Origin: Lysobacter dokdonensis DS-58
GTDB lineage: Bacteria; Pseudomonadota; Gammaproteobacteria; Xanthomonadales; Xanthomonadaceae
NCBI RefSeq assembly: GCF_000770795.1
Contig: NZ_JRKJ01000018.1
Location: forward strand, 124,001-188,000
Length of the DNA: 64,000 bases
Reading direction: 5' to 3'
Made by a program: the position numbers and the translations under genes
Notes under the pieces: generated by a model
The model's input: only the letters and a program-made list of their open reading frames with translations
The model's database searches: none
What the model was told of the DNA's origin: nothing
In this document: positions 1 through 64,000 of the stretch, piece after piece
Numbering within the stretch: the first letter of the stretch is position 1
Layout: every line of letters begins with the position of its first letter

Positions 1-20
1 CCGAACGAACATCGACCGGT

Positions 21-3280
<3,260 letters not shown>

Positions 3281-3284
<4 letters not shown>

Positions 3285-4000
3285 CTTCGAACGACTCCAT
3301 CGACACCGCCGACCTGCTCGCGCAATACCAGCGCCTGCTCGAACGCGTGGAAACCAACGAGAAGGAATTCCGGCGCCTCGCGCGCTCGGTCTCGCGCGTG
3401 GAGGAGGACGAACGCCGCCGCCTCGCACGCGACCTGCACGATGGCCTCGGGCAAACGCTCACCGCGCTCAAGCATCGCCTCGTGCAACTCGGCGACGGGT
3501 TGCCGGGTGAATCGCGCGAACGCCTGGATGCCGCCATCGCCCTGTGCGGCGAGGCGCTGGAAGACACGCGCACGCTCTCGCGCCTGCTGCGTCCGCCCAT
3601 CCTCGACGACCTGGGCCTCGAAGCCGCGTTGCGCGCGCTCGCCCGTTCGCTCGGCGAATCCAGCGGCATGACCATCGACGTTGACATCGGCGAGTTGCCG
3701 CCTCTCGACGGCGATGTGCAGACGCTGCTGTTCCGCGTCGCGCAGGAAGCGTTGAACAACGCCGCGAAGCACGCGCACGCCTCGGAAGTCCTGGTGCGGC
3801 TGGTGTCGCGCGGTGGATTCCTGCAACTGCAGGTGGCCGACGATGGGGTCGGGTGCGATCCCGATCGCATGGTCGCCTCCGGCGGCAGCGGCCTGGGCGG
3901 CATGCGCGAACGCCTGCGCCTGTACGGCGGCCAGATGGAAATGCACTCCTCGGCCGGCGAAGGCACGCGTTTGCGCGCCCTGGTTCCGACGGGCGCTTGA
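3281..4000 (+). CDS. NarL-type sensor histidine kinase (HisKA_3 / HATPase)
   Basis: A soluble two-component kinase of 239 residues. A short coiled-coil-like N-terminus (about 1-45) leads into a HisKA_3 dimerisation helix with the phospho-acceptor His in ARDLHDGLGQ (near residue 53). A HATPase domain follows, with the N box in EALNNAAKHAHA and G boxes DDGVGCD and GSGLGGMRERL. There is no transmembrane segment or obvious sensor domain, so its input probably comes from a partner, most simply the kinase-TPR protein encoded upstream. The ATG at 3281 was chosen because it gives an ATGA overlap with that gene and matches the natural N-terminus of the family. The response regulator follows after 46 bases. 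Confidence 0.93.
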
Positions 4001-4046
4001 CGCACACACCGCGCGCGCGCACCTTCCCCGCAGGGGGAAACATTCG

Positions 4047-4685
4047 ATGATCCGCATTCTGTTGGCCGACGACCACACGCTCGTCCGCGAAAGCCTCGTC
4101 AGCCTGTTGCAGGCCGGCGGCGACGTGCAGGTGGTCGCGCAGGCGTCCGACGGGCTCGAAACCGTCACCAAGGCGATCGCGACGACGCCCGACATCGTCG
4201 TCACCGACATCGCGATGCCGCGCCTCAACGGCATCGAAGTCGTGCGCCGCCTGCGCGAAGCCGTGCCGCAGGTGCGCGTGCTCGTGCTGACGATGCACCA
4301 GGAAGACGAGTACGTCCTGCAGGCCGTGCGCGCCGGCGCCGCGGGTTATCTGGTGAAGGACAGCGCCGCCGAGGAACTGCTCGCCGCCGTGCGCAGCCTG
4401 CATGCCGGGCAAGGCTATTTCGGACCGCAGGCATCCAAGGCACTGGCCGAACAGATGCAGCACCCCGAACGCCAGGTCGACGACCCGTACGGACGCCTCA
4501 CCACGCGCGAGCGCGAAGTCTTCCACCTGATTGTCGAAGGCATGACGACGAAGGAAATCGCGCGCCGCCTCGACATCAGCGCCAAGACCGCCGAGAACCA
4601 CCGCGCCCGCGTGCTCGACAAGCTCGACGTGCGCAACACCGCCGAACTGGTGCGCTACGCGTTGCGTCGGGGTTTGCTGGACTGA
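4047..4685 (+). CDS. NarL/FixJ-family response regulator
   Basis: A DNA-binding response regulator of 212 residues. The receiver domain (about 1-120) has the acidic pair in ILLADDHTL, the phospho-acceptor Asp54 in VVTDIAMPRL, Thr in VLVLTMHQED and Lys in YLVKDSAAEE. The LuxR-type helix-turn-helix (about 148-210) has the signature TTREREVFHLIVEGMTTKEI. The ATG at 4047 is preceded by an AGGGGGAA ribosome-binding site. It is the natural target of the histidine kinase upstream, and with the Ser/Thr kinase forms a three-gene signalling cassette. Target promoters are not evident from the sequence. Confidence 0.95.
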   Translation: MIRILLADDHTLVRESLVSLLQAGGDVQVVAQASDGLETVTKAIATTPDIVVTDIAMPRLNGIEVVRRLREAVPQVRVLVLTMHQEDEYVLQAVRAGAAGYLVKDSAAEELLAAVRSLHAGQGYFGPQASKALAEQMQHPERQVDDPYGRLTTREREVFHLIVEGMTTKEIARRLDISAKTAENHRARVLDKLDVRNTAELVRYALRRGLLD

Positions 4686-4737
4686 CGCTCCGTACCCCGG
4701 TGTATGCTCGCGACATCCAAATGCGCGCGAGGCGGTC

Positions 4738-5217
4738 ATGCGGTCGAAGGCAATCCTGGGGGTGTGTGCGGTCGCGATCGCAACACTGTTGTCCGCCTGC
4801 GGTGGCGGCGGCATGGTCCGTCGCGTGTCCGAGCCCGCGGTGGGCATCCAGCAACTGACAGTGCAGGCCGACGGCTCGTGGTCGGTCGACGTGCGCATCG
4901 ACAATTACAGCAGCGTGCCGATGACGTTCGACACGCTCTCTCTTACGGTGAAGGTCGCCGATGAAACCGCGGGCACGCTGACGGCCTCGCCTGCATTGCC
5001 CGTCGGGCCCGAGTCCGCCGATATCGCCACGATCCGCATGACGCCCTCGTCGGGCGCGCGCATCGCCATCGCCGACGCCCTCGCCTCGCGCAACCCGTTG
5101 TCGTATTCGCTCGAAGGCAGCGTCGGTGCGTCGGCAGACGGCAAGGCGCGCACCTTCCAGGTCGAGCGCAAGAACCAGCTCAACCCCGTGCCCGGCTTGC
5201 CGGGCGTGCTGCGCTGA
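4738..5217 (+). CDS. Putative lipoprotein of unknown function
   Basis: A 159-residue protein with a lipoprotein signal peptide: basic MRSK, a hydrophobic stretch, and the lipobox LLSAC with Cys near residue 21, so it is probably an outer-membrane or periplasmic lipoprotein. The mature part contains a single beta-rich domain (SWSVDVRIDNYSSVPMTF region). Its pattern of alternating hydrophobics resembles LEA-type-2/WHy immunoglobulin-like folds, but this is only a resemblance. The ATG at 4738 begins the signal peptide. The gene ends 11 bases before the acyl-CoA dehydrogenase, so the two are probably co-transcribed, although no functional link is obvious. Confidence 0.8.
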   Translation: MRSKAILGVCAVAIATLLSACGGGGMVRRVSEPAVGIQQLTVQADGSWSVDVRIDNYSSVPMTFDTLSLTVKVADETAGTLTASPALPVGPESADIATIRMTPSSGARIAIADALASRNPLSYSLEGSVGASADGKARTFQVERKNQLNPVPGLPGVLR

Positions 5218-5228
5218 GGGCCGCAGGG

Positions 5229-7022
5229 ATGGGTAGCAGTTACCGCGCACCGCTCGAGGACATGCGCTTCGCCCTGTACGACGTGCTCGGCGCCGAGCAG
5301 TTGTTCGCCAAACTCGGTTTCGACGATGCCTCGCGCGACGTCCTCGACGCGATCCTGCAGGAAGCCGCGCGCTTCACCGAAACCGTGCTCGCCCCGCTCA
5401 ACGAGATCGGCGACCGCGAAGGCTGCACGTTCGACAAGGCGACGGGCGATGTGCGCACGCCGCGCGGTTTCCGCGAAGCGTACGAAAAGTTCGTCGACGT
5501 CGGTTGGAGCGGCCTGGTATCGCCGGTCGAGTTCGGCGGACAGGGCATGCCGCACCTCGCCGGCTTGCCGCTGAAGGAAATGATCGACGCGGCCAACCTG
5601 GCGTGGGGCAACTTCCCGCTGCTTTCGCACGGCGCGACCGAAGCGCTGCTGCACCACGGCGAGGCATGGCAACAGGACGCTTTCCTCAAGCCCATCGTCG
5701 AAGGCCGCTGGACCGGCACGATGTGCCTGACCGAACCGCATTGCGGCACGGACCTCGGCTTGTTGAAGACGCGCGCACAGCCGCGCGAAGACGGCAGCTT
5801 CGACATCACCGGCACGAAGATCTTCATCACCGCCGGCGAGCACGACTTCACCGAGAACATCGTGCATCTCGTACTCGCGCGCCTGCCCGATGCACCGGCC
5901 GGCAGCAAGGGCATCTCGTTGTTCATCGTGCCGAAGATGCGCGTGGACCGCGATGGCGCGATGGGCGAGCGCAACGCCGTGCGCTGCGGCGCGCTCGAAC
6001 ACAAGATGGGCATCCATGGTTCGGCGACGTGCGTCATCAACTTCGACGGCGCGCAGGGGTATCTGATCGGCGCGCCCAACAAAGGGTTGATGGCGATGTT
6101 CACCATGATGAACACCGCGCGCCTCGCCGTCGGGTTGCAAGGGCTCGGTTTGTCGGATCGCGCGTTGCAGAACGCGGTGCGTTACTCGCGCGATCGCTTG
6201 CAGATGCGTTCGCTCACCGGCGCGAAGTTCCCCGACAAGCCGGCCGATCCGATCATCGTGCATCCCGACGTGCGCCGCATGTTGCTGACGTGCAAGGCGC
6301 TGGTCGAAGGCGGCCGCGTGCTCGGGTATCACGGCGCGTCGCTGGTCGATGTTGCGCACCACGCGAAGGACGCAGGCGACCGCCAGCAGGCCGAGGCGTT
6401 GCTCGGTTTCCTGACGCCGATCGTCAAGGCCTGCCTCACCGAATGGGGCGTGGAGTGCACGTACCACGCACTGCAATGTTTCGGCGGGCATGGCTACATC
6501 GCCGAGCACGGCATGGAGCAACTGGCGCGCGATGCGCGCATCACCACCTTGTACGAAGGCACCACCGGCATCCAGGCACTCGACCTGATGGGCCGCAAGG
6601 TGATGCAGCAGCAGGCGGTCGGTCTGCAGGTGTTCCTCGGCATGATCGAAGAATTCTGCAACGCGCATGCGAACGACGAATCGCTCGCCGAGTTCATCGC
6701 GCCCCTGCGCGCCAAGGCCGCGGAATGGCAGGCCCTGACGATGCAGGTCGGACAGCGCGCGGTGGCCGATGCCGACGAAGTGGGCGCCGCGGCCTACGAC
6801 TACCTCTTCTATTCGGGGTACGTGGCGCTGGCATATTGGTGGGCGCGCAGCGTCGCGGCCGCCGATGCCTCGTCGCAGTCGGCCGCGTTCAAGGCCGGCA
6901 AACGCGAGACGGCGCGCTTTTATTTCGCACGTTTGCTCCCGCGCACGGCCATGCATGCGCAGGCGATCGCCAGCGGCGCGGGCGCGCTGATGGCGATGCC
7001 GGCGGAGCGATTCGGAGACTGA
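5229..7022 (+). CDS. Acyl-CoA dehydrogenase
   Basis: A flavin-dependent acyl-CoA dehydrogenase of 597 residues, the long form with an extra C-terminal domain. It would oxidise an acyl-CoA to the 2-enoyl-CoA and pass electrons to ETF. Visible features are the FAD/substrate signature MCLTEPHCGTDLGLLKTRA, the middle beta domain with GTKIFITAGEHD, and the C-terminal signature QCFGGHGYIAEHGMEQLARD followed by ITTLYEGTTGIQALDLMGRK, where the Glu of YEGT is the expected catalytic-base region. The C-terminal 120 residues are the helical extension seen in the DmdC/FadE5-like branch. The start is the ATG at 5229, 11 bases after the lipoprotein stop. Substrate chain length cannot be read from the sequence. 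Confidence 0.93.
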   Translation: MGSSYRAPLEDMRFALYDVLGAEQLFAKLGFDDASRDVLDAILQEAARFTETVLAPLNEIGDREGCTFDKATGDVRTPRGFREAYEKFVDVGWSGLVSPVEFGGQGMPHLAGLPLKEMIDAANLAWGNFPLLSHGATEALLHHGEAWQQDAFLKPIVEGRWTGTMCLTEPHCGTDLGLLKTRAQPREDGSFDITGTKIFITAGEHDFTENIVHLVLARLPDAPAGSKGISLFIVPKMRVDRDGAMGERNAVRCGALEHKMGIHGSATCVINFDGAQGYLIGAPNKGLMAMFTMMNTARLAVGLQGLGLSDRALQNAVRYSRDRLQMRSLTGAKFPDKPADPIIVHPDVRRMLLTCKALVEGGRVLGYHGASLVDVAHHAKDAGDRQQAEALLGFLTPIVKACLTEWGVECTYHALQCFGGHGYIAEHGMEQLARDARITTLYEGTTGIQALDLMGRKVMQQQAVGLQVFLGMIEEFCNAHANDESLAEFIAPLRAKAAEWQALTMQVGQRAVADADEVGAAAYDYLFYSGYVALAYWWARSVAAADASSQSAAFKAGKRETARFYFARLLPRTAMHAQAIASGAGALMAMPAERFGD

Positions 7023-7096
7023 GTGCGCGAATTCAGCCGGCAATGGCTGGGTTGGGTACCCATTCGGTCATCGAAGGGGTATAAGCTCGATTCCCG

Positions 7097-7726
7097 ATGG
7101 AGACCGATAGAGCGCCCCTTCGCCTCGTCGTTCCGCCTTCGGCGGAACCCACCTCCCGCATCCATGCGGTCCGCCTGCTCTCGCTCGACGCCCACGGGCG
7201 CGTGCTGGACTGGATGAGCTGGCAGGATGCCGCGTGCCTCTACGCGCGCGGCGCGGTCGCATGGACCCTCGGCGACCCCTGCATCACGGTGCATGGCGGC
7301 ATCTGCCGCGCGACCGGCGCGCAGAGCGTGCTCGACCTCCACCCGATCGTCGCGGCCAAGGGCCATGCGCGCCCGCACGCACTCGACCCGACGCCGGCGC
7401 TCACCAACGCCGCGTTGTTCGCGCGCGACCAGCACCTGTGCCTGTACTGCGGCCATGACTTCCCGCGCCCGCACCTCACGCGCGACCACGTTGTTCCGCT
7501 GTCGAAGGGCGGCCGCGATCTGTGGGAGAACGTGGTCACCGCGTGCTTCCACTGCAACTCGCGCAAGGGTGGGCGCACGCCGCAGCAGGCGGGCATGCCG
7601 CTGCTCGCCGTGCCGTATCGCCCGAGCTGGATCGAGCACCTGATCCTGTCGAACCGCCACATCCTGGCCGACCAGATGGCGTTCCTGAAATCGCATCTGC
7701 CGAAGCGGGCGCGTTCAATCGCGTGA
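7097..7726 (+). CDS. HNH endonuclease family protein
   Basis: A 209-residue HNH-fold protein. The C-terminal half has the zinc-binding pairs CLYCG and CFHCN flanking the HNH core TRDHVVPLSKGGRDLWENVV, the classical Cys4 HNH (McrA/AHH-like) arrangement with the general-base His in RDHVVP. The N-terminal 100 residues (VRLLSLDAHGRVLDWMSWQD onward) are a conserved extension found with this domain. There is no signal peptide. It stands alone, with no methyltransferase, toxin-antitoxin or phage genes beside it, so a housekeeping or repair role is as likely as defence. A strong ribosome-binding site is not evident; the ATG at 7097 is the first good start in the frame. Confidence 0.85.
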   Translation: METDRAPLRLVVPPSAEPTSRIHAVRLLSLDAHGRVLDWMSWQDAACLYARGAVAWTLGDPCITVHGGICRATGAQSVLDLHPIVAAKGHARPHALDPTPALTNAALFARDQHLCLYCGHDFPRPHLTRDHVVPLSKGGRDLWENVVTACFHCNSRKGGRTPQQAGMPLLAVPYRPSWIEHLILSNRHILADQMAFLKSHLPKRARSIA

Positions 7727-7772
7727 ACCGCCGCTGTACACTCGGGACTTTCCCGTCCCAGGTTCACGAAAG

Positions 7773-8894
7773 ATGGCTTTGACGCTCGGCACCACCGGCA
7801 TGGATTCCGCCACGGAGGCGGAACTGCGCGCCGCATTCCTCCAGGCGAACGCGACCCAGGGCGGTCGCTGGAAGCTCGTCCCGGAAGCCGAGGCCGACTA
7901 CGTCGTCGTCGACATGGACAGCATGTACGGCCCCATGAGCTGGCTGCGCCTGCACGCCGCGGGCAAGCAGGTCATCGGCCTGACCTCGGCGCCGCGCACG
8001 CAGACGGACTTCCGCCTGGAACGACCGATCAACGCCAACGGCGTGGCCGCGATGCTCGACCAGATCTCCGGCGGCGGCAGCGTCACCGCGCCGGCGGCCG
8101 AACCCGTCGCGCAGGCCGTGCCCTCGGGCATGAGCCCCTCGCCGGTGCCGTACGACCAGCTTCCCGAGGAAGTGCCGCAGAAGCCGCGCGAAGACCTCAG
8201 CGCGCCGCCGCCGGCGCCCAAGCTGCCTGATTCCGTGCAGGCCGGCTCGCTCAAGCCGACCACCATCGAACCCGCGCCGGCGCCCGTCGCCGCTGCGCCC
8301 GCACCGGCCCCCGTGGCCGCCGCGGCCCCGCCCCGCGAGCGCCATCTCGGCGACTGGCTGGTTCCTGGCGAACTGCAAGGCAAGCTGCGCTACCAGCTCG
8401 GCAACGGCCCGGCGGTGCTGATCGACGCCGACGCGCGCCAGTACCATGGCCCCGCCGCGCTCAAGCCGCTGGCCGGTTACTTCGACGGCGCGGTGAAGCG
8501 CGACCACTTCGGTTCGCTCGACGATGCCACCTTCGCCCGCGAAGCCACCGCGCTCGGCGCCGCGCAGCCGCTCGCGCGGCTGCAGTGGTACGGCGGCCTG
8601 CTCGCCGGCCAGGGCAAGCTGCTGCCGGGGTTCGATCCCTCGGCGCAGTACCGCCTCACCAAGTGGCCGCAGACCGAACGTGAATTCCCCAAGCACTTCC
8701 GCATTGCCACCGCGATGATGAAGGGCCCGGCCACGCTCGACGACGTCGCCGCGGCGAGCGGATGCCCGCTCGAGGACGTGATCGACTTCGTGAACGCCAA
8801 TCTCGCCACGGGATTCGCGGAAGTCGTCTCCGACGAACCGGAGCCCGTGGAACCGCAGAAGGGCGGGCTGTTCGGGCGTTTGCGGGGTAAGTAA
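7773..8894 (+). CDS. Uncharacterised two-domain protein with Pro/Ala linker
   Basis: A 373-residue protein whose function I do not recognise. Three parts can be seen. Residues 1-95 form a compact alpha/beta domain (RWKLVPEAEADYVVVDMDSM) that loosely resembles a degenerate receiver-like fold. Residues 100-190 are a Pro/Ala-rich linker with repeats such as APAPVAAAPAPAPVAAAAPP. Residues 190-373 form a globular domain with KHFRIATAMMKGPATLDDVA, which looks like a winged-helix or helical segment near the end. There are no membrane segments. An ACGAAAG precedes the ATG at 7773. The gene sits 48 bases upstream of dxs in the same direction. Confidence 0.8.
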   Translation: MALTLGTTGMDSATEAELRAAFLQANATQGGRWKLVPEAEADYVVVDMDSMYGPMSWLRLHAAGKQVIGLTSAPRTQTDFRLERPINANGVAAMLDQISGGGSVTAPAAEPVAQAVPSGMSPSPVPYDQLPEEVPQKPREDLSAPPPAPKLPDSVQAGSLKPTTIEPAPAPVAAAPAPAPVAAAAPPRERHLGDWLVPGELQGKLRYQLGNGPAVLIDADARQYHGPAALKPLAGYFDGAVKRDHFGSLDDATFAREATALGAAQPLARLQWYGGLLAGQGKLLPGFDPSAQYRLTKWPQTEREFPKHFRIATAMMKGPATLDDVAAASGCPLEDVIDFVNANLATGFAEVVSDEPEPVEPQKGGLFGRLRGK

Positions 8895-8942
8895 TCACGG
8901 GGGCGGGCTACAATTGCCGCCTTCGTTGTCGCCTCCCCCCAC

Positions 8943-10850
8943 ATGATCGACTCCACGCGCTACCCGCGCCTGTCCCGCATCGCGACGCCGGCGGACCTTC
9001 GCACTTTCGGCGAAGACGAGCTGCCGGCCATCGCCGATGAATTGCGCGCCTACCTGATCGAATCGGTGGGCCGCAGCGGCGGCCACTTCGGCGCCGGCCT
9101 CGGTGTCATCGAGCTCACCGTCGCACTGCACTGGCTGTACGAAACGCCCGACGACCGCCTGGTGTGGGACGTCGGCCACCAGTGCTATCCGCACAAGATC
9201 CTCACCGGTCGCCGCGACGACATCCAAACCGTCAAGCAGAAGGACGGCGTCGCGCCGTTCCCGAAGCGCGAGGAAAGCGAGTACGACACCTTCGGCGTCG
9301 GCCACTCTTCGACCTCGATCTCCGCCGCACTCGGCATGGCGATCGCGAATGCGCGCGCCGGCAACACGCGTCGCGTGGTCGCCGTCATCGGCGACGGCGC
9401 GATGACCGCCGGCATGGCGTACGAAGCCCTGAACCACGCTGGCGGCATGGACCCCGAGCCCAACCTGCTCGTGATCCTCAACGACAACCGCATGTCGATC
9501 TCCGAGAACGTCGGCGGCCTGACCAAGATGCTCGGCCGCATGACGGGGTCGAAGACGCTCAACGCGTTGCGCGAAGGCGGCAAGAAACTCCTCGGCGACA
9601 AGAACAACCCCACCGCGCGCTTCGTGCGTCGCTGGGAAGAACACTGGAAGGGCATGTTCGTGCCGTCCACGCTGTTCGAAGAGATGGGCTTCCACTACAC
9701 CGGCCCCATCGACGGCCACGACGTCAACGCGCTCGTCGCCACGCTCAAGACGCTGAAGACCCTCAAGGGTCCGCAGTTGCTGCACATCATCACGACGAAG
9801 GGCAAAGGCTACGAACTCGCCGAAGGCGACCAGATCGGCTACCACGCCGTCGGTCCGTTCGATCCGGCGCAGGGCCTCGTGCCCAAGCCCGGTGGCGCGA
9901 AGAAGCCGACGTATACCGACATCTTCGGCGACTGGCTGTGCGACATGGCCGCGGCAGACGAAACGCTGCTCGCCATCACCCCGGCGATGCGCGAAGGCTC
10001 GGGCCTGGTGCGTTTCAGCAAGGAATATCCGGACCGCTACTTCGACGTCGCCATCGCCGAGCAGCACGCGGTGACGCTCGCCGCGGGCATGGCGTGCGAA
10101 GGCGCGAAGCCCGTCGTCGCGATCTACTCGACGTTCCTGCAGCGCGGTTACGACCAGCTCGTGCACGACGTCGCAATCCAGGACCTCGACGTGTTGTTCG
10201 CGATCGACCGCGGCGGCGTCGTGGGCCCCGATGGCGCGACGCACGCGGGCAACCTCGACCTCAGCTATCTGCGCTGCGTGCCGAACATGGTGGTGATGGC
10301 GCCGGCCGACGAAAACGAGTGCCGGCAGATGCTCACCACCGGCTTCAAGCACGTCGGCCCCGCGGCCGTGCGTTATCCGCGCGGCACCGGCCCCGGCGTC
10401 GGCGTTTCGGAATCGCTCGACACGCTGCCGATCGGCAAGGCCGACGTGCGCCGCAAGGGCGCGCGCATCGCGCTGCTCGTCTTCGGTGCCATCGTGCCGG
10501 CCGCCGACCAGGTCGGCGAACAACTCGGCCTCACCGTCGTCAACATGCGCTTCGTCAAACCGCTCGACCGCGCGTTGCTGCTGGAACTGGCGAAGACGCA
10601 CGGAGGTTTCGTCACGCTGGAAGACAACGTCGTCGCCGGTGGCGCGGGTTCGGGCGTCGCCGAGTTGCTTGCGGGCGAAGGCATCGCGCATCCGGTGCTG
10701 CACCTGGGCCTGCCCGATGCCTTCCAGCACCACGCCAGCCGCGAGCAACTGCTCGCCGAAGCGGGTCTCGACGCCGCGGGCATCCGCGCCGCGGTGCTCG
10801 CACGCTGGCCCGCGTTGCAGTCCTCCGCGCCGAAGACCGCCGCAGGCTGA
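8943..10850 (+). CDS. dxs: 1-deoxy-D-xylulose-5-phosphate synthase
   Basis: The thiamine-diphosphate enzyme that condenses pyruvate and glyceraldehyde-3-phosphate to DXP, the first step of the MEP isoprenoid pathway, which also feeds thiamine and pyridoxal synthesis. It is 635 residues, normal for the family. Visible features are the N-terminal [11 protein letters not shown], the His of [12 protein letters not shown], the ThDP/Mg motif [18 protein letters not shown] (about residue 149) ending in NDN, the transketolase signature with the catalytic Glu in [16 protein letters not shown], and the [15 protein letters not shown] segment. The ATG at 8943 is the natural start. Cytoplasmic. The Hpt gene lies about 90 bases downstream. 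Confidence 0.98.
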
Positions 10851-10940
10851 CCTCCCGTCGGTCTTTTGCCCCGGCCGCTTGTCCGCGGCCGTCGCGCGGG
10901 CGCACGATGTTCGCGATCTTCGCAGTCGCAGGTCGTGCTC

Positions 10941-11283
10941 GTGCAGGTGCAAGGCGAACGCTTCGCAACGATGCGCCGGTTGTTCCCCGACGAACGCACG
11001 CTGGTCCGCGTGCTCGGGGCGTTCGGCGACGCCACGCGCGATGACCTGCGCGCGCTGGGACAAGCCCAGGAACGCCACGACCTCCACACGCTCACCGAGA
11101 TCGCGCACAAGCTGAAATCCGCCTGCGCGCAGGTCGACGACGCCGACGCCGCGCGCGTGCTGGACCTGCTGGAAGACGCCGCGTCGATGGGCTCGTCGCC
11201 GCCTCTGCTCGCTTCGTTGGTCGACGACGTCCTCGTCCGCGTGGGCCGCCTGGCCGACGACGTCGACGCCTTCATCGCTTCGC

Positions 11284-11303
<20 letters not shown>
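10941..11303 (+). CDS. Hpt (histidine phosphotransfer) domain protein
   Basis: A small helical protein of about 120 residues containing the phosphotransfer signature [13 protein letters not shown], where the His (near residue 56) is the phospho-acceptor. The helices [20 protein letters not shown] and [11 protein letters not shown] fit an Hpt four-helix bundle. The start is uncertain: GTG at 10935, 10941 or 10947 and ATG at 10971 are all in frame. I chose 10941 because it keeps the first bundle helix. The 3' end overlaps the start of the hybrid histidine kinase by 20 bases, so it is presumably the phosphorelay partner of that kinase. Confidence 0.75.
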
Positions 11304-12978
<1,675 letters not shown>

Positions 12979-13052
12979 CCGTCAGATATCCCGCGCGCCC
13001 ATGAAACCGACCTTGTAGCCGGCGGCCTTGAGCGTCTTCGTGGTGCGCGGGT

Positions 13053-14663
13053 TCACGCGGCCCGATAGTTGTCCTGCATCTTGTACCGCTTCGCATACAA
13101 CGCAAAGCCCAGCGCCGCGGCGAAGGCGAACGCCGCGAAGAAGAACATCAGGAACGCATTCTCGCTCAGCCCCGTGCCCGCGATGTGCGCGGTGACTGCG
13201 TCGTTGCGCACGCCGGCATTCGTCAGCAGCACCCACAGGCTGCCGAACGTACTGGTGAGGTACCAGAACGCCATGATCACGCCCTTCATCGCTTGCGTGG
13301 CCTGGCTGTAGGCGAACTCCAGCGCCGTCGCGGAGACGAGCACTTCGCCGAAGGTGAGCAACAGGTACGGCGCGATCTGCCACGCCAGCGAGACCTGCGA
13401 ACCTCCATCGATCCACAACTGCAGGATGCCCGCGACGATCCACGACACGCCGGCGAACACGATGCCCGTGCCCATGCGGCGCAGCGCGGTGGGTTCCAGC
13501 CCCGCGCGCCGCAGCGCCGGATACAACACGAGGTTGTTGAACGGGATGATCAGCATGATCAGCGCGGGGTTCAGCGCCTGCATCTGCCCGGCTTCCTTCA
13601 CCAGGAAACTCGGCCACCACCATTCGTCGTGCGGAATCACCATCTCGCGGCCCTGGATGACCCACGTCGACGCCTTCTGGTCGAACAGCGACCAGAACGG
13701 CGTGGTGAGCGCGAACACGATCAGGATGCGCAGCACCGCGCGCACGCTGTCGACCGTCGCATCCGGATGCTTGCCGCGCGCGCGTTCCAGTTGCATCGAC
13801 GTGCCCAGGCCGCCGCACGCGATCAACACGCCGAGCGCAAGGCACGCGGTGATCACGAACCCGTAATCCTCCGGCCACCACGCCGGGCCGATGGCCCACG
13901 CCATCAGCAGGAACACCGCGAGCGCGCCACCGAACGCGGCGACGTAGAAGCCCGGCCGCCCTGCGCCATCCGTCGAGGTCAGCGCGGTCTTCGCCACGTG
14001 CATGAAGGAGTTCGGATCGTTCGCGACCGGCGGCACGCGGATGTATCGCTTGCGCCCCATCCAGAAGATCAGCGTCGCGATGAACATCAGGATGCCCGGG
14101 ATGCCGAAGGCCACCGCCGGCCCGTAGGAGCGCAGGAACAACGGCATCAGCAGGGACGCGAAGAACGAACCGAAGTTGATCGACCAGTAGAAGGCGTCGA
14201 ACACCACCTTCGCCATCGACTTGTTGTCGCGCGTGAACTGGTCGCCGACGAACGACACGACCAACGGCTTGATGCCGCCCGAGCCCAGGGCGATCAGGAA
14301 CAGGCCCGTATAGAAGCCGTTGCGGTTGTCCTCGAACAACGCCAGGCACGCATGCCCCGCGCAGTAGACCAGCGAGAACCACAGCACCGTGTTGTATTTG
14401 CCGAAGAAGCGATCCGACAACCAGCCGCCCAGCAGCGGGAAGAAATACACGCCGATGACGAAGCTGTGGAAGATGTCCTTCGCCGCGCCTTCCCGGTCGG
14501 CCTCCGGCACGTAGGCCAGGATGACGCTCGAGATCAGGAACTGCACCAGGATGTTGCGCATCCCGTAGAACGAGAAACGCTCGCAGGCTTCGTTGCCGAT
14601 GATGAAGGGGATCTGCCGCGGCAAGCGCGGCTTGGCGATGGCGTCGCTGGAGGTGGTCGTCAT
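13053..14663 (-). CDS. POT/PTR2-family proton-dependent oligopeptide transporter
   Basis: An inner-membrane di-/tripeptide:H+ symporter of 536 residues with about 12-14 hydrophobic helices. The family's N-terminal proton-coupling motif appears as NEACERFSFYGMRNILVQF (ExxERF). The PTR2-type segment GGWLSDRFFGKYNTVL and the later FALTTPFWSLFDQKASTW also fit bacterial POT carriers of the long-loop type found in xanthomonads. It begins with ATG at 14663; the reading frame is intact and ends at 13053, convergent with the hybrid kinase and separated from it by 74 bases. A GC-rich inverted repeat lies between it and the next gene upstream. Confidence 0.94.
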   Translation of the reverse strand: MTTTSSDAIAKPRLPRQIPFIIGNEACERFSFYGMRNILVQFLISSVILAYVPEADREGAAKDIFHSFVIGVYFFPLLGGWLSDRFFGKYNTVLWFSLVYCAGHACLALFEDNRNGFYTGLFLIALGSGGIKPLVVSFVGDQFTRDNKSMAKVVFDAFYWSINFGSFFASLLMPLFLRSYGPAVAFGIPGILMFIATLIFWMGRKRYIRVPPVANDPNSFMHVAKTALTSTDGAGRPGFYVAAFGGALAVFLLMAWAIGPAWWPEDYGFVITACLALGVLIACGGLGTSMQLERARGKHPDATVDSVRAVLRILIVFALTTPFWSLFDQKASTWVIQGREMVIPHDEWWWPSFLVKEAGQMQALNPALIMLIIPFNNLVLYPALRRAGLEPTALRRMGTGIVFAGVSWIVAGILQLWIDGGSQVSLAWQIAPYLLLTFGEVLVSATALEFAYSQATQAMKGVIMAFWYLTSTFGSLWVLLTNAGVRNDAVTAHIAGTGLSENAFLMFFFAAFAFAAALGFALYAKRYKMQDNYRAA

Positions 14664-14728
14664 GAGGCGGGCGCTGGGACGTCAGCCCGCACTGTAGCCG
14701 ACCGCGGGCCGTGCGCGGTCATCGCCGC

Positions 14729-14753
14729 GCGGCCCCGTCCCCGGCGGGGCCGC
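14729..14753 (-). terminator. GC-rich stem-loop after the 104-residue protein gene
   Basis: A perfect 9-base inverted repeat (GCGGCCCCG and CGGGGCCGC with a 7-base loop) lies in the interval between the stop of the small secreted protein gene (14793) and the start of the POT transporter gene. It could terminate the upstream minus-strand transcript. No U-run follows, so it is a weak or factor-assisted candidate. Confidence 0.35.
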
Positions 14754-14792
14754 GAGAACGCATTCACGCGAGGCGATCGCCCCGCGCTGGCG

Positions 14793-15107
14793 CTATTGCA
14801 GCGGCTTCCAGGTCAGGGAGCCGGTGGCGGTACGCGTGACCAGGATCCGCGGCACCTTCTGCGCGCAGGCTTCGGAGGCGGCTTCCATCAACTTGTCGCG
14901 CAGCCCCTTGGACTGCGTGGGGTCGTTGACCGACAGCACCTGCTCCACTTCCTTGAGCGAGGGTTGCGCGGGATCGTTGCACGCGATGGTGATCGAGCGT
15001 TCCGAGTCTTCCGCCTTGACTTCGATGGCACCGAGCGCTTCCTGCGCCAGCGACGGCGCGCTGGCGAACAACACGACGGAAAGCGCGACAACAGGGGCAT
15101 AACGCAT
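14793..15107 (-). CDS. Small secreted protein of unknown function
   Basis: A 104-residue protein with a clear signal peptide (MRYAPVVALSVVLFASAPSLAQ, cleavage expected after SLAQ or at ALA-like positions near residue 22), so it is periplasmic or secreted. The mature part has two Cys (in ITIACNDPAQP and ASEACAQKV) that could form one disulfide. The overall size and Cys spacing faintly recall UrcA-type proteins, but I would not assign that family. The start at 15107 is preceded by a very strong AAGGAGAGG ribosome-binding site; upstream in-frame codons lack a plausible N-terminus. Confidence 0.8.
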   Translation of the reverse strand: MRYAPVVALSVVLFASAPSLAQEALGAIEVKAEDSERSITIACNDPAQPSLKEVEQVLSVNDPTQSKGLRDKLMEAASEACAQKVPRILVTRTATGSLTWKPLQ

Positions 15108-15296
15108 TGCGCCTCTCCTTCCGATTCGGCGGACGACGGCCTGTCGTCCAGGGTCCGAACCATGATCATTGGCACCTGCGCGCCCGTAAACAAATGACAA
15201 AGGTTGGGGAACTAATAGTCATGCCGACGAACGGATGGCTCATCGGTTCGCGGGATGTCCGCGCACTGTGGGCGAATGCGTTGTTGCAGCGCGCCA

Positions 15297-16544
15297 TCAA
15301 TGCAAGAGCGATGCCGCCTCGTGGCGATGCCCGCGCCATTCATAGCCGATCACCGTCACCACGGGCGCGAGCATCAGCACGCACAGGCACGCCGTCATGT
15401 CGACGCCCGACATCGCGGCGCCCACGGCCGCCACCATCACTGCGACGGTTGCGATGAGCAACCACAGGTGGAACGGGTCGAAGCGGCGCACGAGGTAGTA
15501 GTACAGCCCGTAGATCGCGAGCAGGAACACGGCGACGGGAATCGCAGTCGCCAGCAATGTCGCGACCGCGCCGATGTGCGCTTCGTGCTGCAGGTAATAC
15601 GCGGCGACATGCAAGCCGGCGCCGGTGGCGACGATGCTCGCGATGATCAGCAGTTGCGTGTGCGCCCAGGTGAACCCGCGGCGACGGTGGTGGTGCAGTA
15701 CGTAACCCGAGGGGAGGATGTAGTACGTCCACCACATCGCGAACGTCAGCCCCACGCCCGCCACGCACACCAGCGCCGTATCGAGCGTCCAGCCGTGCAC
15801 GTCGACGACGGCGGACAACGACGCGACCGTGCCGACGATCCCCTCCCCCATCGCGATGATCGCGAACAGGCTGTAACGCTCGGCGACGTGGTGCGCGTGC
15901 CAGGGCGTGCCGTCGTGCAGATGCTCGGCCAACCACGGCAGCAGCAGTTCGAGGCCCGCGAGCGCGACGATCGCCGCGAACGTCGCCACCGGCGGGAACG
16001 ACGCGAAGATCATCGCGAACCATCCCGCCTGCGCGACCGAGATGCCGATTGCGTACAGCAGGCAAGTGGCGCGCCGCGATGGATCCTGCCGCGCGGCGCG
16101 CAGCCACTGGAACACCATCGCCATCCGCATGATGACGTAGCCGAGCACCATGATCCCGATGTCGATGCGTCCGTCGTCGACTTCCAGCGACGCGAACATC
16201 CGCGGCAACCCGAGCGCGAACACCAGCACGCCGCTCATCTGCGCCATCGTCGCGAGGCGGAACACCCAATCGTCCGTGTCGTAGGCCGAGGCGAACCAGG
16301 TGAAGTTGCTCCACGCCAGGCAGATCGCGAAGGACGCGAAGCCGAAGCCCAGCAATCCGTTGCCGACGTGCCCTTCCGCGATCGCATGCGCGAGCTGCGA
16401 TGCCGCCAGGCCGAATGCGATGACGAACGTCAGGTCGAACAACAATTCCAGCGGCGTGGCGACGCGATGCGGCTCGCCCGGGTCACGGCCCCGCATGGGC
16501 TTGTAGTGATGGTGCAGGTGGTCGGCGTCGATGACGTCGCTCAT
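15297..16544 (-). CDS. Low-temperature-requirement A (LtrA) family membrane protein
   Basis: A polytopic inner-membrane protein of 415 residues with about 11-12 hydrophobic helices. The N-terminal signature RVATPLELLFDLTFVIAFGL and the following AWSNFTWFASAYDTDDWVFR are diagnostic of the LtrA family (low temperature requirement in Listeria; biochemical role unknown). The ATG at 16544 gives a TCAT/ATGA overlap with the upstream hydrolase gene (stop at 16541), suggesting translational coupling. The ortholog's substrate or function is not known, and no transport motif is visible. Confidence 0.92.
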   Translation of the reverse strand: MSDVIDADHLHHHYKPMRGRDPGEPHRVATPLELLFDLTFVIAFGLAASQLAHAIAEGHVGNGLLGFGFASFAICLAWSNFTWFASAYDTDDWVFRLATMAQMSGVLVFALGLPRMFASLEVDDGRIDIGIMVLGYVIMRMAMVFQWLRAARQDPSRRATCLLYAIGISVAQAGWFAMIFASFPPVATFAAIVALAGLELLLPWLAEHLHDGTPWHAHHVAERYSLFAIIAMGEGIVGTVASLSAVVDVHGWTLDTALVCVAGVGLTFAMWWTYYILPSGYVLHHHRRRGFTWAHTQLLIIASIVATGAGLHVAAYYLQHEAHIGAVATLLATAIPVAVFLLAIYGLYYYLVRRFDPFHLWLLIATVAVMVAAVGAAMSGVDMTACLCVLMLAPVVTVIGYEWRGHRHEAASLLH

Positions 16545-17209
16545 GGCGTCGCCGCGCCGCTGATGAAATCGAGTGTCGGCACCGTCCATTGCTTGCGCGG
16601 CAGATAGAACGCCCCGTGCGACTTGCCCGTGTCGATGACGATCTCCTCGAACGAGGTCGGCTTCTCCGCCTTCTCCGCGATCGGCTTGCACGAATACGGC
16701 GACAGCGTGTCGGACTTCTCGCGGATCGACAGCACGCGCCCGGTGAAGCGCACCTGCGGCTCGTCGTCGCGCCAGCAGGCGGCGAGCAGCACGAAGCGCA
16801 CGTCGGGCCGGCGCAGGAAACTCGACACGCGCATCGCGATCGCCCCGCCCTTGGAGAACCCGACGACGGCGATGTGATCCTCCGGCACGCCCGCCGCGAT
16901 CAGCGCCTCGATCTGACCGACCACGCCGCCGGCGAACGCGATGTACGCGGTGTCCTTCGGCCGCTGCTGCGAGATCACCACGGCGCCGCGCAAAGCGAGC
17001 GACTCGAGCACGGCCGGCCAGTCGTACACACCAAAGCGATCATCGACCGGCCGCGGCGCGCCCTTCTCTTCCACGATCTTGCCGTGGAGGTAGATGACGT
17101 AGTGCTTCGTGGGGTCGGGCTTGGCCGGCGGCGCGGTGAGTATCTCCGCCGCGGTGGCGGCGCCCATCGACATCAACAACGCGACTGCGAGTGCGAAGAG
17201 CCGGAGCAT
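16541..17209 (-). CDS. Secreted alpha/beta-hydrolase
   Basis: A 222-residue alpha/beta-hydrolase with a signal peptide (MLRLFALAVALLMSMGAATAAE). The oxyanion region is YVIYLHGKIVEE, the nucleophile elbow is VVGFSKGGAIAM (GFSKG, Ser nucleophile), and a candidate catalytic His lies in DTGKSHGAFYLP. It is shorter than most lipases and lacks a lid insertion, so it is a small esterase-like enzyme of unknown substrate, acting in the periplasm. It is translationally coupled to ltrA by a 4-base overlap. The start overlaps the end of the preceding small gene by 37 bases. Confidence 0.87.
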   Translation of the reverse strand: MLRLFALAVALLMSMGAATAAEILTAPPAKPDPTKHYVIYLHGKIVEEKGAPRPVDDRFGVYDWPAVLESLALRGAVVISQQRPKDTAYIAFAGGVVGQIEALIAAGVPEDHIAVVGFSKGGAIAMRVSSFLRRPDVRFVLLAACWRDDEPQVRFTGRVLSIREKSDTLSPYSCKPIAEKAEKPTSFEEIVIDTGKSHGAFYLPRKQWTVPTLDFISGAATP

Positions 17210-17538
17210 GGCGGACTCCCGTGCGGGCCCCTAGCGTAACCCGACAGCGCACCGACCCAGGCCGGCTGCCGCACCTCCCGCCGCGCCCCGCTCCCCGGCA
17301 ACCCCGTGCGCTTCTCCATCCACCGCTCGACCCACCGCATCCCCTGCGCCTGCGACCCGCACCGCGCCTGCAACACCGCCATGCGCCACTGGATCTGCGT
17401 ATGCCACTTCCCGTTGCGATCGCGCATGACCATCGCGATGCAACCGGCGTTCCACAACAGATGCGCCGATCCCTCCTGCAACAACCAGCGACAAGCCGGC
17501 GGCAACGGGCGGGACGGCGCGATGTAACGGAAGGTCAT
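17173..17538 (-). CDS. Hypothetical small basic protein
   Basis: A 121-residue open frame filling the interval between the thioesterase and the hydrolase. Its N-terminal 85 residues (RYIAPSRPLPPACRWLLQEG, then MVMRDRNGKWHTQIQWRMAV) look like a real folded protein with regular hydrophobic spacing and a Trp-rich pattern. The last 35 residues, which overlap the hydrolase start, are low-complexity. No domain was recognised. The call rests on protein-like composition and on the lack of a better frame in this interval. Confidence 0.5.
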   Translation of the reverse strand: MTFRYIAPSRPLPPACRWLLQEGSAHLLWNAGCIAMVMRDRNGKWHTQIQWRMAVLQARCGSQAQGMRWVERWMEKRTGLPGSGARREVRQPAWVGALSGYARGPHGSPPCSGSSHSQSRC

Positions 17539-17582
17539 GCGACGTGAGCGTACGCGCGTGCGTCGCGCGGGATGCGAATGCG

Positions 17583-18005
17583 TCAGCCCGAATTCGCGAG
17601 GTTCGCGATCGTCGCCTGCATGATCGCGATCGTCTTCGATTCACCGCCGCGCACGCCGATCACTTCCGACGTGCAGACGGTCAACGTGCGACCCGCCTTG
17701 ACGACCTTGCCGATGGCGACGAATTCATCGGCCACCGCCGGGCGAAGCAGGTTGACCTTGAACTCCGCGGTGAGCACGTCGGAACCATCCGGCGCCATCG
17801 TCAGCGCGGCGTAACCGCACGCACTGTCGAGGATCGCCGTCAGCGCGCCGGCGTGAACGAAGCCGTTCTGTTGCGAGATCTCCGGCGAGGGCGCCATCGC
17901 GATTCGCACCTCGCCCGGTTCGATCGACACCAGGCGCGCGCCGAGGTGCTGCATCAAGCCTTGGGCGGCGAAGGAGTCGGAGACGATCTTTTGGATGTCG
18001 CGCAT
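17583..18005 (-). CDS. PaaI-type hotdog thioesterase
   Basis: A 140-residue hotdog-fold acyl-CoA thioesterase of the PaaI/YigI group. The central helix motif QQNGFVHAGALTAILDSACG contains the HAG(x)LxxxxD/E pattern that carries the catalytic acidic residue, followed by the beta-sheet VLTAEFKVNLLRPA and TLTVCTSEV. It probably hydrolyses aromatic or medium-chain acyl-CoA in the cytoplasm. The ATG at 18005 is the normal N-terminus. A small membrane-protein gene lies 19 bases upstream in the same direction, so the two may be co-transcribed. Confidence 0.92.
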   Translation of the reverse strand: MRDIQKIVSDSFAAQGLMQHLGARLVSIEPGEVRIAMAPSPEISQQNGFVHAGALTAILDSACGYAALTMAPDGSDVLTAEFKVNLLRPAVADEFVAIGKVVKAGRTLTVCTSEVIGVRGGESKTIAIMQATIANLANSG

Positions 18006-18024
18006 TGACCGATCCTATCGCGCA

Positions 18025-18306
18025 TCAGCGGCCATCGCATCGGTAGTAGTACATGATCGGATCGCGGCGCAGGCGCCAGTTGGTCCATGCGCCCACGATT
18101 GCCAGCGCACTGCCGGCGATGAACGGTGCGAGCGCGAGATAGCGCAGCATCGTGAGGATATTCGCGGCGCCCGGGCCCGCGGATGCCGCGAACGTCGCGA
18201 TGCAGAACTGCGCGATGCCCGCCGCGACCAAGACCAACACGCCGGACCACAACTGCCTATCCGCGCGCCGCATCGTGCGGCGTTGCCATGCGTGGAAATT
18301 GGGCAT
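18025..18306 (-). CDS. Small two-helix membrane protein
   Basis: A 93-residue protein with two predicted transmembrane helices (LWSGVLVLVAAGIAQFCIA at about 19-40 and LAPFIAGSALAIVGAW at about 57-75), a basic N-terminus and a short cytoplasmic tail ending in YYYRCDGR. Function unknown. The ATG at 18306 is preceded by CAGGAGAGAC, a good ribosome-binding site. It is 19 bases upstream of the thioesterase gene and may form an operon with it. Confidence 0.75.
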   Translation of the reverse strand: MPNFHAWQRRTMRRADRQLWSGVLVLVAAGIAQFCIATFAASAGPGAANILTMLRYLALAPFIAGSALAIVGAWTNWRLRRDPIMYYYRCDGR

Positions 18307-18712
18307 CCCGTCTCTCCTGGTGGAAAGGCGGCAAGATGCAAATGGAATGTCTCACCGATTGCGATCCGATCCTTCCGTCGTGGCCGGGATAGACGGCAAG
18401 CGAACGCACGTCGTGCACCTCCTTCGAGCAGAAGAACCTTGCGCCGCGGATCGGCGCAAGGTTGTCGGGAGGTTGAAAGGCCGCCAACAGTCAACGGTGG
18501 ACGTATTTCCCTTTGCGGGGTGTTGCATTGAGTCCCCTCCCGACGGAGGGGATACGCATTTGGCGCAGTCCCTGGCGCCGACTGTTGGCGGAGCTTTCAA
18601 ACTCCGGAACGAATCGTGCCTATGCGTGCCCATGCGGCGATATCAGCGAATGCCGCGATCGCGTGTCGGAAAACTCCTAATCACGTATCGCCGCGCCCGC
18701 GGCGAGCGGCTG
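18307..18712. other. Non-coding interval with two perfect stem-loops
   Basis: No credible gene in 406 bases: open frames here have poor composition and no ribosome-binding site. It holds two perfect inverted repeats. One at 18435-18463 has 11-base arms AACCTTGCGCC/GGCGCAAGGTT and a 7-base loop; one at 18533-18552 has 8-base arms TCCCCTCC/GGAGGGGA and a 4-base loop. Neither is followed by a U-run on either strand. They could be an RNA structure, a repeat element or weak terminators. Confidence 0.5.
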
Positions 18713-19069
18713 TCAGCCGGACTTCGCCATGTGCTCGGCGGCCTTGCGGCTGCGCGCCACGCGGTCGACGGCGTGCTGGAGGTCTTCCCCTACCCCGGCA
18801 AGTGCATCCGGAATCGGCCGGTGGCCCGGTTCGGCGGGAATGGGCCGCGGATCGCATTCAGCGGCAAAGTCCACCAGCATCTTGCCGACGTTGTACGTCG
18901 CATAGATCTCGGCATCCGGCCCGAACTCCCGCGCGGTATTCACGATCGCCCCCGCCACGCCGCCGAAGATTCCCAGGAAATGCCGCGCACTGGTGCTGTT
19001 GGCCAGCAGGTGCGGCATGGAATCGCGCAGGTCGCGCAGGTTGAGGTCGAGGAAATCCTTGCTCTTCAT
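18713..19069 (-). CDS. Hypothetical cytoplasmic protein
   Basis: A 118-residue, mostly helical protein that I do not recognise. It begins MKSKDFLDLNLRDLRDSM, contains the Gly-rich FLGIFGGVAGAIVNTAREFG segment and ends in a charged helix (DRVARSRKAAEHMAKSG). No signal peptide or clear membrane helix. The start at 19069 has GGAAG about 10 bases upstream; the longer open frame reaching to 19276 has low-quality sequence and is not preferred. Confidence 0.65.
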   Translation of the reverse strand: MKSKDFLDLNLRDLRDSMPHLLANSTSARHFLGIFGGVAGAIVNTAREFGPDAEIYATYNVGKMLVDFAAECDPRPIPAEPGHRPIPDALAGVGEDLQHAVDRVARSRKAAEHMAKSG

Positions 19070-19306
19070 CCGTGTTCGCTTCCGAGTTCGTGGATCCCCT
19101 GTCGCGAGCGTACTCCCCACTCCCGCAGACAGATTCGTGCGGAAGGGTGAAGCGTTCACGGAAGGCGCCGGGGTGGCCCGGGGAATGGCGCCTTCGTAGG
19201 GGGTAACGCGGATGGGTGGCGGGACCGGACCGCCGGGCGGTCGGGATTGCCGCTTCAGTGCACGCAGATCAGGCACCCGCGTTCTTGGTGACCGGAACGA
19301 ATTCCC

Positions 19307-19845
19307 TCATCGCTGCCACGGCGGCGTCCACGTTGACGGTGCAGGCGGCGCTGCCGGTGCGGCCGCTTGTTCCGCAGCGCCCGTTGCGGCGCTCGCGGTG
19401 GTGTCTTCCGTCGGCCGATCCTTGCGCCACACGTGCGCGTCCATGCCATGCCCGTCGCCACTACATTCCAGCAAATATTCGCCGCCGGCCTGCGCGTCGA
19501 CGGTCAGGTCGAATGTGCCGACGAACATGCCGTTGCAGCGCAATCGCACGAGGTACTTGCCTTGACGCACGCGCACGGCAGCGAACTTGCTCACGTTGGC
19601 GGCGCCAGCGACGTCGTAACCCTGCGAGATCACGATCAACTCGGCCATGCGTCGGGGCCCATGAAGATCCGCCTTGCCGTCGAGGATTTGAATTTCCTTT
19701 CCGAGCTCAACGCCGTGCGGATGATCGCGGTTTCGGATGCGGGCGTGGTCGCATCGACTTGATAGTCGAACGTGCCTTTCGGCTTCCCCCACGCAGTTGC
19801 GAACAGCAAGGCCGCCACGGCGGCCAGCTTGGCGGATCGGTGCAT
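19307..19845 (-). pseudogene. Frameshifted small secreted protein
   Basis: Two overlapping frames appear to make one protein of about 180 residues. The upstream frame (from ATG 19845) begins with a signal peptide, MHRSAKLAAVAALLFATAWG, followed by TFDYQVDATTPASETAIIR. It turns to nonsense near 19695-19701, where the other frame takes over with KEIQILDGKADLHGP, then IVISQGYDVAG and LVRLRCNGMFVGTFDLTVDA, and ends in an Ala/Pro-rich tail. Joining them requires a change equal to restoring one lost base in the GGAAAGGAAA stretch. It is either a pseudogene or a sequence error. Family unknown; a signal peptide and a beta-rich mature part are all that can be seen. Confidence 0.65.
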
Positions 19846-20051
19846 TGGTGCCCCCCCTGATGGACCTGCGAATCATAGCGACGTGCTGGCGGATAGAACC
19901 GGGCGCGGGGGATCACCGGCTGGTTTAAAACCAACGCATCCGCGTATTGAATTCGTCATAACCCGTCCCGCATCGCAGTCGACCAGACGATTCGCGAAAA
20001 GTGGACAACAAAGGGAGAGTTGACGTATCGAAATCCTGCCCCTGGGCTGGG

Positions 20052-21293
20052 TCAGCCCGCGCCCACCACGCCGCGGACGGAATAAAGGGGTTCGAGCAAC
20101 CACTCGTACAGCCGTCGCCGCTCGCTCAGGATGTCGGCCTCCAGCACCATCCCGGCCCGCAGCGGCTCTGGTTTCCCGTATGCGGTCACCGTTTGCGCGT
20201 CGAGTTCGACGAGCACGCGGTAGACGGGTTCACTGTCGGAGTTGGTCGGCGCCACCACGCTGCGCGAGACGCGTACCACGCGCCCGCTGTAATGACCGAA
20301 CTTCTGATACGGATAGGCCTGGTAACGCAGCAGCACCGCACTGCCCGGCTCGATAAAGCCGATCGCGCGGCTAGGCACAAGCAGCTGCGCCTGCAGGCGT
20401 GAACCTTGTGGCAGCAGCGTCAGCAGCGGTTGGCCGGCCTGCACCGCCTGCCCCGGCTCAACCAGCCGATTGGCGACGAGCCCGCCCACCGGTGCCTTGA
20501 CCAGCATCGCCCCGCCCGCCTCTTGCTGCACTCGCTCCTGCTGCAGCTGCGCGAGGTCGCGTTGTGTCGCGGCCTCTTTGGCATGACGCTGGGCGGGCAA
20601 CTCCTGCAGCGCTTGCTCCATCTGCATGATGCCGCGGCGGATCGTGGTGGCCTCGCGTTCCAGCGCCTGCTGTTGATCGACTAGGTCCAGCACCGCCTGC
20701 GCCTGTTGATCTAGCTGCGCTTGACTCACGTACTGATCCGCGGCGATGCGCGCATACCGCGCGGTCGTTACGCGCCCCAGCCGCACCTGCTCACGCCGCG
20801 TCGCAATCGCGGCCTCGGTCTGGTGCAACTGCTTGTGCGCGGCGGCGAGTTGCCGATGTGTACCCGCCTGCTGCGCGTCGAGCTGGGCGCGCTGCGCCGC
20901 GCCCAATGCCGCCACGCTCTCTTGGCGTGCCGCCAGTCCGTCGCGCAATGTGGCGAGCGCGTCCTCGCCGTGCGCCAGAGCGCGGGGGATGGACAGCCGC
21001 AGCAAGGGCGCGGCGTCTACAATCGGATCCCCTTCCTGCGGGATCACTTCAGCCACCACGCCGCTGGCGGGCGCGGTCACCGTCGCGAGACCTAGGCTCG
21101 GCACGAGCTGGCCCACGACCCGCGAGCGACGGCTGTAGCCACCGAAGAGCAGGAACGCCACGACCGCCAGCGCCGCGACCACCGCGACCAGCGTCAACGT
21201 CCACATTCGCAACGGTTGGGCGAGCGTGATGCCGCCGAGTTGCGCGCTGCCCTTTGCCTCCAGCACTTCACGGCGGAACAAGTCGTGCGTCAT
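20052..21293 (-). CDS. HlyD-family periplasmic adaptor for peptide/bacteriocin export
   Basis: A 413-residue membrane-fusion protein. It has a cytoplasmic N-terminus (MTHDLFRREVLEAKGSAQLG), one transmembrane helix at about 32-52 (LTLVAVVAALAVVAFLLFGG), a split lipoyl domain (ATVTAPASGVVAEVIPQEGD and GGAMLVKAPVGGLVANRLVEP), a long alpha-helical hairpin between them (about 110-250), and a beta-barrel (PSRAIGFIEPGSAVLLRYQA). This is the CvaA/MchE-like type that bridges a peptidase-containing ABC transporter to a TolC-type channel. The start at 21293 gives an ATGA overlap with a 38-residue ORF, which in turn overlaps the exporter gene. It is the last gene of the bacteriocin operon; no TolC homologue is adjacent. 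Confidence 0.92.
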   Translation of the reverse strand: MTHDLFRREVLEAKGSAQLGGITLAQPLRMWTLTLVAVVAALAVVAFLLFGGYSRRSRVVGQLVPSLGLATVTAPASGVVAEVIPQEGDPIVDAAPLLRLSIPRALAHGEDALATLRDGLAARQESVAALGAAQRAQLDAQQAGTHRQLAAAHKQLHQTEAAIATRREQVRLGRVTTARYARIAADQYVSQAQLDQQAQAVLDLVDQQQALEREATTIRRGIMQMEQALQELPAQRHAKEAATQRDLAQLQQERVQQEAGGAMLVKAPVGGLVANRLVEPGQAVQAGQPLLTLLPQGSRLQAQLLVPSRAIGFIEPGSAVLLRYQAYPYQKFGHYSGRVVRVSRSVVAPTNSDSEPVYRVLVELDAQTVTAYGKPEPLRAGMVLEADILSERRRLYEWLLEPLYSVRGVVGAG

Positions 21294-21406
21294 GCCGGCC
21301 GCTTTCGGCGCGCCTGCCGGTGTGCTTGCTCTGGTATCGAAAGGGTCTCGGCGGCCGCCTCCGCTTGCTGGTTGTCCCGCGGATGCCGCTCCTTCATGCC
21401 TGTCAT
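21290..21406 (-). CDS. 38-residue coupled small ORF between ABC exporter and HlyD genes
   Basis: This ORF exactly fills the gap between the exporter and the adaptor. Its ATG (21406) overlaps the exporter stop as ATGA, and its TGA overlaps the HlyD ATG as ATGA. The product begins MTGMKERHPRDNQQAEAAAE and ends in the very basic RQARRKRPA; it has no membrane segment. The double overlap strongly suggests that ribosomes pass through it, either to make a small basic protein or simply to carry translation into hlyD. A second ATG (21397) follows an internal GGC. Function unknown. Confidence 0.6.
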   Translation of the reverse strand: MTGMKERHPRDNQQAEAAAETLSIPEQAHRQARRKRPA

Positions 21407-23504
21407 GCGGTCGCGACCTCGGGCGATGGCGCGTGCGCGTTCGGCCGCACCTCCTGCACGATCCGCCCGCCGTGCATCACCAGAACGCGGTCGGCGCTCG
21501 CGATGGTTTCCGGGCGGTGCGCGATGATGATCCGAGTGATCTTGAGCGCGCGCACCGCATCGTTCACCCGACGCTCGCGCTCGACGTCGAGATGGCTGGT
21601 CGCCTCGTCGAGGAACAGAAAGCGCGGCTGGCGATAGAGCGCCCTCGCCAGGATCACTCGCTGCTTCTGCCCGCCCGACAGTGTGGTGCCCATGTCGCCA
21701 ATCAGGCTGTGATAGCCCATCGGCAATGACACGATGTCGTCGTGGACTGCGGCGAGCCGAGCGGCCTCTTCGACTCGTGCCAGATCATAGCCGTCCTCGC
21801 CGAAGGCGATGTTCTCGGCGACACTGCCGGCAAACAGCTTGTCGTCTTGCATCACAGCGCCCACCCGCTCCCGGTAGTGCCGGGTTCCGAGCCGACTGAG
21901 CTCGCGGCCATCGACGGTGATGCGGCCCTCGGTCGCCGGCAGCAGCCCCAGCAGCAGCTTGACCAGCGTGGTCTTGCCGCAACCCGACGCGCCGACGATC
22001 GCCACCGATTCGCCCTCCTCGACGGTGAAGCTGCAGCCCTTGAGTACACACGTCTCGCCATCGGCGTAGCGAAAGCCCAGGCCGTCGACAGTCAGGCTTC
22101 CGCCGGTCAGTTCCGCTGTCGGTGCCGCCCCCTGCTCCGCCTCGGGCTCGGCGAGCAAAATGTCTCCCAGTCGCTCGCCGTGCAGGCGCAACATGCGGAA
22201 CTCGATCCACTTGTCGATGAGCCCCGACACCGACCGGCGAACTGGTCCTTGTACGCGAGGTACGCCACCAGCATGCCCACCGAGAACACGTTCTCAAGCG
22301 CGAGCGTGGCGCCAATCCAGACCACGGCGATGCGTTCGAGGCCGAACACCAACTGGCTCGCGGCGCTGAAGCCCAGGCCCAGCTTGGCCAGCCCTACCTC
22401 GCGATTCACCGTGTCGTGCATCAGCGTGGCATAGGTCGAACGCCGCACCGGCTCACCGCCGGCGACCTTGATGGACTGGATGCCACGGATGGATTCGAGC
22501 AGGTGCGATTGCTGTTTGGCCGCCGCCCCCAGTTGCTGCTCAGTGCCGTCGCGCAGAGGGCGGTATGCGAGCGCCCGTAGGCCGAGGTACAGCCCAACCG
22601 CCAACAGCGTCACCAGCGCGAGCTCGGCGCTATAGAGCAGCATCATGCCGAGCGTCACCACCGCCATCAAGCCGTCAATCAACGACTCGACGAAGCTGGT
22701 GGTGAGCGTCTTCTGGATGGCCTGCACCGCGCCCATGCGCGAGGTGACGTCTCCCAAATGCCGCTTCTCAAAAAAGTCGAGCGGCAGGCGCAGCAGGTGG
22801 GCGAACACGTTGCTCATCCACTGCAGCCCAAGGCGCGTGGAAAGGTAGACCACCGTCCAGCCGCGCAGGAGGCTGATGGCGACCTGCAGCAGCAGCGCAA
22901 GCCCAAAGCCCAGCCCGAGCACGGTCAGCAGTTCGCGATCGGCGGCGACCAGCACCTGGTCGACCACCCACTGCATGAAAAACGGCGCCATCAGGAGAAA
23001 CGCCTGCAGTGCGAGCGAGAGCAGCAGCACGAGCGCGAGCGAGCGCCACAAACCCGACACGCGGCCGGTCAGCTGACGCATCGAAATCGACGGGGGTGCT
23101 TTCTGCGGCCGGAACTCAGCGGTGGGCGTCAGCTCCAGCGCGATGCCGGTGAAGTGCTTGGACACGTCGGCGCGCGACAGCACGCGGCGGCCTAGCGAAG
23201 GGTCGAGGATCGTGATGCGATCGCCCGCGACCTGCGCCAGGACCACGTAGTGGTTCAGGTCCCAATGCAGCACACACGGCGTCGTGAGCTTGGACAGATC
23301 GTCAAGGTCCAGACGTAGCGGACGCCCCTGCAACCCCAAATCACCCGCAATGGCGATCAGGCGCTTGAGCGACGCGCCCTTGAGTGACAACGGGAAGCGG
23401 CGGCGCAGTTCGCGCAGGCCGACCGCATTGCCGTGGTGCGCGGCAGCAATAGCGAGGCACACCAAGCCACATTCCGAAGATTCGGACTGGACAATGACTT
23501 CCAT
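21403..23504 (-). pseudogene. C39-peptidase ABC exporter for double-glycine peptides, frameshifted
   Basis: Together the two frames encode a complete peptidase-containing ATP-binding transporter of about 700 residues. Residues 1-135 form the C39 cysteine peptidase: catalytic Cys in QSESSECGLVCLAIAAAHHG, His in LNHYVVLAQV, Asp in ITILDPSLG. Six transmembrane helices follow (about 150-420), then the nucleotide-binding domain with Walker A VGASGCGKTTLVKLL, signature TTLSGGQKQRVILARAL, Walker B FLFLDEATSHLDVE and the H-loop IIIAHRPET. The frame breaks at about 22230-22232, where the first frame reads DQFAGRCRGSS and the second resumes as (V)SGLIDKWIEFRML. One missing base explains it. If real, no full-length exporter is made; a split protein starting at GTG 22230 is conceivable. 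Confidence 0.85.
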
Positions 23505-23559
23505 GCCCTATCTCACTTCAGACGCGGTTCGTTGCGGCGTACCTCGGCTTTCTTGCGCT

Positions 23560-23733
23560 TCAGCGCGCAGACTTTTCTGCCTCGCCGCTCTTGATGGCAT
23601 CGACCACTCGAGCCAAGGTCGCAACAATCGCCGCGAGCGAGACGAACGGCCACAGATGGTTGCTCGACGACACAAGCAGCACCGTCAAGCAGAACATGCA
23701 GATGACGTAGGACCTTTGATTCAAACGATGCAT
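23560..23733 (-). CDS. 57-residue membrane protein, candidate bacteriocin immunity protein
   Basis: A small intact ORF between the bacteriocin peptide genes and the exporter. The product starts MHRLNQRSYVICMFCLTVLL, has two short hydrophobic segments (about 10-24 and 30-46, the second WPFVSLAAIVATLARVV) and a charged tail (DAIKSGEAEKSAR). Small membrane proteins encoded beside class II bacteriocin genes commonly confer self-immunity; that role is inferred from position and topology only. The gene starts 123 bases after the second peptide gene and ends 55 bases before the exporter start. Confidence 0.6.
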   Translation of the reverse strand: MHRLNQRSYVICMFCLTVLLVSSSNHLWPFVSLAAIVATLARVVDAIKSGEAEKSAR

Positions 23734-23827
23734 CTTCACTTTCGAATCTCCAACTGGGCTGCATCAAACATCTCGTCAACCGCCAATCAACAGCACTGAC
23801 GAATGAGCGTAGCGACAAAGCTGCTGC

Positions 23828-23844
23828 TGGGGGCGACGCCCCCA
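23828..23844 (-). promoter_or_regulatory. Stem-loop between peptide genes and exporter genes
   Basis: A perfect 7-base inverted repeat TGGGGGC/GCCCCCA with a 3-base loop, placed just after the stop of the second peptide gene (23857). It has no U-run. In bacteriocin operons such a structure often acts as a partial terminator or 3'-end stabiliser, so that precursor mRNA exceeds exporter mRNA. That role is inferred. Confidence 0.4.
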
Positions 23845-23856
23845 ACAGTGGCCCAG

Positions 23857-24045
23857 TCACCAGAGTAGGTGTCCGATGATCGCGCCATGCAGGCCGCCAC
23901 TAACCGCACCAGCGAGGGCACCGATGGGCCCGCCGCACAAAAAACCAATTGCCGCGCCAGCGGTGACTCCTGCGGCGAAGCCCTCTGTGGTGCCCATGTG
24001 GGCACCGTCGATCTGATCGATTTCGTGGAGTGAAAGTTCACGCAT
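23857..24045 (-). CDS. Bacteriocin-like precursor peptide with double-glycine-type leader (peptide B)
   Basis: A 62-residue precursor. The leader MRELSLHEIDQIDGA has the pattern of double-glycine leaders (hydrophobic positions L, I, I and an acidic stretch), with GA instead of GG at the cleavage site, to be cut by the C39 peptidase. The mature part (about 47 residues) is Gly/Ala-rich and hydrophobic with repeated GxxxG/AxxxG spacing (AAGVTAGAAIGFLCGGPIGA), one Cys, and the ending GAIIGHLLW. This is typical of membrane-active class II peptides, especially two-peptide systems. A strong AAAGGAG site precedes the ATG at 24045. It lies 39 bases after a second peptide gene. Confidence 0.85.
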   Translation of the reverse strand: MRELSLHEIDQIDGAHMGTTEGFAAGVTAGAAIGFLCGGPIGALAGAVSGGLHGAIIGHLLW

Positions 24046-24084
24046 GCGTTTGCTCCTTTGGTTGACAGCTAGTTTGTTAGCAAC

Positions 24085-24261
24085 TCAAAGCAAATACAGG
24101 CCGACGCCAATGATTCCGCCAGCGAGCGCACCAATCGCCGCACCCGGAGCATTCGCGATGAGTGCCCCTGCGAATCCGCCTGCACCAGCACCTGTGAGGA
24201 ATGCGGTGCCCACCCCTTCACCTCCCACCATCTCAATTTCTTCGAACGTCAGGTCGCGCAT
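24085..24261 (-). CDS. Bacteriocin-like precursor peptide with double-glycine leader (peptide A)
   Basis: A 58-residue precursor encoded immediately upstream of peptide B. The leader MRDLTFEEIEMVGG is a textbook double-glycine leader. The mature part (about 44 residues) starts EGVGTAFLTGAGAGG and ends AGGIIGVGLYLL, and is highly hydrophobic and rich in Gly and Ala with many GxxxG spacings. It has no Cys. The two peptides share leader architecture and helix-packing motifs but differ in sequence, as expected for the two partners of a class IIb bacteriocin. The ATG at 24261 has only a weak GAAGA site upstream. Confidence 0.85.
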   Translation of the reverse strand: MRDLTFEEIEMVGGEGVGTAFLTGAGAGGFAGALIANAPGAAIGALAGGIIGVGLYLL

Positions 24262-24884
24262 TCTTCGATCACGAAAAGAGCCCCAGGTATGCAGTCGTCG
24301 CGCTCAGCTGATTGATGCATTGCAACGCTGCCTCGTTCTGTACGAACTGGCCGATCAGTTCAGCCGAGCCCAGCTGATCATGTGACAGCACTCGGAACCA
24401 GAAGAAAGGTCTGGAGGTCCGGAGGAAACTCTCGAAAGGTTTGCATACTGGCCAAGAGTCTGTGTAGTGCACTTCCAACCGATGGTGAGACTAGAAAAGA
24501 AGGAAAACGCCAGGGACTGATGCATCGATAAAGGCCCATGAGAGTTGGTGCCCGACTTGTGTCCCAACCCCGAAACGGGTTCACGTCGCCCCATCCAAAC
24601 AATCGGGGAGAGACTTGACTGGGCAGTGATCGCGCAATGGAATTAGACATCGCTGCCAGGCTCAACGCGTTTCTGGTGGTCGAGCAACGGCAGGATTTCA
24701 ATTGACGCGTGTTAGGTCGCGATCGACGTCCATCAATATGGCGCGCCAAGTGGTACGTGCACGAGTGATGCTGATTTCGTAGGGAAGGCACCTACCGGGC
24801 AATAGATGACGCACCCTCTTGCACCAATAAAAAATGGGCCCGCCCGGAAGCGCGCCCATTCTTGTCGCTAGATAACGCTAAATT
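24262..24884. other. Low-GC upstream region of the bacteriocin operon
   Basis: About 620 bases with noticeably lower GC than the surroundings. It presumably carries the operon promoter and leader. No confident gene is present. The only suggestive frame on the minus strand is a 40-codon ORF from GTG 24391 to the stop at 24269 (begins VLSHDQLGSAELIGQF, ends AYLGLFS), which ends 7 bases before peptide A. It has no recognised domain or clear ribosome-binding site. Open frames of 60-140 codons here lack protein-like composition. No promoter could be assigned with confidence. Confidence 0.5.
24829..24860 (-). terminator. Intrinsic terminator of tRNA-Pro
   Basis: Read on the minus strand, AATGGGC and GCCCATT arms enclose a GC-rich loop and are followed by a run of T's (complement of the A-run at 24829-24834). 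It lies 24 bases past the 3' end of the tRNA-Pro gene and separates it from the bacteriocin region. Confidence 0.85.
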
Positions 24885-24961
24885 TGGTCGGGGTAGCCGG
24901 ATTCGAACCGACGACCACCAGTCCCCCAGACTGGTGCGCTACCAGGCTGCGCTATACCCCG
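24885..24961 (-). tRNA. tRNA-Pro (anticodon GGG)
   Basis: A 77-base cloverleaf with encoded CCA. The acceptor CGGGGTA pairs with TACCCCG, the D-arm is GCGCAGCCTGGTAGCGC, the anticodon stem CCAGT/ACTGG encloses the loop CTGGGGG with anticodon GGG, and the T-arm is CGGTTCGAATCCG. The bacteriocin region begins at its 3' side, a classic position for integrated DNA, though I saw no duplicated tRNA end. Confidence 0.97.
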
Positions 24962-25011
24962 GGTAGGTTGGCGATTATAGAGGAACCTCGCGAGCTGTGC
25001 CGTACGCCGCC

Positions 25012-25368
25012 TCAGCGACGCAGCAGCACCAGGATCTCTTCGAGCTCCATCCGCACTTGCTTGATGATCTGCGTGCTCAGCGCGCTTTCCTGCTTCGCGC
25101 CCTCGCCTTCCAGCCGGAGGCGGGCGCCGCCGATGGTGTAGCCCTGTTCGTACAGCAGGCCACGGATCTGGCGGACCATCAGCACGTCATGGCGCTGGTA
25201 ATAGCGGCGGTTACCGCGACGCTTGACGGGTTTCAGGCTCGGGAATTCGGTTTCCCAGTAGCGCAGGACGTGCGGTTTGACGTCGCACAGCTCGCTGACT
25301 TCACCGATGGTGAAGTAGCGCTTGGCGGGGATCGGCGGGAGTTCCTTGTTGCTGCCCGGATCAAGCAT
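25012..25368 (-). CDS. MerR-family transcriptional regulator
   Basis: A 118-residue MerR-type DNA-binding protein. The winged helix at residues 16-85 has [20 protein letters not shown] and [20 protein letters not shown], followed by a dimerisation helix ([20 protein letters not shown]). It lacks the metal-binding Cys of MerR/CueR, so it belongs to the short MerR-like proteins found downstream of ihfA in many proteobacteria. The start (ATG 25368) overlaps the ihfA stop by 8 bases, so it is the last gene of the translation/ihfA operon. Its regulon is unknown. Confidence 0.95.
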
Positions 25369-25663
25369 TACCGGCTCCCGTGTATGCCTCGACGCGTTCC
25401 TTCAGTTTCTGGCCCGGGCGGAAGGTCACCACCGTGCGCGCGGAGATCGGAATCTCCTCGCCGGTCTTCGGGTTGCGGCCCGGGCGTTGGTTCTTGCGGC
25501 GCAGGTCGAAGTTGCCGAAGCCGGACAGCTTGACCTGGCGGCCGTGTTCGAGCGCTTCGCGGAGCGCGTCGAAGAACGCGTCGACGAATTCCTTCGCCTC
25601 GCGTTTGTTCAGGCCGACTTCGTCGAACAACCGCTCGGCCATTTCCGCTTTGGTCAGTGCCAT
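25361..25663 (-). CDS. ihfA: Integration host factor subunit alpha
   Basis: A 100-residue DNABII nucleoid protein, which with IhfB bends DNA sharply at specific sites. It starts [20 protein letters not shown]. The DNA-binding arm has [20 protein letters not shown], with the intercalating Pro in RNPKTGE, and the family signature [16 protein letters not shown]. The position directly after pheT is the standard gammaproteobacterial arrangement (pheST-ihfA). Its start lies 17 bases downstream of the pheT stop. Confidence 0.98.
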
Positions 25664-25680
25664 CTCGTCCCCCTGACGAT

Positions 25681-28065
25681 TCAGCTGCGGATCGCGGCGT
25701 GGTGTTGGGCCTGCAGTGCCGAGACCACCTCGGTCACCACGTGCTCCACGTCGCGGTCGGTCAGGGTGCGCGATTCATCTTGGAGAATCAAGCCCATAGC
25801 GAGACTCTTGAATCCCGATTCGACGCCCGCGCCACTGTAGCGGTCGAACAGCAGCAAGTCCCGCAAAATCACGCCTGCGGCCGCTTTCACGGTGGCCTGG
25901 ACATCGGCCCAGCGCACGGTTTCGGGGACGACGAACGCAAGGTCGCGCCGGACGGACGGGTACTTCGACAGGACCGCGGCGCGCGGAATGTTGCGGGCCA
26001 GCATCGGGTCCAGGTCGAGCTCGAAGGCGACCACCTCCACGGGGAGGTCGAGCGTCTTCGCCAGGCGCGGGTGCAGCTGGCCGATCCAGCCGATTCGGTC
26101 TTCGCCTTCTTCCGTCTGGCGGTACACATCGGCCGAGCGGCCGGGGTGGCCGTGGGCGGCGGTGCCGGGTTTGAACGTCAGTTGCGCGCCGGAGAGGAGC
26201 GCCAGCGATTCCAGGTCGCCCTTGAGGTCGTGGAAGTCGACGTTGCGGGTTTTCTCGCTCCACTGTTCGGTGGTAACGGCTCCGCAGGCCACGGCCGCGA
26301 TGCGATTGGTCTCCAGCGGCGCGCCGCCGGTGTTCGAATGGAACACCCGCCCGAGTTCGAACAGCCGCACGCGCGTCTGCTGGCGCGCGGCGTTGCGCGC
26401 GAGCGCGGCGACGAGGCCGGGCAGAAGTTGCGTGCGCATCACGCCCAGTTCGGCGCTCAGCGGGTTGGCGAGCGGGACGGCGTTGTCGGTGGCATGCCAC
26501 GTGGCGAGCAGGCTTTCATCGACAAACGCGTAGTTCACCGCTTCCAGGTAATCGCGCGTGGCCAGGTGCCGGCGCACGGTGCCCTCTTCCACCTTCGTTT
26601 CCGTCGGCGCGGCCAGGCGCGTGCCGCCGCCGGGGAGCGTCGCGGGGATGTTGTCGTAGCCGAAGACGCGCGCGATTTCTTCGATGAGGTCTTCTTCGAT
26701 CGCGATGTCGAAGCGGCGCGTCGGCGGCAGGACGTTCCAGCCGTCGTGCGTCGGCACGACAGCCAGGCCCAGCGCGTGGAGGATGCGTTGCACTTCGGTG
26801 TCGCTCACCGTCGTGCCGAGCACGCGTGCGAGGCGCGCGCGGCGCAGCGGGACGTATTGCGGTTGCGGCAGGTGTTCGGGCAGGACGGCTTCGGTCACCG
26901 GGCCGGGGGCGCCGCCGGCGATTTCGACGATCAGCCGCGTGGCGATTTCGATCGCCTGGCGCGGGAGGTCGGGGTCGACCCCGCGTTCGAAACGATGGCC
27001 GGCATCGGTGTGCAAGCCGAGGCGGCGGCCGCGGCCGATGATGGCGCTCGGCACCCAATGCGCGGCTTCGAGGAAGACGTTGCGCGTGGTGTCGGTCACG
27101 CGCGTATCGAACCCGCCCATGATGCCGCCCAGCGCCACCGCGCGGTCGTTGTCGGCGACGACCAGGAACTGGTCGTCGAGCGCGACGTCGCGGCCGTCGA
27201 GGAGCTTCAGCGATTCATTGGCGCGCGCACGGCGCACGCTGATCGGGCCCTTCAGGAGATCACGGTCGAACGCGTGCATCGGCTGGCCGATCTCGAGCAT
27301 CACGTACTGCGTGACGTCGACGAGCAGGCTGATCGGGCGGATACCGCTGCGGCGCAGGCGCTCGGCCATCCAGATCGGCGTGTGCACGTTGGCGTCGACG
27401 CCTTCGATCACGCGGCCGACGAAACGCGGCACGTCCGCGCCCGCATCGAGGTTGATCGCCATCGCCGCGTCGTTGAGCGCGGGCATGGGCGTGGCGTCGA
27501 ACGGCACGACTTCGCTGCCGAAGGCGGCGGCGACGTCGTACGCGATGCCGCGCACGCTGAAGCAGTCGGCGCGGTTCGGCGTGAGCTTGAGTTCGAAGCG
27601 CGCGTCGGGCAGGCCGAGGTATTCAGCGAGCGGTGCGCCGACCGGCGCGTCATGCGGGAGTTCGAGCAGGCCGGAGGCGTCGGCGTCCAGGCCGAGTTCC
27701 TTCGCCGAGCAGAGCATGCCGTTGGAATCGACACCGCGCAGCTTGGCGACCCTGATCGTCAGCGTGCCGACCTGCGTGCCGATGGTGGCCAGCGGCGCGA
27801 CGAGGTTCGGGCGCGCGTTGGGTGCGCCGCAGACGATCTGCTGCAGCGCTCCGGTACCGATGTCGACCTTGCAGACCTGCAGCTTGTCGGCTTCGGGGTG
27901 CTTGGCGCATTCGACGATGCGCGCGACGACGACGCCATCGAGCTTCTCGCCGATCACTTCCATCTCCTCGACTTCGAGGCCGATGGCGGTCAGCGTGGCC
28001 GACAGTTGCTCGCGCGTCGCGTCGGTGCGCACGTGTTGGCGGAGCCAGTTCTCGGGGAACTTCAT
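25681..28065 (-). CDS. pheT: Phenylalanyl-tRNA synthetase beta subunit
   Basis: The beta chain of the alpha2beta2 enzyme that charges tRNA-Phe, 794 residues, normal length. Domains in order: N-terminal tRNA-binding EMAP/OB domain (about 40-150, [20 protein letters not shown]), B3/B4 editing domain (about 210-370, [20 protein letters not shown]), B5 domain (about 400-470), the catalytic-like core, and the C-terminal ferredoxin-like anticodon-binding domain (about 700-794, [16 protein letters not shown]). The ATG at 28065 begins [12 protein letters not shown], the conserved start. Ten bases separate it from pheS. Confidence 0.98.
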
Positions 28066-28075
28066 TCCATTGACC

Positions 28076-29549
<1,474 letters not shown>

Positions 29550-29562
29550 TGTTCAGCCCTCC

Positions 29563-29760
29563 TCAGAGATACGGCAGCATGCGGTCCAGACGGCCCGCGT
29601 CTTCGGCACGAACGTGGTTCGTCTGACGAAGGTTGCGCTTCCGCTTGGTCGCTTTCTTGGTGAGGATGTGGCTCTTGTTGGCGTGGCCGCACTTGTACTT
29701 GCCGGAAGCGGTCTTCCGGAAGCGCTTGGCCGCCGCCCGATTGGTCTTGATCTTGGGCAT
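29563..29760 (-). CDS. rpmI: 50S ribosomal protein L35
   Basis: A 65-residue, very basic ribosomal protein: [20 protein letters not shown], then [20 protein letters not shown]. The start is the ATG at 29760; nine upstream in-frame codons belong to the leader. A 192-base interval with a stem-loop separates it from infC. Cotranscribed with rplT. Confidence 0.98.
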
Positions 29761-29890
29761 TGGGTTGTCCTTGCGAAATCTTGTCACTGGCCCGGGCGGT
29801 GGCCTCAGCCACGCTTTCCGTCCTGCCCTTGCCGGTCGTAAGCCTTTGATTCTTCTGAATCAAGGCGGGTCCATGGTCTTGCAAAACAAC

Positions 29891-29910
29891 AGCCCCGGCG
29901 GACCGGGGCT
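29891..29910 (-). terminator. Stem-loop in the infC-rpmI interval
   Basis: A perfect 8-base stem AGCCCCGG/CCGGGGCT with a CGGA-type loop, followed on the minus strand by GTTGTTTTGC. It looks like a partial intrinsic terminator between infC and rpmI. A second small palindrome (TTGATTC/GAATCAA) lies a few bases further on. The region may also hold the L20 autoregulatory leader, as in other proteobacteria; that is an inference. Confidence 0.5.
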
Positions 29911-29952
29911 GCGCATTATGCCGGGCCGCGAGGCCCAAAACAATGATTTTTC

Positions 29953-30477
29953 TCAGGTTTTCTTCTTGGGCGCGATCATCATGACCATCTGCCGGCCTTC
30001 CAGGCGCGGCCGCGATTCGATGACGATGTCTTCGCCCAGGTCGGTCTCGATCCGCTTGGCCATCTGCTGGCCGAGTTCCTGGTGGCTCATTTCGCGGCCA
30101 CGGAAGCGGATGTTGACCTTGATCTTGTCGCCTTCCTCAAGGAAGCGGCGCATGTTGCGCAGCTTGATCTGGTAGTCGCCTTCGTCGGTGACGGGGCGGA
30201 ACTTCACTTCCTTGATTTCGACCTGCTTCTGCTTCTTCTTGGCAGCCGCGGCCTTCTTCTGCGTCTCGAACTTGAACTTGCCGAAGTCCATGATCCGGCA
30301 CACCGGCGGATCCGCGTTGGGCTGGATCTCGACGAGGTCGAGGCCTTCGTCTTCGGCCATCCGCAGGGCTTCGTCGCGCGTGAGCACGCCGACCATTTCG
30401 CCGTCGCTGCCGATCACGCGTACGCGCGGCACGCGGATTTCGCTGTTCTTTCGATTCTGCTTTTCGGGGGTGCTGAT
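29953..30477 (-). CDS. infC: Translation initiation factor IF-3
   Basis: IF-3, 174 residues if begun at the ATC codon at 30477. It binds the 30S subunit and checks the start codon. The N-terminal domain has [14 protein letters not shown] and [21 protein letters not shown] Lys-rich linker ([20 protein letters not shown]) joins it to the C-terminal domain ([20 protein letters not shown]). The first in-frame GTG (30432) would cut off the conserved [14 protein letters not shown]. Extending back to ATC, with GGAGA 7 bases upstream, restores the family N-terminus. infC is known for rare start codons (AUU in E. coli) used for autoregulation. Confidence 0.95.
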
Positions 30478-30543
30478 GTCGCAATCTCCGTGGAGTATCG
30501 AGCCGCGCGGCAGTGGGGTGCCGCGCGGGCCTTGTGTCTGACG

Positions 30544-32460
30544 CTACTGCGATTCGCGCAAGCGCTGCGCGAAGTCGGCGATGGACATGGTCCCCAGGTC
30601 CTCGCCACTGCGCGTGCGCACCGCGACTGCGCCATTTTCCTTCTCGCGGTCGCCGACCACGAGCAGGTACGGCACGCGCTGCAGCGTGTGCTCGCGGATC
30701 TTATAGCCGATCTTCTCGTTCCGCAAATCAGCGTCGACCCGGAAGCCTTGATTCGTAAGGGTTTTCCGAACCTCGGCCACCCAGTCGGCCTGCGCGTCGG
30801 TGATATTCATGACCACCGCCTGCACCGGGGCCAGCCAGGCCGGGAAATGGCCGGCGTGGTGCTCGATCAGGATGCCGATGAAGCGCTCCATCGAGCCGAC
30901 GATCGCCCGGTGCAGCATCACCGGGTGGCGGCGCTGGCTGTGCTCGTCGACGTACTCGGCGCCGAGGCGGCCGGGCATCATGAAATCGACCTGCATCGTG
31001 CCCAGCTGCCAGGTGCGGCCGATGGCGTCCTTGAGGTGGTATTCGATCTTCGGGCCGTAGAAGGCGCCCTCGCCCGGCAGCTCCTGCCATTCCACGCCGG
31101 CGGCGCGCAGCGCCGAGCGCAGGGCCTCTTCGGCCTTGTCCCACGTGGCGTCATCGCCGAGGCGCGGTTCCGGGCGCAGCGCGATCTTCAGCTGCACGTC
31201 CTGGAAGCCGAAGCGGGCATAGACGTCCATCGCCTGCTGGTGGAAGGCGGTGACTTCGGCTTCGATCTGGTCTTCGGTGCAGAAGATATGCCCGTCGTCC
31301 TGCGTGAAGCCGCGCACGCGCAGGATGCCGTGCAGCGCGCCCGACGGCTCGTTGCGGTGGCACGCGCCGAACTCGCCGTAACGGATCGGCAGGTCGCGGT
31401 AGCTGTGCAGGCCGGAGTTGAACACCTGGACGTGGCCCGGGCAGTTCATCGGCTTGACCGCGTACGTGCGCTTCTCCGATTCGGTGAAGAACATGTTGTC
31501 CTTGTAGTTGTCCCAGTGGCCGGAACGCTTCCACAAGGACACGTCGAGGATCTGCGGGCAACGCACCTCCTGGTAGCCGGACTCGCGGTACACCTTGCGC
31601 ATGTACTGCTCGACGACCTGCCAGATCGACCAGCCCTTCGGATGCCAGAACACCAGGCCCGGCGCTTCTTCCTGCAGGTGGAACAGGTCCTGCTGCTTGG
31701 CGATCTTGCGGTGGTCGCGCTTCTCGGCTTCCTCCAACTGCAACAGGTAGGCCTTGAGGTCCTTGTCGTTGAGCCAGGCGGTGCCGTAGATGCGGCTGAG
31801 CATCGCGTTGTTGTGGTCGCCGCGCCAATACGCGCCGGCCACCTTCATCAGCTTGAAGGCGCGCAGTTTTTCCGTCGACGGCACGTGCGGGCCGCGGCAC
31901 AGGTCGGTGAACTCGCCCTGCGAATACAGCGAGAGGGCTTCGTCCGACGGAATCGATTCGATGATCTCCGCCTTGTAGTTTTCGCCCATGCCGCGGAAGA
32001 ACTGCACCGCTTCGTCGCGCGATTTGACGCTGCGCGAAACGGGCTGCGCTTCCTTCACGATCTTCTGCATTTCCGCCTCGATGGCGGGCAGGTCGTCGGG
32101 CGTGAACGGACGCTCGTAGGCGAAGTCGTAGTAGAAGCCGTTGTCGATCACCGGGCCGATGGTGACCTGCGCGCCGGGATACAGGCGCTGCACGGCCTGC
32201 GCGAGCAGGTGCGCCGTGGAATGGCGCAGCACGTCGAGCGCGTCGGGATGCTTGTCGGTGACGATCTCCAGCGCGGCGTCGCGGTCGATGCGGTAGCTGG
32301 TGTCGACCAGCTTGCCATCGACCTTGCCCGCGAGCGCCGCCTTCGCCAGGCCCGCGCCGATGGAGGCTGCGATCTCGCCGACGGTGACCGGATGGTCGAA
32401 ATTGCGGACGCTGCCGTCGGGCAGCGTGATCGCGACGGGAGTTTGGACTTCTGCGTTCAT
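30544..32460 (-). CDS. thrS: Threonyl-tRNA synthetase
   Basis: A class II synthetase of 638 residues. Domains: TGS (about 5-65), the N2 editing domain with [17 protein letters not shown] and a YCEF-like region ([12 protein letters not shown]), the catalytic core with motif 2 [20 protein letters not shown] and motif 3 [20 protein letters not shown], and the C-terminal anticodon-binding domain. Zn ligands Cys/His occur in [10 protein letters not shown]. The ATG at 32460 gives [16 protein letters not shown]. Directly upstream is a leader ORF with two Thr codons and a terminator hairpin, suggesting control by Thr-tRNA level. First gene of the thrS-infC-rpmI-rplT-pheST-ihfA operon. Confidence 0.98.
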
Positions 32461-32478
32461 TGCGTGGGCACCAGGAAT

Positions 32479-32520
32479 AAAAAAAGCGCCCGAGGGCGCC
32501 TGCTGTCGCTGCGACTCGGG
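32479..32520 (-). promoter_or_regulatory. Putative transcription attenuator upstream of thrS
   Basis: On the minus strand a GCGCCC/GGGCGC stem (32499-32486) is followed by T7 (32485-32479), a good intrinsic terminator, ending 18 bases before the thrS ATG. A CCCGAG element (32520-32515) can pair with CTCGGG inside the terminator stem as an antiterminator. It lies directly after an 8-residue leader ORF containing tandem Thr codons. It may instead simply terminate tRNA-Val transcripts. Confidence 0.6.
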
Positions 32521-32525
32521 AAAGG

Positions 32526-32552
32526 TCAGGGTTGGCTGCGCGTAGTGTTCAT
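32526..32552 (-). CDS. Thr-rich leader peptide of thrS (MNTTRSQP)
   Basis: A minimal ORF of eight codons, ATG AAC ACT ACG CGC AGC CAA CCC then TGA, which ends just before the antiterminator/terminator pair in the thrS leader. Two adjacent Thr codons early in a short leader followed by mutually exclusive hairpins are the pattern of ribosome-mediated attenuation: low charged tRNA-Thr would stall the ribosome and allow thrS transcription. The ribosome-binding site is weak (GAG 8 bases upstream). This is a prediction from sequence alone. Confidence 0.5.
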
Positions 32553-32640
32553 GTCGCACGCTCGGCCGGCGTTGCCGCGGGCCACCTCTTCCGTCTTCTC
32601 GTCGCGATCTTATCGTGTTTGGTGCCCCACGCCGGAAGCG

Positions 32641-32715
32641 TGGTGGGCGGTACAGGGTTCGAACCTGTGACCCCTACCATGTCAAGGTAGTGCTCTACCG
32701 CTGAGCTAACCGCCC
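32641..32715 (-). tRNA. tRNA-Val (anticodon GAC)
   Basis: A 75-base cloverleaf including CCA. The acceptor GGGCGGT pairs with ACCGCCC, the D-arm is AGCTCAGCGGTAGAGC, the anticodon stem CTACC/GGTAG encloses TTGACAT (anticodon GAC), and the T-arm is CAGGTTCGAACCTG. It is transcribed toward thrS, 89 bases before the thrS leader ORF. Confidence 0.97.
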
Positions 32716-32789
32716 GAATCGCCCCACCCGGCCAGTCCGGCCGAACGGGGCTGCGCAGTTTAACGAAGGTGCTGCGCTGCGACAACCGC

Positions 32790-35423
32790 TCATTGGGCGG
32801 ATTTCGCGCCCGGTCCGCCGGTCCTGCGGTCGTCATCGCCGATCCACGTGCGCTTGGTCGCCGTGGACGCAGTGGCGCCGGTGACTTGGTCGACCACGAA
32901 ATCGAAGTAGCGCGCCGGGTCGGGCCTCGTATTGCCCGGCGGCAGCGCGAGCGTGATCGTCGCGTACTCCGCGCCGGGCTGGATGCGGCCCTGCCCGGTG
33001 CCGGCGACGTAATGCGTGCCGGCCTTCGCCGTGCCATCAAGCGTGCGCCATCGGAAGTTGACGCCTTGCGCGCCGGCGGGTTCGGACAGCTCGACGTAGA
33101 TCGGGAACGACGTCGTGCCTTCGGGCACCGTATCGGGGCCGGTCGCGAAGATCGTCGGCAGGTTCGACAGCACCGGGTCGAAGATTTGGTCGCGCGGGGC
33201 GAAGTCCTGCAGGTACGCCACGTACGGCTTCCAGGAGTCGCCGGCGCTGATCGTCATTTCCAGGGTCGAGCCGACAGGCACGCGCGTGATGTAGCGGAAT
33301 TCCGGCGGCTGCACGAGCACGATGTCGCTGGCGACCTCCACGCCATGCGACCACGCATGCACCGACATCACCCTGCGTGTCGTCGGCGGCGTGCTGCCAG
33401 GCGCGAACTTGATCTGGCCGCTGAGCGCGTACGTGTCCAGGAACATCAGCGGCAGCGCGCGATCGCCGTGCACTTCCTGCACCAGGGCCGGCTTCATCGC
33501 CCCCCACGCGGTGCTGGGGTAATTCTCGATGCGCAGCTCGGAACCATAGGCCACGGGGATCGCGAAGGTCTGGTCGGCATTCGGCCAAAGGGTTTCCCAA
33601 TAGTCGCCTTCGTCCGTGCCGTCGACGCCGTATACCTTGAGCGTCGGGTTGAGGCCCGCCGAATCGATACCCAGCGGGAACCAGAGGCGGCCGGTGATCA
33701 TCGGGCGCGGATCGTCGGCGACGATGGTGAGCGTGGCGGTCGCATCGGCGATGGGCACGTTCGTGCCTGCGCGCGCAACGAGGCGCAGCAGGATCGTTTC
33801 GTCGGGTTCGATTTCGTCATCGCCGATGAGGACGATCGGCACGCCGCCCGAACGCCAGCCGGGCGACAGATACGTGGAGGCATCGGCGGGCATTCGATAA
33901 TCCACGCCCTGCGTTGCCGTGCCGCCGATCACCTGCACTTCGAACGTCGCACCCTCGGCGGGCGCCGGGCCCGACAACAACACCGGCACGTAGAGTTCCA
34001 GCTCGTGGCTCGCGCGCAGTTCGACGGCTTCGACATCGCTGATCGAAACGGTGCCCTTCGTCCCGCGGAAGCCCGCGATCATCGGCGCCATCAGGTTGAG
34101 GCTGCGGACGTTGTCGCTGGCCTCCTCGATGCCGCACGGGCTGCCGCATGCGGTGCTGCCCGGGTTCGAGAAGTAACCGATGCGCGGCATGCCCTGCGGA
34201 TACGCCATGACCGTGGCGAAGGCGTCGTTGCGATAACCGAACGAGAACGCATACGCGCCGTAATCCAGGTTCCCCGTCTCGGGATCCCGCGAGGTCTGGC
34301 GGTCGTGCATCGACCCCATCAGGTGCCCCAGTTCGTGCGCGAGCACATACGGACTGCATCCGCCGACGTTGACGACCGAATAGCCGTACGTCGGTGAGCC
34401 GCCCGCATTGCGGTGCATGCCCTCGCCGGTCAGCCATGCGACGCCGCACGACGGATCGCCGTCCTGGTAAGGCCGCACCAGCGTCACGAGATCGCCGGCG
34501 TAGTTGTCGCGGATCGCTTCGATGTCGCCGTATTGCTGGTTGGTCAGCGCGTCGAGGACCGGACCGTTCTGCGTGACCGCCGGCACCGTCGAAAGCAATT
34601 GCACGCGCACCGGATTGAGCGTGATGCGCGCGCCGCTGTCGCGATGCGCCTGGTTGGCGATGGCGAAGAGGTTCGCCACTTCGGCTTCCGCGTTCGCGAC
34701 GCTGCCGCGCGCAGTGATCAGATCCTGCGAGTACAACGCGATGACGTCGATGCGCACGGGCGTCGTGTCGATCGGGGCTTGCGAGGCGATGGCCGAGCGC
34801 GCGATGGGCGCGGTGCGCGGTTGCGTTGTTCCGTCGGCACGGAATTTCTGCGCGGCGCTCGCGGTGCGCGCCGCTGTCGAGACGCGCGTGATCTCGGTCT
34901 TGCGACGCGGCGGGATGCGCACATCGGTGTCGCGCGACGTCGCGGCCGCCGGAACGAGGTCGCCGGCCGGCGCGATCGTGACGCGGTTGCGCGGGCCGGT
35001 GACGACGTGCAGCAGCCCGCCATCGGGCGTCGGCAATACACCGAACACGGCCGCGCCGCGGAAGGTCATCACCATCGCCTGCGGGCCCAGGCGCGTCTTC
35101 GTGCGCCCGACCACATGCCAGTTGCCGTTCGCGTCGGTGTAGTTGCGTTCGATGGCGACGGCGTAATCCGCGCCGTCGGGCAGGGACACGTGCAGCGCCC
35201 CGTCACGCACGGCGTTGCGTGCGATGGCGGCGTCGAATGCGAAGGACCGCGGCATCTCGCGCGTGGCGCCTGCGGGGATCGTCAACGTCGCACGCGCGTT
35301 CGAACCTCGCGGCGCGGACGCAACCACCTGCGCAGCGTCCTCGCCTCCGCGCCACCACGCGATGCCCGCGACCAGCGACAACGCCACGCCCGCGGACAAC
35401 ACCCGCATCCCTGTTTGCTTCAC
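32790..35423 (-). CDS. Secreted metzincin zinc metalloprotease with Calx-beta-like domains (copy 1)
   Basis: A secreted protease of 877 residues. A signal or signal-anchor lies at residues 7-25 (VLSAGVALSLVAGIAWW). A propeptide-like module spans about 55-170 (IARNAVRDGALHVSLPDGAD, PQAMVMTFRGAAVFGVLPTP). The reprolysin-like catalytic domain spans about 220-450, with the zinc site HELGHLMGSMHD (His363, Glu364, His367, His373) and the Met-turn VMAYPQGMPRIGYFSNP near 405. Cys pairs occur in ACGSPCG. C-terminal modules contain DDEIEPDETILLRLVA and a final RWRTLDGTAKAGTHYVAGTG, typical of Calx-beta repeats. It is the last gene of a four-gene array, 12 bases after copy 2. Confidence 0.9.
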   Translation of the reverse strand: MKQTGMRVLSAGVALSLVAGIAWWRGGEDAAQVVASAPRGSNARATLTIPAGATREMPRSFAFDAAIARNAVRDGALHVSLPDGADYAVAIERNYTDANGNWHVVGRTKTRLGPQAMVMTFRGAAVFGVLPTPDGGLLHVVTGPRNRVTIAPAGDLVPAAATSRDTDVRIPPRRKTEITRVSTAARTASAAQKFRADGTTQPRTAPIARSAIASQAPIDTTPVRIDVIALYSQDLITARGSVANAEAEVANLFAIANQAHRDSGARITLNPVRVQLLSTVPAVTQNGPVLDALTNQQYGDIEAIRDNYAGDLVTLVRPYQDGDPSCGVAWLTGEGMHRNAGGSPTYGYSVVNVGGCSPYVLAHELGHLMGSMHDRQTSRDPETGNLDYGAYAFSFGYRNDAFATVMAYPQGMPRIGYFSNPGSTACGSPCGIEEASDNVRSLNLMAPMIAGFRGTKGTVSISDVEAVELRASHELELYVPVLLSGPAPAEGATFEVQVIGGTATQGVDYRMPADASTYLSPGWRSGGVPIVLIGDDEIEPDETILLRLVARAGTNVPIADATATLTIVADDPRPMITGRLWFPLGIDSAGLNPTLKVYGVDGTDEGDYWETLWPNADQTFAIPVAYGSELRIENYPSTAWGAMKPALVQEVHGDRALPLMFLDTYALSGQIKFAPGSTPPTTRRVMSVHAWSHGVEVASDIVLVQPPEFRYITRVPVGSTLEMTISAGDSWKPYVAYLQDFAPRDQIFDPVLSNLPTIFATGPDTVPEGTTSFPIYVELSEPAGAQGVNFRWRTLDGTAKAGTHYVAGTGQGRIQPGAEYATITLALPPGNTRPDPARYFDFVVDQVTGATASTATKRTWIGDDDRRTGGPGAKSAQ

Positions 35424-35436
35424 TGCTTCGATCCCT

Positions 35437-38098
35437 TCAGCGCTTCTGGCCGGGGCCGCCGAGCCGGCGGTCGTCGTCCATGATGGTGAACCGCGTGTTG
35501 GCGTTGGTGATGTTGTAGGCCGGCGATGCGGTGATCGCGACGTCGAACGCGCGCGGCGACTGCGGCGTGTCGTTGCCGATGACCTCGACGTACACGATCG
35601 CCTCGGGTGCGTCGTCCGTCAGTGTCACGTTGCCCGACGCGGCGACATAGTCCGCGCCGCTCTTCGCGCTGCCGTCGACCGTGCGCCAGGCGACGTTGAT
35701 CGAACCGAAGCCCGTCGTCTGGTTCGACCGCGGCACGTACGCGATCTGTACCGGCACCTTGTACTTGCGGCCCGCACGGCCTTCGGGCAACGCACGACCG
35801 CCGCGCACGATGAGCGTGCCGCTCCATCGCAGGACCGGCGCGATGCTCCGGTCGGTGTTCACGTCGTGCAGCACGCCGTACCACGGCTGGTATTGCGAGC
35901 TCATCTCGACGTTCGCTTCGAGCGTCGCGCCCGGGTAAACCGATCGGTAGAACGTGGTGCCGACGGTGTTGTAGTCCGCTTCGGTGATCGCGCGTCCCAT
36001 GTAGCTCTCGACGGTCTTCACCGTGATGAACTGCCCGGACATCAGCGTCTCGCCGGGCGCCGGTTGCATGCTGCCGAACACCACCAGGCCGTTGGGCGCC
36101 GGGATCACTTTGTATCGGTCGCGCCAGACGTCATTGAAGATCGTCGGCAGGAAGCGCGAGACGCTGGTCGACTGGAAATAGTTGCCTTCGGGCTCGCGGA
36201 TTTCGAGGTTGGCGCCCGGCGCGACGGGAATGTCGAACGTGCAGCCCAGGTCCGGGAAGATGTCGTACGGCTCATCGCGCGGCCCGTCCATGCCGTAGGC
36301 GACGGCGCGCAAAGGGCAAGGGGCCGTGGGATCCGGCGACGCGGTGAGCAGCTTGCCGCGCACGTGCGGGCGCGGGTCGTCGTCGCGGATCGTCAGCACC
36401 GCGGTGTCGTCGGCGATGGGCCAACCGCTCGACGTGGTCACCTTCAGGATGATCGTCTCGTCACCTTCGACCACCGTGTCCGGCCGCACGCGGATGCGGA
36501 ACAACGATTCGCTGCGGTATCCACGCGGGATCACGCCCGACATCGGGCTGGCGATTTCGTAGTCGACCATGCCCGTCGCGGTGCCGCCGACGATCTGCAC
36601 GTCGTACGGCACGTCGGCGTTCATCGCGTAACCGTTGAGGCGCACGGGCATCGCGATGTACGCGTTGCCGCCCCAATCGGGTTCCCAGCCTTCGCTGTCG
36701 GAGACCGTCAGCTTGCCCGGCGCGGTGCGGAATTCGGAGACGGTGCGCCATGCGGTCGAAGGCACGCACGTTGTCCGACAGATCGGGGATGCCGCAGCGC
36801 GCGCCGCACAGCGAGGAATTCGGATCGGAGAAGCGGCCGATCCACGGTTCGTTGGCGTCGGTGTACGCCATGATCGTCGCGAACTTCGGCGCGGTGAGGC
36901 GCCGATACCCGAAGGCGTACGGATGCGAGCCGTGCGGATATTCGCCATCGACCCAATCGGTTTCGCGGTCGTGTGCCGAGCCGAGGTTGTGGCCCAGTTC
37001 GTGCGCCATCACGTGCGCGCCGCACGGCTCGGTGTTGACGACGGAGAAGCCGAACAGGTTTTCGGTTTCCGTCCCGCGATTGCCGCTGCCGCCGACCCAC
37101 GCGATGCCGCAGTCGGTATACGCGGCGTTAGAGGGGCGCACGAAGGTCACGAGGTCGGCCGAATACTGGTCGCGCAACAGTTCGAGGTCGATGCCGCCCA
37201 CGAGATCGGCGGTCATCTGATAGAGGACGTCGTAGTTGTCCATCGACGTCGGCACGGTGAGCTTCTGCCGGCGCACCAGCGAGAAGCGCACGCGCGAGTT
37301 GCTGTCGATGTGCGCCTGGTTCGCGGCGGCGACGAGGTTGCTCAACTCGGTCTGCACGGCGGCGTCGCTGCCGCGCAGCGCGACGAGATCGTCGGCGTAG
37401 GCGGCCATGACCGTGATCGTGACCGGCGGCAATCCGGATGCAGCGGCGGTCACGAGCGTGTTGTCGACAGGCGCCGGCGTCGATGCCGGCACCTGGACGC
37501 GTTCCTTCTGCGCGCCCGCGGTGGCGTTGCGCATCGGCAGGCCGCGCGCGGCGAGCCGCTGCGCGCGCACTGCGGCAAGGTCTTCCTTCGGCCGCGGCGC
37601 GATATCGCTCGTCAACGCCTTGCCCGGCGGGATCAAACCGCCGTCGAGCGAGGCCTGCACGCGGCCGTGGTTGGTGACGATGCGCAGCATGCGGCCGTTC
37701 GGCATCGGCAACGTGCCGAACACCGCGTTGCCGCCGAACGTGAGCACCGCCGCCTGCGGACCGACCGGCGTGTCGACGTGGCCGATCACCGACCACTGCC
37801 CGAACGCATCGGTTTCCTGGCGCTGCATCTTCACCGGGTACGTCGTGCCATCGGGCAACGTGACGCGCAGCGTGCCGTCGCGCATCGCGGCGCGCGCCAT
37901 CGCGGCGTCGAGCGCGATCGGATGCGCTTCACCGACGACGTCGAACGCGCCCTGCAGCTTCAGCGCAGGTGTCGCTGCATGCGCGGACTGCACCGGCGCG
38001 ATGCGCAATGGCGCATCGCCCGACTGCCACCACGCGATGCCGGCGATCAGCGATACGCCAGTGACCACCGTCCATGCGATCTTCCGTGACTGCTTCAT
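35437..38098 (-). pseudogene. Secreted metzincin metalloprotease (copy 2), frameshifted
   Basis: Together the two frames make a protein of about 888 residues very similar to copy 3. The first frame (from ATG 38098) gives the membrane or signal segment TGVSLIAGIAWWQSG, the propeptide module (RAAMRDGTLRVTLPDGTTYP), the active site HELGHNLGSAHDRETDW and the Met-turn region, then fails after NVRAFDRMA. The second frame resumes with TVSEFRTAPGKLTVSDSEGW and carries the Calx-beta-like modules to TIMDDDRRLGGPGQK. The junction is at about 36745; comparison with copy 3 (FDKMAPAIADFRTTP) indicates a net loss of two bases. As read, translation would stop within the shifted region and give a protease lacking its C-terminal modules, but the catalytic domain is complete. 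Confidence 0.82.
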
Positions 38099-38116
38099 GC
38101 GCGCTCCCTGCCCTCG

Positions 38117-40813
38117 TTATGGCGCCGCGGTTTTCTGCCCCGGCCCGCCCGTGCGATGGTCGTCGTCGGCGATGGTCACGCGCGTCGACGGATTGGTGAT
38201 CTGATACGGAGAGATCGGATCGATGACGACGTCGAACGACCTCGCCTTGTCCGTCACGTCGTTGCCGTTGATTTCCACCCACACGATCGCCGACGGCACG
38301 CTGCCGGTCAGCGTGACCGTGCCCGATGCCGCGGTGTAATCCTTGCCGGCCTTCGCGGTGCCGTCGACGGTGCGCCAGTTCACGTTGACCGAGCCGAGTT
38401 GCACGCTGGTGTCGCTGAACTTCGACACGTAGGCGATCTGCACCGGCACTTTGGTCTTGCGGCCTGCCGGGCCTTCCGGCCACGGCTGGCCGCCGCGGAC
38501 GACGATCGTGCCGGCATTGCGCATCAACGGCATCGCGCCGGTGTCCTGCCACACGTCGTGGAAGACGAAATACCAGGGCCGGTACGACGTGGACTGCGCC
38601 TCCACCTGCACTTCGAGCGTCGCGCCGGGATAGACCGAACGCGTCCACGACGCGCCGTACGTGGGCGTCATGATCGTCTCGCTGATGGTGCGACCCATCA
38701 ACGTTTCGATGGAGCGCGTCAACGTCGTCGGCGTGCCGATCCACGGATCGCTCGGCACCATGGTGAGCGCCACCTGGAGCGGCTGCGGCGCGGGAATGGC
38801 CAGGTAGCGATCTTCGTAGACATCGTTCACCACGGTCGGCAGGAAGCGGCGACCAGCCGTGGGAACACCGGTCACGCCGAAGTTCTGCCGAAGTTCGAAA
38901 TTGGCGCCCGGTGCGACGGCGAAATCGAAACTGCAATCCGGCCACGCCGGGGCGAAATCGCGCTTCCCGTCGCGCGGCCCGTTGATGCCGTAATACGTTG
39001 CCTGAATGTAGCAACCGTCCTCCGGCGGCACGAGGATGCGACCGCGAATGTGCGGGCGCGGGTCGTCGTCGCGGATCGTCAGCACCGCGGTGTCCTTGAT
39101 GATCGGGTAGCCGCCGGGCGCGGTGATGCGGACGATGATCGTCTCGTCGCCTTCGATCTCCGTGTCCGGGAGGATCTGGATCAGCCCGAAGGTTTCGTTG
39201 CGATAGCCCCACGGAACGGTGCCGCTGGCTACGGGATCGCCTGCGACGAAGTCCACGCCCGGCGTCGCGGTGCCGCCGATCACGCGCGCCTCGAACGGCA
39301 CCGCCGCATCCATCGCATACGCGTTCAATCGCACGGGGAACCGGAGGTTCGACGGCAGGATGTCGGGGTCGCCTTCCCACGCTTCGCTGTCGGAGACCGT
39401 CATGCGGGCCGGCGTCGTGCGGAAATCCGCGATGGCGGGCGCCATCTTGTCGAACGCGCGCACGTTGTCGGACAGTTTCGCGATGCCGCACGGCGCGCCG
39501 CACGCACTGGAGTTGGGATCGGAGAACCGGCCGATCCACGGTTCGTCGGCGTAGGTGTACGCCATGATCGTGGCGAACTTGGGCGCGGTCAGGCGGCGAT
39601 AGCCGAATGCGTAGGGATACGAGGCGTGCGGATATTCGCCATCGATCCAGTCGGTCTCGCGGTCGTGCGCAGAACCGAGGTTGTGGCCGATTTCATGCGC
39701 CATCACGTGCGCGCCGCACGGGCCGACGTTGACGACGGAGAAACCGTAGGGCGCTTCGGCCTCCAGCGCATGGTTGCCAGCGCCGCCGACCCACGCGATG
39801 CCGCAGTTCGAGAATTCGTTGCGATACGGGCGCACGAAGGTGACCAGGTCCGCCGAGGATTCGTCGCGCACGGTTTCCAGGTCGACACCGCCGACGAAAT
39901 CCCCCGTCATCTGGACGAGCACGTCGTAGTTGTCCATCGTCGACGGCACGGTGAGCTTCACCTTGCGCACGAGCGAGAGGCGCACGCGCGTGCCGCTGTC
40001 GATGTGCGCCTGGTTCGCCGCGGCAAGCAGGTTGCTCATCTCGGTCTGCACCGCCGCTTCGCTGCCGCGCAGGGCGATGAGATCGTCGGAATACGAAGCG
40101 ATCACCGTAATGGTGACCAGCGGCAGCGCGCCTGCGGCTTCGGTGCGAAGCGAAGCGTCCGTCGTCTGTGCGATGGGCGTGGATGTCGGCAATCCGCCGC
40201 CGACAGGCATGCGTTGCGACGCCGCCGGCGTGGCGCGCCGCTGCAAATCGCGTCGGGCGGCCGCCTTCGCCTTCATCGCGACGATGTCGTCCTTCGGACG
40301 CGGGGCGATGTCGCTCATCAGGCCGTGGCCCGGCGGGATCAGGCCGCCATCGAGCGAGCCTTCGACCACGCCATGGTTGGTGACGACACGCAGCATGCGC
40401 CCGTTCGGCATCGGCAGCGTGCCGAACACCGCGTCGCCGCCGAAGGTCAGCACCGCCGATTGCGCACCCACCGGCGTGTCGACCTGGCCGATCACCGACC
40501 ACTGGCCGAATGCGTCGGTTTCCTGGCGCGACATCTTCACCGGATACGCGGTGCCGTCGGGCAGCGTGACGCGCAGCGTGCCGTCGCGCATCGCGGCGCG
40601 CGCCATCGCGGCGTTCAATGCGATCGGATGCGCAGTGCCGACGACGTCGAACGCACCGTGCAATTGCAACGCGGGCACCGCGGGCTGCGATGCCACGTTT
40701 GCGCTGCGGCGCACCAGTGCTTCAGAAGGTGATTCGTGGAGGCCCCACACCACCGCCACGCACGCACACAACCCCAGGGCGAGCCAGAGGCTCGTCTTCG
40801 ACCGCAATGCCAT
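38117..40813 (-). CDS. Secreted metzincin zinc metalloprotease with Calx-beta-like domains (copy 3)
   Basis: The intact 898-residue paralog. It has an N-terminal signal segment (LWLALGLCACVAVVWGL), the conserved propeptide-like module at about 60-170 (ARAAMRDGTLRVTLPDGTAY, VLTFGGDAVFGTLPMPNGRM), a linker, and a catalytic domain at about 230-470 with HEIGHNLGSAHDRETDW (His373, Glu374, His377, His383) and the Met-turn IMAYTYADEPWIGRFSDPNS. Calx-beta-like repeats follow (FPVRLNAYAMDAAVPFEARV, IEGDETIIVRITAPGGYPII, VNWRTVDGTAKAGKDYTAAS). It is 18 bases upstream of copy 2. Probably acts outside the cell or in the envelope on protein substrates; calcium binding by the C-terminal modules is inferred from the family. 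Confidence 0.91.
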   Translation of the reverse strand: MALRSKTSLWLALGLCACVAVVWGLHESPSEALVRRSANVASQPAVPALQLHGAFDVVGTAHPIALNAAMARAAMRDGTLRVTLPDGTAYPVKMSRQETDAFGQWSVIGQVDTPVGAQSAVLTFGGDAVFGTLPMPNGRMLRVVTNHGVVEGSLDGGLIPPGHGLMSDIAPRPKDDIVAMKAKAAARRDLQRRATPAASQRMPVGGGLPTSTPIAQTTDASLRTEAAGALPLVTITVIASYSDDLIALRGSEAAVQTEMSNLLAAANQAHIDSGTRVRLSLVRKVKLTVPSTMDNYDVLVQMTGDFVGGVDLETVRDESSADLVTFVRPYRNEFSNCGIAWVGGAGNHALEAEAPYGFSVVNVGPCGAHVMAHEIGHNLGSAHDRETDWIDGEYPHASYPYAFGYRRLTAPKFATIMAYTYADEPWIGRFSDPNSSACGAPCGIAKLSDNVRAFDKMAPAIADFRTTPARMTVSDSEAWEGDPDILPSNLRFPVRLNAYAMDAAVPFEARVIGGTATPGVDFVAGDPVASGTVPWGYRNETFGLIQILPDTEIEGDETIIVRITAPGGYPIIKDTAVLTIRDDDPRPHIRGRILVPPEDGCYIQATYYGINGPRDGKRDFAPAWPDCSFDFAVAPGANFELRQNFGVTGVPTAGRRFLPTVVNDVYEDRYLAIPAPQPLQVALTMVPSDPWIGTPTTLTRSIETLMGRTISETIMTPTYGASWTRSVYPGATLEVQVEAQSTSYRPWYFVFHDVWQDTGAMPLMRNAGTIVVRGGQPWPEGPAGRKTKVPVQIAYVSKFSDTSVQLGSVNVNWRTVDGTAKAGKDYTAASGTVTLTGSVPSAIVWVEINGNDVTDKARSFDVVIDPISPYQITNPSTRVTIADDDHRTGGPGQKTAAP

Positions 40814-40889
40814 TGCATCCCCCGATGCGGATTACCGGCCGATCATAGCGGCCGCCGCCGGGTGGCGCGACGTGACTCGTGGTAGCGGG

Positions 40890-42194
40890 CTAGTTGCGGG
40901 TCGGCGGATCGCGGAAACGCGCGACCGCCGGGGCCGCCAGGTCGATGCCGCGGGCGTTGTCGATGCGGCCAGCCACCCCACAGGGGGCGCCGTCGCAGGC
41001 GGTGGGGTGCGGGTTCGAGAAGCGTCCGATCCAGCGGCCCTCGCCCGGGTCCGTCATCAGCGTGCCGAACATCGGCGTGCGCAGATCGAAGGAGAACGGG
41101 TACGCGCCGTACGTCACGACGCCGTCGGCGTCGGTCTGCGCGGCGATGTCGTGCGCCGCGCCCATCGCGTGGCCGATCTCGTGCGCGAGCACGTAAGCGC
41201 CGCACGGCGAAACATTGGCGACGACGTAACCGTGCGCCGGATCCAGGCCGGCTTCGCCCTGTTCGTGCGCGCCGTTCAACCACGAGGCGCCGCAGGTGTC
41301 GTCGGTCTCCGACACGGGGCGGATGAAAGCCGCGAGGTCGGCCGCGGTCTTGTCGCGCAGGGCTTCGAAATCGATGTCGCCATAGCGGCCGGCGGTGAGC
41401 ACGTCGAGCGCCTGTGCATTCGTCAGGTCGGCGGGGATCGCGACTTCCTGCGCGCCGATCATGTGCAGTCGCACGCGCGTGCCGCTGTCGCGGTGCGCCT
41501 GGTTCGCCACGGCGATCAGGTGCGCGATCTGGGTCTTCGCCGCCGCAACGCTGCCGCGCCGCGCGACCAGTTCCGGCGAATAGAGCGCGAGCACGTCGAT
41601 GCGCACCGGCTTGCCGTCGTCGAGGCGGAGCGGCTGGTCGGCCACGGCCTTGAAATACTGGGTGTCGAACTCGCCGCCCGGCGGGACGCGATAGTCCGGC
41701 GTGGCCGGGCGACCGGGCTGGCTGCGCGGCACGAGGTTGCGCGCCGGCGCCACCGTGATCAGGCCGTTGCCTTCGGTTTCGATCTGCATCGCGTGGCCGT
41801 CGGGCATCGGCACCTGGCCGAAGACCGCATTGCCGCCGAAGGTCAGCACCATCGACTGCGCACCCACGGCGGTCTGCACTCGGCCGACGAGCGACCAGTG
41901 CCCGCCGCCATGCGTTTCCTGGCGCTCGATCTTGACCGGGTACGCGGTGCCGTCGGGCAGCACGACCTCGAGGGTGCCGTCGCGCAGTGCGCGGCGCGCC
42001 ATCGCGGCGTCGAGGTGGATGCCCTGCCCGCCGCTTTCGAGGCGCAGGGTGGGAAGGCCGGTTTCGGCAGGGATTTGGGACACGGGCGCGCGCACGGCCT
42101 CGCCCGCGAATTCCGCGCGCAAGCCCCAGACCGCGAACCCCACCGCAGCGGCGACCAGCGTGCAGGCCACCGCGCCCCGGAACATCCCCATCAC
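40890..42194 (-). CDS. Secreted metzincin zinc metalloprotease, short form (copy 4)
   Basis: A 434-residue paralog with the same N-terminal module (ARRALRDGTLEVVLPDGTAY, MVLTFGGNAVFGQVPMPDGH) and catalytic domain with HEIGHAMGAAHD (His338, Glu339, His342, His348), but no Calx-beta modules: it ends 90 residues after the zinc site. The Met-turn appears as TLMTDPGEGRWIGRFSNPHP. A signal segment (VACTLVAAAVGFAVWGL) is present. The start is given as ATG 42194 (MMGMF); the Met codons at 42191 or 42185 are equally possible. It is the first gene of the array, 76 bases upstream of copy 3. Confidence 0.9.
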   Translation of the reverse strand: MMGMFRGAVACTLVAAAVGFAVWGLRAEFAGEAVRAPVSQIPAETGLPTLRLESGGQGIHLDAAMARRALRDGTLEVVLPDGTAYPVKIERQETHGGGHWSLVGRVQTAVGAQSMVLTFGGNAVFGQVPMPDGHAMQIETEGNGLITVAPARNLVPRSQPGRPATPDYRVPPGGEFDTQYFKAVADQPLRLDDGKPVRIDVLALYSPELVARRGSVAAAKTQIAHLIAVANQAHRDSGTRVRLHMIGAQEVAIPADLTNAQALDVLTAGRYGDIDFEALRDKTAADLAAFIRPVSETDDTCGASWLNGAHEQGEAGLDPAHGYVVANVSPCGAYVLAHEIGHAMGAAHDIAAQTDADGVVTYGAYPFSFDLRTPMFGTLMTDPGEGRWIGRFSNPHPTACDGAPCGVAGRIDNARGIDLAAPAVARFRDPPTRN

Positions 42195-42312
42195 GAACCA
42201 CCGACTTCAAGCTGAACCGCAGCGCGCATCTTAGCGGGCCGCGGCCGCCCCGACAGGGCCATTGGTCAGGAGGATCCGGCCGACGTGCGGCGCATTCGTG
42301 CGGGTTTTCCCA

Positions 42313-44349
<2,037 letters not shown>

Positions 44350-44516
44350 CGGGCTCGGCAACGGAGGTGCAACGGGGGATCGGACGAGTGTAGCGCCGCG
44401 GGGATGAAGCCCGAGGCGTTGGCGCGGTGTTTCCTGACAACGCGGCGCAGGCGTTTCCGACGGCGGCCGTGGGGAGGCAGCACGCAGCATCGGAGGACCG
44501 AAACGAAGCCCCTGAT

Positions 44517-45083
44517 ATGCGTGCCCTTCCCACTGGTTTCAACCGCAGGCGCACCGATGGCGCCACGCTGCTCGAAGTGGCCATCGTGGTCGCGGTGGTC
44601 GCCACGCTCGCCGTGCTCGCGCTACCCCGCTTCACCGCCGCGCGCGAAGCCGCGCGCACCAGCGCCGTGCACCAGGCGTTGCTCGCGTCCCTGGTGACCG
44701 CGTCGACCCACGCCGCCTCCGCGGGCACCGACGTCGTCGCCTGCCCCGGCGCATCCGCGGGGTGCGCGGGCACGCACGACTGGAGCGGCGGATGGATCGT
44801 CTTCGCCGACCCCGACGGCGACCGCACGCGCGACCCGATGCGCGAGCCCCTCCTCCATCGCGCGGCGGCCGCCGGCGGCCGGACCCACCTGCGCACCACA
44901 ATCGGCCGCACGCGCATCGTGTTCCAGCCCGACGGCAGCGCCGCCGGCTCCAATGCCACGTTCACGTTGTGCGACGGCCGCGGCCCGCAACGCGCGGTGG
45001 CGTTGGTGATGAACAACAGTGGTGCGTTGCGGGCGATGCCGGCGACGCCTGCGAGCGCGCAGGCATGTGCGACTGCGCTTTAG
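44517..45083 (+). CDS. GspH/FimT-type pseudopilin
   Basis: A 188-residue type IV pilin-like protein. The prepilin cleavage and methylation site is [21 protein letters not shown], with Glu at +5, followed by the hydrophobic helix that packs into the pilus core and a globular domain with Cys in [13 protein letters not shown] and FTLCDGRG. Size and C-terminal composition fit GspH/FimT minor pilins. The ATG at 44517 gives a 25-residue basic leader, longer than usual. It stands alone between uvrB and tRNA-Asn, on the strand opposite to the main minor-pilin operon. Confidence 0.82.
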
Positions 45084-45243
45084 CGAAGCGCCGCCGACGA
45101 TTTGGCGGGCCCGACAATCCGCATGTCTTCCGTGGTGCAAAGGCTGGGAATCAGCGCATCCACCCGCGACTCCCGCCTCGGGAATGCGCCCACGTTGTGC
45201 TCCACCGGCAAACCGGCGTACGACTGTCCGTGTTTCGGATACG

Positions 45244-45273
45244 AAAAAAGGCCTGCATCGCTGCAGGCCTTTT
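45244..45273. terminator. Bidirectional terminator between pseudopilin gene and tRNA-Asn
   Basis: A perfect 12-base inverted repeat AAAAGGCCTGCA/TGCAGGCCTTTT with a 4-base loop. It has A/T tails on both sides, so it can terminate the plus-strand pseudopilin transcript and the minus-strand tRNA-Asn transcript. Confidence 0.88.
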
Positions 45274-45285
45274 GTCAATCGAATC

Positions 45286-45362
45286 TGGCGCCCGAAGTTG
45301 GACTCGAACCAACGACCCCCTGATTAACAGTCAAGTGCTCTAACCGGCTGAGCTATTCGGGC
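45286..45362 (-). tRNA. tRNA-Asn (anticodon GTT)
   Basis: A 77-base cloverleaf with CCA. The acceptor GCCCGAA pairs with TTCGGGC, the D-arm is AGCTCAGCCGGTTAGAGC, the anticodon stem CTTGA/TCAGG encloses CTGTTAA (anticodon GTT), and the T-arm is TTGGTTCGAGTCCAA. Its 5' end overlaps the last 10 bases of the PilV-like gene. Confidence 0.97.
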
Positions 45363-47119
45363 GGGGGCGCATATTCTGGCCGCCGACGCGGGGCGGCGTC
45401 AACGTGTGCGGCGTCGCTTTCGCGGATTTCGAACATTTGCGTGTCTTCCAGCGTCGCCTGGTCGCCTTGCAGGTCCGTGGCGCCCGGGATATGCGTGCTG
45501 CTCGCGGCGCCGGAATTGGAGAGTCGCGCGACCGCGACGGCGTCGGTTGCGCCGTGTGCGAGGCCACGGACGCGGCCGCCGGGCACGGGCACATCGGCTG
45601 CCGGGTCGTGCGAATCGACGGCGAGCACGTCGGCATCACGCACGGACCATGCGGCGATGTCTGTGAGGTCCTGCGTGAAGAACGGCAGGTACGGCAGCAC
45701 GCAATCGGCCAGGTGCGCTGAGCCGGCTGCGCAGCCGTCGTTTGCCCGACGCGCGTCGACCGCGTCGTCGAGTGCCTTGCGTGCGATGGGTTCTAGGGCG
45801 TCGACGTAGAGCGCCCGCGCGTGGAGATGGCGGCGGTCCGTCGGCGGGGGCGTCGCGATGGTGATCCGCGCCGGCAGGTTCAGGCCACGCGCGGGTTCGT
45901 CATGCAAGGCGCGCGCGTTGTCGGGCGCGGGGACGTCGGCGTATTGCGCGAGATAGTCGCGAACGAAGCGTGTGTAGCGATGCGCGGCCTCCGGGTCCGG
46001 TTTGCGCGACGCTGCCGGGACGCCGTCGATCGCTTCGGTTTGCAGCAACGCGAAGTGACGCGCCTGCAGATCCGCCGCGGTGCGCCACCACCCGTCGACC
46101 CGGACCAGGCGGCAGCTGTCGACGTAAGTCCCCGAGACAGTGTCGTCGACCTGGACGAGTGCGCCGCCTTCGTCGAGGTCGTACTTGCGATACCGGGGGT
46201 CTGCGTTGGCCGGATCGAACTCCGCATGGGGCGACGGACCCGCGACGTCGTGGCGATCGCGGCAGCATTCGCGGCATCTCGGGCTCTGGACGACGTCGGG
46301 GTCGGGGCCTGCGGTGTAAGCCGCGCCGGGTGGCGGCGTGTCGCCTTCCGGTGCGTAAAGGCCATAGCGGACGCCGGTCCAGATTGCCGGCCATTGCGGC
46401 ACGCGATGAACCGGCCCGAGGTGGGCGCCGCCTGCGTCGTATCGGCATCGACACTTGATCACTTCCATTTCGATGCGATCGCCGATCCGCGCGCCTGCAT
46501 CGTCGTCAGGGGTGTAGGTCACGATGTCGAAGCGCGTGCCGAGTGCGTCGATGCGCGGCGCCGTGGTCACTTGCATGCGTCCCTCGCCGACGGCGATCGG
46601 CAGCGCGTCCGCGGTGGTGATCGCCGCGGCGGTGCTCCGCACTTGCGGATGCAGCGGCATGTGCGCGAAGGCGCGAATCCGATTCGGATCCAGCGCGAGT
46701 CCGCCGAGCACGGTGCGCAGTTCGAGCGTGCGGGTTTCCCCCGTGGGCGCGGTCCACTCCGCTGCGACGCGCACGGATTTCGACGCACCACCGCCCGCCG
46801 ACGCGACGGTCCGGTGCAGGCGCAGCCCGCGGATGCCGCTGTCACAGGCGGCGTGCTCGGCTTCGTTCGCCGGCGCCGCGCAGGTGGGGTCGCGCGCATC
46901 GATGGGCGCGGCGAGCGACGCGATGTCGGCGAACGGGGTCGCGCGCAACGCGTCGAGTTCACCGGACACCAGCGCGAGCACCCGGGAGCGCGCCTTCGCA
47001 TCCGCGGTCCCCCGCGCCAGTGCGCCTTGCAATGCGGCGATCGCCAGCAGGCCCGTGGCGAGCAGCGCGACGGCGATGAGGACTTCGAGCAGGGAAAAGC
47101 CGAATGGACGACGTGGCAT
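45353..47119 (-). CDS. Enlarged PilV-like type IV minor pilin
   Basis: A 588-residue prepilin-like protein, more than three times the length of ordinary PilV. The prepilin site is RPFG/FSLLEVLIAVALLATGLL with Glu at +5. The pilin head runs to about 170. A long extension with clustered Cys follows (VIKCRCRYDAGG, PRCRECCRDRHDVAG) and ends in a soluble domain containing ALYVDALEPIARKALDDAVD. It is the last gene of a fimT-pilW-pilX-pilV operon. There is no pilY1, so the large head may provide tip or adhesive function; this is inferred. The stop codon lies within the tRNA-Asn gene. Confidence 0.75.
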   Translation of the reverse strand: MPRRPFGFSLLEVLIAVALLATGLLAIAALQGALARGTADAKARSRVLALVSGELDALRATPFADIASLAAPIDARDPTCAAPANEAEHAACDSGIRGLRLHRTVASAGGGASKSVRVAAEWTAPTGETRTLELRTVLGGLALDPNRIRAFAHMPLHPQVRSTAAAITTADALPIAVGEGRMQVTTAPRIDALGTRFDIVTYTPDDDAGARIGDRIEMEVIKCRCRYDAGGAHLGPVHRVPQWPAIWTGVRYGLYAPEGDTPPPGAAYTAGPDPDVVQSPRCRECCRDRHDVAGPSPHAEFDPANADPRYRKYDLDEGGALVQVDDTVSGTYVDSCRLVRVDGWWRTAADLQARHFALLQTEAIDGVPAASRKPDPEAAHRYTRFVRDYLAQYADVPAPDNARALHDEPARGLNLPARITIATPPPTDRRHLHARALYVDALEPIARKALDDAVDARRANDGCAAGSAHLADCVLPYLPFFTQDLTDIAAWSVRDADVLAVDSHDPAADVPVPGGRVRGLAHGATDAVAVARLSNSGAASSTHIPGATDLQGDQATLEDTQMFEIRESDAAHVDAAPRRRPEYAPPPE

Positions 47120-47129
47120 CAGCGCGGCC

Positions 47130-48689
47130 TCAGTACGACACGTGATCGCTCCACGCACCGGGGACCGGTGCATGGACGGCGGGGATGGTATCCGCGAGAT
47201 TCGCGATGACATCGGGCGCCGAGACGATCGCGCGCGCGCCGCTCGCTTGGTCGACCGACCCTTGCACGACCACCGCCCCGTAGATCGCCGCCGAACCATG
47301 CAGGCGAAGGCGCGCGTTGCCGCCCGTCGCGGGATCGAGCGCGTCGCCGTCATCGCGGACGAACACGAGTCCGAAGACGCGGCCATGCACATGCAATGGA
47401 CCGTCGGCGACCAACAACACAGGCGCGGCTGGGGTGCCCAACCCATCGCCGCTTCCGATGTCGCATGCGCGCTGGCACCATACCAGGCCCGCGAGCGCCG
47501 GCGAAGGATAGGACTCGACCAATGCCTGGTTGCGCCGCATCAGTGCCGCCGCAGCCGCGTCGCGCGGAATGATGCGTTTCGCATGCCGGTACAGGAACGC
47601 ATCGTCGGCCGTGAGCTGCATGCGTCCCATCGTCGCTGGTGCGACATACGCCACTTGCGGCGCGCGGCTCTCGCAGAACGCATCCGCGTCCGCATCGATG
47701 CGCGCCACGACACCGAACACCTGCGCGAACAGATCGCAGGGGAATCCGCCGGGTTCCAGGTCGAGGTTCACTCCGAGCGCGTTCGATCCATCGCTGCCGT
47801 CGACATCGAGGATGTCGACGCCTTCCGGATCATGCGTGTCGACCAATCCACCGGCCAGCGGACAGCGACAGTCGTCGCAGGTAAGCGAACCGGATTGGAA
47901 CGCCGCCGCGGCACCGTCGAAGAATTCGCCGGGATGGCACGTGTTCGCCGCGGACTTCAGGACATCGCGGCGGCTCCACGCCGAAATGGGAACACCGTGT
48001 CCGCCCGCATTCGGATTCGCGACCACGTTGAGCGGCGTGCGCAGATCGACCGACCCGCTGGCGATGACCGGTGGCATGCGCGGATTGGGTGCGAAGGCTG
48101 CAGTGCGCGCGAAGCGCTGCGTCACCGTCGCGCGTGCGCCCTCGTCGACCAGGCGACCCAGGCCGACGACGGTGTACGCGACGTCGCCGCCCTCTTCCGC
48201 CGGATCGGTCGTGCAGCGCGCGGGCGTCTCTCGGGCAGTGCGGCACAGGACCACGCCCGCGCCATGGGCGACGCGATCGAACGCGCCCACCTGCGTGATG
48301 CGCCCATCGGTCAACGGCAGCATGCGAGCGTCGAACACATCGACACCGCCGTCGCCATCGCGATCCCCGCCAACTTCCGTCCAGAAGTACATCCCCGCGC
48401 GCTGCGTGCCATCCGCGACCGCGCCGCACGGAAAGGCATCAGCTTCCACGAGGTCCGCGCAGCGCTGCCATTGCGCACCGTGCGCGAGCCGCATCGGATC
48501 GCCGGCGATCCACGCCGCGCCGTGCGCGACCGCAGCTTCCGCGAGCTCGGCCGCAACGCGACTGCGTACGAGATTGCCCGTTGCGCGTTGCTCGAACACG
48601 CCGACGTGCAGCGTCAACAATGTCGCCACGCTCGCAAGCAGCAGCACCAGGAGGGCGGCGACCAGCGCGTTGCCGTTCGAAGCATGCAT
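47130..48689 (-). CDS. Enlarged PilX-like pilus assembly protein
   Basis: A 519-residue protein with a PilX-type N-terminus: a short leader then GNALVAALLVLLLASVATLL and a long amphipathic helix (RATGNLVRSRVAAELAEAAV). Canonical PilX is about 170 residues; here a large beta-rich and Cys-containing region follows, with Asp-rich segments (GGDRDGDGGVDVFDAR, VDILDVDGSDGSNALG) that look like metal- or calcium-binding loops. The start at 48689 shares one base with the pilW stop (TGATG), and pilV begins 10 bases later. Probably a minor pilin whose globular part is exposed on the pilus. Confidence 0.72.
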   Translation of the reverse strand: MHASNGNALVAALLVLLLASVATLLTLHVGVFEQRATGNLVRSRVAAELAEAAVAHGAAWIAGDPMRLAHGAQWQRCADLVEADAFPCGAVADGTQRAGMYFWTEVGGDRDGDGGVDVFDARMLPLTDGRITQVGAFDRVAHGAGVVLCRTARETPARCTTDPAEEGGDVAYTVVGLGRLVDEGARATVTQRFARTAAFAPNPRMPPVIASGSVDLRTPLNVVANPNAGGHGVPISAWSRRDVLKSAANTCHPGEFFDGAAAAFQSGSLTCDDCRCPLAGGLVDTHDPEGVDILDVDGSDGSNALGVNLDLEPGGFPCDLFAQVFGVVARIDADADAFCESRAPQVAYVAPATMGRMQLTADDAFLYRHAKRIIPRDAAAAALMRRNQALVESYPSPALAGLVWCQRACDIGSGDGLGTPAAPVLLVADGPLHVHGRVFGLVFVRDDGDALDPATGGNARLRLHGSAAIYGAVVVQGSVDQASGARAIVSAPDVIANLADTIPAVHAPVPGAWSDHVSY

Positions 48690-49186
48690 CAGCCGCCCCC
48701 GTTCGAGCGCAAGGCCACGACCTGCCGCAGCCGCACCTCCCGCAGGGAGAAGAACGCCGGCGAACTGCGCAACGCCCCAGCCAGTTCCACCTGCACGCGC
48801 CGGTCATTGACCGACACCTCATGCGTGAAGCGCAGCGCAGTCATGCGCACGGCAGGGCTGCCCATGCCCTCTCCCGCCGCCTCGCAATCCACGCCCGGCC
48901 CGCGCGCCACTCGCAGCGCGCCGTCCCGCAACGAAATCGCGATGCCCGTGCCGACGAGACATCCGGGTGACGCAACGACATCCCCGCCACCCGCCCGCGC
49001 CCGACGCACCTCCGCCACGACGACCGCCATCGACGTCCGCAGCTCCTGCTGCAGCCGCGCCGACAGGACGATCTCGCTCCCCGCCCGCAATATCTGCAGC
49101 AGAAACCCGAGCGCCGCCGCGATCACCACCAGCCCCAGCGCCAGCGCGACCAACAACTCCACGAGCGTGAATCCGCGATTCAACAT
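48689..49186 (-). CDS. PilW-like minor pilin
   Basis: A 165-residue prepilin: MLNRG/FTLVELLVALALGLVVIA is a perfect type IV prepilin leader with Glu at +5. The helix ALGFLLQILRAGSEIVLSAR follows, with a beta-rich head containing Cys in ASPGCLVGT and PGVDCEAAG. It is shorter than usual PilW but matches its position. It overlaps fimT by 7 bases at its start and pilX by 1 base at its end, so the four genes are tightly coupled. Confidence 0.85.
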   Translation of the reverse strand: MLNRGFTLVELLVALALGLVVIAAALGFLLQILRAGSEIVLSARLQQELRTSMAVVVAEVRRARAGGGDVVASPGCLVGTGIAISLRDGALRVARGPGVDCEAAGEGMGSPAVRMTALRFTHEVSVNDRRVQVELAGALRSSPAFFSLREVRLRQVVALRSNGGG

Positions 49187-49755
49187 GCGGGCACCCCGGC
49201 GAACGCACCGCCACGACTGCACATCGAGACTTGCCCCATGGGGGAAACGGCGAGCGTCAACGCGAACTGCCCGGTGCGCGACGCCAGTTGCGCCCCGCTC
49301 CCAGGTGCACCGACGCGCGTCCCGCTCGCACCGTCGAATTCCAGCGCATCGCCAGGCACGACCAGCGCAACGCCACGATGCATCGCGCTCGTCACCACCG
49401 CCGTTCGCGCATCGACCACGCACGCGCCCACGGCGGCCGTGCAATCGCACGTGGCGCGCCCCGCCATCGGCATGCCGACCGGCGGCATCGCCGCTTCACG
49501 CGCGCCGACGCACCACTGCGTCCCGCCCCCGCCGAAACGCACCGTCACCGCGCGTCCCTGCTTCACCGCACCGATCCGCGCGTCCCCAATGAGCGATGCC
49601 ACGGCATCCGCGGCCGCGCGCAAACGCGTCCTTTCGAAGTAAGCCGTGAACGCAGGGACCGCGAGTGTCGCAAGGATCGCGAACACCGCCAGCGCCACGA
49701 TGAGTTCGACCAGCGTGAATCCGCGCGCCGTTGCGGCGTGCATGTATCGAGGCAT
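49180..49755 (-). CDS. fimT: FimT/GspH-type minor pilin
   Basis: A 191-residue prepilin with ATARG/FTLVELIVALAVFAILAT (Glu at +5), the conserved FimT helix (FTAYFERTRLRAAADAVASL) and the GspH-domain beta-strands with Cys in TQWCVGARE and CDCTAAVGACVV. The start at 49755 (MPRYMHAATARGF) is preceded by AAGGAGAGG. First gene of the minor-pilin operon; these pilins prime type IV pilus assembly. The gene is divergent from the pilE-like gene. Confidence 0.88.
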   Translation of the reverse strand: MPRYMHAATARGFTLVELIVALAVFAILATLAVPAFTAYFERTRLRAAADAVASLIGDARIGAVKQGRAVTVRFGGGGTQWCVGAREAAMPPVGMPMAGRATCDCTAAVGACVVDARTAVVTSAMHRGVALVVPGDALEFDGASGTRVGAPGSGAQLASRTGQFALTLAVSPMGQVSMCSRGGAFAGVPAC

Positions 49756-49917
49756 CCGAGCCTCTCCTTCGTTGTCCGTTGCACGCGGTGTAGCATGCGC
49801 TTTCGGCGTGCGCGCCAGTCCGGACCGACGAGCGGGAACGGATGAGGGTGTCAACGGTCCGAGGCGCCGAACGTGCCGGCGTAGCATCGGCCGCACGCCC
49901 GCCATGGAGTGCCCGCG

Positions 49918-50346
49918 ATGCGTCGCCGCCCGCCTGGATTCACGTTGATCGAAGTGATGATCGTCGTCGCCGTCGTGGCGCTGCTGGCGCTGATCGCGTT
50001 GCCGATGTACAGCGAGCAGATGCGCAAGGGCAAGCGCGCGGAGGCGGCTCAGGCATTGGGCGACATGCAGTTGCGCGAGGAGAGTTGGCGCGCGGACAAC
50101 CCGGCGTACGGGTCGCTCGACAACCTGACGGGCAGCGCGGCGGCATCGACGGCCTTCAACAACGGGCTGAAGTACTACACGGTCGGCGTGACAACGCCGA
50201 CCGCCACGGGTTACGTACTCACCGCCACGCGCAAGGGCGAGCTGGCCAACGATCCCAAGTGTGGGAACTTCACCTTGACGATGACTGCCGGCGTAGTCAC
50301 GAAGGGCGTGAGCGCCGGCGATGTCGACTATTGCTGGCGCAGGTAA
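49918..50346 (+). CDS. pilE: PilE-like type IV minor pilin
   Basis: A 142-residue prepilin: MRRRPPG/FTLIEVMIVVAVVALLAL with Glu at +5, then the PilE pattern (YSEQMRKGKRAEAAQALGDM, REESWRADNPAYGSL). A C-terminal disulfide loop is formed by DPKCGNFTLT and VDYCWRR. It is divergent from fimT and ends 3 bases before the convergent ppnN stop. The ATG at 49918 has GGAG 9 bases upstream; a GTG three codons earlier is less likely. Confidence 0.9.
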   Translation: MRRRPPGFTLIEVMIVVAVVALLALIALPMYSEQMRKGKRAEAAQALGDMQLREESWRADNPAYGSLDNLTGSAAASTAFNNGLKYYTVGVTTPTATGYVLTATRKGELANDPKCGNFTLTMTAGVVTKGVSAGDVDYCWRR

Positions 50347-50349
50347 GCG

Positions 50350-51723
50350 TCAGGTCACCACGCGATAGCACGGGCGGTATTCGCCGGCGATCTTCATGCG
50401 GCGTTGTTCGACGAATGCGCGCAGCAAGCCATCCAGCGCTTCCATCATGTCGCGGTCGCCGTGGATCTCGAACGGGCCGCGTTCCTCGATGCGGCGCATG
50501 CCGTCTTCCTTGACGTTGCCCGCGACGATGCCGGAGAACGCGCGGCGCAGGTCCGCCGCCAGGGCATGCGGCTTGCGGCCGTGGTGCAGGTCGAGCGCGG
50601 CCATCGCTTCATGCGTGGGCACGAACGGCTTCTGGAACTCCAGCGGCACGTGCATCGCCCAGTTGAAGAAGAACGAATCCTTCTGCGCGATGCGCCAATC
50701 TTTCACCTTGCGCACGCCCGAGGCCATGCGCTTGGCCACCTTGCCCGGGTCGCCCACGATGATTTCGTAGCGCGACGTCGCCGCTTCGCCGAGGGTCAGG
50801 CGCAGGAACTGGTCGATCTGCTCGAAGTACGGCGCCGCCGCCGTCGGGCCGGTGAGGATCAGCGGGAACGGCAGGTCGGCGTTCTCTTCGCGCAACAGGA
50901 TGCCGAGCAGATACAGGATTTCTTCCGCCGTGCCGACGCCGCCCGGGAACACGATGATGCCGTGGCCCATGCGGACGAACGCTTCGAGGCGCTTCTCGAT
51001 GTCCGGCATGATCACGAGGTGGTTGACGATCGGGTTCGGCGATTCGGCGGCGATGATGCCCGGCTCGGTGATGCCGATGTACCGCATCGTGCGGCGGCGC
51101 TGCTTGGCGTGCGCGATGGTTGCGCCCTTCATCGGGCCCTTCATCGCGCCCGGGCCGCAGCCCGTGCAGATGTCCAGGCCGCGCAGGCCGAGCTCGTAGC
51201 CGACCTGCTTGGTGTACAGGTATTCGTCGCGGCCGATCGAGTGGCCGCCCCAGCACACGACGAGGTTGGGTTCCGACGGTTGCAGCACGCGCGCATTGCG
51301 CAGCAGGCCGAACACCGAATCGGTGATGGCTTCGCCGCTGTCGAGGTCGCGTTCGTTCAATTCGATCGCGGTGTACGCCAGGTCGCGCACGACGGCGAAC
51401 AACAGTTCGGCGACGCCGCGGATGATCTCGCCATCGACGAACGCCATCGCCGGCGCGTTGAGCAGGTCGATGCGCACGCCGCGGTCCTGCTGCAGCACCT
51501 GGATGTCGAAATCCGGATACAGCTCCTGCGCGGCGCGCGGGTCGTCCGATGCGCTGCCACTGGTGAGCACGGCGAGCGCGCAGCGGCGCAGCAGGTCGTG
51601 CATGCCGCCGGAGGAGGCGTCACGCAGGCGGGCCACTTCGGCGCGCGAAAGGACATCGAGTGCGCCACGCGGATAGATGCGCGCGTTGGCGGTGGGGAGC
51701 ATGGTCTGGGTGGCTTCGTTCAT
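50350..51723 (-). CDS. ppnN: Nucleotide 5'-monophosphate nucleosidase (PpnN/YgdH)
   Basis: A 457-residue cytoplasmic enzyme that cleaves purine and pyrimidine nucleoside 5'-monophosphates to base and ribose-5-phosphate. In E. coli its activity is stimulated by (p)ppGpp. It contains a Rossmann-type LOG core (about 140-330): VVCWGGHSIG, GCGPGAMKGPMKGATIAHAK and the LOG signature PGGVGTAEEI in IIVFPGGVGTAEEILYLLGI, plus the PpnN-specific N- and C-terminal domains, which distinguish it from short LOG cytokinin enzymes. The ATG at 51723 matches the 454-residue E. coli length. Confidence 0.96.
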   Translation of the reverse strand: MNEATQTMLPTANARIYPRGALDVLSRAEVARLRDASSGGMHDLLRRCALAVLTSGSASDDPRAAQELYPDFDIQVLQQDRGVRIDLLNAPAMAFVDGEIIRGVAELLFAVVRDLAYTAIELNERDLDSGEAITDSVFGLLRNARVLQPSEPNLVVCWGGHSIGRDEYLYTKQVGYELGLRGLDICTGCGPGAMKGPMKGATIAHAKQRRRTMRYIGITEPGIIAAESPNPIVNHLVIMPDIEKRLEAFVRMGHGIIVFPGGVGTAEEILYLLGILLREENADLPFPLILTGPTAAAPYFEQIDQFLRLTLGEAATSRYEIIVGDPGKVAKRMASGVRKVKDWRIAQKDSFFFNWAMHVPLEFQKPFVPTHEAMAALDLHHGRKPHALAADLRRAFSGIVAGNVKEDGMRRIEERGPFEIHGDRDMMEALDGLLRAFVEQRRMKIAGEYRPCYRVVT

Positions 51724-51740
51724 TGCGGCAAGGGTATCGC

Positions 51741-51775
51741 AAAAACAGAAACGGCCGGGTTTCCCCGGCCGTTTC
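51741..51775 (-). terminator. Terminator of the TonB-dependent receptor gene
   Basis: A perfect 12-base stem GAAACGGCCGGG/CCCGGCCGTTTC with a 4-base loop, followed on the minus strand by TGTTTTTGC. It lies 26 bases after the receptor stop codon and before ppnN. Confidence 0.9.
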
Positions 51776-51800
51776 GGCTCAAACGTATCGCTTCGAGATC

Positions 51801-54800
51801 TTAGAACTCGTAGCGCAGCGTGACGTTGGCGGCCCAACGCTGCGACGGGTTGAAGTTCTCGTTGACCGGCAGCGCGGTCGGGGCGTAGTTGCCGTTGCCA
51901 TCCAGGTACGGGCGGATGTCGTAGACGTAACGGCCCTGCGCGTCGATGCCCGACACGTTGGCGAGCGTGCGCTCCAGCGGGAAGCTGGCGCGGTGTTCGA
52001 CACCCCAATCCTTGTTGAGCAGGTTGAGGAAGTTGAAGATGTCGAGGCGGATCTCGCCCTTGTGGCCTTCACCGAAGCCCGGGATTTCCTGCGAGAACGA
52101 CAGGTCGAGCTGGTTCACCCACGGCGCGCGGCCTTCGTTGCGGTCGAAGATGCTGCCCTGCTGGCGGACGAGCTGGTCGTTGTTCGCGATGTAGGCGAAG
52201 AACGAGTCGATCGAGGCCTGCGAGGTGCCGCCCGGCTGGCCTGCGTTGACGAACGAGATCTCGTTGCGGTTCATCGGGATGTAGGCCAGGTCGCGGAACG
52301 ACGAGTCGCCGTTCACGTCATTGCCGAACACCCAGCTGTACGGCGCGCCGGAGTGGCCGTCGTACAGGGCCGACACGCGCGTGGCGTACTCGCCGAAGAA
52401 GGCGTGCTCGTACGTGAACTGCGCGAGCAGGCGCTGCGGCACCGAGTAGTTCGACGTGGCGAGGTAGTCGTCGTTCGGGTTGATCCAGTCGCGGTTGCCG
52501 TAGGAGCTGGCGGCGACCGAGCTGGTGCCCGGGTTGACGTCCTTCGCATCCGAGATCGTGTACGAGATCGACGCCGACCAGTCGTTCGCGAAGGGCTTCT
52601 TCCACGCGAAGGTCAGGTTGTCGGCGTAGCCCTTGTCCGTGTTGGTCAGCAGGATGTTCTGGCCGAACGACGGGTTGGCGTTCCAGCGGGCCTGGTTCGT
52701 GCCACCGGTGCCGGTGGTCGTGCCATTGGGATTGCGCTGGTAGGCAAGACGGCCATCAGGCAGCACGCCGGTCGGCGCGCCGAGGTTGATGTTGTCGTAC
52801 TTGATGCCCTTGATCGTGTCGATGTGCTGCGCTTCGACGGTGAACACCGAGTCCAGGAACGGCAGCTGGTAGTCGTAGCCCAAGGTGTACTTGGCGACGG
52901 TCGGCAGCTGGAAGTCCGGGTCGACGATGGCGAGCGACATCGTGGACGTGCCCAGGCCCGGGTCGACCAGCGTCACGCCCGGGGGCGTCTGCGTCGAACC
53001 GTTCGGGTTGAAGGGCGGCGTCACGTTCGGCGTGGCCGGGTTGAACGCGCCGATGTCGTAGGTCGCGACGGCGACACCGTTGTTCGAGAACGGGTTGCCG
53101 AGCCACACGGCCGGGGTGTTCGAAACGAACAGGCCCGCGCCGCCACGCAGCTGCGAGTTCTCGTCGATCATGAAGTTGAACGACGCGCGCGGCTGGATGA
53201 CGTCGTTGCCGTCGATCGTGCCCTGGTTGCTGAAGCCGTAACCGCCGACGGCGGCGTTCGAGTTGGTCGTGCTGGCGCGCAGGCCGCAGGGACCGAGGTC
53301 GCCCGTGGTGCCCGGAGCGGCGGCGAAGCACGGGTTGAACGTCGGGGTGTCGTTGATCTGCGGGATGTCGTAGCGCACGCCGTACTGGACGGACAGGCGG
53401 TCGGTGACCTGCCAGGTGTCCTGCACGAAGAAGCCGAACTGCTTGGTCGTCAGGACCGCGGCGACGTTGTTGAGGTCGTAGCCGGCCGCCGGCGTGGCGA
53501 GCTGGTAACGGTTGTACTGGTTGTTGACGAAGTTCGTCAGGCCGTTGAACTCGTACGCGCCGTTGTAGTTCTGCAGGAACAGGTTGTAGAGCTCGTCGCT
53601 CTGGTAGTCCACGCCGCCCTTGATCACGTGGTCGCCGAGGTAGTAGCTACCCGCGAAGTACGCATTCCACGTCTTCACGTTGAGGCGGTTGGCGTGCGTC
53701 GGCGGTTCGGTGCCGAGGAAGATGCCCGGGCCCGAGTTGGTCGTGCCGGTGCGCACGAGGATCGAAGGCTGGTGGCCACCGACCATCGGGTCGCGGTCCT
53801 GGTTGAACTCGCTGTAGGCGACCGAGGTTTCGGTGCTGAAGCTGTCGGACCAGTCGTCGTAGAAGCTCAGGGCGTAGGCGGTCGACTTCTTGTCGAGCGT
53901 GTACCAGTTCGACGAGAGCGCCAGGCGCGGCGACGAGCCGGTGACGGTGCCGTTGACGACGATGGGTTCGAACTCGGTCGTCTGGCTCAGGCGCAGGCTG
54001 GCGCGGTGCGCGTCGTTGATGTTCCAGTCGAACTTGACGAGGGCGCGCTCGGTGTCCATGTCAGGCGCCTGGCCGTTGTCGCCGGGCGTCAGGCCCTTGG
54101 CGGTGGCGGCGGCGGTGACGTCGTTGATGAACTGCTGCGAGATGCCCGGCACCTTCAGCGTGGCGTTGGACTCGGCCGGACCGGTGATCGAACCGATGCC
54201 GTCCTTCTGCTGCTTCTCGAGCGAGACGAAGAAGAACAGCTTGTCCTTGACGATCGGGCCGCCGAGCGTGATGCCCGCGGTGCGATCCTTGTCGTAGCCT
54301 TCCCACTTCTTGCCCGACGCGTTCTCGCCGACCATGCTCGAAGCGTTCTGGTAGACGAAGTACGCCGAACCGTGGAACTCGTTGGTGCCCGACTTGGTGA
54401 CGGCGTTGATCGTCGCGCCGACGCCGCGGCGCGTGGCCACGTCGTAGTTGGCGGTCGAGATGTTGTATTCCTGGATCGCGTCCTGCGAGATCGGCGTGCC
54501 CTTGGTCGGCAGGCCGTTGTCGTTCAGGCCGAAGGGGTCGCCCGCGTTGACGGTGTCGACGGTGATGCTGTTGTAGCGGAAGTTCTGGCCGTTGGCCGAG
54601 AACGCGCCGCGGTCGCGGTCGGTGATCACGATGCGGGGATCGGCGCGCACGATGTTCTGGATCGAGCGGTCCGGGGCCGGCATGCGGTCCATGTCTTCGC
54701 GCGAGAGCGTCGTGGCGATGCCCTTGTTGTCGGGCTGGATGACCGAAGCGCCCGTCACGGTGACGGCGGCGAGTTCCTGCGGGGCGATCGACATGTCGAC

Positions 54801-55127
54801 CTGCGCCACCTTGTCGAGCGGCAGGTAGACGTTGTTGGTCGTCTTCGTGCCGGTTTCAGCCTTGTTGACCGTGACCGTGTACGGGCCGCCGACGCGCAGG
54901 CCGCGCGCCGCGTAACGACCGTTCGCGTCGGTCACTGCCTTGCTGACGGTGCCCGATTCGGCGTGCACGATGGTCACTTCGGCGCCCGCGACGGGCTGGC
55001 CCGAGGCATCGACCACGCGACCGCCGACACCGGCGGACGTGCTCTGCGCGAACACGGGGGCGGCAGCGAGGGCCGCGATCAGCGCCACCGACAGCTTCGA
55101 CAGCCGGACGCGATTTCGATCAGTCAT
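51801..55127 (-). CDS. Oar-like TonB-dependent outer-membrane receptor
   Basis: A 1108-residue outer-membrane receptor. It has a signal peptide (LSVALIAALAAAPVFAQ) and a CarboxypepD_reg beta-sandwich at about 30-115 (GGRVVDASGQPVAGAEVTIV). A plug domain spans about 125-260 (ATTLSREDMDRMPAPDRSIQ, SQDAIQEYNISTANYDVATR). A large beta-barrel ends in NVTLRYEF, with the aromatic C-terminal residue recognised by the BAM complex. Insertions such as GGPIVKDKLFFFVSLEKQQK and DNLTFAWKKPF are typical of OmpA-like Oar receptors of xanthomonads. Its substrate is unknown. A 236-base upstream region holds its promoter; no operon partner on its own strand. Confidence 0.95.
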   Translation of the reverse strand: MTDRNRVRLSKLSVALIAALAAAPVFAQSTSAGVGGRVVDASGQPVAGAEVTIVHAESGTVSKAVTDANGRYAARGLRVGGPYTVTVNKAETGTKTTNNVYLPLDKVAQVDMSIAPQELAAVTVTGASVIQPDNKGIATTLSREDMDRMPAPDRSIQNIVRADPRIVITDRDRGAFSANGQNFRYNSITVDTVNAGDPFGLNDNGLPTKGTPISQDAIQEYNISTANYDVATRRGVGATINAVTKSGTNEFHGSAYFVYQNASSMVGENASGKKWEGYDKDRTAGITLGGPIVKDKLFFFVSLEKQQKDGIGSITGPAESNATLKVPGISQQFINDVTAAATAKGLTPGDNGQAPDMDTERALVKFDWNINDAHRASLRLSQTTEFEPIVVNGTVTGSSPRLALSSNWYTLDKKSTAYALSFYDDWSDSFSTETSVAYSEFNQDRDPMVGGHQPSILVRTGTTNSGPGIFLGTEPPTHANRLNVKTWNAYFAGSYYLGDHVIKGGVDYQSDELYNLFLQNYNGAYEFNGLTNFVNNQYNRYQLATPAAGYDLNNVAAVLTTKQFGFFVQDTWQVTDRLSVQYGVRYDIPQINDTPTFNPCFAAAPGTTGDLGPCGLRASTTNSNAAVGGYGFSNQGTIDGNDVIQPRASFNFMIDENSQLRGGAGLFVSNTPAVWLGNPFSNNGVAVATYDIGAFNPATPNVTPPFNPNGSTQTPPGVTLVDPGLGTSTMSLAIVDPDFQLPTVAKYTLGYDYQLPFLDSVFTVEAQHIDTIKGIKYDNINLGAPTGVLPDGRLAYQRNPNGTTTGTGGTNQARWNANPSFGQNILLTNTDKGYADNLTFAWKKPFANDWSASISYTISDAKDVNPGTSSVAASSYGNRDWINPNDDYLATSNYSVPQRLLAQFTYEHAFFGEYATRVSALYDGHSGAPYSWVFGNDVNGDSSFRDLAYIPMNRNEISFVNAGQPGGTSQASIDSFFAYIANNDQLVRQQGSIFDRNEGRAPWVNQLDLSFSQEIPGFGEGHKGEIRLDIFNFLNLLNKDWGVEHRASFPLERTLANVSGIDAQGRYVYDIRPYLDGNGNYAPTALPVNENFNPSQRWAANVTLRYEF

Positions 55128-55271
55128 CTTGGATCACCTTGGATGGGATGTGTTTTTCGGACAGAGCAAAGCCCCACGCCCGCATGTCCGTATGCGTGCC
55201 TGTGGCGAACGAATGGGTATTCCCCCGCCCGTGCGCGGGGCGCTTGGGCTAACAACAGTTTAACACCATAG

Positions 55272-55293
55272 ATTCGGCGGATGACCGCCGAAT
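55272..55293. repeat. Perfect inverted repeat between marC and the receptor gene
   Basis: ATTCGGCGG and CCGCCGAAT, 9-base arms with a 4-base spacer (ATGA). It lies between the marC stop (55364) and the receptor start (55127). It may be the terminator of the marC operon (no U-run follows) or an operator for the receptor promoter; the sequence alone does not decide. Confidence 0.5.
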
Positions 55294-55363
55294 GACGGTG
55301 CCCGGAGCGTGCGATCGCGAGGTTCGCGGCCCTGAAGGCTTCAGGTCACCGCGCCACCGGGGG

Positions 55364-55972
55364 TCACGCCCCCGGGGCGATGGTGCTGGTGACGTAAGTG
55401 CCCAGCCCGTCGAGGAACATCTGCACGGAAATGGCCACGAGCAGCATGCCCATCAGGCGTTCGAGGGCGATCAGCACGCGGGTGCCGAGCCAGCGATACA
55501 ACACCGTCGCCGAGAACAGGATCGCGGCCGTGGCGCCCCAGGCGATCAGCAGCGCCAGGCTCCATTCGGACAGGCGATTGGGCTCGTTGCTGCCCATCAG
55601 CATCACCGCCGCCATGCCCGAGGGGCCGGCCACCAGCGGGATCGCCATTGGCACGATGAAGGGCTCGCCGCCGGGGAGATCGCCCATCAGGCCGCCTTCG
55701 GCCGGCGGGAAGATCATGCGCAGGCCGATGAGGAACAGCACGATGCCGCCGGCGATCGACACCGACTCTTGCCGCAGGTGCATCAATTCCAGCGCGTACT
55801 TGCCGCCCCAGAGGAACAGCATCAGCACGACGAGCGCGATGAGCAGCTCGCGCATCAGCACGAAGTGACGGCGCTTCGGCGGCAACGGCTTGAGCAGGCC
55901 GAGGAAGACCGGGATGTTCCCGAGCGGATCGAGGATCAGGAACAGCAGCAGCGCGGCCGACGCGATCGTCAT
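55364..55972 (-). CDS. MarC/YhgN-family membrane protein
   Basis: A 202-residue inner-membrane protein with six hydrophobic helices. The MarC signature appears in the first helix (LLLFLILDPLGNIPVFLGLL), then FLWGGKYALELMHLRQESVS, IAGGIVLFLIGLRMIFPPAE, FIVPMAIPLVAGPSGMAAVM and MGMLLVAISVQMFLDGLGTY. The family is of unknown function (the old multiple antibiotic resistance link was not supported). The ATG at 55972 overlaps the SDR stop as ATGA, so it is translationally coupled to the upstream SDR and glutaredoxin genes. Confidence 0.93.
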   Translation of the reverse strand: MTIASAALLLFLILDPLGNIPVFLGLLKPLPPKRRHFVLMRELLIALVVLMLFLWGGKYALELMHLRQESVSIAGGIVLFLIGLRMIFPPAEGGLMGDLPGGEPFIVPMAIPLVAGPSGMAAVMLMGSNEPNRLSEWSLALLIAWGATAAILFSATVLYRWLGTRVLIALERLMGMLLVAISVQMFLDGLGTYVTSTIAPGA

Positions 55973-56715
55973 TCGAGTTCGCCCGTCGCGCCGTTCGCGA
56001 TTTCGCCGTTGAACGCCACGCCCATCGGCGAGAGCAGTTCGACGCAGGCCTGCGCGGCGAACGCGGGATCGCGCGCGTCGCGGTCCATGTCGTCGACGAA
56101 AGCCTTCGCGCGCAGGCCCGTGCGCATCGGGCCGGGTTGCAGGCCGGCGACGCGGATGGGCGAGTTCGCGAGTTCCGCGTGCAGCATCGACACCAGGCCG
56201 ACGCGCGCATGTTGCGCCAGGCCGTACGCGCCCCAGTAGGCGCTCGACACGCGTTCGAGATCGTCGACGACGAAGACCACCGAGGCGTCGTTGGACTTGC
56301 GCAGCACCGGCAGGCACGCCTGCGTGAGCCACGCCGGCGCGGTGACGTTGACGTGCATCGCGCGCGCGAACGCGGACGGCTCGGTGTGTTCGATCGGCGT
56401 CAGCCCGCGGAAATCGGCCGCGCAATGCAGGATGCCGTCGAGCCGCCCGTAGGCATCGTCGATGCGTGCGGCGAGTTCGGCGAAATCGTCGGGCGATGCG
56501 CCTTCGAGGTCGAGCGGGTACAGCACCGGCGCCTTCGCGATGGCGGCGATGGCGTCGTGCAGTTTTTCCAGTTGCCGCACCTTGCGGCCCAGCAGCACGA
56601 CCGTGGCGCCGGCCTGCGCGCAGGCCTTGGACGCGGCCGAGCCGAGCCCGCCGTGCGCGCCCGTCACCAGGACGATGCGCCCCGACAGGGGCGCGCGGTC
56701 GGGCCGGAAACTCAC
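55969..56715 (-). CDS. SDR-family oxidoreductase (YciK-like) with altered catalytic Lys
   Basis: A Rossmann-fold short-chain dehydrogenase of 248 residues. The cofactor loop is [13 protein letters not shown], the Asp-x-x region YPLDLEG, the NNAG equivalent ILHCAADF, and an Asn in [10 protein letters not shown]. The active-site Tyr is in [13 protein letters not shown], but the usual YxxxK reads YGLAQ, so the catalytic Lys is replaced by Gln. It begins at GTG 56715, overlapping the grxD stop (GTGA), and ends with an ATGA overlap into marC. It could be a non-catalytic or atypical SDR. Confidence 0.88.
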
Positions 56716-57047
56716 GCCTTCTGCGCTTCGGTGATCATGCGCGCCAGCTCGCCGGATTCGGCCAGTTCGCACGTGATGTCGCAGCCGCCGATGAGCTCGC
56801 CGTTGATGAACAACTGCGGGAAGGTCGGCCAATCCGAGTAGCGCGGCAGGTTGGCGCGGATCTCGGGTTCCTCGAGCACGTTCACCGTGTGCAGTTGCGA
56901 GGCGCCGGCGGTCTTGAGCGCCTGCACCGCGCGACTGGAGAAGCCGCACATCGGGAACTGCGGGGTGCCTTTCATGAAGAGCACGATGGGATGGCCGGTG
57001 ACTTCGGCCTGGATGCGCTCCTGGATGGGCACGGACTGCAGGGACAT
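56712..57047 (-). CDS. grxD: Monothiol glutaredoxin (Grx4 type)
   Basis: A 111-residue CGFS glutaredoxin, which carries [2Fe-2S] clusters with glutathione for iron-sulfur delivery. The active site is [17 protein letters not shown] (Cys34). Glutathione-binding [17 protein letters not shown] and the C-terminal [17 protein letters not shown] are also present. The start at 57047 ([13 protein letters not shown]) follows an ACGGAGCCACC site. It is the first gene of the grxD-SDR-marC group and is divergent from sodB, 75 bases away. Confidence 0.96.
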
Positions 57048-57122
57048 GGTGGCTCCGTAAAAGCGTTGACGCGACGTGGGGCTAGAATTGTAAGTCTTCA
57101 CCGCCCCACCAGGAGTCTTGTC

Positions 57123-57701
57123 ATGGCGATCGAGTTGCCGCCCCTGCCCTACGACCGCACCGCGCTGGAACCCCACATCTCCGCCGAAACGCTGGATTAC
57201 CACCATGGCAAGCACCACAAGGCCTACGTGGACAACCTCAACAAGCTGATCGCCGGCACCGAGTTCGAGTCGATGGACCTGGTGGAGATCGTCCGCAAGT
57301 CGCAGGGGGGCATGTTCAACAACGCCGCCCAGGTCTGGAACCACACGTTCTACTGGAACTGCATGAAGCCCGCCGGCGGCGGCGAGCCGCAGGGCAAGCT
57401 CGGCGAGGCCATCGCCAAGGCCTTCGGCGACTTCGGCAAGTTCAAGGAGCAATTCACCGACGTCGCCATCAAGACCTTCGGGTCGGGCTGGGCGTGGCTG
57501 GTGCAGCGCCCCGACGGGTCGCTCGCGCTGGTGAGCACGCCGAACGCGGCCACGCCGATCACCGGCGAGGACGTGCCGCTGCTGACGTGCGACGTGTGGG
57601 AACACGCTTACTACGTCGACTATCGCAACGCGCGTCCGAAGTACGTCGAAGCGTTCTGGAACCTCGTGAACTGGGACTTCGTGTCCGGCCAGATGCGCTG
57701 A
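57123..57701 (+). CDS. sodB: Superoxide dismutase (Fe/Mn family, Fe-type)
   Basis: A 192-residue cytoplasmic enzyme that converts superoxide to hydrogen peroxide and oxygen. Metal ligands are visible: His27 in [12 protein letters not shown], the second His in [13 protein letters not shown], and Asp and His in [19 protein letters not shown] and the Trp-rich [14 protein letters not shown] segment fit the SodB branch. The ATG at 57123 has AGGAG upstream. It ends 7 bases before the convergent purK stop. Confidence 0.97.
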
Positions 57702-57708
57702 GGCACGC

Positions 57709-58848
57709 TCAACGCAGGGCCGCGATCACAGGTTCGACCTGGGATTCGCGGCCCAGCGCTTTTCCGACGCGCGCCAGCGTCTGCGCGAGTTCCTGCGGCG
57801 TATCCGCCCGCAGCGTCGCGTGGCCCACCTTGCGGCCCTTGCGCGCGTCCTTCCCGTAATCGTGCCAATGCCCGCCCGGTTCGGCGAGCACGGCGAACGC
57901 ATCGGGCATTTCGCCGATCCAGTTGAGCATGCATGCCTCGCCCACCATGCGCGTGGCGCCGAGCGGCAAACCGAGCACGGCGCGCAGGTGGTTCTGGAAC
58001 TGCGAGGTCTCGCTGCCTTCGATGGTCCAGTGGCCGGAGTTGTGCACGCGCGGCGCGAGTTCGTTGGCGAGCAGCTCGCCGTCGCGGCAGAACAACTCCA
58101 GCGCGAACACGCCGACGTAATCGAGCGCATCGGCCAGCGCGCGCGCATACGTGATCGCCCTGGATTCCACTTCCGGCGTCGACGGCGCGGGCGCGAGGCT
58201 CGCGGACAACACGCCATCGACGTGCCAGTTCTGCGTGAGCGGCCATGCGCGGAATTCGCCATCGCGGCCGCGCACGGCGACGACGCTGACTTCCTTCTCG
58301 AATGCGACGAAGCCTTCGAGGATCAACCCGACCGTCGTGGCCTGCGCGCCGAGCGCGTCCCATGCGGCATCCGCATCGGCGAGCGTCTTCAGGCGGAACT
58401 GGCCCTTGCCGTCGTAACCCAGGCGCCGCGTCTTGAGGATGCACGGCGTGCCGATCTGCGCGAGCGCGGCATCCAGACCGTCGCGCGAATCGATCGCGGC
58501 GAAGGGCGGCACCGGGATACCGAGTTCGCGGAACAAGGTTTTTTCGGCGAGGCGATCCTGCGCGACGGCCAGCGCACGCGGGCTCGGGAACACGGGCACG
58601 CGTTCGGCGAGCCACTGCGCGGATTCGGCAGGGACGTTCTCGAAATCGAACGTCGCCACATCGATCTTCGATGCGAATTCGGCGAGCGCGTCTTCGTCGC
58701 GCCAATCCCCGACGATCATCGGCGCGAACTGGCCCGCGCATGCGTCGGCGACGGTGTCCATCACCAGGAAGCGCAGCCCGAGCGGCGCGCCGGACAGCGC
58801 GAGCATGCGGGCGAGCTGGCCCCCGCCGAGGATGCCGACGGTCGTCAT
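57709..58848 (-). CDS. purK: N5-carboxyaminoimidazole ribonucleotide synthase
   Basis: An ATP-grasp enzyme of purine synthesis that converts AIR, bicarbonate and ATP to N5-CAIR. About 379 residues from MTTVGILGGGQLARMLALSG. ATP-grasp residues include ILKTRRLGYDGKGQFRLKT and LELFCRDGELLANELAPRVH, and NSGHWTIEGSETSQFQNHLR is the purK signature. I chose ATG 58848 because it matches the family N-terminus; GTG at 58872, which overlaps the purE stop, would add eight residues. Works with PurE, encoded just upstream. Confidence 0.96.
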   Translation of the reverse strand: MTTVGILGGGQLARMLALSGAPLGLRFLVMDTVADACAGQFAPMIVGDWRDEDALAEFASKIDVATFDFENVPAESAQWLAERVPVFPSPRALAVAQDRLAEKTLFRELGIPVPPFAAIDSRDGLDAALAQIGTPCILKTRRLGYDGKGQFRLKTLADADAAWDALGAQATTVGLILEGFVAFEKEVSVVAVRGRDGEFRAWPLTQNWHVDGVLSASLAPAPSTPEVESRAITYARALADALDYVGVFALELFCRDGELLANELAPRVHNSGHWTIEGSETSQFQNHLRAVLGLPLGATRMVGEACMLNWIGEMPDAFAVLAEPGGHWHDYGKDARKGRKVGHATLRADTPQELAQTLARVGKALGRESQVEPVIAALR

Positions 58849-58868
58849 CGGGTGACCCGAGTGCTTGT

Positions 58869-59384
58869 TCACTGCCTCGGATCGTCGTTGTTGGCGACGT
58901 CGTCGGTCTGCCGTTGACGGAATTGCGCGAGCGCATCGCCGATGGCCGGATGCGTGGCGGACAACAGCGCGGCGGCGAACAACGCCGCGTTCGACGCACC
59001 GGCGTTGCCGATGGCGAACGTCGCGACGGGAATGCCCGCCGGCATCTGCACGATCGACAACAGCGAATCCATGCCGTTGAGCGCCTTGCTCTGCACGGGC
59101 ACGCCGAGCACGGGCACCGCGGTCTTGGACGCGAGCATGCCCGGCAGGTGCGCGGCGCCGCCGGCGCCGGCGATGATCGCGCGCAGGCCACGCGCGTGCG
59201 CCGTCGCCGCGTAGTCGAACAGCACGTCCGGCGTGCGATGCGCGGAAACCACGCGCACCTCGTGCGGCACGCCCAGCGCTTCGAGTTTCTGCGCGGCGTG
59301 CTGCATCGTCTCCCAGTCGGAGCGCGAGCCCATCACGATGCCGACCAGCGGTGCGGCGGTGCGCGCGTCTTCCCTTGCGGCCAT
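58869..59384 (-). CDS. purE: N5-carboxyaminoimidazole ribonucleotide mutase
   Basis: A class I PurE of 171 residues that converts N5-CAIR to CAIR in purine synthesis. It has the signature [18 protein letters not shown], then [17 protein letters not shown] (the catalytic His of SAHRTP), and [17 protein letters not shown]. It starts at ATG 59384 and is followed by purK in the classic purEK order. Confidence 0.97.
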
Positions 59385-59464
59385 GGTGTTCCCGATGCGG
59401 CTGGCGCCTGCTGCGAAGGGGGGTATTCTAGCGGGCCTTCCGACGACCTGCCCCGCACGTGCCC

Positions 59465-59734
59465 ATGGATCGCAAGTTGCTCGACATCCTCGCCTGCCCC
59501 GTCACGCGCCAGCCGCTGTCGATGCTCGAAGGCAAGGGCCTGGCGGCCGTGAATTCGGCGATCGCCGCCGGCGGCATCCACCGGGCCGACGAACAGGCGC
59601 AGACCGACGCCCTGCGCGAAGCCCTCGTCACGCGCGACCGCAAGCTGGTCTACCGCATCGACGACGGCATCCCGGTGCTGCTGGCCGAAGAGGCCATCGC
59701 CACCGGCCAGGTCGCGGATTTCCCGCCGGCATGA
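59465..59734 (+). CDS. Trm112-family protein (YcaR-like)
   Basis: A small protein of 89 residues with the Trm112-like pattern: [18 protein letters not shown], a variable middle, and [18 protein letters not shown]. The bacterial family resembles the zinc-ribbon activator Trm112 but often has only the first Cys, as here (ACPV). Function in bacteria is not firmly known; it may activate methyltransferases. The ATG at 59465 is preferred to GTG 59459. It overlaps nadC by ATGA and is divergent from purE. Confidence 0.88.
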
Positions 59735-60579
59735 CGGAGTTCGCGCCGCCGCCGCCGTCCGTGGTCGAGGCCGACGTCGCGCGCGCGCTCGAAGAAGACC
59801 TCGGCACCGGGGATGTCACCGCCGCGCTGCTGCCCGACGTCCGCGATACCGCCTACCTGTTGTGCAAGGAAGCGGCGGTGATCTGCGGGCGCCCGTGGTT
59901 CGATGCCTGCCACCGCGCGCTCGATCCGGAAGTCGCAATCGCCTGGCACGTGGCCGAAGGCGACCGCGTGCGCGCCGGCACCGTGGTCGCGACGCTCGAA
60001 GGCCGCGCACGCGCGCTGGTCTCGGCGGAACGCGCATCGCTCAATTTCCTGCAGACGCTGAGCGGAACGGCGACGGTCACCGCGGATTACGTCGCGGCCG
60101 TCGCCGGCACGAACGCGCGGATCCTCGACACGCGCAAGACCATCCCGGGACTACGCCTGGCGCAGAAGTACGCGGTGCGCGTCGGCGGAGGCAGCAACCA
60201 TCGCGTCGGGTTGTTCGACGCGGTGATGCTCAAGGAAAACCACGTGCGCGCCGCGGGCTCGATGTCCGCTGCCATCCGCAACGCACGCGCTGCGCAGCCG
60301 TCGCTGCCGCTGATCGTGGAAGTCGAATCGCTGGAGCAGCTCGACGAGGCGTTGCGCGAAGGCTGCACGCGGATCCTGATCGACGACTTCGACGCCGGCA
60401 TGCGGCGCGAAGCCGTGCGTCGCGCGGCGGGCCGGATTCCGCTGGAGGTGTCCGGCGGCGTGGACCTCGACACCGTGCGCGCGATCGCCGAAGACGGCGT
60501 GGATTGCATCTCGATCGGCGGACTGACGAAGCATGTCCGCGCGGTCGACCTGTCGTTGAAGCTGGGACGGCGCGGCTGA
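59731..60579 (+). CDS. nadC: Nicotinate-nucleotide pyrophosphorylase (carboxylating)
   Basis: Quinolinate phosphoribosyltransferase, 282 residues, which makes nicotinate mononucleotide in de novo NAD synthesis. N-terminal EEDLGTGDVTAALLP, then SAERASLNFLQTLSGTATVT, DTRKTIPGLRLAQKYAVRVG, GGGSNHRVGLFDAVMLKENH and the barrel's LEVSGGVDLDTVRAIAEDGV are diagnostic, with the quinolinate- and PRPP-binding Arg/Lys/His in DTRKT and NHR. The ATG at 59731 overlaps the Trm112 gene stop (ATGA). It converges with the FHA gene, leaving one base between the stops. Confidence 0.97.
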   Translation: MTEFAPPPPSVVEADVARALEEDLGTGDVTAALLPDVRDTAYLLCKEAAVICGRPWFDACHRALDPEVAIAWHVAEGDRVRAGTVVATLEGRARALVSAERASLNFLQTLSGTATVTADYVAAVAGTNARILDTRKTIPGLRLAQKYAVRVGGGSNHRVGLFDAVMLKENHVRAAGSMSAAIRNARAAQPSLPLIVEVESLEQLDEALREGCTRILIDDFDAGMRREAVRRAAGRIPLEVSGGVDLDTVRAIAEDGVDCISIGGLTKHVRAVDLSLKLGRRG

Positions 60580-60580
60580 C

Positions 60581-61366
60581 TCAGCGGAACGCGTACACCA
60601 GCACCGCCGCCGCGACCACCGCGATGCCGGCGATCAGCATCCACATGCGGTTCGGCGCGGGCGCGTCGTGCACGGGTTCTTCGTGGTGCGCCGTCTCCGG
60701 CATGCCCGGTGCGATCAGGCGGAAGCGCAGCGTGTCGAATCCGATCTCGTCGCCGGCGTGCGCTTCACCGCGCAACACGCGCTTGCCGTTGAGGAAGCTG
60801 CCGTTCGTCGAACCGAGGTCTTCGAGCAGGAGGCCATCGTCGGTGGGCAGCAGGCGCGCGTGGATGCGCGACAGGCCCGGTTCGTCGATGCGCAGGTTGC
60901 ACTCGTCGGCGCGGCCCACGGTGGTGGCGCCAACGACCGGGTACGTGCGGCCGAACGCTTCGCCCGACACGCCACGCAGCACGTAACGCGGCAACACGGG
61001 GCGGACGGCGGTGGCGCCCGGATCGTCGTTGGCCGATTCCGGCAGGCGGCCCGGGATGCCGGCGCGATGGCGCACCGCGGCGGGCGCTTCCATCGAGGAG
61101 AGCTTCGCCTCGACGCCGTCGAACGCGACGCTGTCGCCGGGGCGCAGCGCGATCAACCCGTCGACCTGGCGGCCGTTGACCGACACGGTGGTGCCGTGCG
61201 GCACGTCGAGCATCACGCCGCTCGGCGTCACGTGCAGCTGGCAGTGCTGCGGATTCACGCCTGGGCGGTCCAGCACGATGTTGGCCTGCGGATCGGACCC
61301 GATGCGGTTGACGCCTGGGCCGAGCAACACCTGCGGGTGTTCTCCGCCCGGGAAGACGAGTTTCAT
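60581..61366 (-). CDS. Membrane-anchored double FHA-domain protein
   Basis: A 261-residue protein with two forkhead-associated phosphothreonine-binding domains. The first (about 1-90) reads NRIGSDPQANIVLDRPGVNP then QHCQLHV. The second (about 135-225) has TTVGRADECNLRIDEPGLSR, IHARLLPTDDGLLLEDLGST and NGSFLNGKRV, the canonical GR...SRxHA...NGT/S pattern. A C-terminal transmembrane helix (MWMLIAGIAVVAAAVLVYAF) ends the chain. Such proteins read Ser/Thr-kinase signals; the kinase at the left end of this window is a conceivable but unproven partner. The start at 61366 is MKLVFPGG. Confidence 0.9.
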   Translation of the reverse strand: MKLVFPGGEHPQVLLGPGVNRIGSDPQANIVLDRPGVNPQHCQLHVTPSGVMLDVPHGTTVSVNGRQVDGLIALRPGDSVAFDGVEAKLSSMEAPAAVRHRAGIPGRLPESANDDPGATAVRPVLPRYVLRGVSGEAFGRTYPVVGATTVGRADECNLRIDEPGLSRIHARLLPTDDGLLLEDLGSTNGSFLNGKRVLRGEAHAGDEIGFDTLRFRLIAPGMPETAHHEEPVHDAPAPNRMWMLIAGIAVVAAAVLVYAFR

Positions 61367-61459
61367 GCGCGTGGCTCCGTCGCGTCCTGCGTGTGTGGCA
61401 TCAAGGAATTCCCCCGCCGGCGGCTTGCAGCCGCGCGAGCGCGCCGCCACATTAGGTGG

Positions 61460-61786
61460 ATGGGAAGTCTACTCGTTGTGATGATCGTCGCAGGCCTCGC
61501 GTTCTTCTACTGGAGCGCCGGGCGCGCGGCCGCCGAACGCGCCGAAGCACTTGGGCGCGATGCGTGCCAGGCCGCGGGCGTGCAGTGGCTCGATCAATCG
61601 GTGCATGCCGCGGGACTGCGATTGCAGCGCGGGGAAAGCGGGTGGCTCGGATTCGAGCGCACGTTCCGGTTCGAGTATTCGTACGACGGCAGCGACCGGC
61701 ATGTCGGGCGCCTGGTGCTGCGGGAAGGGCGGCTCGTCGCGTTCGTCGGGCCGACGCGCGCGGCGAACGTCGTGCAACTGCACTGA
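61460..61786 (+). CDS. DUF3301-family small membrane protein
   Basis: A 108-residue protein with one N-terminal transmembrane helix (LLVVMIVAGLAFFYWSAGRA), then AEALGRDACQAAGVQWLDQS and RTFRFEYSYDGSDRHVGRLV. This pattern, including the conserved Cys of GRDACQ and the W-L-DQ segment, is that of DUF3301 proteins of gammaproteobacteria, whose function is unknown. The ATG at 61460 starts MGSLLVVM. It converges with sspB (3-base gap). Confidence 0.85.
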   Translation: MGSLLVVMIVAGLAFFYWSAGRAAAERAEALGRDACQAAGVQWLDQSVHAAGLRLQRGESGWLGFERTFRFEYSYDGSDRHVGRLVLREGRLVAFVGPTRAANVVQLH

Positions 61787-61789
61787 CCG

Positions 61790-62197
61790 TTACTTGATGA
61801 CGCGCAGGTGCCCGCGGCGCGGCGGCGCGCCATTGGTGTCGGGCGTCGCATCCGTGGGCGGCGGCGTGGGTTCGTCATGCGGGCCGGAGGGGTCTTCCGG
61901 CAATGCCATGCCCTGCCCGGTTTCGCGCGCATAGATCGCGAGCACCGCTGGGATCGGCACGATCACCGGATGGCTCACGCCGCCGAAGCGCGCGGTGAAA
62001 CTCACCGCGTCGTTGTCGATCAGCAGGCGCGCGACGGCGCGCTCGGCGATGTTGAGGACGACCTTGCCGTCGCTCACGGCCTGTGGCGGCACCTGCACGC
62101 CGGCGCGCGTGGCGTCGACGAGGAGGTGCGGCGTCATGCCGTTGTCGGCGATCCACTCGTTGAGCGCCCGCAACAGGTACGGGCGATGGCTGGTCAT
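61790..62197 (-). CDS. sspB: ClpXP protease specificity-enhancing factor SspB
   Basis: An adaptor of 135 residues that binds ssrA-tagged polypeptides and tethers them to ClpX. The folded domain has RPYLLRALNEWIADNGMTPH, LLVDATRAGVQVPPQAVSDG and NDAVSFTARFGGVSHPVIVP. It is joined by a Pro/Asp-rich flexible linker to the C-terminal ClpX-docking motif HLRVIK, as in E. coli SspB (LRVVK). The start ATG 62197 (MTSHRPYLL) is chosen; ATG 62233 would add twelve residues. Downstream of sspA in the usual sspAB order. Confidence 0.96.
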   Translation of the reverse strand: MTSHRPYLLRALNEWIADNGMTPHLLVDATRAGVQVPPQAVSDGKVVLNIAERAVARLLIDNDAVSFTARFGGVSHPVIVPIPAVLAIYARETGQGMALPEDPSGPHDEPTPPPTDATPDTNGAPPRRGHLRVIK

Positions 62198-62262
62198 CGA
62201 AGGGCCGGTGTCGCCGGTGCGCTCGTCTTCCATGCGCGGGAGTCTAGCGGCTTCGCGCGGCC

Positions 62263-62901
62263 TCAGGCCGGGACGGCGCGCAACTTCTTTTCCTGGTCGG
62301 TGAGGCTGCGCAGGAAACCGGGATTGCGGAAGATGCGGTTGCCGTAGTCCTCGATCACCTTGCCGTCCTTCGGCAGCGGGATGTCGAGCGCTTCCAGGCG
62401 CCAGATGATCGGGGCCATCGCGCAATCGGCCAGGCTCATTTCCGGATTCAGGAAGAACTTGCTGGCCTTGAACAGCGGCACCGACGCGGTGAGCAGTTCC
62501 TTCAGGCGCTTGCGGCCGGCTTCGGCCTGCTGGCGGTTGCCGAGCTGGATGGCCTGCACCTGTGGCACCCAGTCGTGCTCCAGGCGGAGCATCGCCAGGC
62601 GCAGGCGCGCGCGGGAGAGCGGGTCGACCGGCATCAGCGGCGGATGCGGGTAGCGCTCGTCGAGGTATTCGGTGACGACCGATGCGGCGTACAACACCAG
62701 CTCGCGCTCGACCAGCGTCGGCACCGAGTGGTAGGGATTGAGGTCGATGAGGTCTTCCGGCGGGTTCTGCGCATCGACCGGGATCAGGTCGTAGGTGACA
62801 CCCTTGGCCGCCAGGACCAGGCGCACGCGGTGGCACAACACGTCGTCGGTCGACGAGAACAACGTCAGGGCATTACGCATACGCGGGCTCGCGGCCATCA
62901 T
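62263..62901 (-). CDS. sspA: Stringent starvation protein A (GST-fold)
   Basis: A 212-residue glutathione-S-transferase-fold protein that binds RNA polymerase during stress. The thioredoxin-like N-domain is NALTLFSSTDDVLCHRVRLV to YHSVPTLVERELVLYAASVV, and the helical C-domain contains DPLSRARLRLAMLRLEHDW and FFLNPEMSLADCAMAPIIWR. The length and partnership with sspB indicate SspA rather than a detoxifying GST. ATG at 62901 or 62898; GGAGAG lies upstream. Confidence 0.95.
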   Translation of the reverse strand: MMAASPRMRNALTLFSSTDDVLCHRVRLVLAAKGVTYDLIPVDAQNPPEDLIDLNPYHSVPTLVERELVLYAASVVTEYLDERYPHPPLMPVDPLSRARLRLAMLRLEHDWVPQVQAIQLGNRQQAEAGRKRLKELLTASVPLFKASKFFLNPEMSLADCAMAPIIWRLEALDIPLPKDGKVIEDYGNRIFRNPGFLRSLTDQEKKLRAVPA

Positions 62902-63055
62902 CGATCTCTCCATCGATCGCAGCGTTGGCGCCGCCCCACCCCTTGCGAGGCGGTCGCCACGAATCCCGAGCCTAGCGCCGCTTCCGGAAAAAGTCGCCAC
63001 CCCTGGCGCCAAGGTCCCGGTGGCCGGATCGTTTCGGATCCGGCCGCGTGCGCTA

Positions 63056-63805
63056 TCAGTGCACGTCCTTCCAGTATTCCTTCTTGACCATGTAGGCCAG
63101 GAGGGTGAATGCGGCGAGGAACAGGACCACCCAAACGCCGAGACCCTGGCGCTTGAGGGCGGCCGGCTCGCCGGCATACGCGAGGAAGGCGGTGATGTCG
63201 CGGACGCTCTGGTCGTACTGCTCGGCCGACTGCGTGCCGGGCGTGCGCAGTTCCAGGCGCTCGACGTGCGCTTCGCCCGACGCGCTGGGCTTGGACAGCA
63301 CGGCGTGCTGCAGGCCCTGCATTTCCCACAGCGGGTTGGGCATGGACACGTTCGGGAAGAGCGTGTTGTTCCAGCCGACCGGGCGGGTTTCGTCGAGGTA
63401 GAACGACTTGAGGTACGTGTAGATCCAGTCATTGCCGCGGACGCGCGCGATCAGGCTGAGGTCCGGCGGCATCTTGCCGAAGGCCTGCTGCGCGTGTTCC
63501 GGCGTCATCGCCGTGCCGATGGTCTCGCCGTACTTGACGCCCGACATGTTGAGGTTGCCCATCACCTCGTCCTCGCTCAGGCCGAGGTCTTCGGCCATGC
63601 GCGAGTAACGCAGGTACTTCAGCGAATGGCAGCCGCTGCAGTAGTTGATGTACAGCTGCGCGCCGCGCTGGAGCGATGCGCGGTCGTCGAGGCGTGCGCC
63701 CGACTGCTGCAGGTTGCCGCCTTCGGATGCGAAGGCGAGCGAAGCGGCGAACATGCCCGCGGCGAGGGCCGCGGCCTGGCCGGCGCGGACGAAGAAGTTA
63801 GTCAT
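63056..63805 (-). CDS. petC: Ubiquinol-cytochrome c reductase cytochrome c1
   Basis: The cytochrome c1 subunit of the bc1 complex, 249 residues, which passes electrons from the Rieske protein to cytochrome c. It has a signal peptide (AALAAGMFAASLAFAS), the heme-binding site YCSGCHSLKYLRYSR (Cys56, Cys59, His60), a Met axial ligand in TLFPNVSMPNPLW, and a C-terminal membrane anchor (LGVWVVLFLAAFTLLAYMV) with a YWKDV tail. It overlaps the cytochrome b gene by 8 bases, as expected for a pet operon. Confidence 0.97.
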   Translation of the reverse strand: MTNFFVRAGQAAALAAGMFAASLAFASEGGNLQQSGARLDDRASLQRGAQLYINYCSGCHSLKYLRYSRMAEDLGLSEDEVMGNLNMSGVKYGETIGTAMTPEHAQQAFGKMPPDLSLIARVRGNDWIYTYLKSFYLDETRPVGWNNTLFPNVSMPNPLWEMQGLQHAVLSKPSASGEAHVERLELRTPGTQSAEQYDQSVRDITAFLAYAGEPAALKRQGLGVWVVLFLAAFTLLAYMVKKEYWKDVH

Positions 63806-64000
63806 GCATCGTCACCCGTTCCGGCACCGGCTTGGTCCGATCCAACTTGGTCCAGATCGGCATGGTGATGAAGAAAACGAAGTACAGGAAGGTCAGCACG
63901 CGACCGATGATGGTCTCGGCCGGGTCCGTGCCCGGGCCGCCGCCGATCTTGCCGAGCCACAGGAAGCACACCGCGAGCATCAGCAGCATCGCCCACGACA
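63798..64000 (-). CDS. petB: Cytochrome b of the bc1 complex (C-terminal part, runs off the window)
   Basis: Only the last 67 codons are visible; the start is beyond the right edge. The fragment contains a transmembrane helix (MLLMLAVCFLWLGKIGG) and then TIIGRVLTFLYFVFFITMPI and WTKLDRTKPVPERVTMHD, which is the C-terminal end typical of proteobacterial cytochrome b. Position directly upstream of and overlapping petC supports this. It carries the quinone sites and hemes in the missing part. Confidence 0.9.
   Translation of the reverse strand, partial: SWAMLLMLAVCFLWLGKIGGGPGTDPAETIIGRVLTFLYFVFFITMPIWTKLDRTKPVPERVTMHD

Follow-up and report, generated by a model that had tools for sequence, protein, structure and literature searches.

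Most known two-peptide bacteriocins come from Gram-positive bacteria, where class IIb systems combine adjacent precursors, double-glycine leaders, GxxxG cores and one immunity gene. Among Gram-negative bacteria, the characterised example in the literature searched is CdzC/CdzD of Caulobacter, a two-protein glycine-zipper bacteriocin, and the available part of that report also describes Cdz-like clusters in Xylella (PMC5380434). Xylella belongs to the same family as Lysobacter dokdonensis DS-58. Candidate class II microcins have been described in Xanthomonas (PMC13174018), and another contact-dependent killer was distinguished from Cdz by its authors (PMC8386478).

The window analysed here is a 64,000-nucleotide stretch of the DS-58 genome. 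A bacteriocin-like locus proposed in a preliminary description was confirmed on its minus strand, comprising open reading frames for two precursors, peptide 1 (58 aa, 24085-24261) and peptide 2 (62 aa, 23857-24045), and for a small membrane protein (59 aa, 23560-23739), followed by an exporter and a full-length HlyD-family periplasmic adaptor (413 aa, 20052-21293; Pfam HlyD_3, E=6.7e-20). Eight homologues were found for each precursor, 33-67% identical to peptide 1 and 39-69% to peptide 2. The membrane protein, C39 exporter and adaptor said to follow the precursors were all present, but the exporter did not lie in a single reading frame. Its first part (465 aa, 22107-23504) contained the C39 peptidase and membrane domains (Pfam Peptidase_C39, E=3.1e-32; ABC_membrane, E=1.3e-35), and its second part (275 aa, 21403-22230; ABC_tran, E=3.3e-35) carried the ATPase domain in another frame, with the change at ~22,230 amounting to a net one-base shift. 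The ECG, NHY/NHF and DP motifs, which we take to be the catalytic motifs of the C39 domain, were retained in all ten aligned domains. An assignment to the NHLM (nitrile-hydratase-type) exporters was rejected, since the cut-off is 853 bits and the two parts scored 264 and 207.

The leaders were examined with a position matrix built from 62 seeds, which included peptide 2 and not peptide 1; a regular expression was given up because it missed leaders ending in Gly-Glu. Peptide 1, as a non-seed, scored 29.1 bits and peptide 2, a seed, 35.4 bits. Among 9508 small ORFs from 87 loci, nine scored 7.5-15 bits and 105 at least 15 bits, and the leader-like N-termini of both peptides stood far above background. 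In the DS-58 genome the leader profile recovered five leaders, namely the window pair, a second pair and one orphan. The leader of peptide 2 (24001-24045) ended in Gly-Ala. The GG of MRDLTFEEIEMVGG in peptide 1, by contrast, was located one residue outside the canonical register; when the register is taken from the recognition positions, the leader (24217-24261) ended in Gly-Glu, as it did in five of the nine homologous loci, the window included (four of the eight homologues). Closer relatives of peptide 1 had DG, EG or AG at the GG position, and G14-E15 was common to them. Judged by sequence, the GG of peptide 1 does not appear to be the conserved leader site. Exporters of this kind typically take Gly-Gly, Gly-Ala or Gly-Ser according to the part of the source available (PMC6363468), unlike the Gly-Glu of peptide 1. 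The leader-model match expected for the precursors was borne out by half, as every Pfam match remained below its cut-off: MccV gave 20.5 and 21.0 bits on the two precursors (cut-off 27), and peptide 2 scored 20.2 bits with Bacteriocin_IIc (cut-off 27.1) and, slightly higher, 22.2 bits with a general glycine-zipper family (cut-off 25).

The core of peptide 2 contained eleven glycines in an unbroken i+4 register over residues 18-58, and its ten GxxxG motifs were reached in none of 5000 shuffles. Both cores had been described as GxxxG-rich; this held for peptide 2 and failed for the window peptide 1, with five motifs (p=0.20 by shuffling). The zipper of peptide 1 was likewise no better than chance in L090 and L152, and reached p<0.02 in the homologues L046, L149, L150 and L151. 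The glycine-rich stretches contained P39 in peptide 1 and C37 and P40 in peptide 2, and the C-termini were hydrophobic (GLYLL and GHLLW). The best AlphaFold models were single helices with pLDDT of 86 and 94, calculated for single chains from three sequences; the five models of peptide 1 varied in mean pLDDT from 58.8 to 86.0. The two peptides were related to each other, with 35-47% identity where aligned. Both were under purifying selection: in 30 comparisons among six loci, pN was 0.11-0.33 and pS 0.63-0.89, the latter near saturation.

It was found that peptide 1 lay ahead of peptide 2 in all nine homologous loci, as neighbours with 13-52 bases between them. At a threshold of at least 40 bits, profile searches of 395 genomes of the family detected peptide 1 in six and peptide 2 in seven, and all six fell among the seven. 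Of these six, DS-58 itself and G408 matched by construction since they carry profile members, while G254, G395, G094 and G208 contributed none to the profiles. In the seventh genome, G409, a diverged peptide 1 adjoined peptide 2; the loci of the seven genomes together with L061 and L090 make up the nine. Linked inheritance would make such co-occurrence trivial. The surrounding exporter genes were arranged variably: the adaptor precedes the pair in L046, L061, L148 and L150 and follows the exporter in the window, the pair of L151 is on the opposite strand, and the exporter of L152 is 3.3 kb away. The fixed order despite these rearrangements gives the pairing comparative support, although, as the peptides are paralogous, tandem duplication alone could also produce neighbours. 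The class IIb-like layout claimed before is better supported by the fixed order and the co-occurrence, and is no novelty for Gram-negative bacteria in view of CdzC/CdzD. A membrane ORF was located behind the pair in all nine loci, with two predicted helices in eight, under a permissive choice of ORF made without a control. That of the window, with two helices predicted from hydropathy, was 27-29% identical to the proteins at the equivalent place in L046 and L061 and is a candidate immunity protein.

Compared with Cdz as described in the available part of its report (PMC5380434), the locus likewise lies in a Gram-negative host and combines two small, neighbouring precursors of glycine-zipper type with type I secretion genes and a single small protein of the inner membrane for immunity (a candidate in the window). 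It differs in its hydrophobic C-termini. Peptide 2 (62 aa) falls within the 60-151 residues given there for Cdz-like proteins and ends its leader in GA, in agreement with G[G/A/S]; peptide 1 (58 aa) is too short and has GG off-register and GE in register. The zipper described as free of proline, cysteine and charged residues was not found, owing to P39 in peptide 1 and C37 and P40 in peptide 2, and the immunity candidate has two predicted helices versus three. With class IIb, the window has in common two neighbouring precursors kept together at nine of nine loci, double-glycine-type leaders, a clear GxxxG core in peptide 2 and one putative immunity gene; it differs in its sub-cut-off Bacteriocin_IIc score and in export with an HlyD adaptor. 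At E<=0.01, Bacteriocin_IIc matched seven of nine peptide 2 homologues and only two of nine of peptide 1. A 15-residue leader and a cluster containing a C39 exporter (in two frames here) and HlyD are shared with the MccV/CvaC class II microcins, and the MccV profile was weakly matched by six of nine peptide 2 and three of nine peptide 1 homologues. Unlike that type, which has one toxin, the window encodes two peptides and one immunity candidate, and neither peptide exceeded the MccV or Bacteriocin_IIc cut-off. The CvaC-type toxin described for Xylella, with 88 residues in its mature form (PMC11885251), is also longer than either of them.

These observations make it fairly probable that the locus encodes an unmodified bacteriocin made of two glycine-zipper peptides and exported in the manner of class II microcins, and the pair with its one immunity protein is best read as a new family in Lysobacteraceae. 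Both precursors would be recognised through their N-terminal leaders by the C39-peptidase ABC exporter, acting with HlyD and presumably TolC; the exporter would cut off the leaders, after Gly-Glu in the case of peptide 1, and send the cores out. The helical Gly/Ala-rich cores may then associate within a competitor's inner membrane and render it leaky, and the two may kill in synergy, with the small membrane protein encoded behind the pair protecting the producer. Two independent single-peptide microcins with a common exporter, one duplicated from the other, seem a rather unlikely substitute. Paralogy fits such an origin, as do the cvaC genes of Xylella, three in tandem with a single cvi for immunity (PMC11885251), and the many sister loci with a single precursor (of 80 named exporter loci, 58 had one or more leaders and 21 had two side by side, some loci being cut by contig ends). 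But neither peptide was found alone in the nine loci, their order is fixed, each retains its own signature, and a single candidate immunity ORF, permissively chosen, lies behind every pair. It is quite improbable that the secreted peptides serve surface aggregation, biofilm or signalling instead: leaders of this type also occur on signalling peptides (PMC6363468) and CdzC forms surface aggregates ascribed to its zipper (PMC5380434), both as stated in the parts of these sources available, but the patchy distribution (neither peptide reached the profile threshold in any of four congeners), the variable tRNA site and the peptides' own membrane protein fit a bacteriocin better.

A decaying locus, with a dead exporter and peptides no longer secreted in DS-58, is a serious possibility, though short of probable. 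Besides the frame break in the exporter, the neighbouring gene had one at ~19,645 against its congener homologue, and the exporter gene of the homologous locus L149 was split by an insertion with an apparent transposase ORF (by eye). The frame comparison of the window with two congeners yielded ten multi-frame cases; among the eight inspected, that at ~19,645 was taken as clearly coding, and the other seven looked by eye like antisense or out-of-frame ORFs. Against decay, the reading frames of the two peptides, of the small membrane protein and of the adaptor were all open, and, the assembly being a draft, the one-base break could stem from a sequencing error. Moreover, an intact sister exporter with its own precursor pair was found ~50 kb away (G000:C10, L004 7759-11697). 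The first part of the window exporter was 75% identical to residues 1-425 of this paralogue, with similarity ending at ~22,230, and the second part 74% identical to residues 426-699. Export of the peptides in DS-58 is doubtful; if the frameshift is real, it would hinge on this sister exporter.

The layout of the window is repeated at the sister locus, with a precursor pair, a small membrane protein, a C39 exporter and HlyD, the adaptors of the two loci being 59% identical over 422 positions. Its cores belong to other sequence clusters, and its small membrane protein resembles its own second peptide, whereas that of the window does not. Further pairs of precursors were seen repeatedly at sister exporters. 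We tentatively suggest a Lysobacteraceae two-peptide microcin class, in which several dissimilar pairs at sister C39 exporters each have their own small membrane protein. In the pair family of the window, the Gly-Glu often retained at the leader end of peptide 1 would imply unusual processing of one half of the toxin. In two sister pair families, other than that of the window, the putative immunity protein resembles one of the toxin peptides without its leader and may protect by replacing that peptide in the complex. A recurrent set of such pairs in relatives of Xanthomonas would open to experiment whether membrane peptides acting in pairs can kill across an outer membrane, how a C39 exporter handles a Gly-Glu site and whether immunity works by mimicry of one partner. 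The likely targets are close relatives, plant and hospital bacteria among them.

Peptide 2 had no match at E<=1e-3 in collections of plasmids and phages, and solved structures searched with both profiles gave one unconvincing match each (E of 0.99 and 0.66). Run against 369 genomes drawn from across the class, the profile of peptide 2 hit four, DS-58 itself and three with partial matches. Between 19,800 and 24,900, no promoter-like site was detected, and two terminator-like sites were found versus 3.8 expected. The locus had been placed in lower-GC DNA next to a tRNA gene. ARAGORN identified tRNA-Pro(GGG) at 24885-24961 on the minus strand; the 24-base stretch at its end, with up to three mismatches, was found in the window only in the tRNA itself, and thus no attachment repeat was seen there. 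Similarity to four congeners in blastn ended at the 3' end of this tRNA. The low GC (0.55-0.59) was confined to ~23.5-25.0 kb, and the exporter and adaptor had values of 0.65-0.70.

The locus proposed in the preliminary description, in which paired peptides, a small membrane protein, an exporter and an adaptor lie near a tRNA gene, was found to be real and is located on the minus strand. In transcription order it contains peptide 1 (24085–24261), peptide 2 (23857–24045), the small membrane protein (23560–23739), the C39-peptidase ABC exporter and the HlyD adaptor (20052–21293), all on the minus strand, and tRNA-Pro (24885–24961) lies upstream of the peptide genes.

The peptide 1 and peptide 2 profiles, built from the window and the homologous loci L046 and L061, were searched against 395 family genomes, the two draws (one per profile) being assumed to be the same set. 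The peptide 2 profile matched 34/395 genomes at E ≤ 0.001, seven of them at at least 40 bits over nearly the full length; the other matches were below 31 bits and mostly confined to the glycine-rich part. The peptide 1 profile matched eight of the 395, six at at least 40 bits, and all six were among the seven strong peptide 2 genomes. The own genome and G408 match the profiles by construction, but G254, G395, G094 and G208 do not. The overlap has a chance of 1.4e-12 under independence, but linked genes are not independent, and the value therefore shows only that the pair travels together. For G409, the remaining genome of the seven, a diverged peptide 1 adjoining peptide 2 was revealed by tblastn and by the leader matrix. 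Two loci of the named collection, in Stenotrophomonas maltophilia Sm46PAILV (L061) and Arenimonas daejeonensis (L090), brought the total to nine; L046 (Xanthomonas sp. LMG 31884) is apparently from the same genome as G408, with the same peptides. Peptide 1 was followed by peptide 2 in 9/9 loci, with a gap of 13–52 bases. The proposed pairing is thus supported by comparison, through this fixed order and the six-in-seven overlap. The arrangement of the exporter genes around the pair varied among the homologous loci, which is a better argument than the co-occurrence statistic that the pair itself would be the conserved unit.

Identity to the window dropped in parallel for both peptides (r = 0.94, eight homologues). 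At the nucleotide level, 30 comparisons among six loci gave pS of 0.63–0.89 and pN of 0.11–0.33; both peptides are under purifying selection, and their synonymous sites are almost saturated. The mutual identity of peptides 1 and 2 was 35–47% where aligned. Neither peptide was found at the profile threshold in four same-genus genomes, two of which gave weak partial glycine-rich matches (E of 0.003 and 0.009) in a single-sequence search.

The leaders were scored with a position matrix seeded with 62 canonical leaders from 87 loci. Among 9508 small ORFs in these loci, 105 scored at least 15 bits and just nine fell within 7.5–15 bits, which is a clear separation. Peptide 1 (non-seed) scored 29.1 bits and peptide 2 (seed) 35.4 bits. 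In the register of the recognition positions Leu-12, Glu-8, Leu-7 and Val-4, as given in PMC6363468, the leader of peptide 2 ends in Gly-Ala and that of peptide 1 in Gly-Glu; the GG of peptide 1 noted in the preliminary description therefore lies one residue ahead of the leader end. Of the 105 leaders, 80 ended in GG, 16 in GA, 5 in GE and a single one in each of AG, GC, GW and GS, ends other than G, A or S being undercounted because the last position of the seeds was restricted to these residues. All five GE ends belonged to peptide 1 homologues (window, L046, L061, L148 and L150); the remaining four homologues end in GG (L149, L151 and L090) or GA (L152). Because the Gly-Glu end is kept among sequences 57–67% identical to window peptide 1, it is suggested to be functional, by tolerant cleavage or by different processing of peptide 1.

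The glycines of peptide 2 occupy residues 18, 22, 26 and every fourth position to 58, an unbroken run of eleven that was reached in 0/5000 shuffles and is common to L046, L061 and L148. The zipper of window peptide 1 was not significant in shuffles (five GxxxG, p = 0.20; longest run of four, p = 0.14); among its homologues, it ranged from clearly significant in L149 and L151 to not significant in L090 and L152. AlphaFold weakly predicted a single helix for each peptide from alignments of three sequences, with a mean pLDDT for peptide 1 of 58.8–86.0 across five models. The Caulobacter Cdz system (CdzC/CdzD; PMC5380434) is the nearest relative in kind, but the window pair falls outside Cdz-like by the sequence criteria of its authors, although it probably works in much the same way. 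The pair represents a new family within a kind already known, its one odd feature being the Gly-Glu leader end. Apart from a mention of Xylella in the Cdz paper, no description of two-peptide glycine-zipper bacteriocins in Lysobacteraceae was found in the titles and abstract openings of the papers listed, subscription journals being mostly outside this scope.

The exporter and adaptor were confirmed at the level of Pfam domains (C39, ABC membrane, ABC ATPase and HlyD, all E ≤ 7e-20), but the exporter, lying between the small membrane protein and the adaptor, is not a single ORF in this assembly; it is split over two frames, with the switch at about 22,230. Residues 1–425 of a 702-residue paralogue encoded elsewhere in the genome aligned with it in one frame and residues 426–699 in another. 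The frame change may be a mutation or an assembly error, and the peptide copy in the L. dokdonensis genome may not be exported through its own pump. The leader profile gave five matches at E ≤ 10 in the own genome, corresponding to two pairs and one orphan on contig 12. The second pair, in the sister locus (L004 7759–11697), lies on the same contig outside the window, at a distance of about 50 kb, and shows the same layout with dissimilar precursors. Its exporter is intact, with 702 residues and 74–75% identity to the window exporter, and it is plausible that the window peptides are exported in trans by it. Near the split exporter, a gene at 19307–19876 on the minus strand also showed a frame switch, at about 19,645, relative to its congener homologue (L165 5524–6072). 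At L149 2117–3571, a homologous locus has its exporter gene interrupted by an insertion, which contains a long ORF resembling a transposase by eye; the peptides there are open. The orphan precursor (L011 1432–1734, minus strand) carries a leader of the canonical type, its core contains two cysteines, and a small hydrophobic ORF (1185–1373) follows it.

Four congeners share a block at about 18.4–18.7 kb with the window, and similarity to them breaks off at the tRNA-Pro 3' end. The stretch between the block and the tRNA gene (window 18,660–24,882) measured 0.8, 1.4, 7.5 and 10.4 kb in the congeners, the longest of which (L165) also matched window pieces 18,857–19,230 and 19,410–19,865. Within the genus, this region behind tRNA-Pro is variable. 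A search for an attachment repeat was negative, and tblastn of the sister exporter gave no match at E ≤ 1e-5 in the four congener regions fetched.

A predicted membrane ORF was located behind peptide 2 in 9/9 loci under a permissive ORF choice without a control set; two helices are predicted for it except in L149, where there is one. The proteins of L046 and L061 shared 27–29% identity with that of the window. By tblastn against L148–L154, the window protein matched L148 alone (37.5% over 48 residues) and missed L153, from the genome of L046. Owing to the low identity and missed matches, the small membrane protein appears to be either fast-evolving or not the same protein at every locus. That of the window showed no likeness to peptide 1 or 2 (shuffle p of 0.68 and 0.54).

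Leaders, one or more, were present in 58 of 80 named exporter loci, several of which are truncated at contig ends, and 21 contained two adjacent precursors. Two further pair types recurred in which each half formed a cluster at E < 1e-4; one is shared by the sister locus and L086, the other by L034 and L041. One half alone clustered for L048 with L058 and for L029 with L043. By eye, L017 joins the sister type, with further support, and L084 joins L029 and L043. Other adjacent precursors were not counted as recurring pairs: those of L085 and L030 are near-identical repeats, those of L151 and L087 proline-rich peptides, and the rest single cases. Profile searches of 335 genomes gave nearly full-length matches in four for either sister-family peptide, the four being identical for the two; the peptides were adjacent in three, and the best matches in G262 were on different contigs.

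The sister small membrane protein (L004 8124–8258) resembles its own second peptide; with plain shuffles, in which the hydrophobic stretch was not kept together, scores as high were reached in 0, 1 and 0 of 5000 for L004, L086 and L017. The sister second-peptide profile also matched directly behind that peptide in G165 (E of 4e-4), G071 (1e-3) and G262 (9e-5). Only the second half of this profile, without the leader, was matched in 39/335 family genomes (E ≤ 0.01), which may represent stand-alone look-alike membrane proteins or chance. In the pair family of L034 (4399–4761) and L041 (9878–10260), the small membrane ORF behind the pair resembles the first peptide (scores of 50 and 54; 0/5000 shuffles each), so that the same look-alike pattern was seen in two dissimilar pair families.
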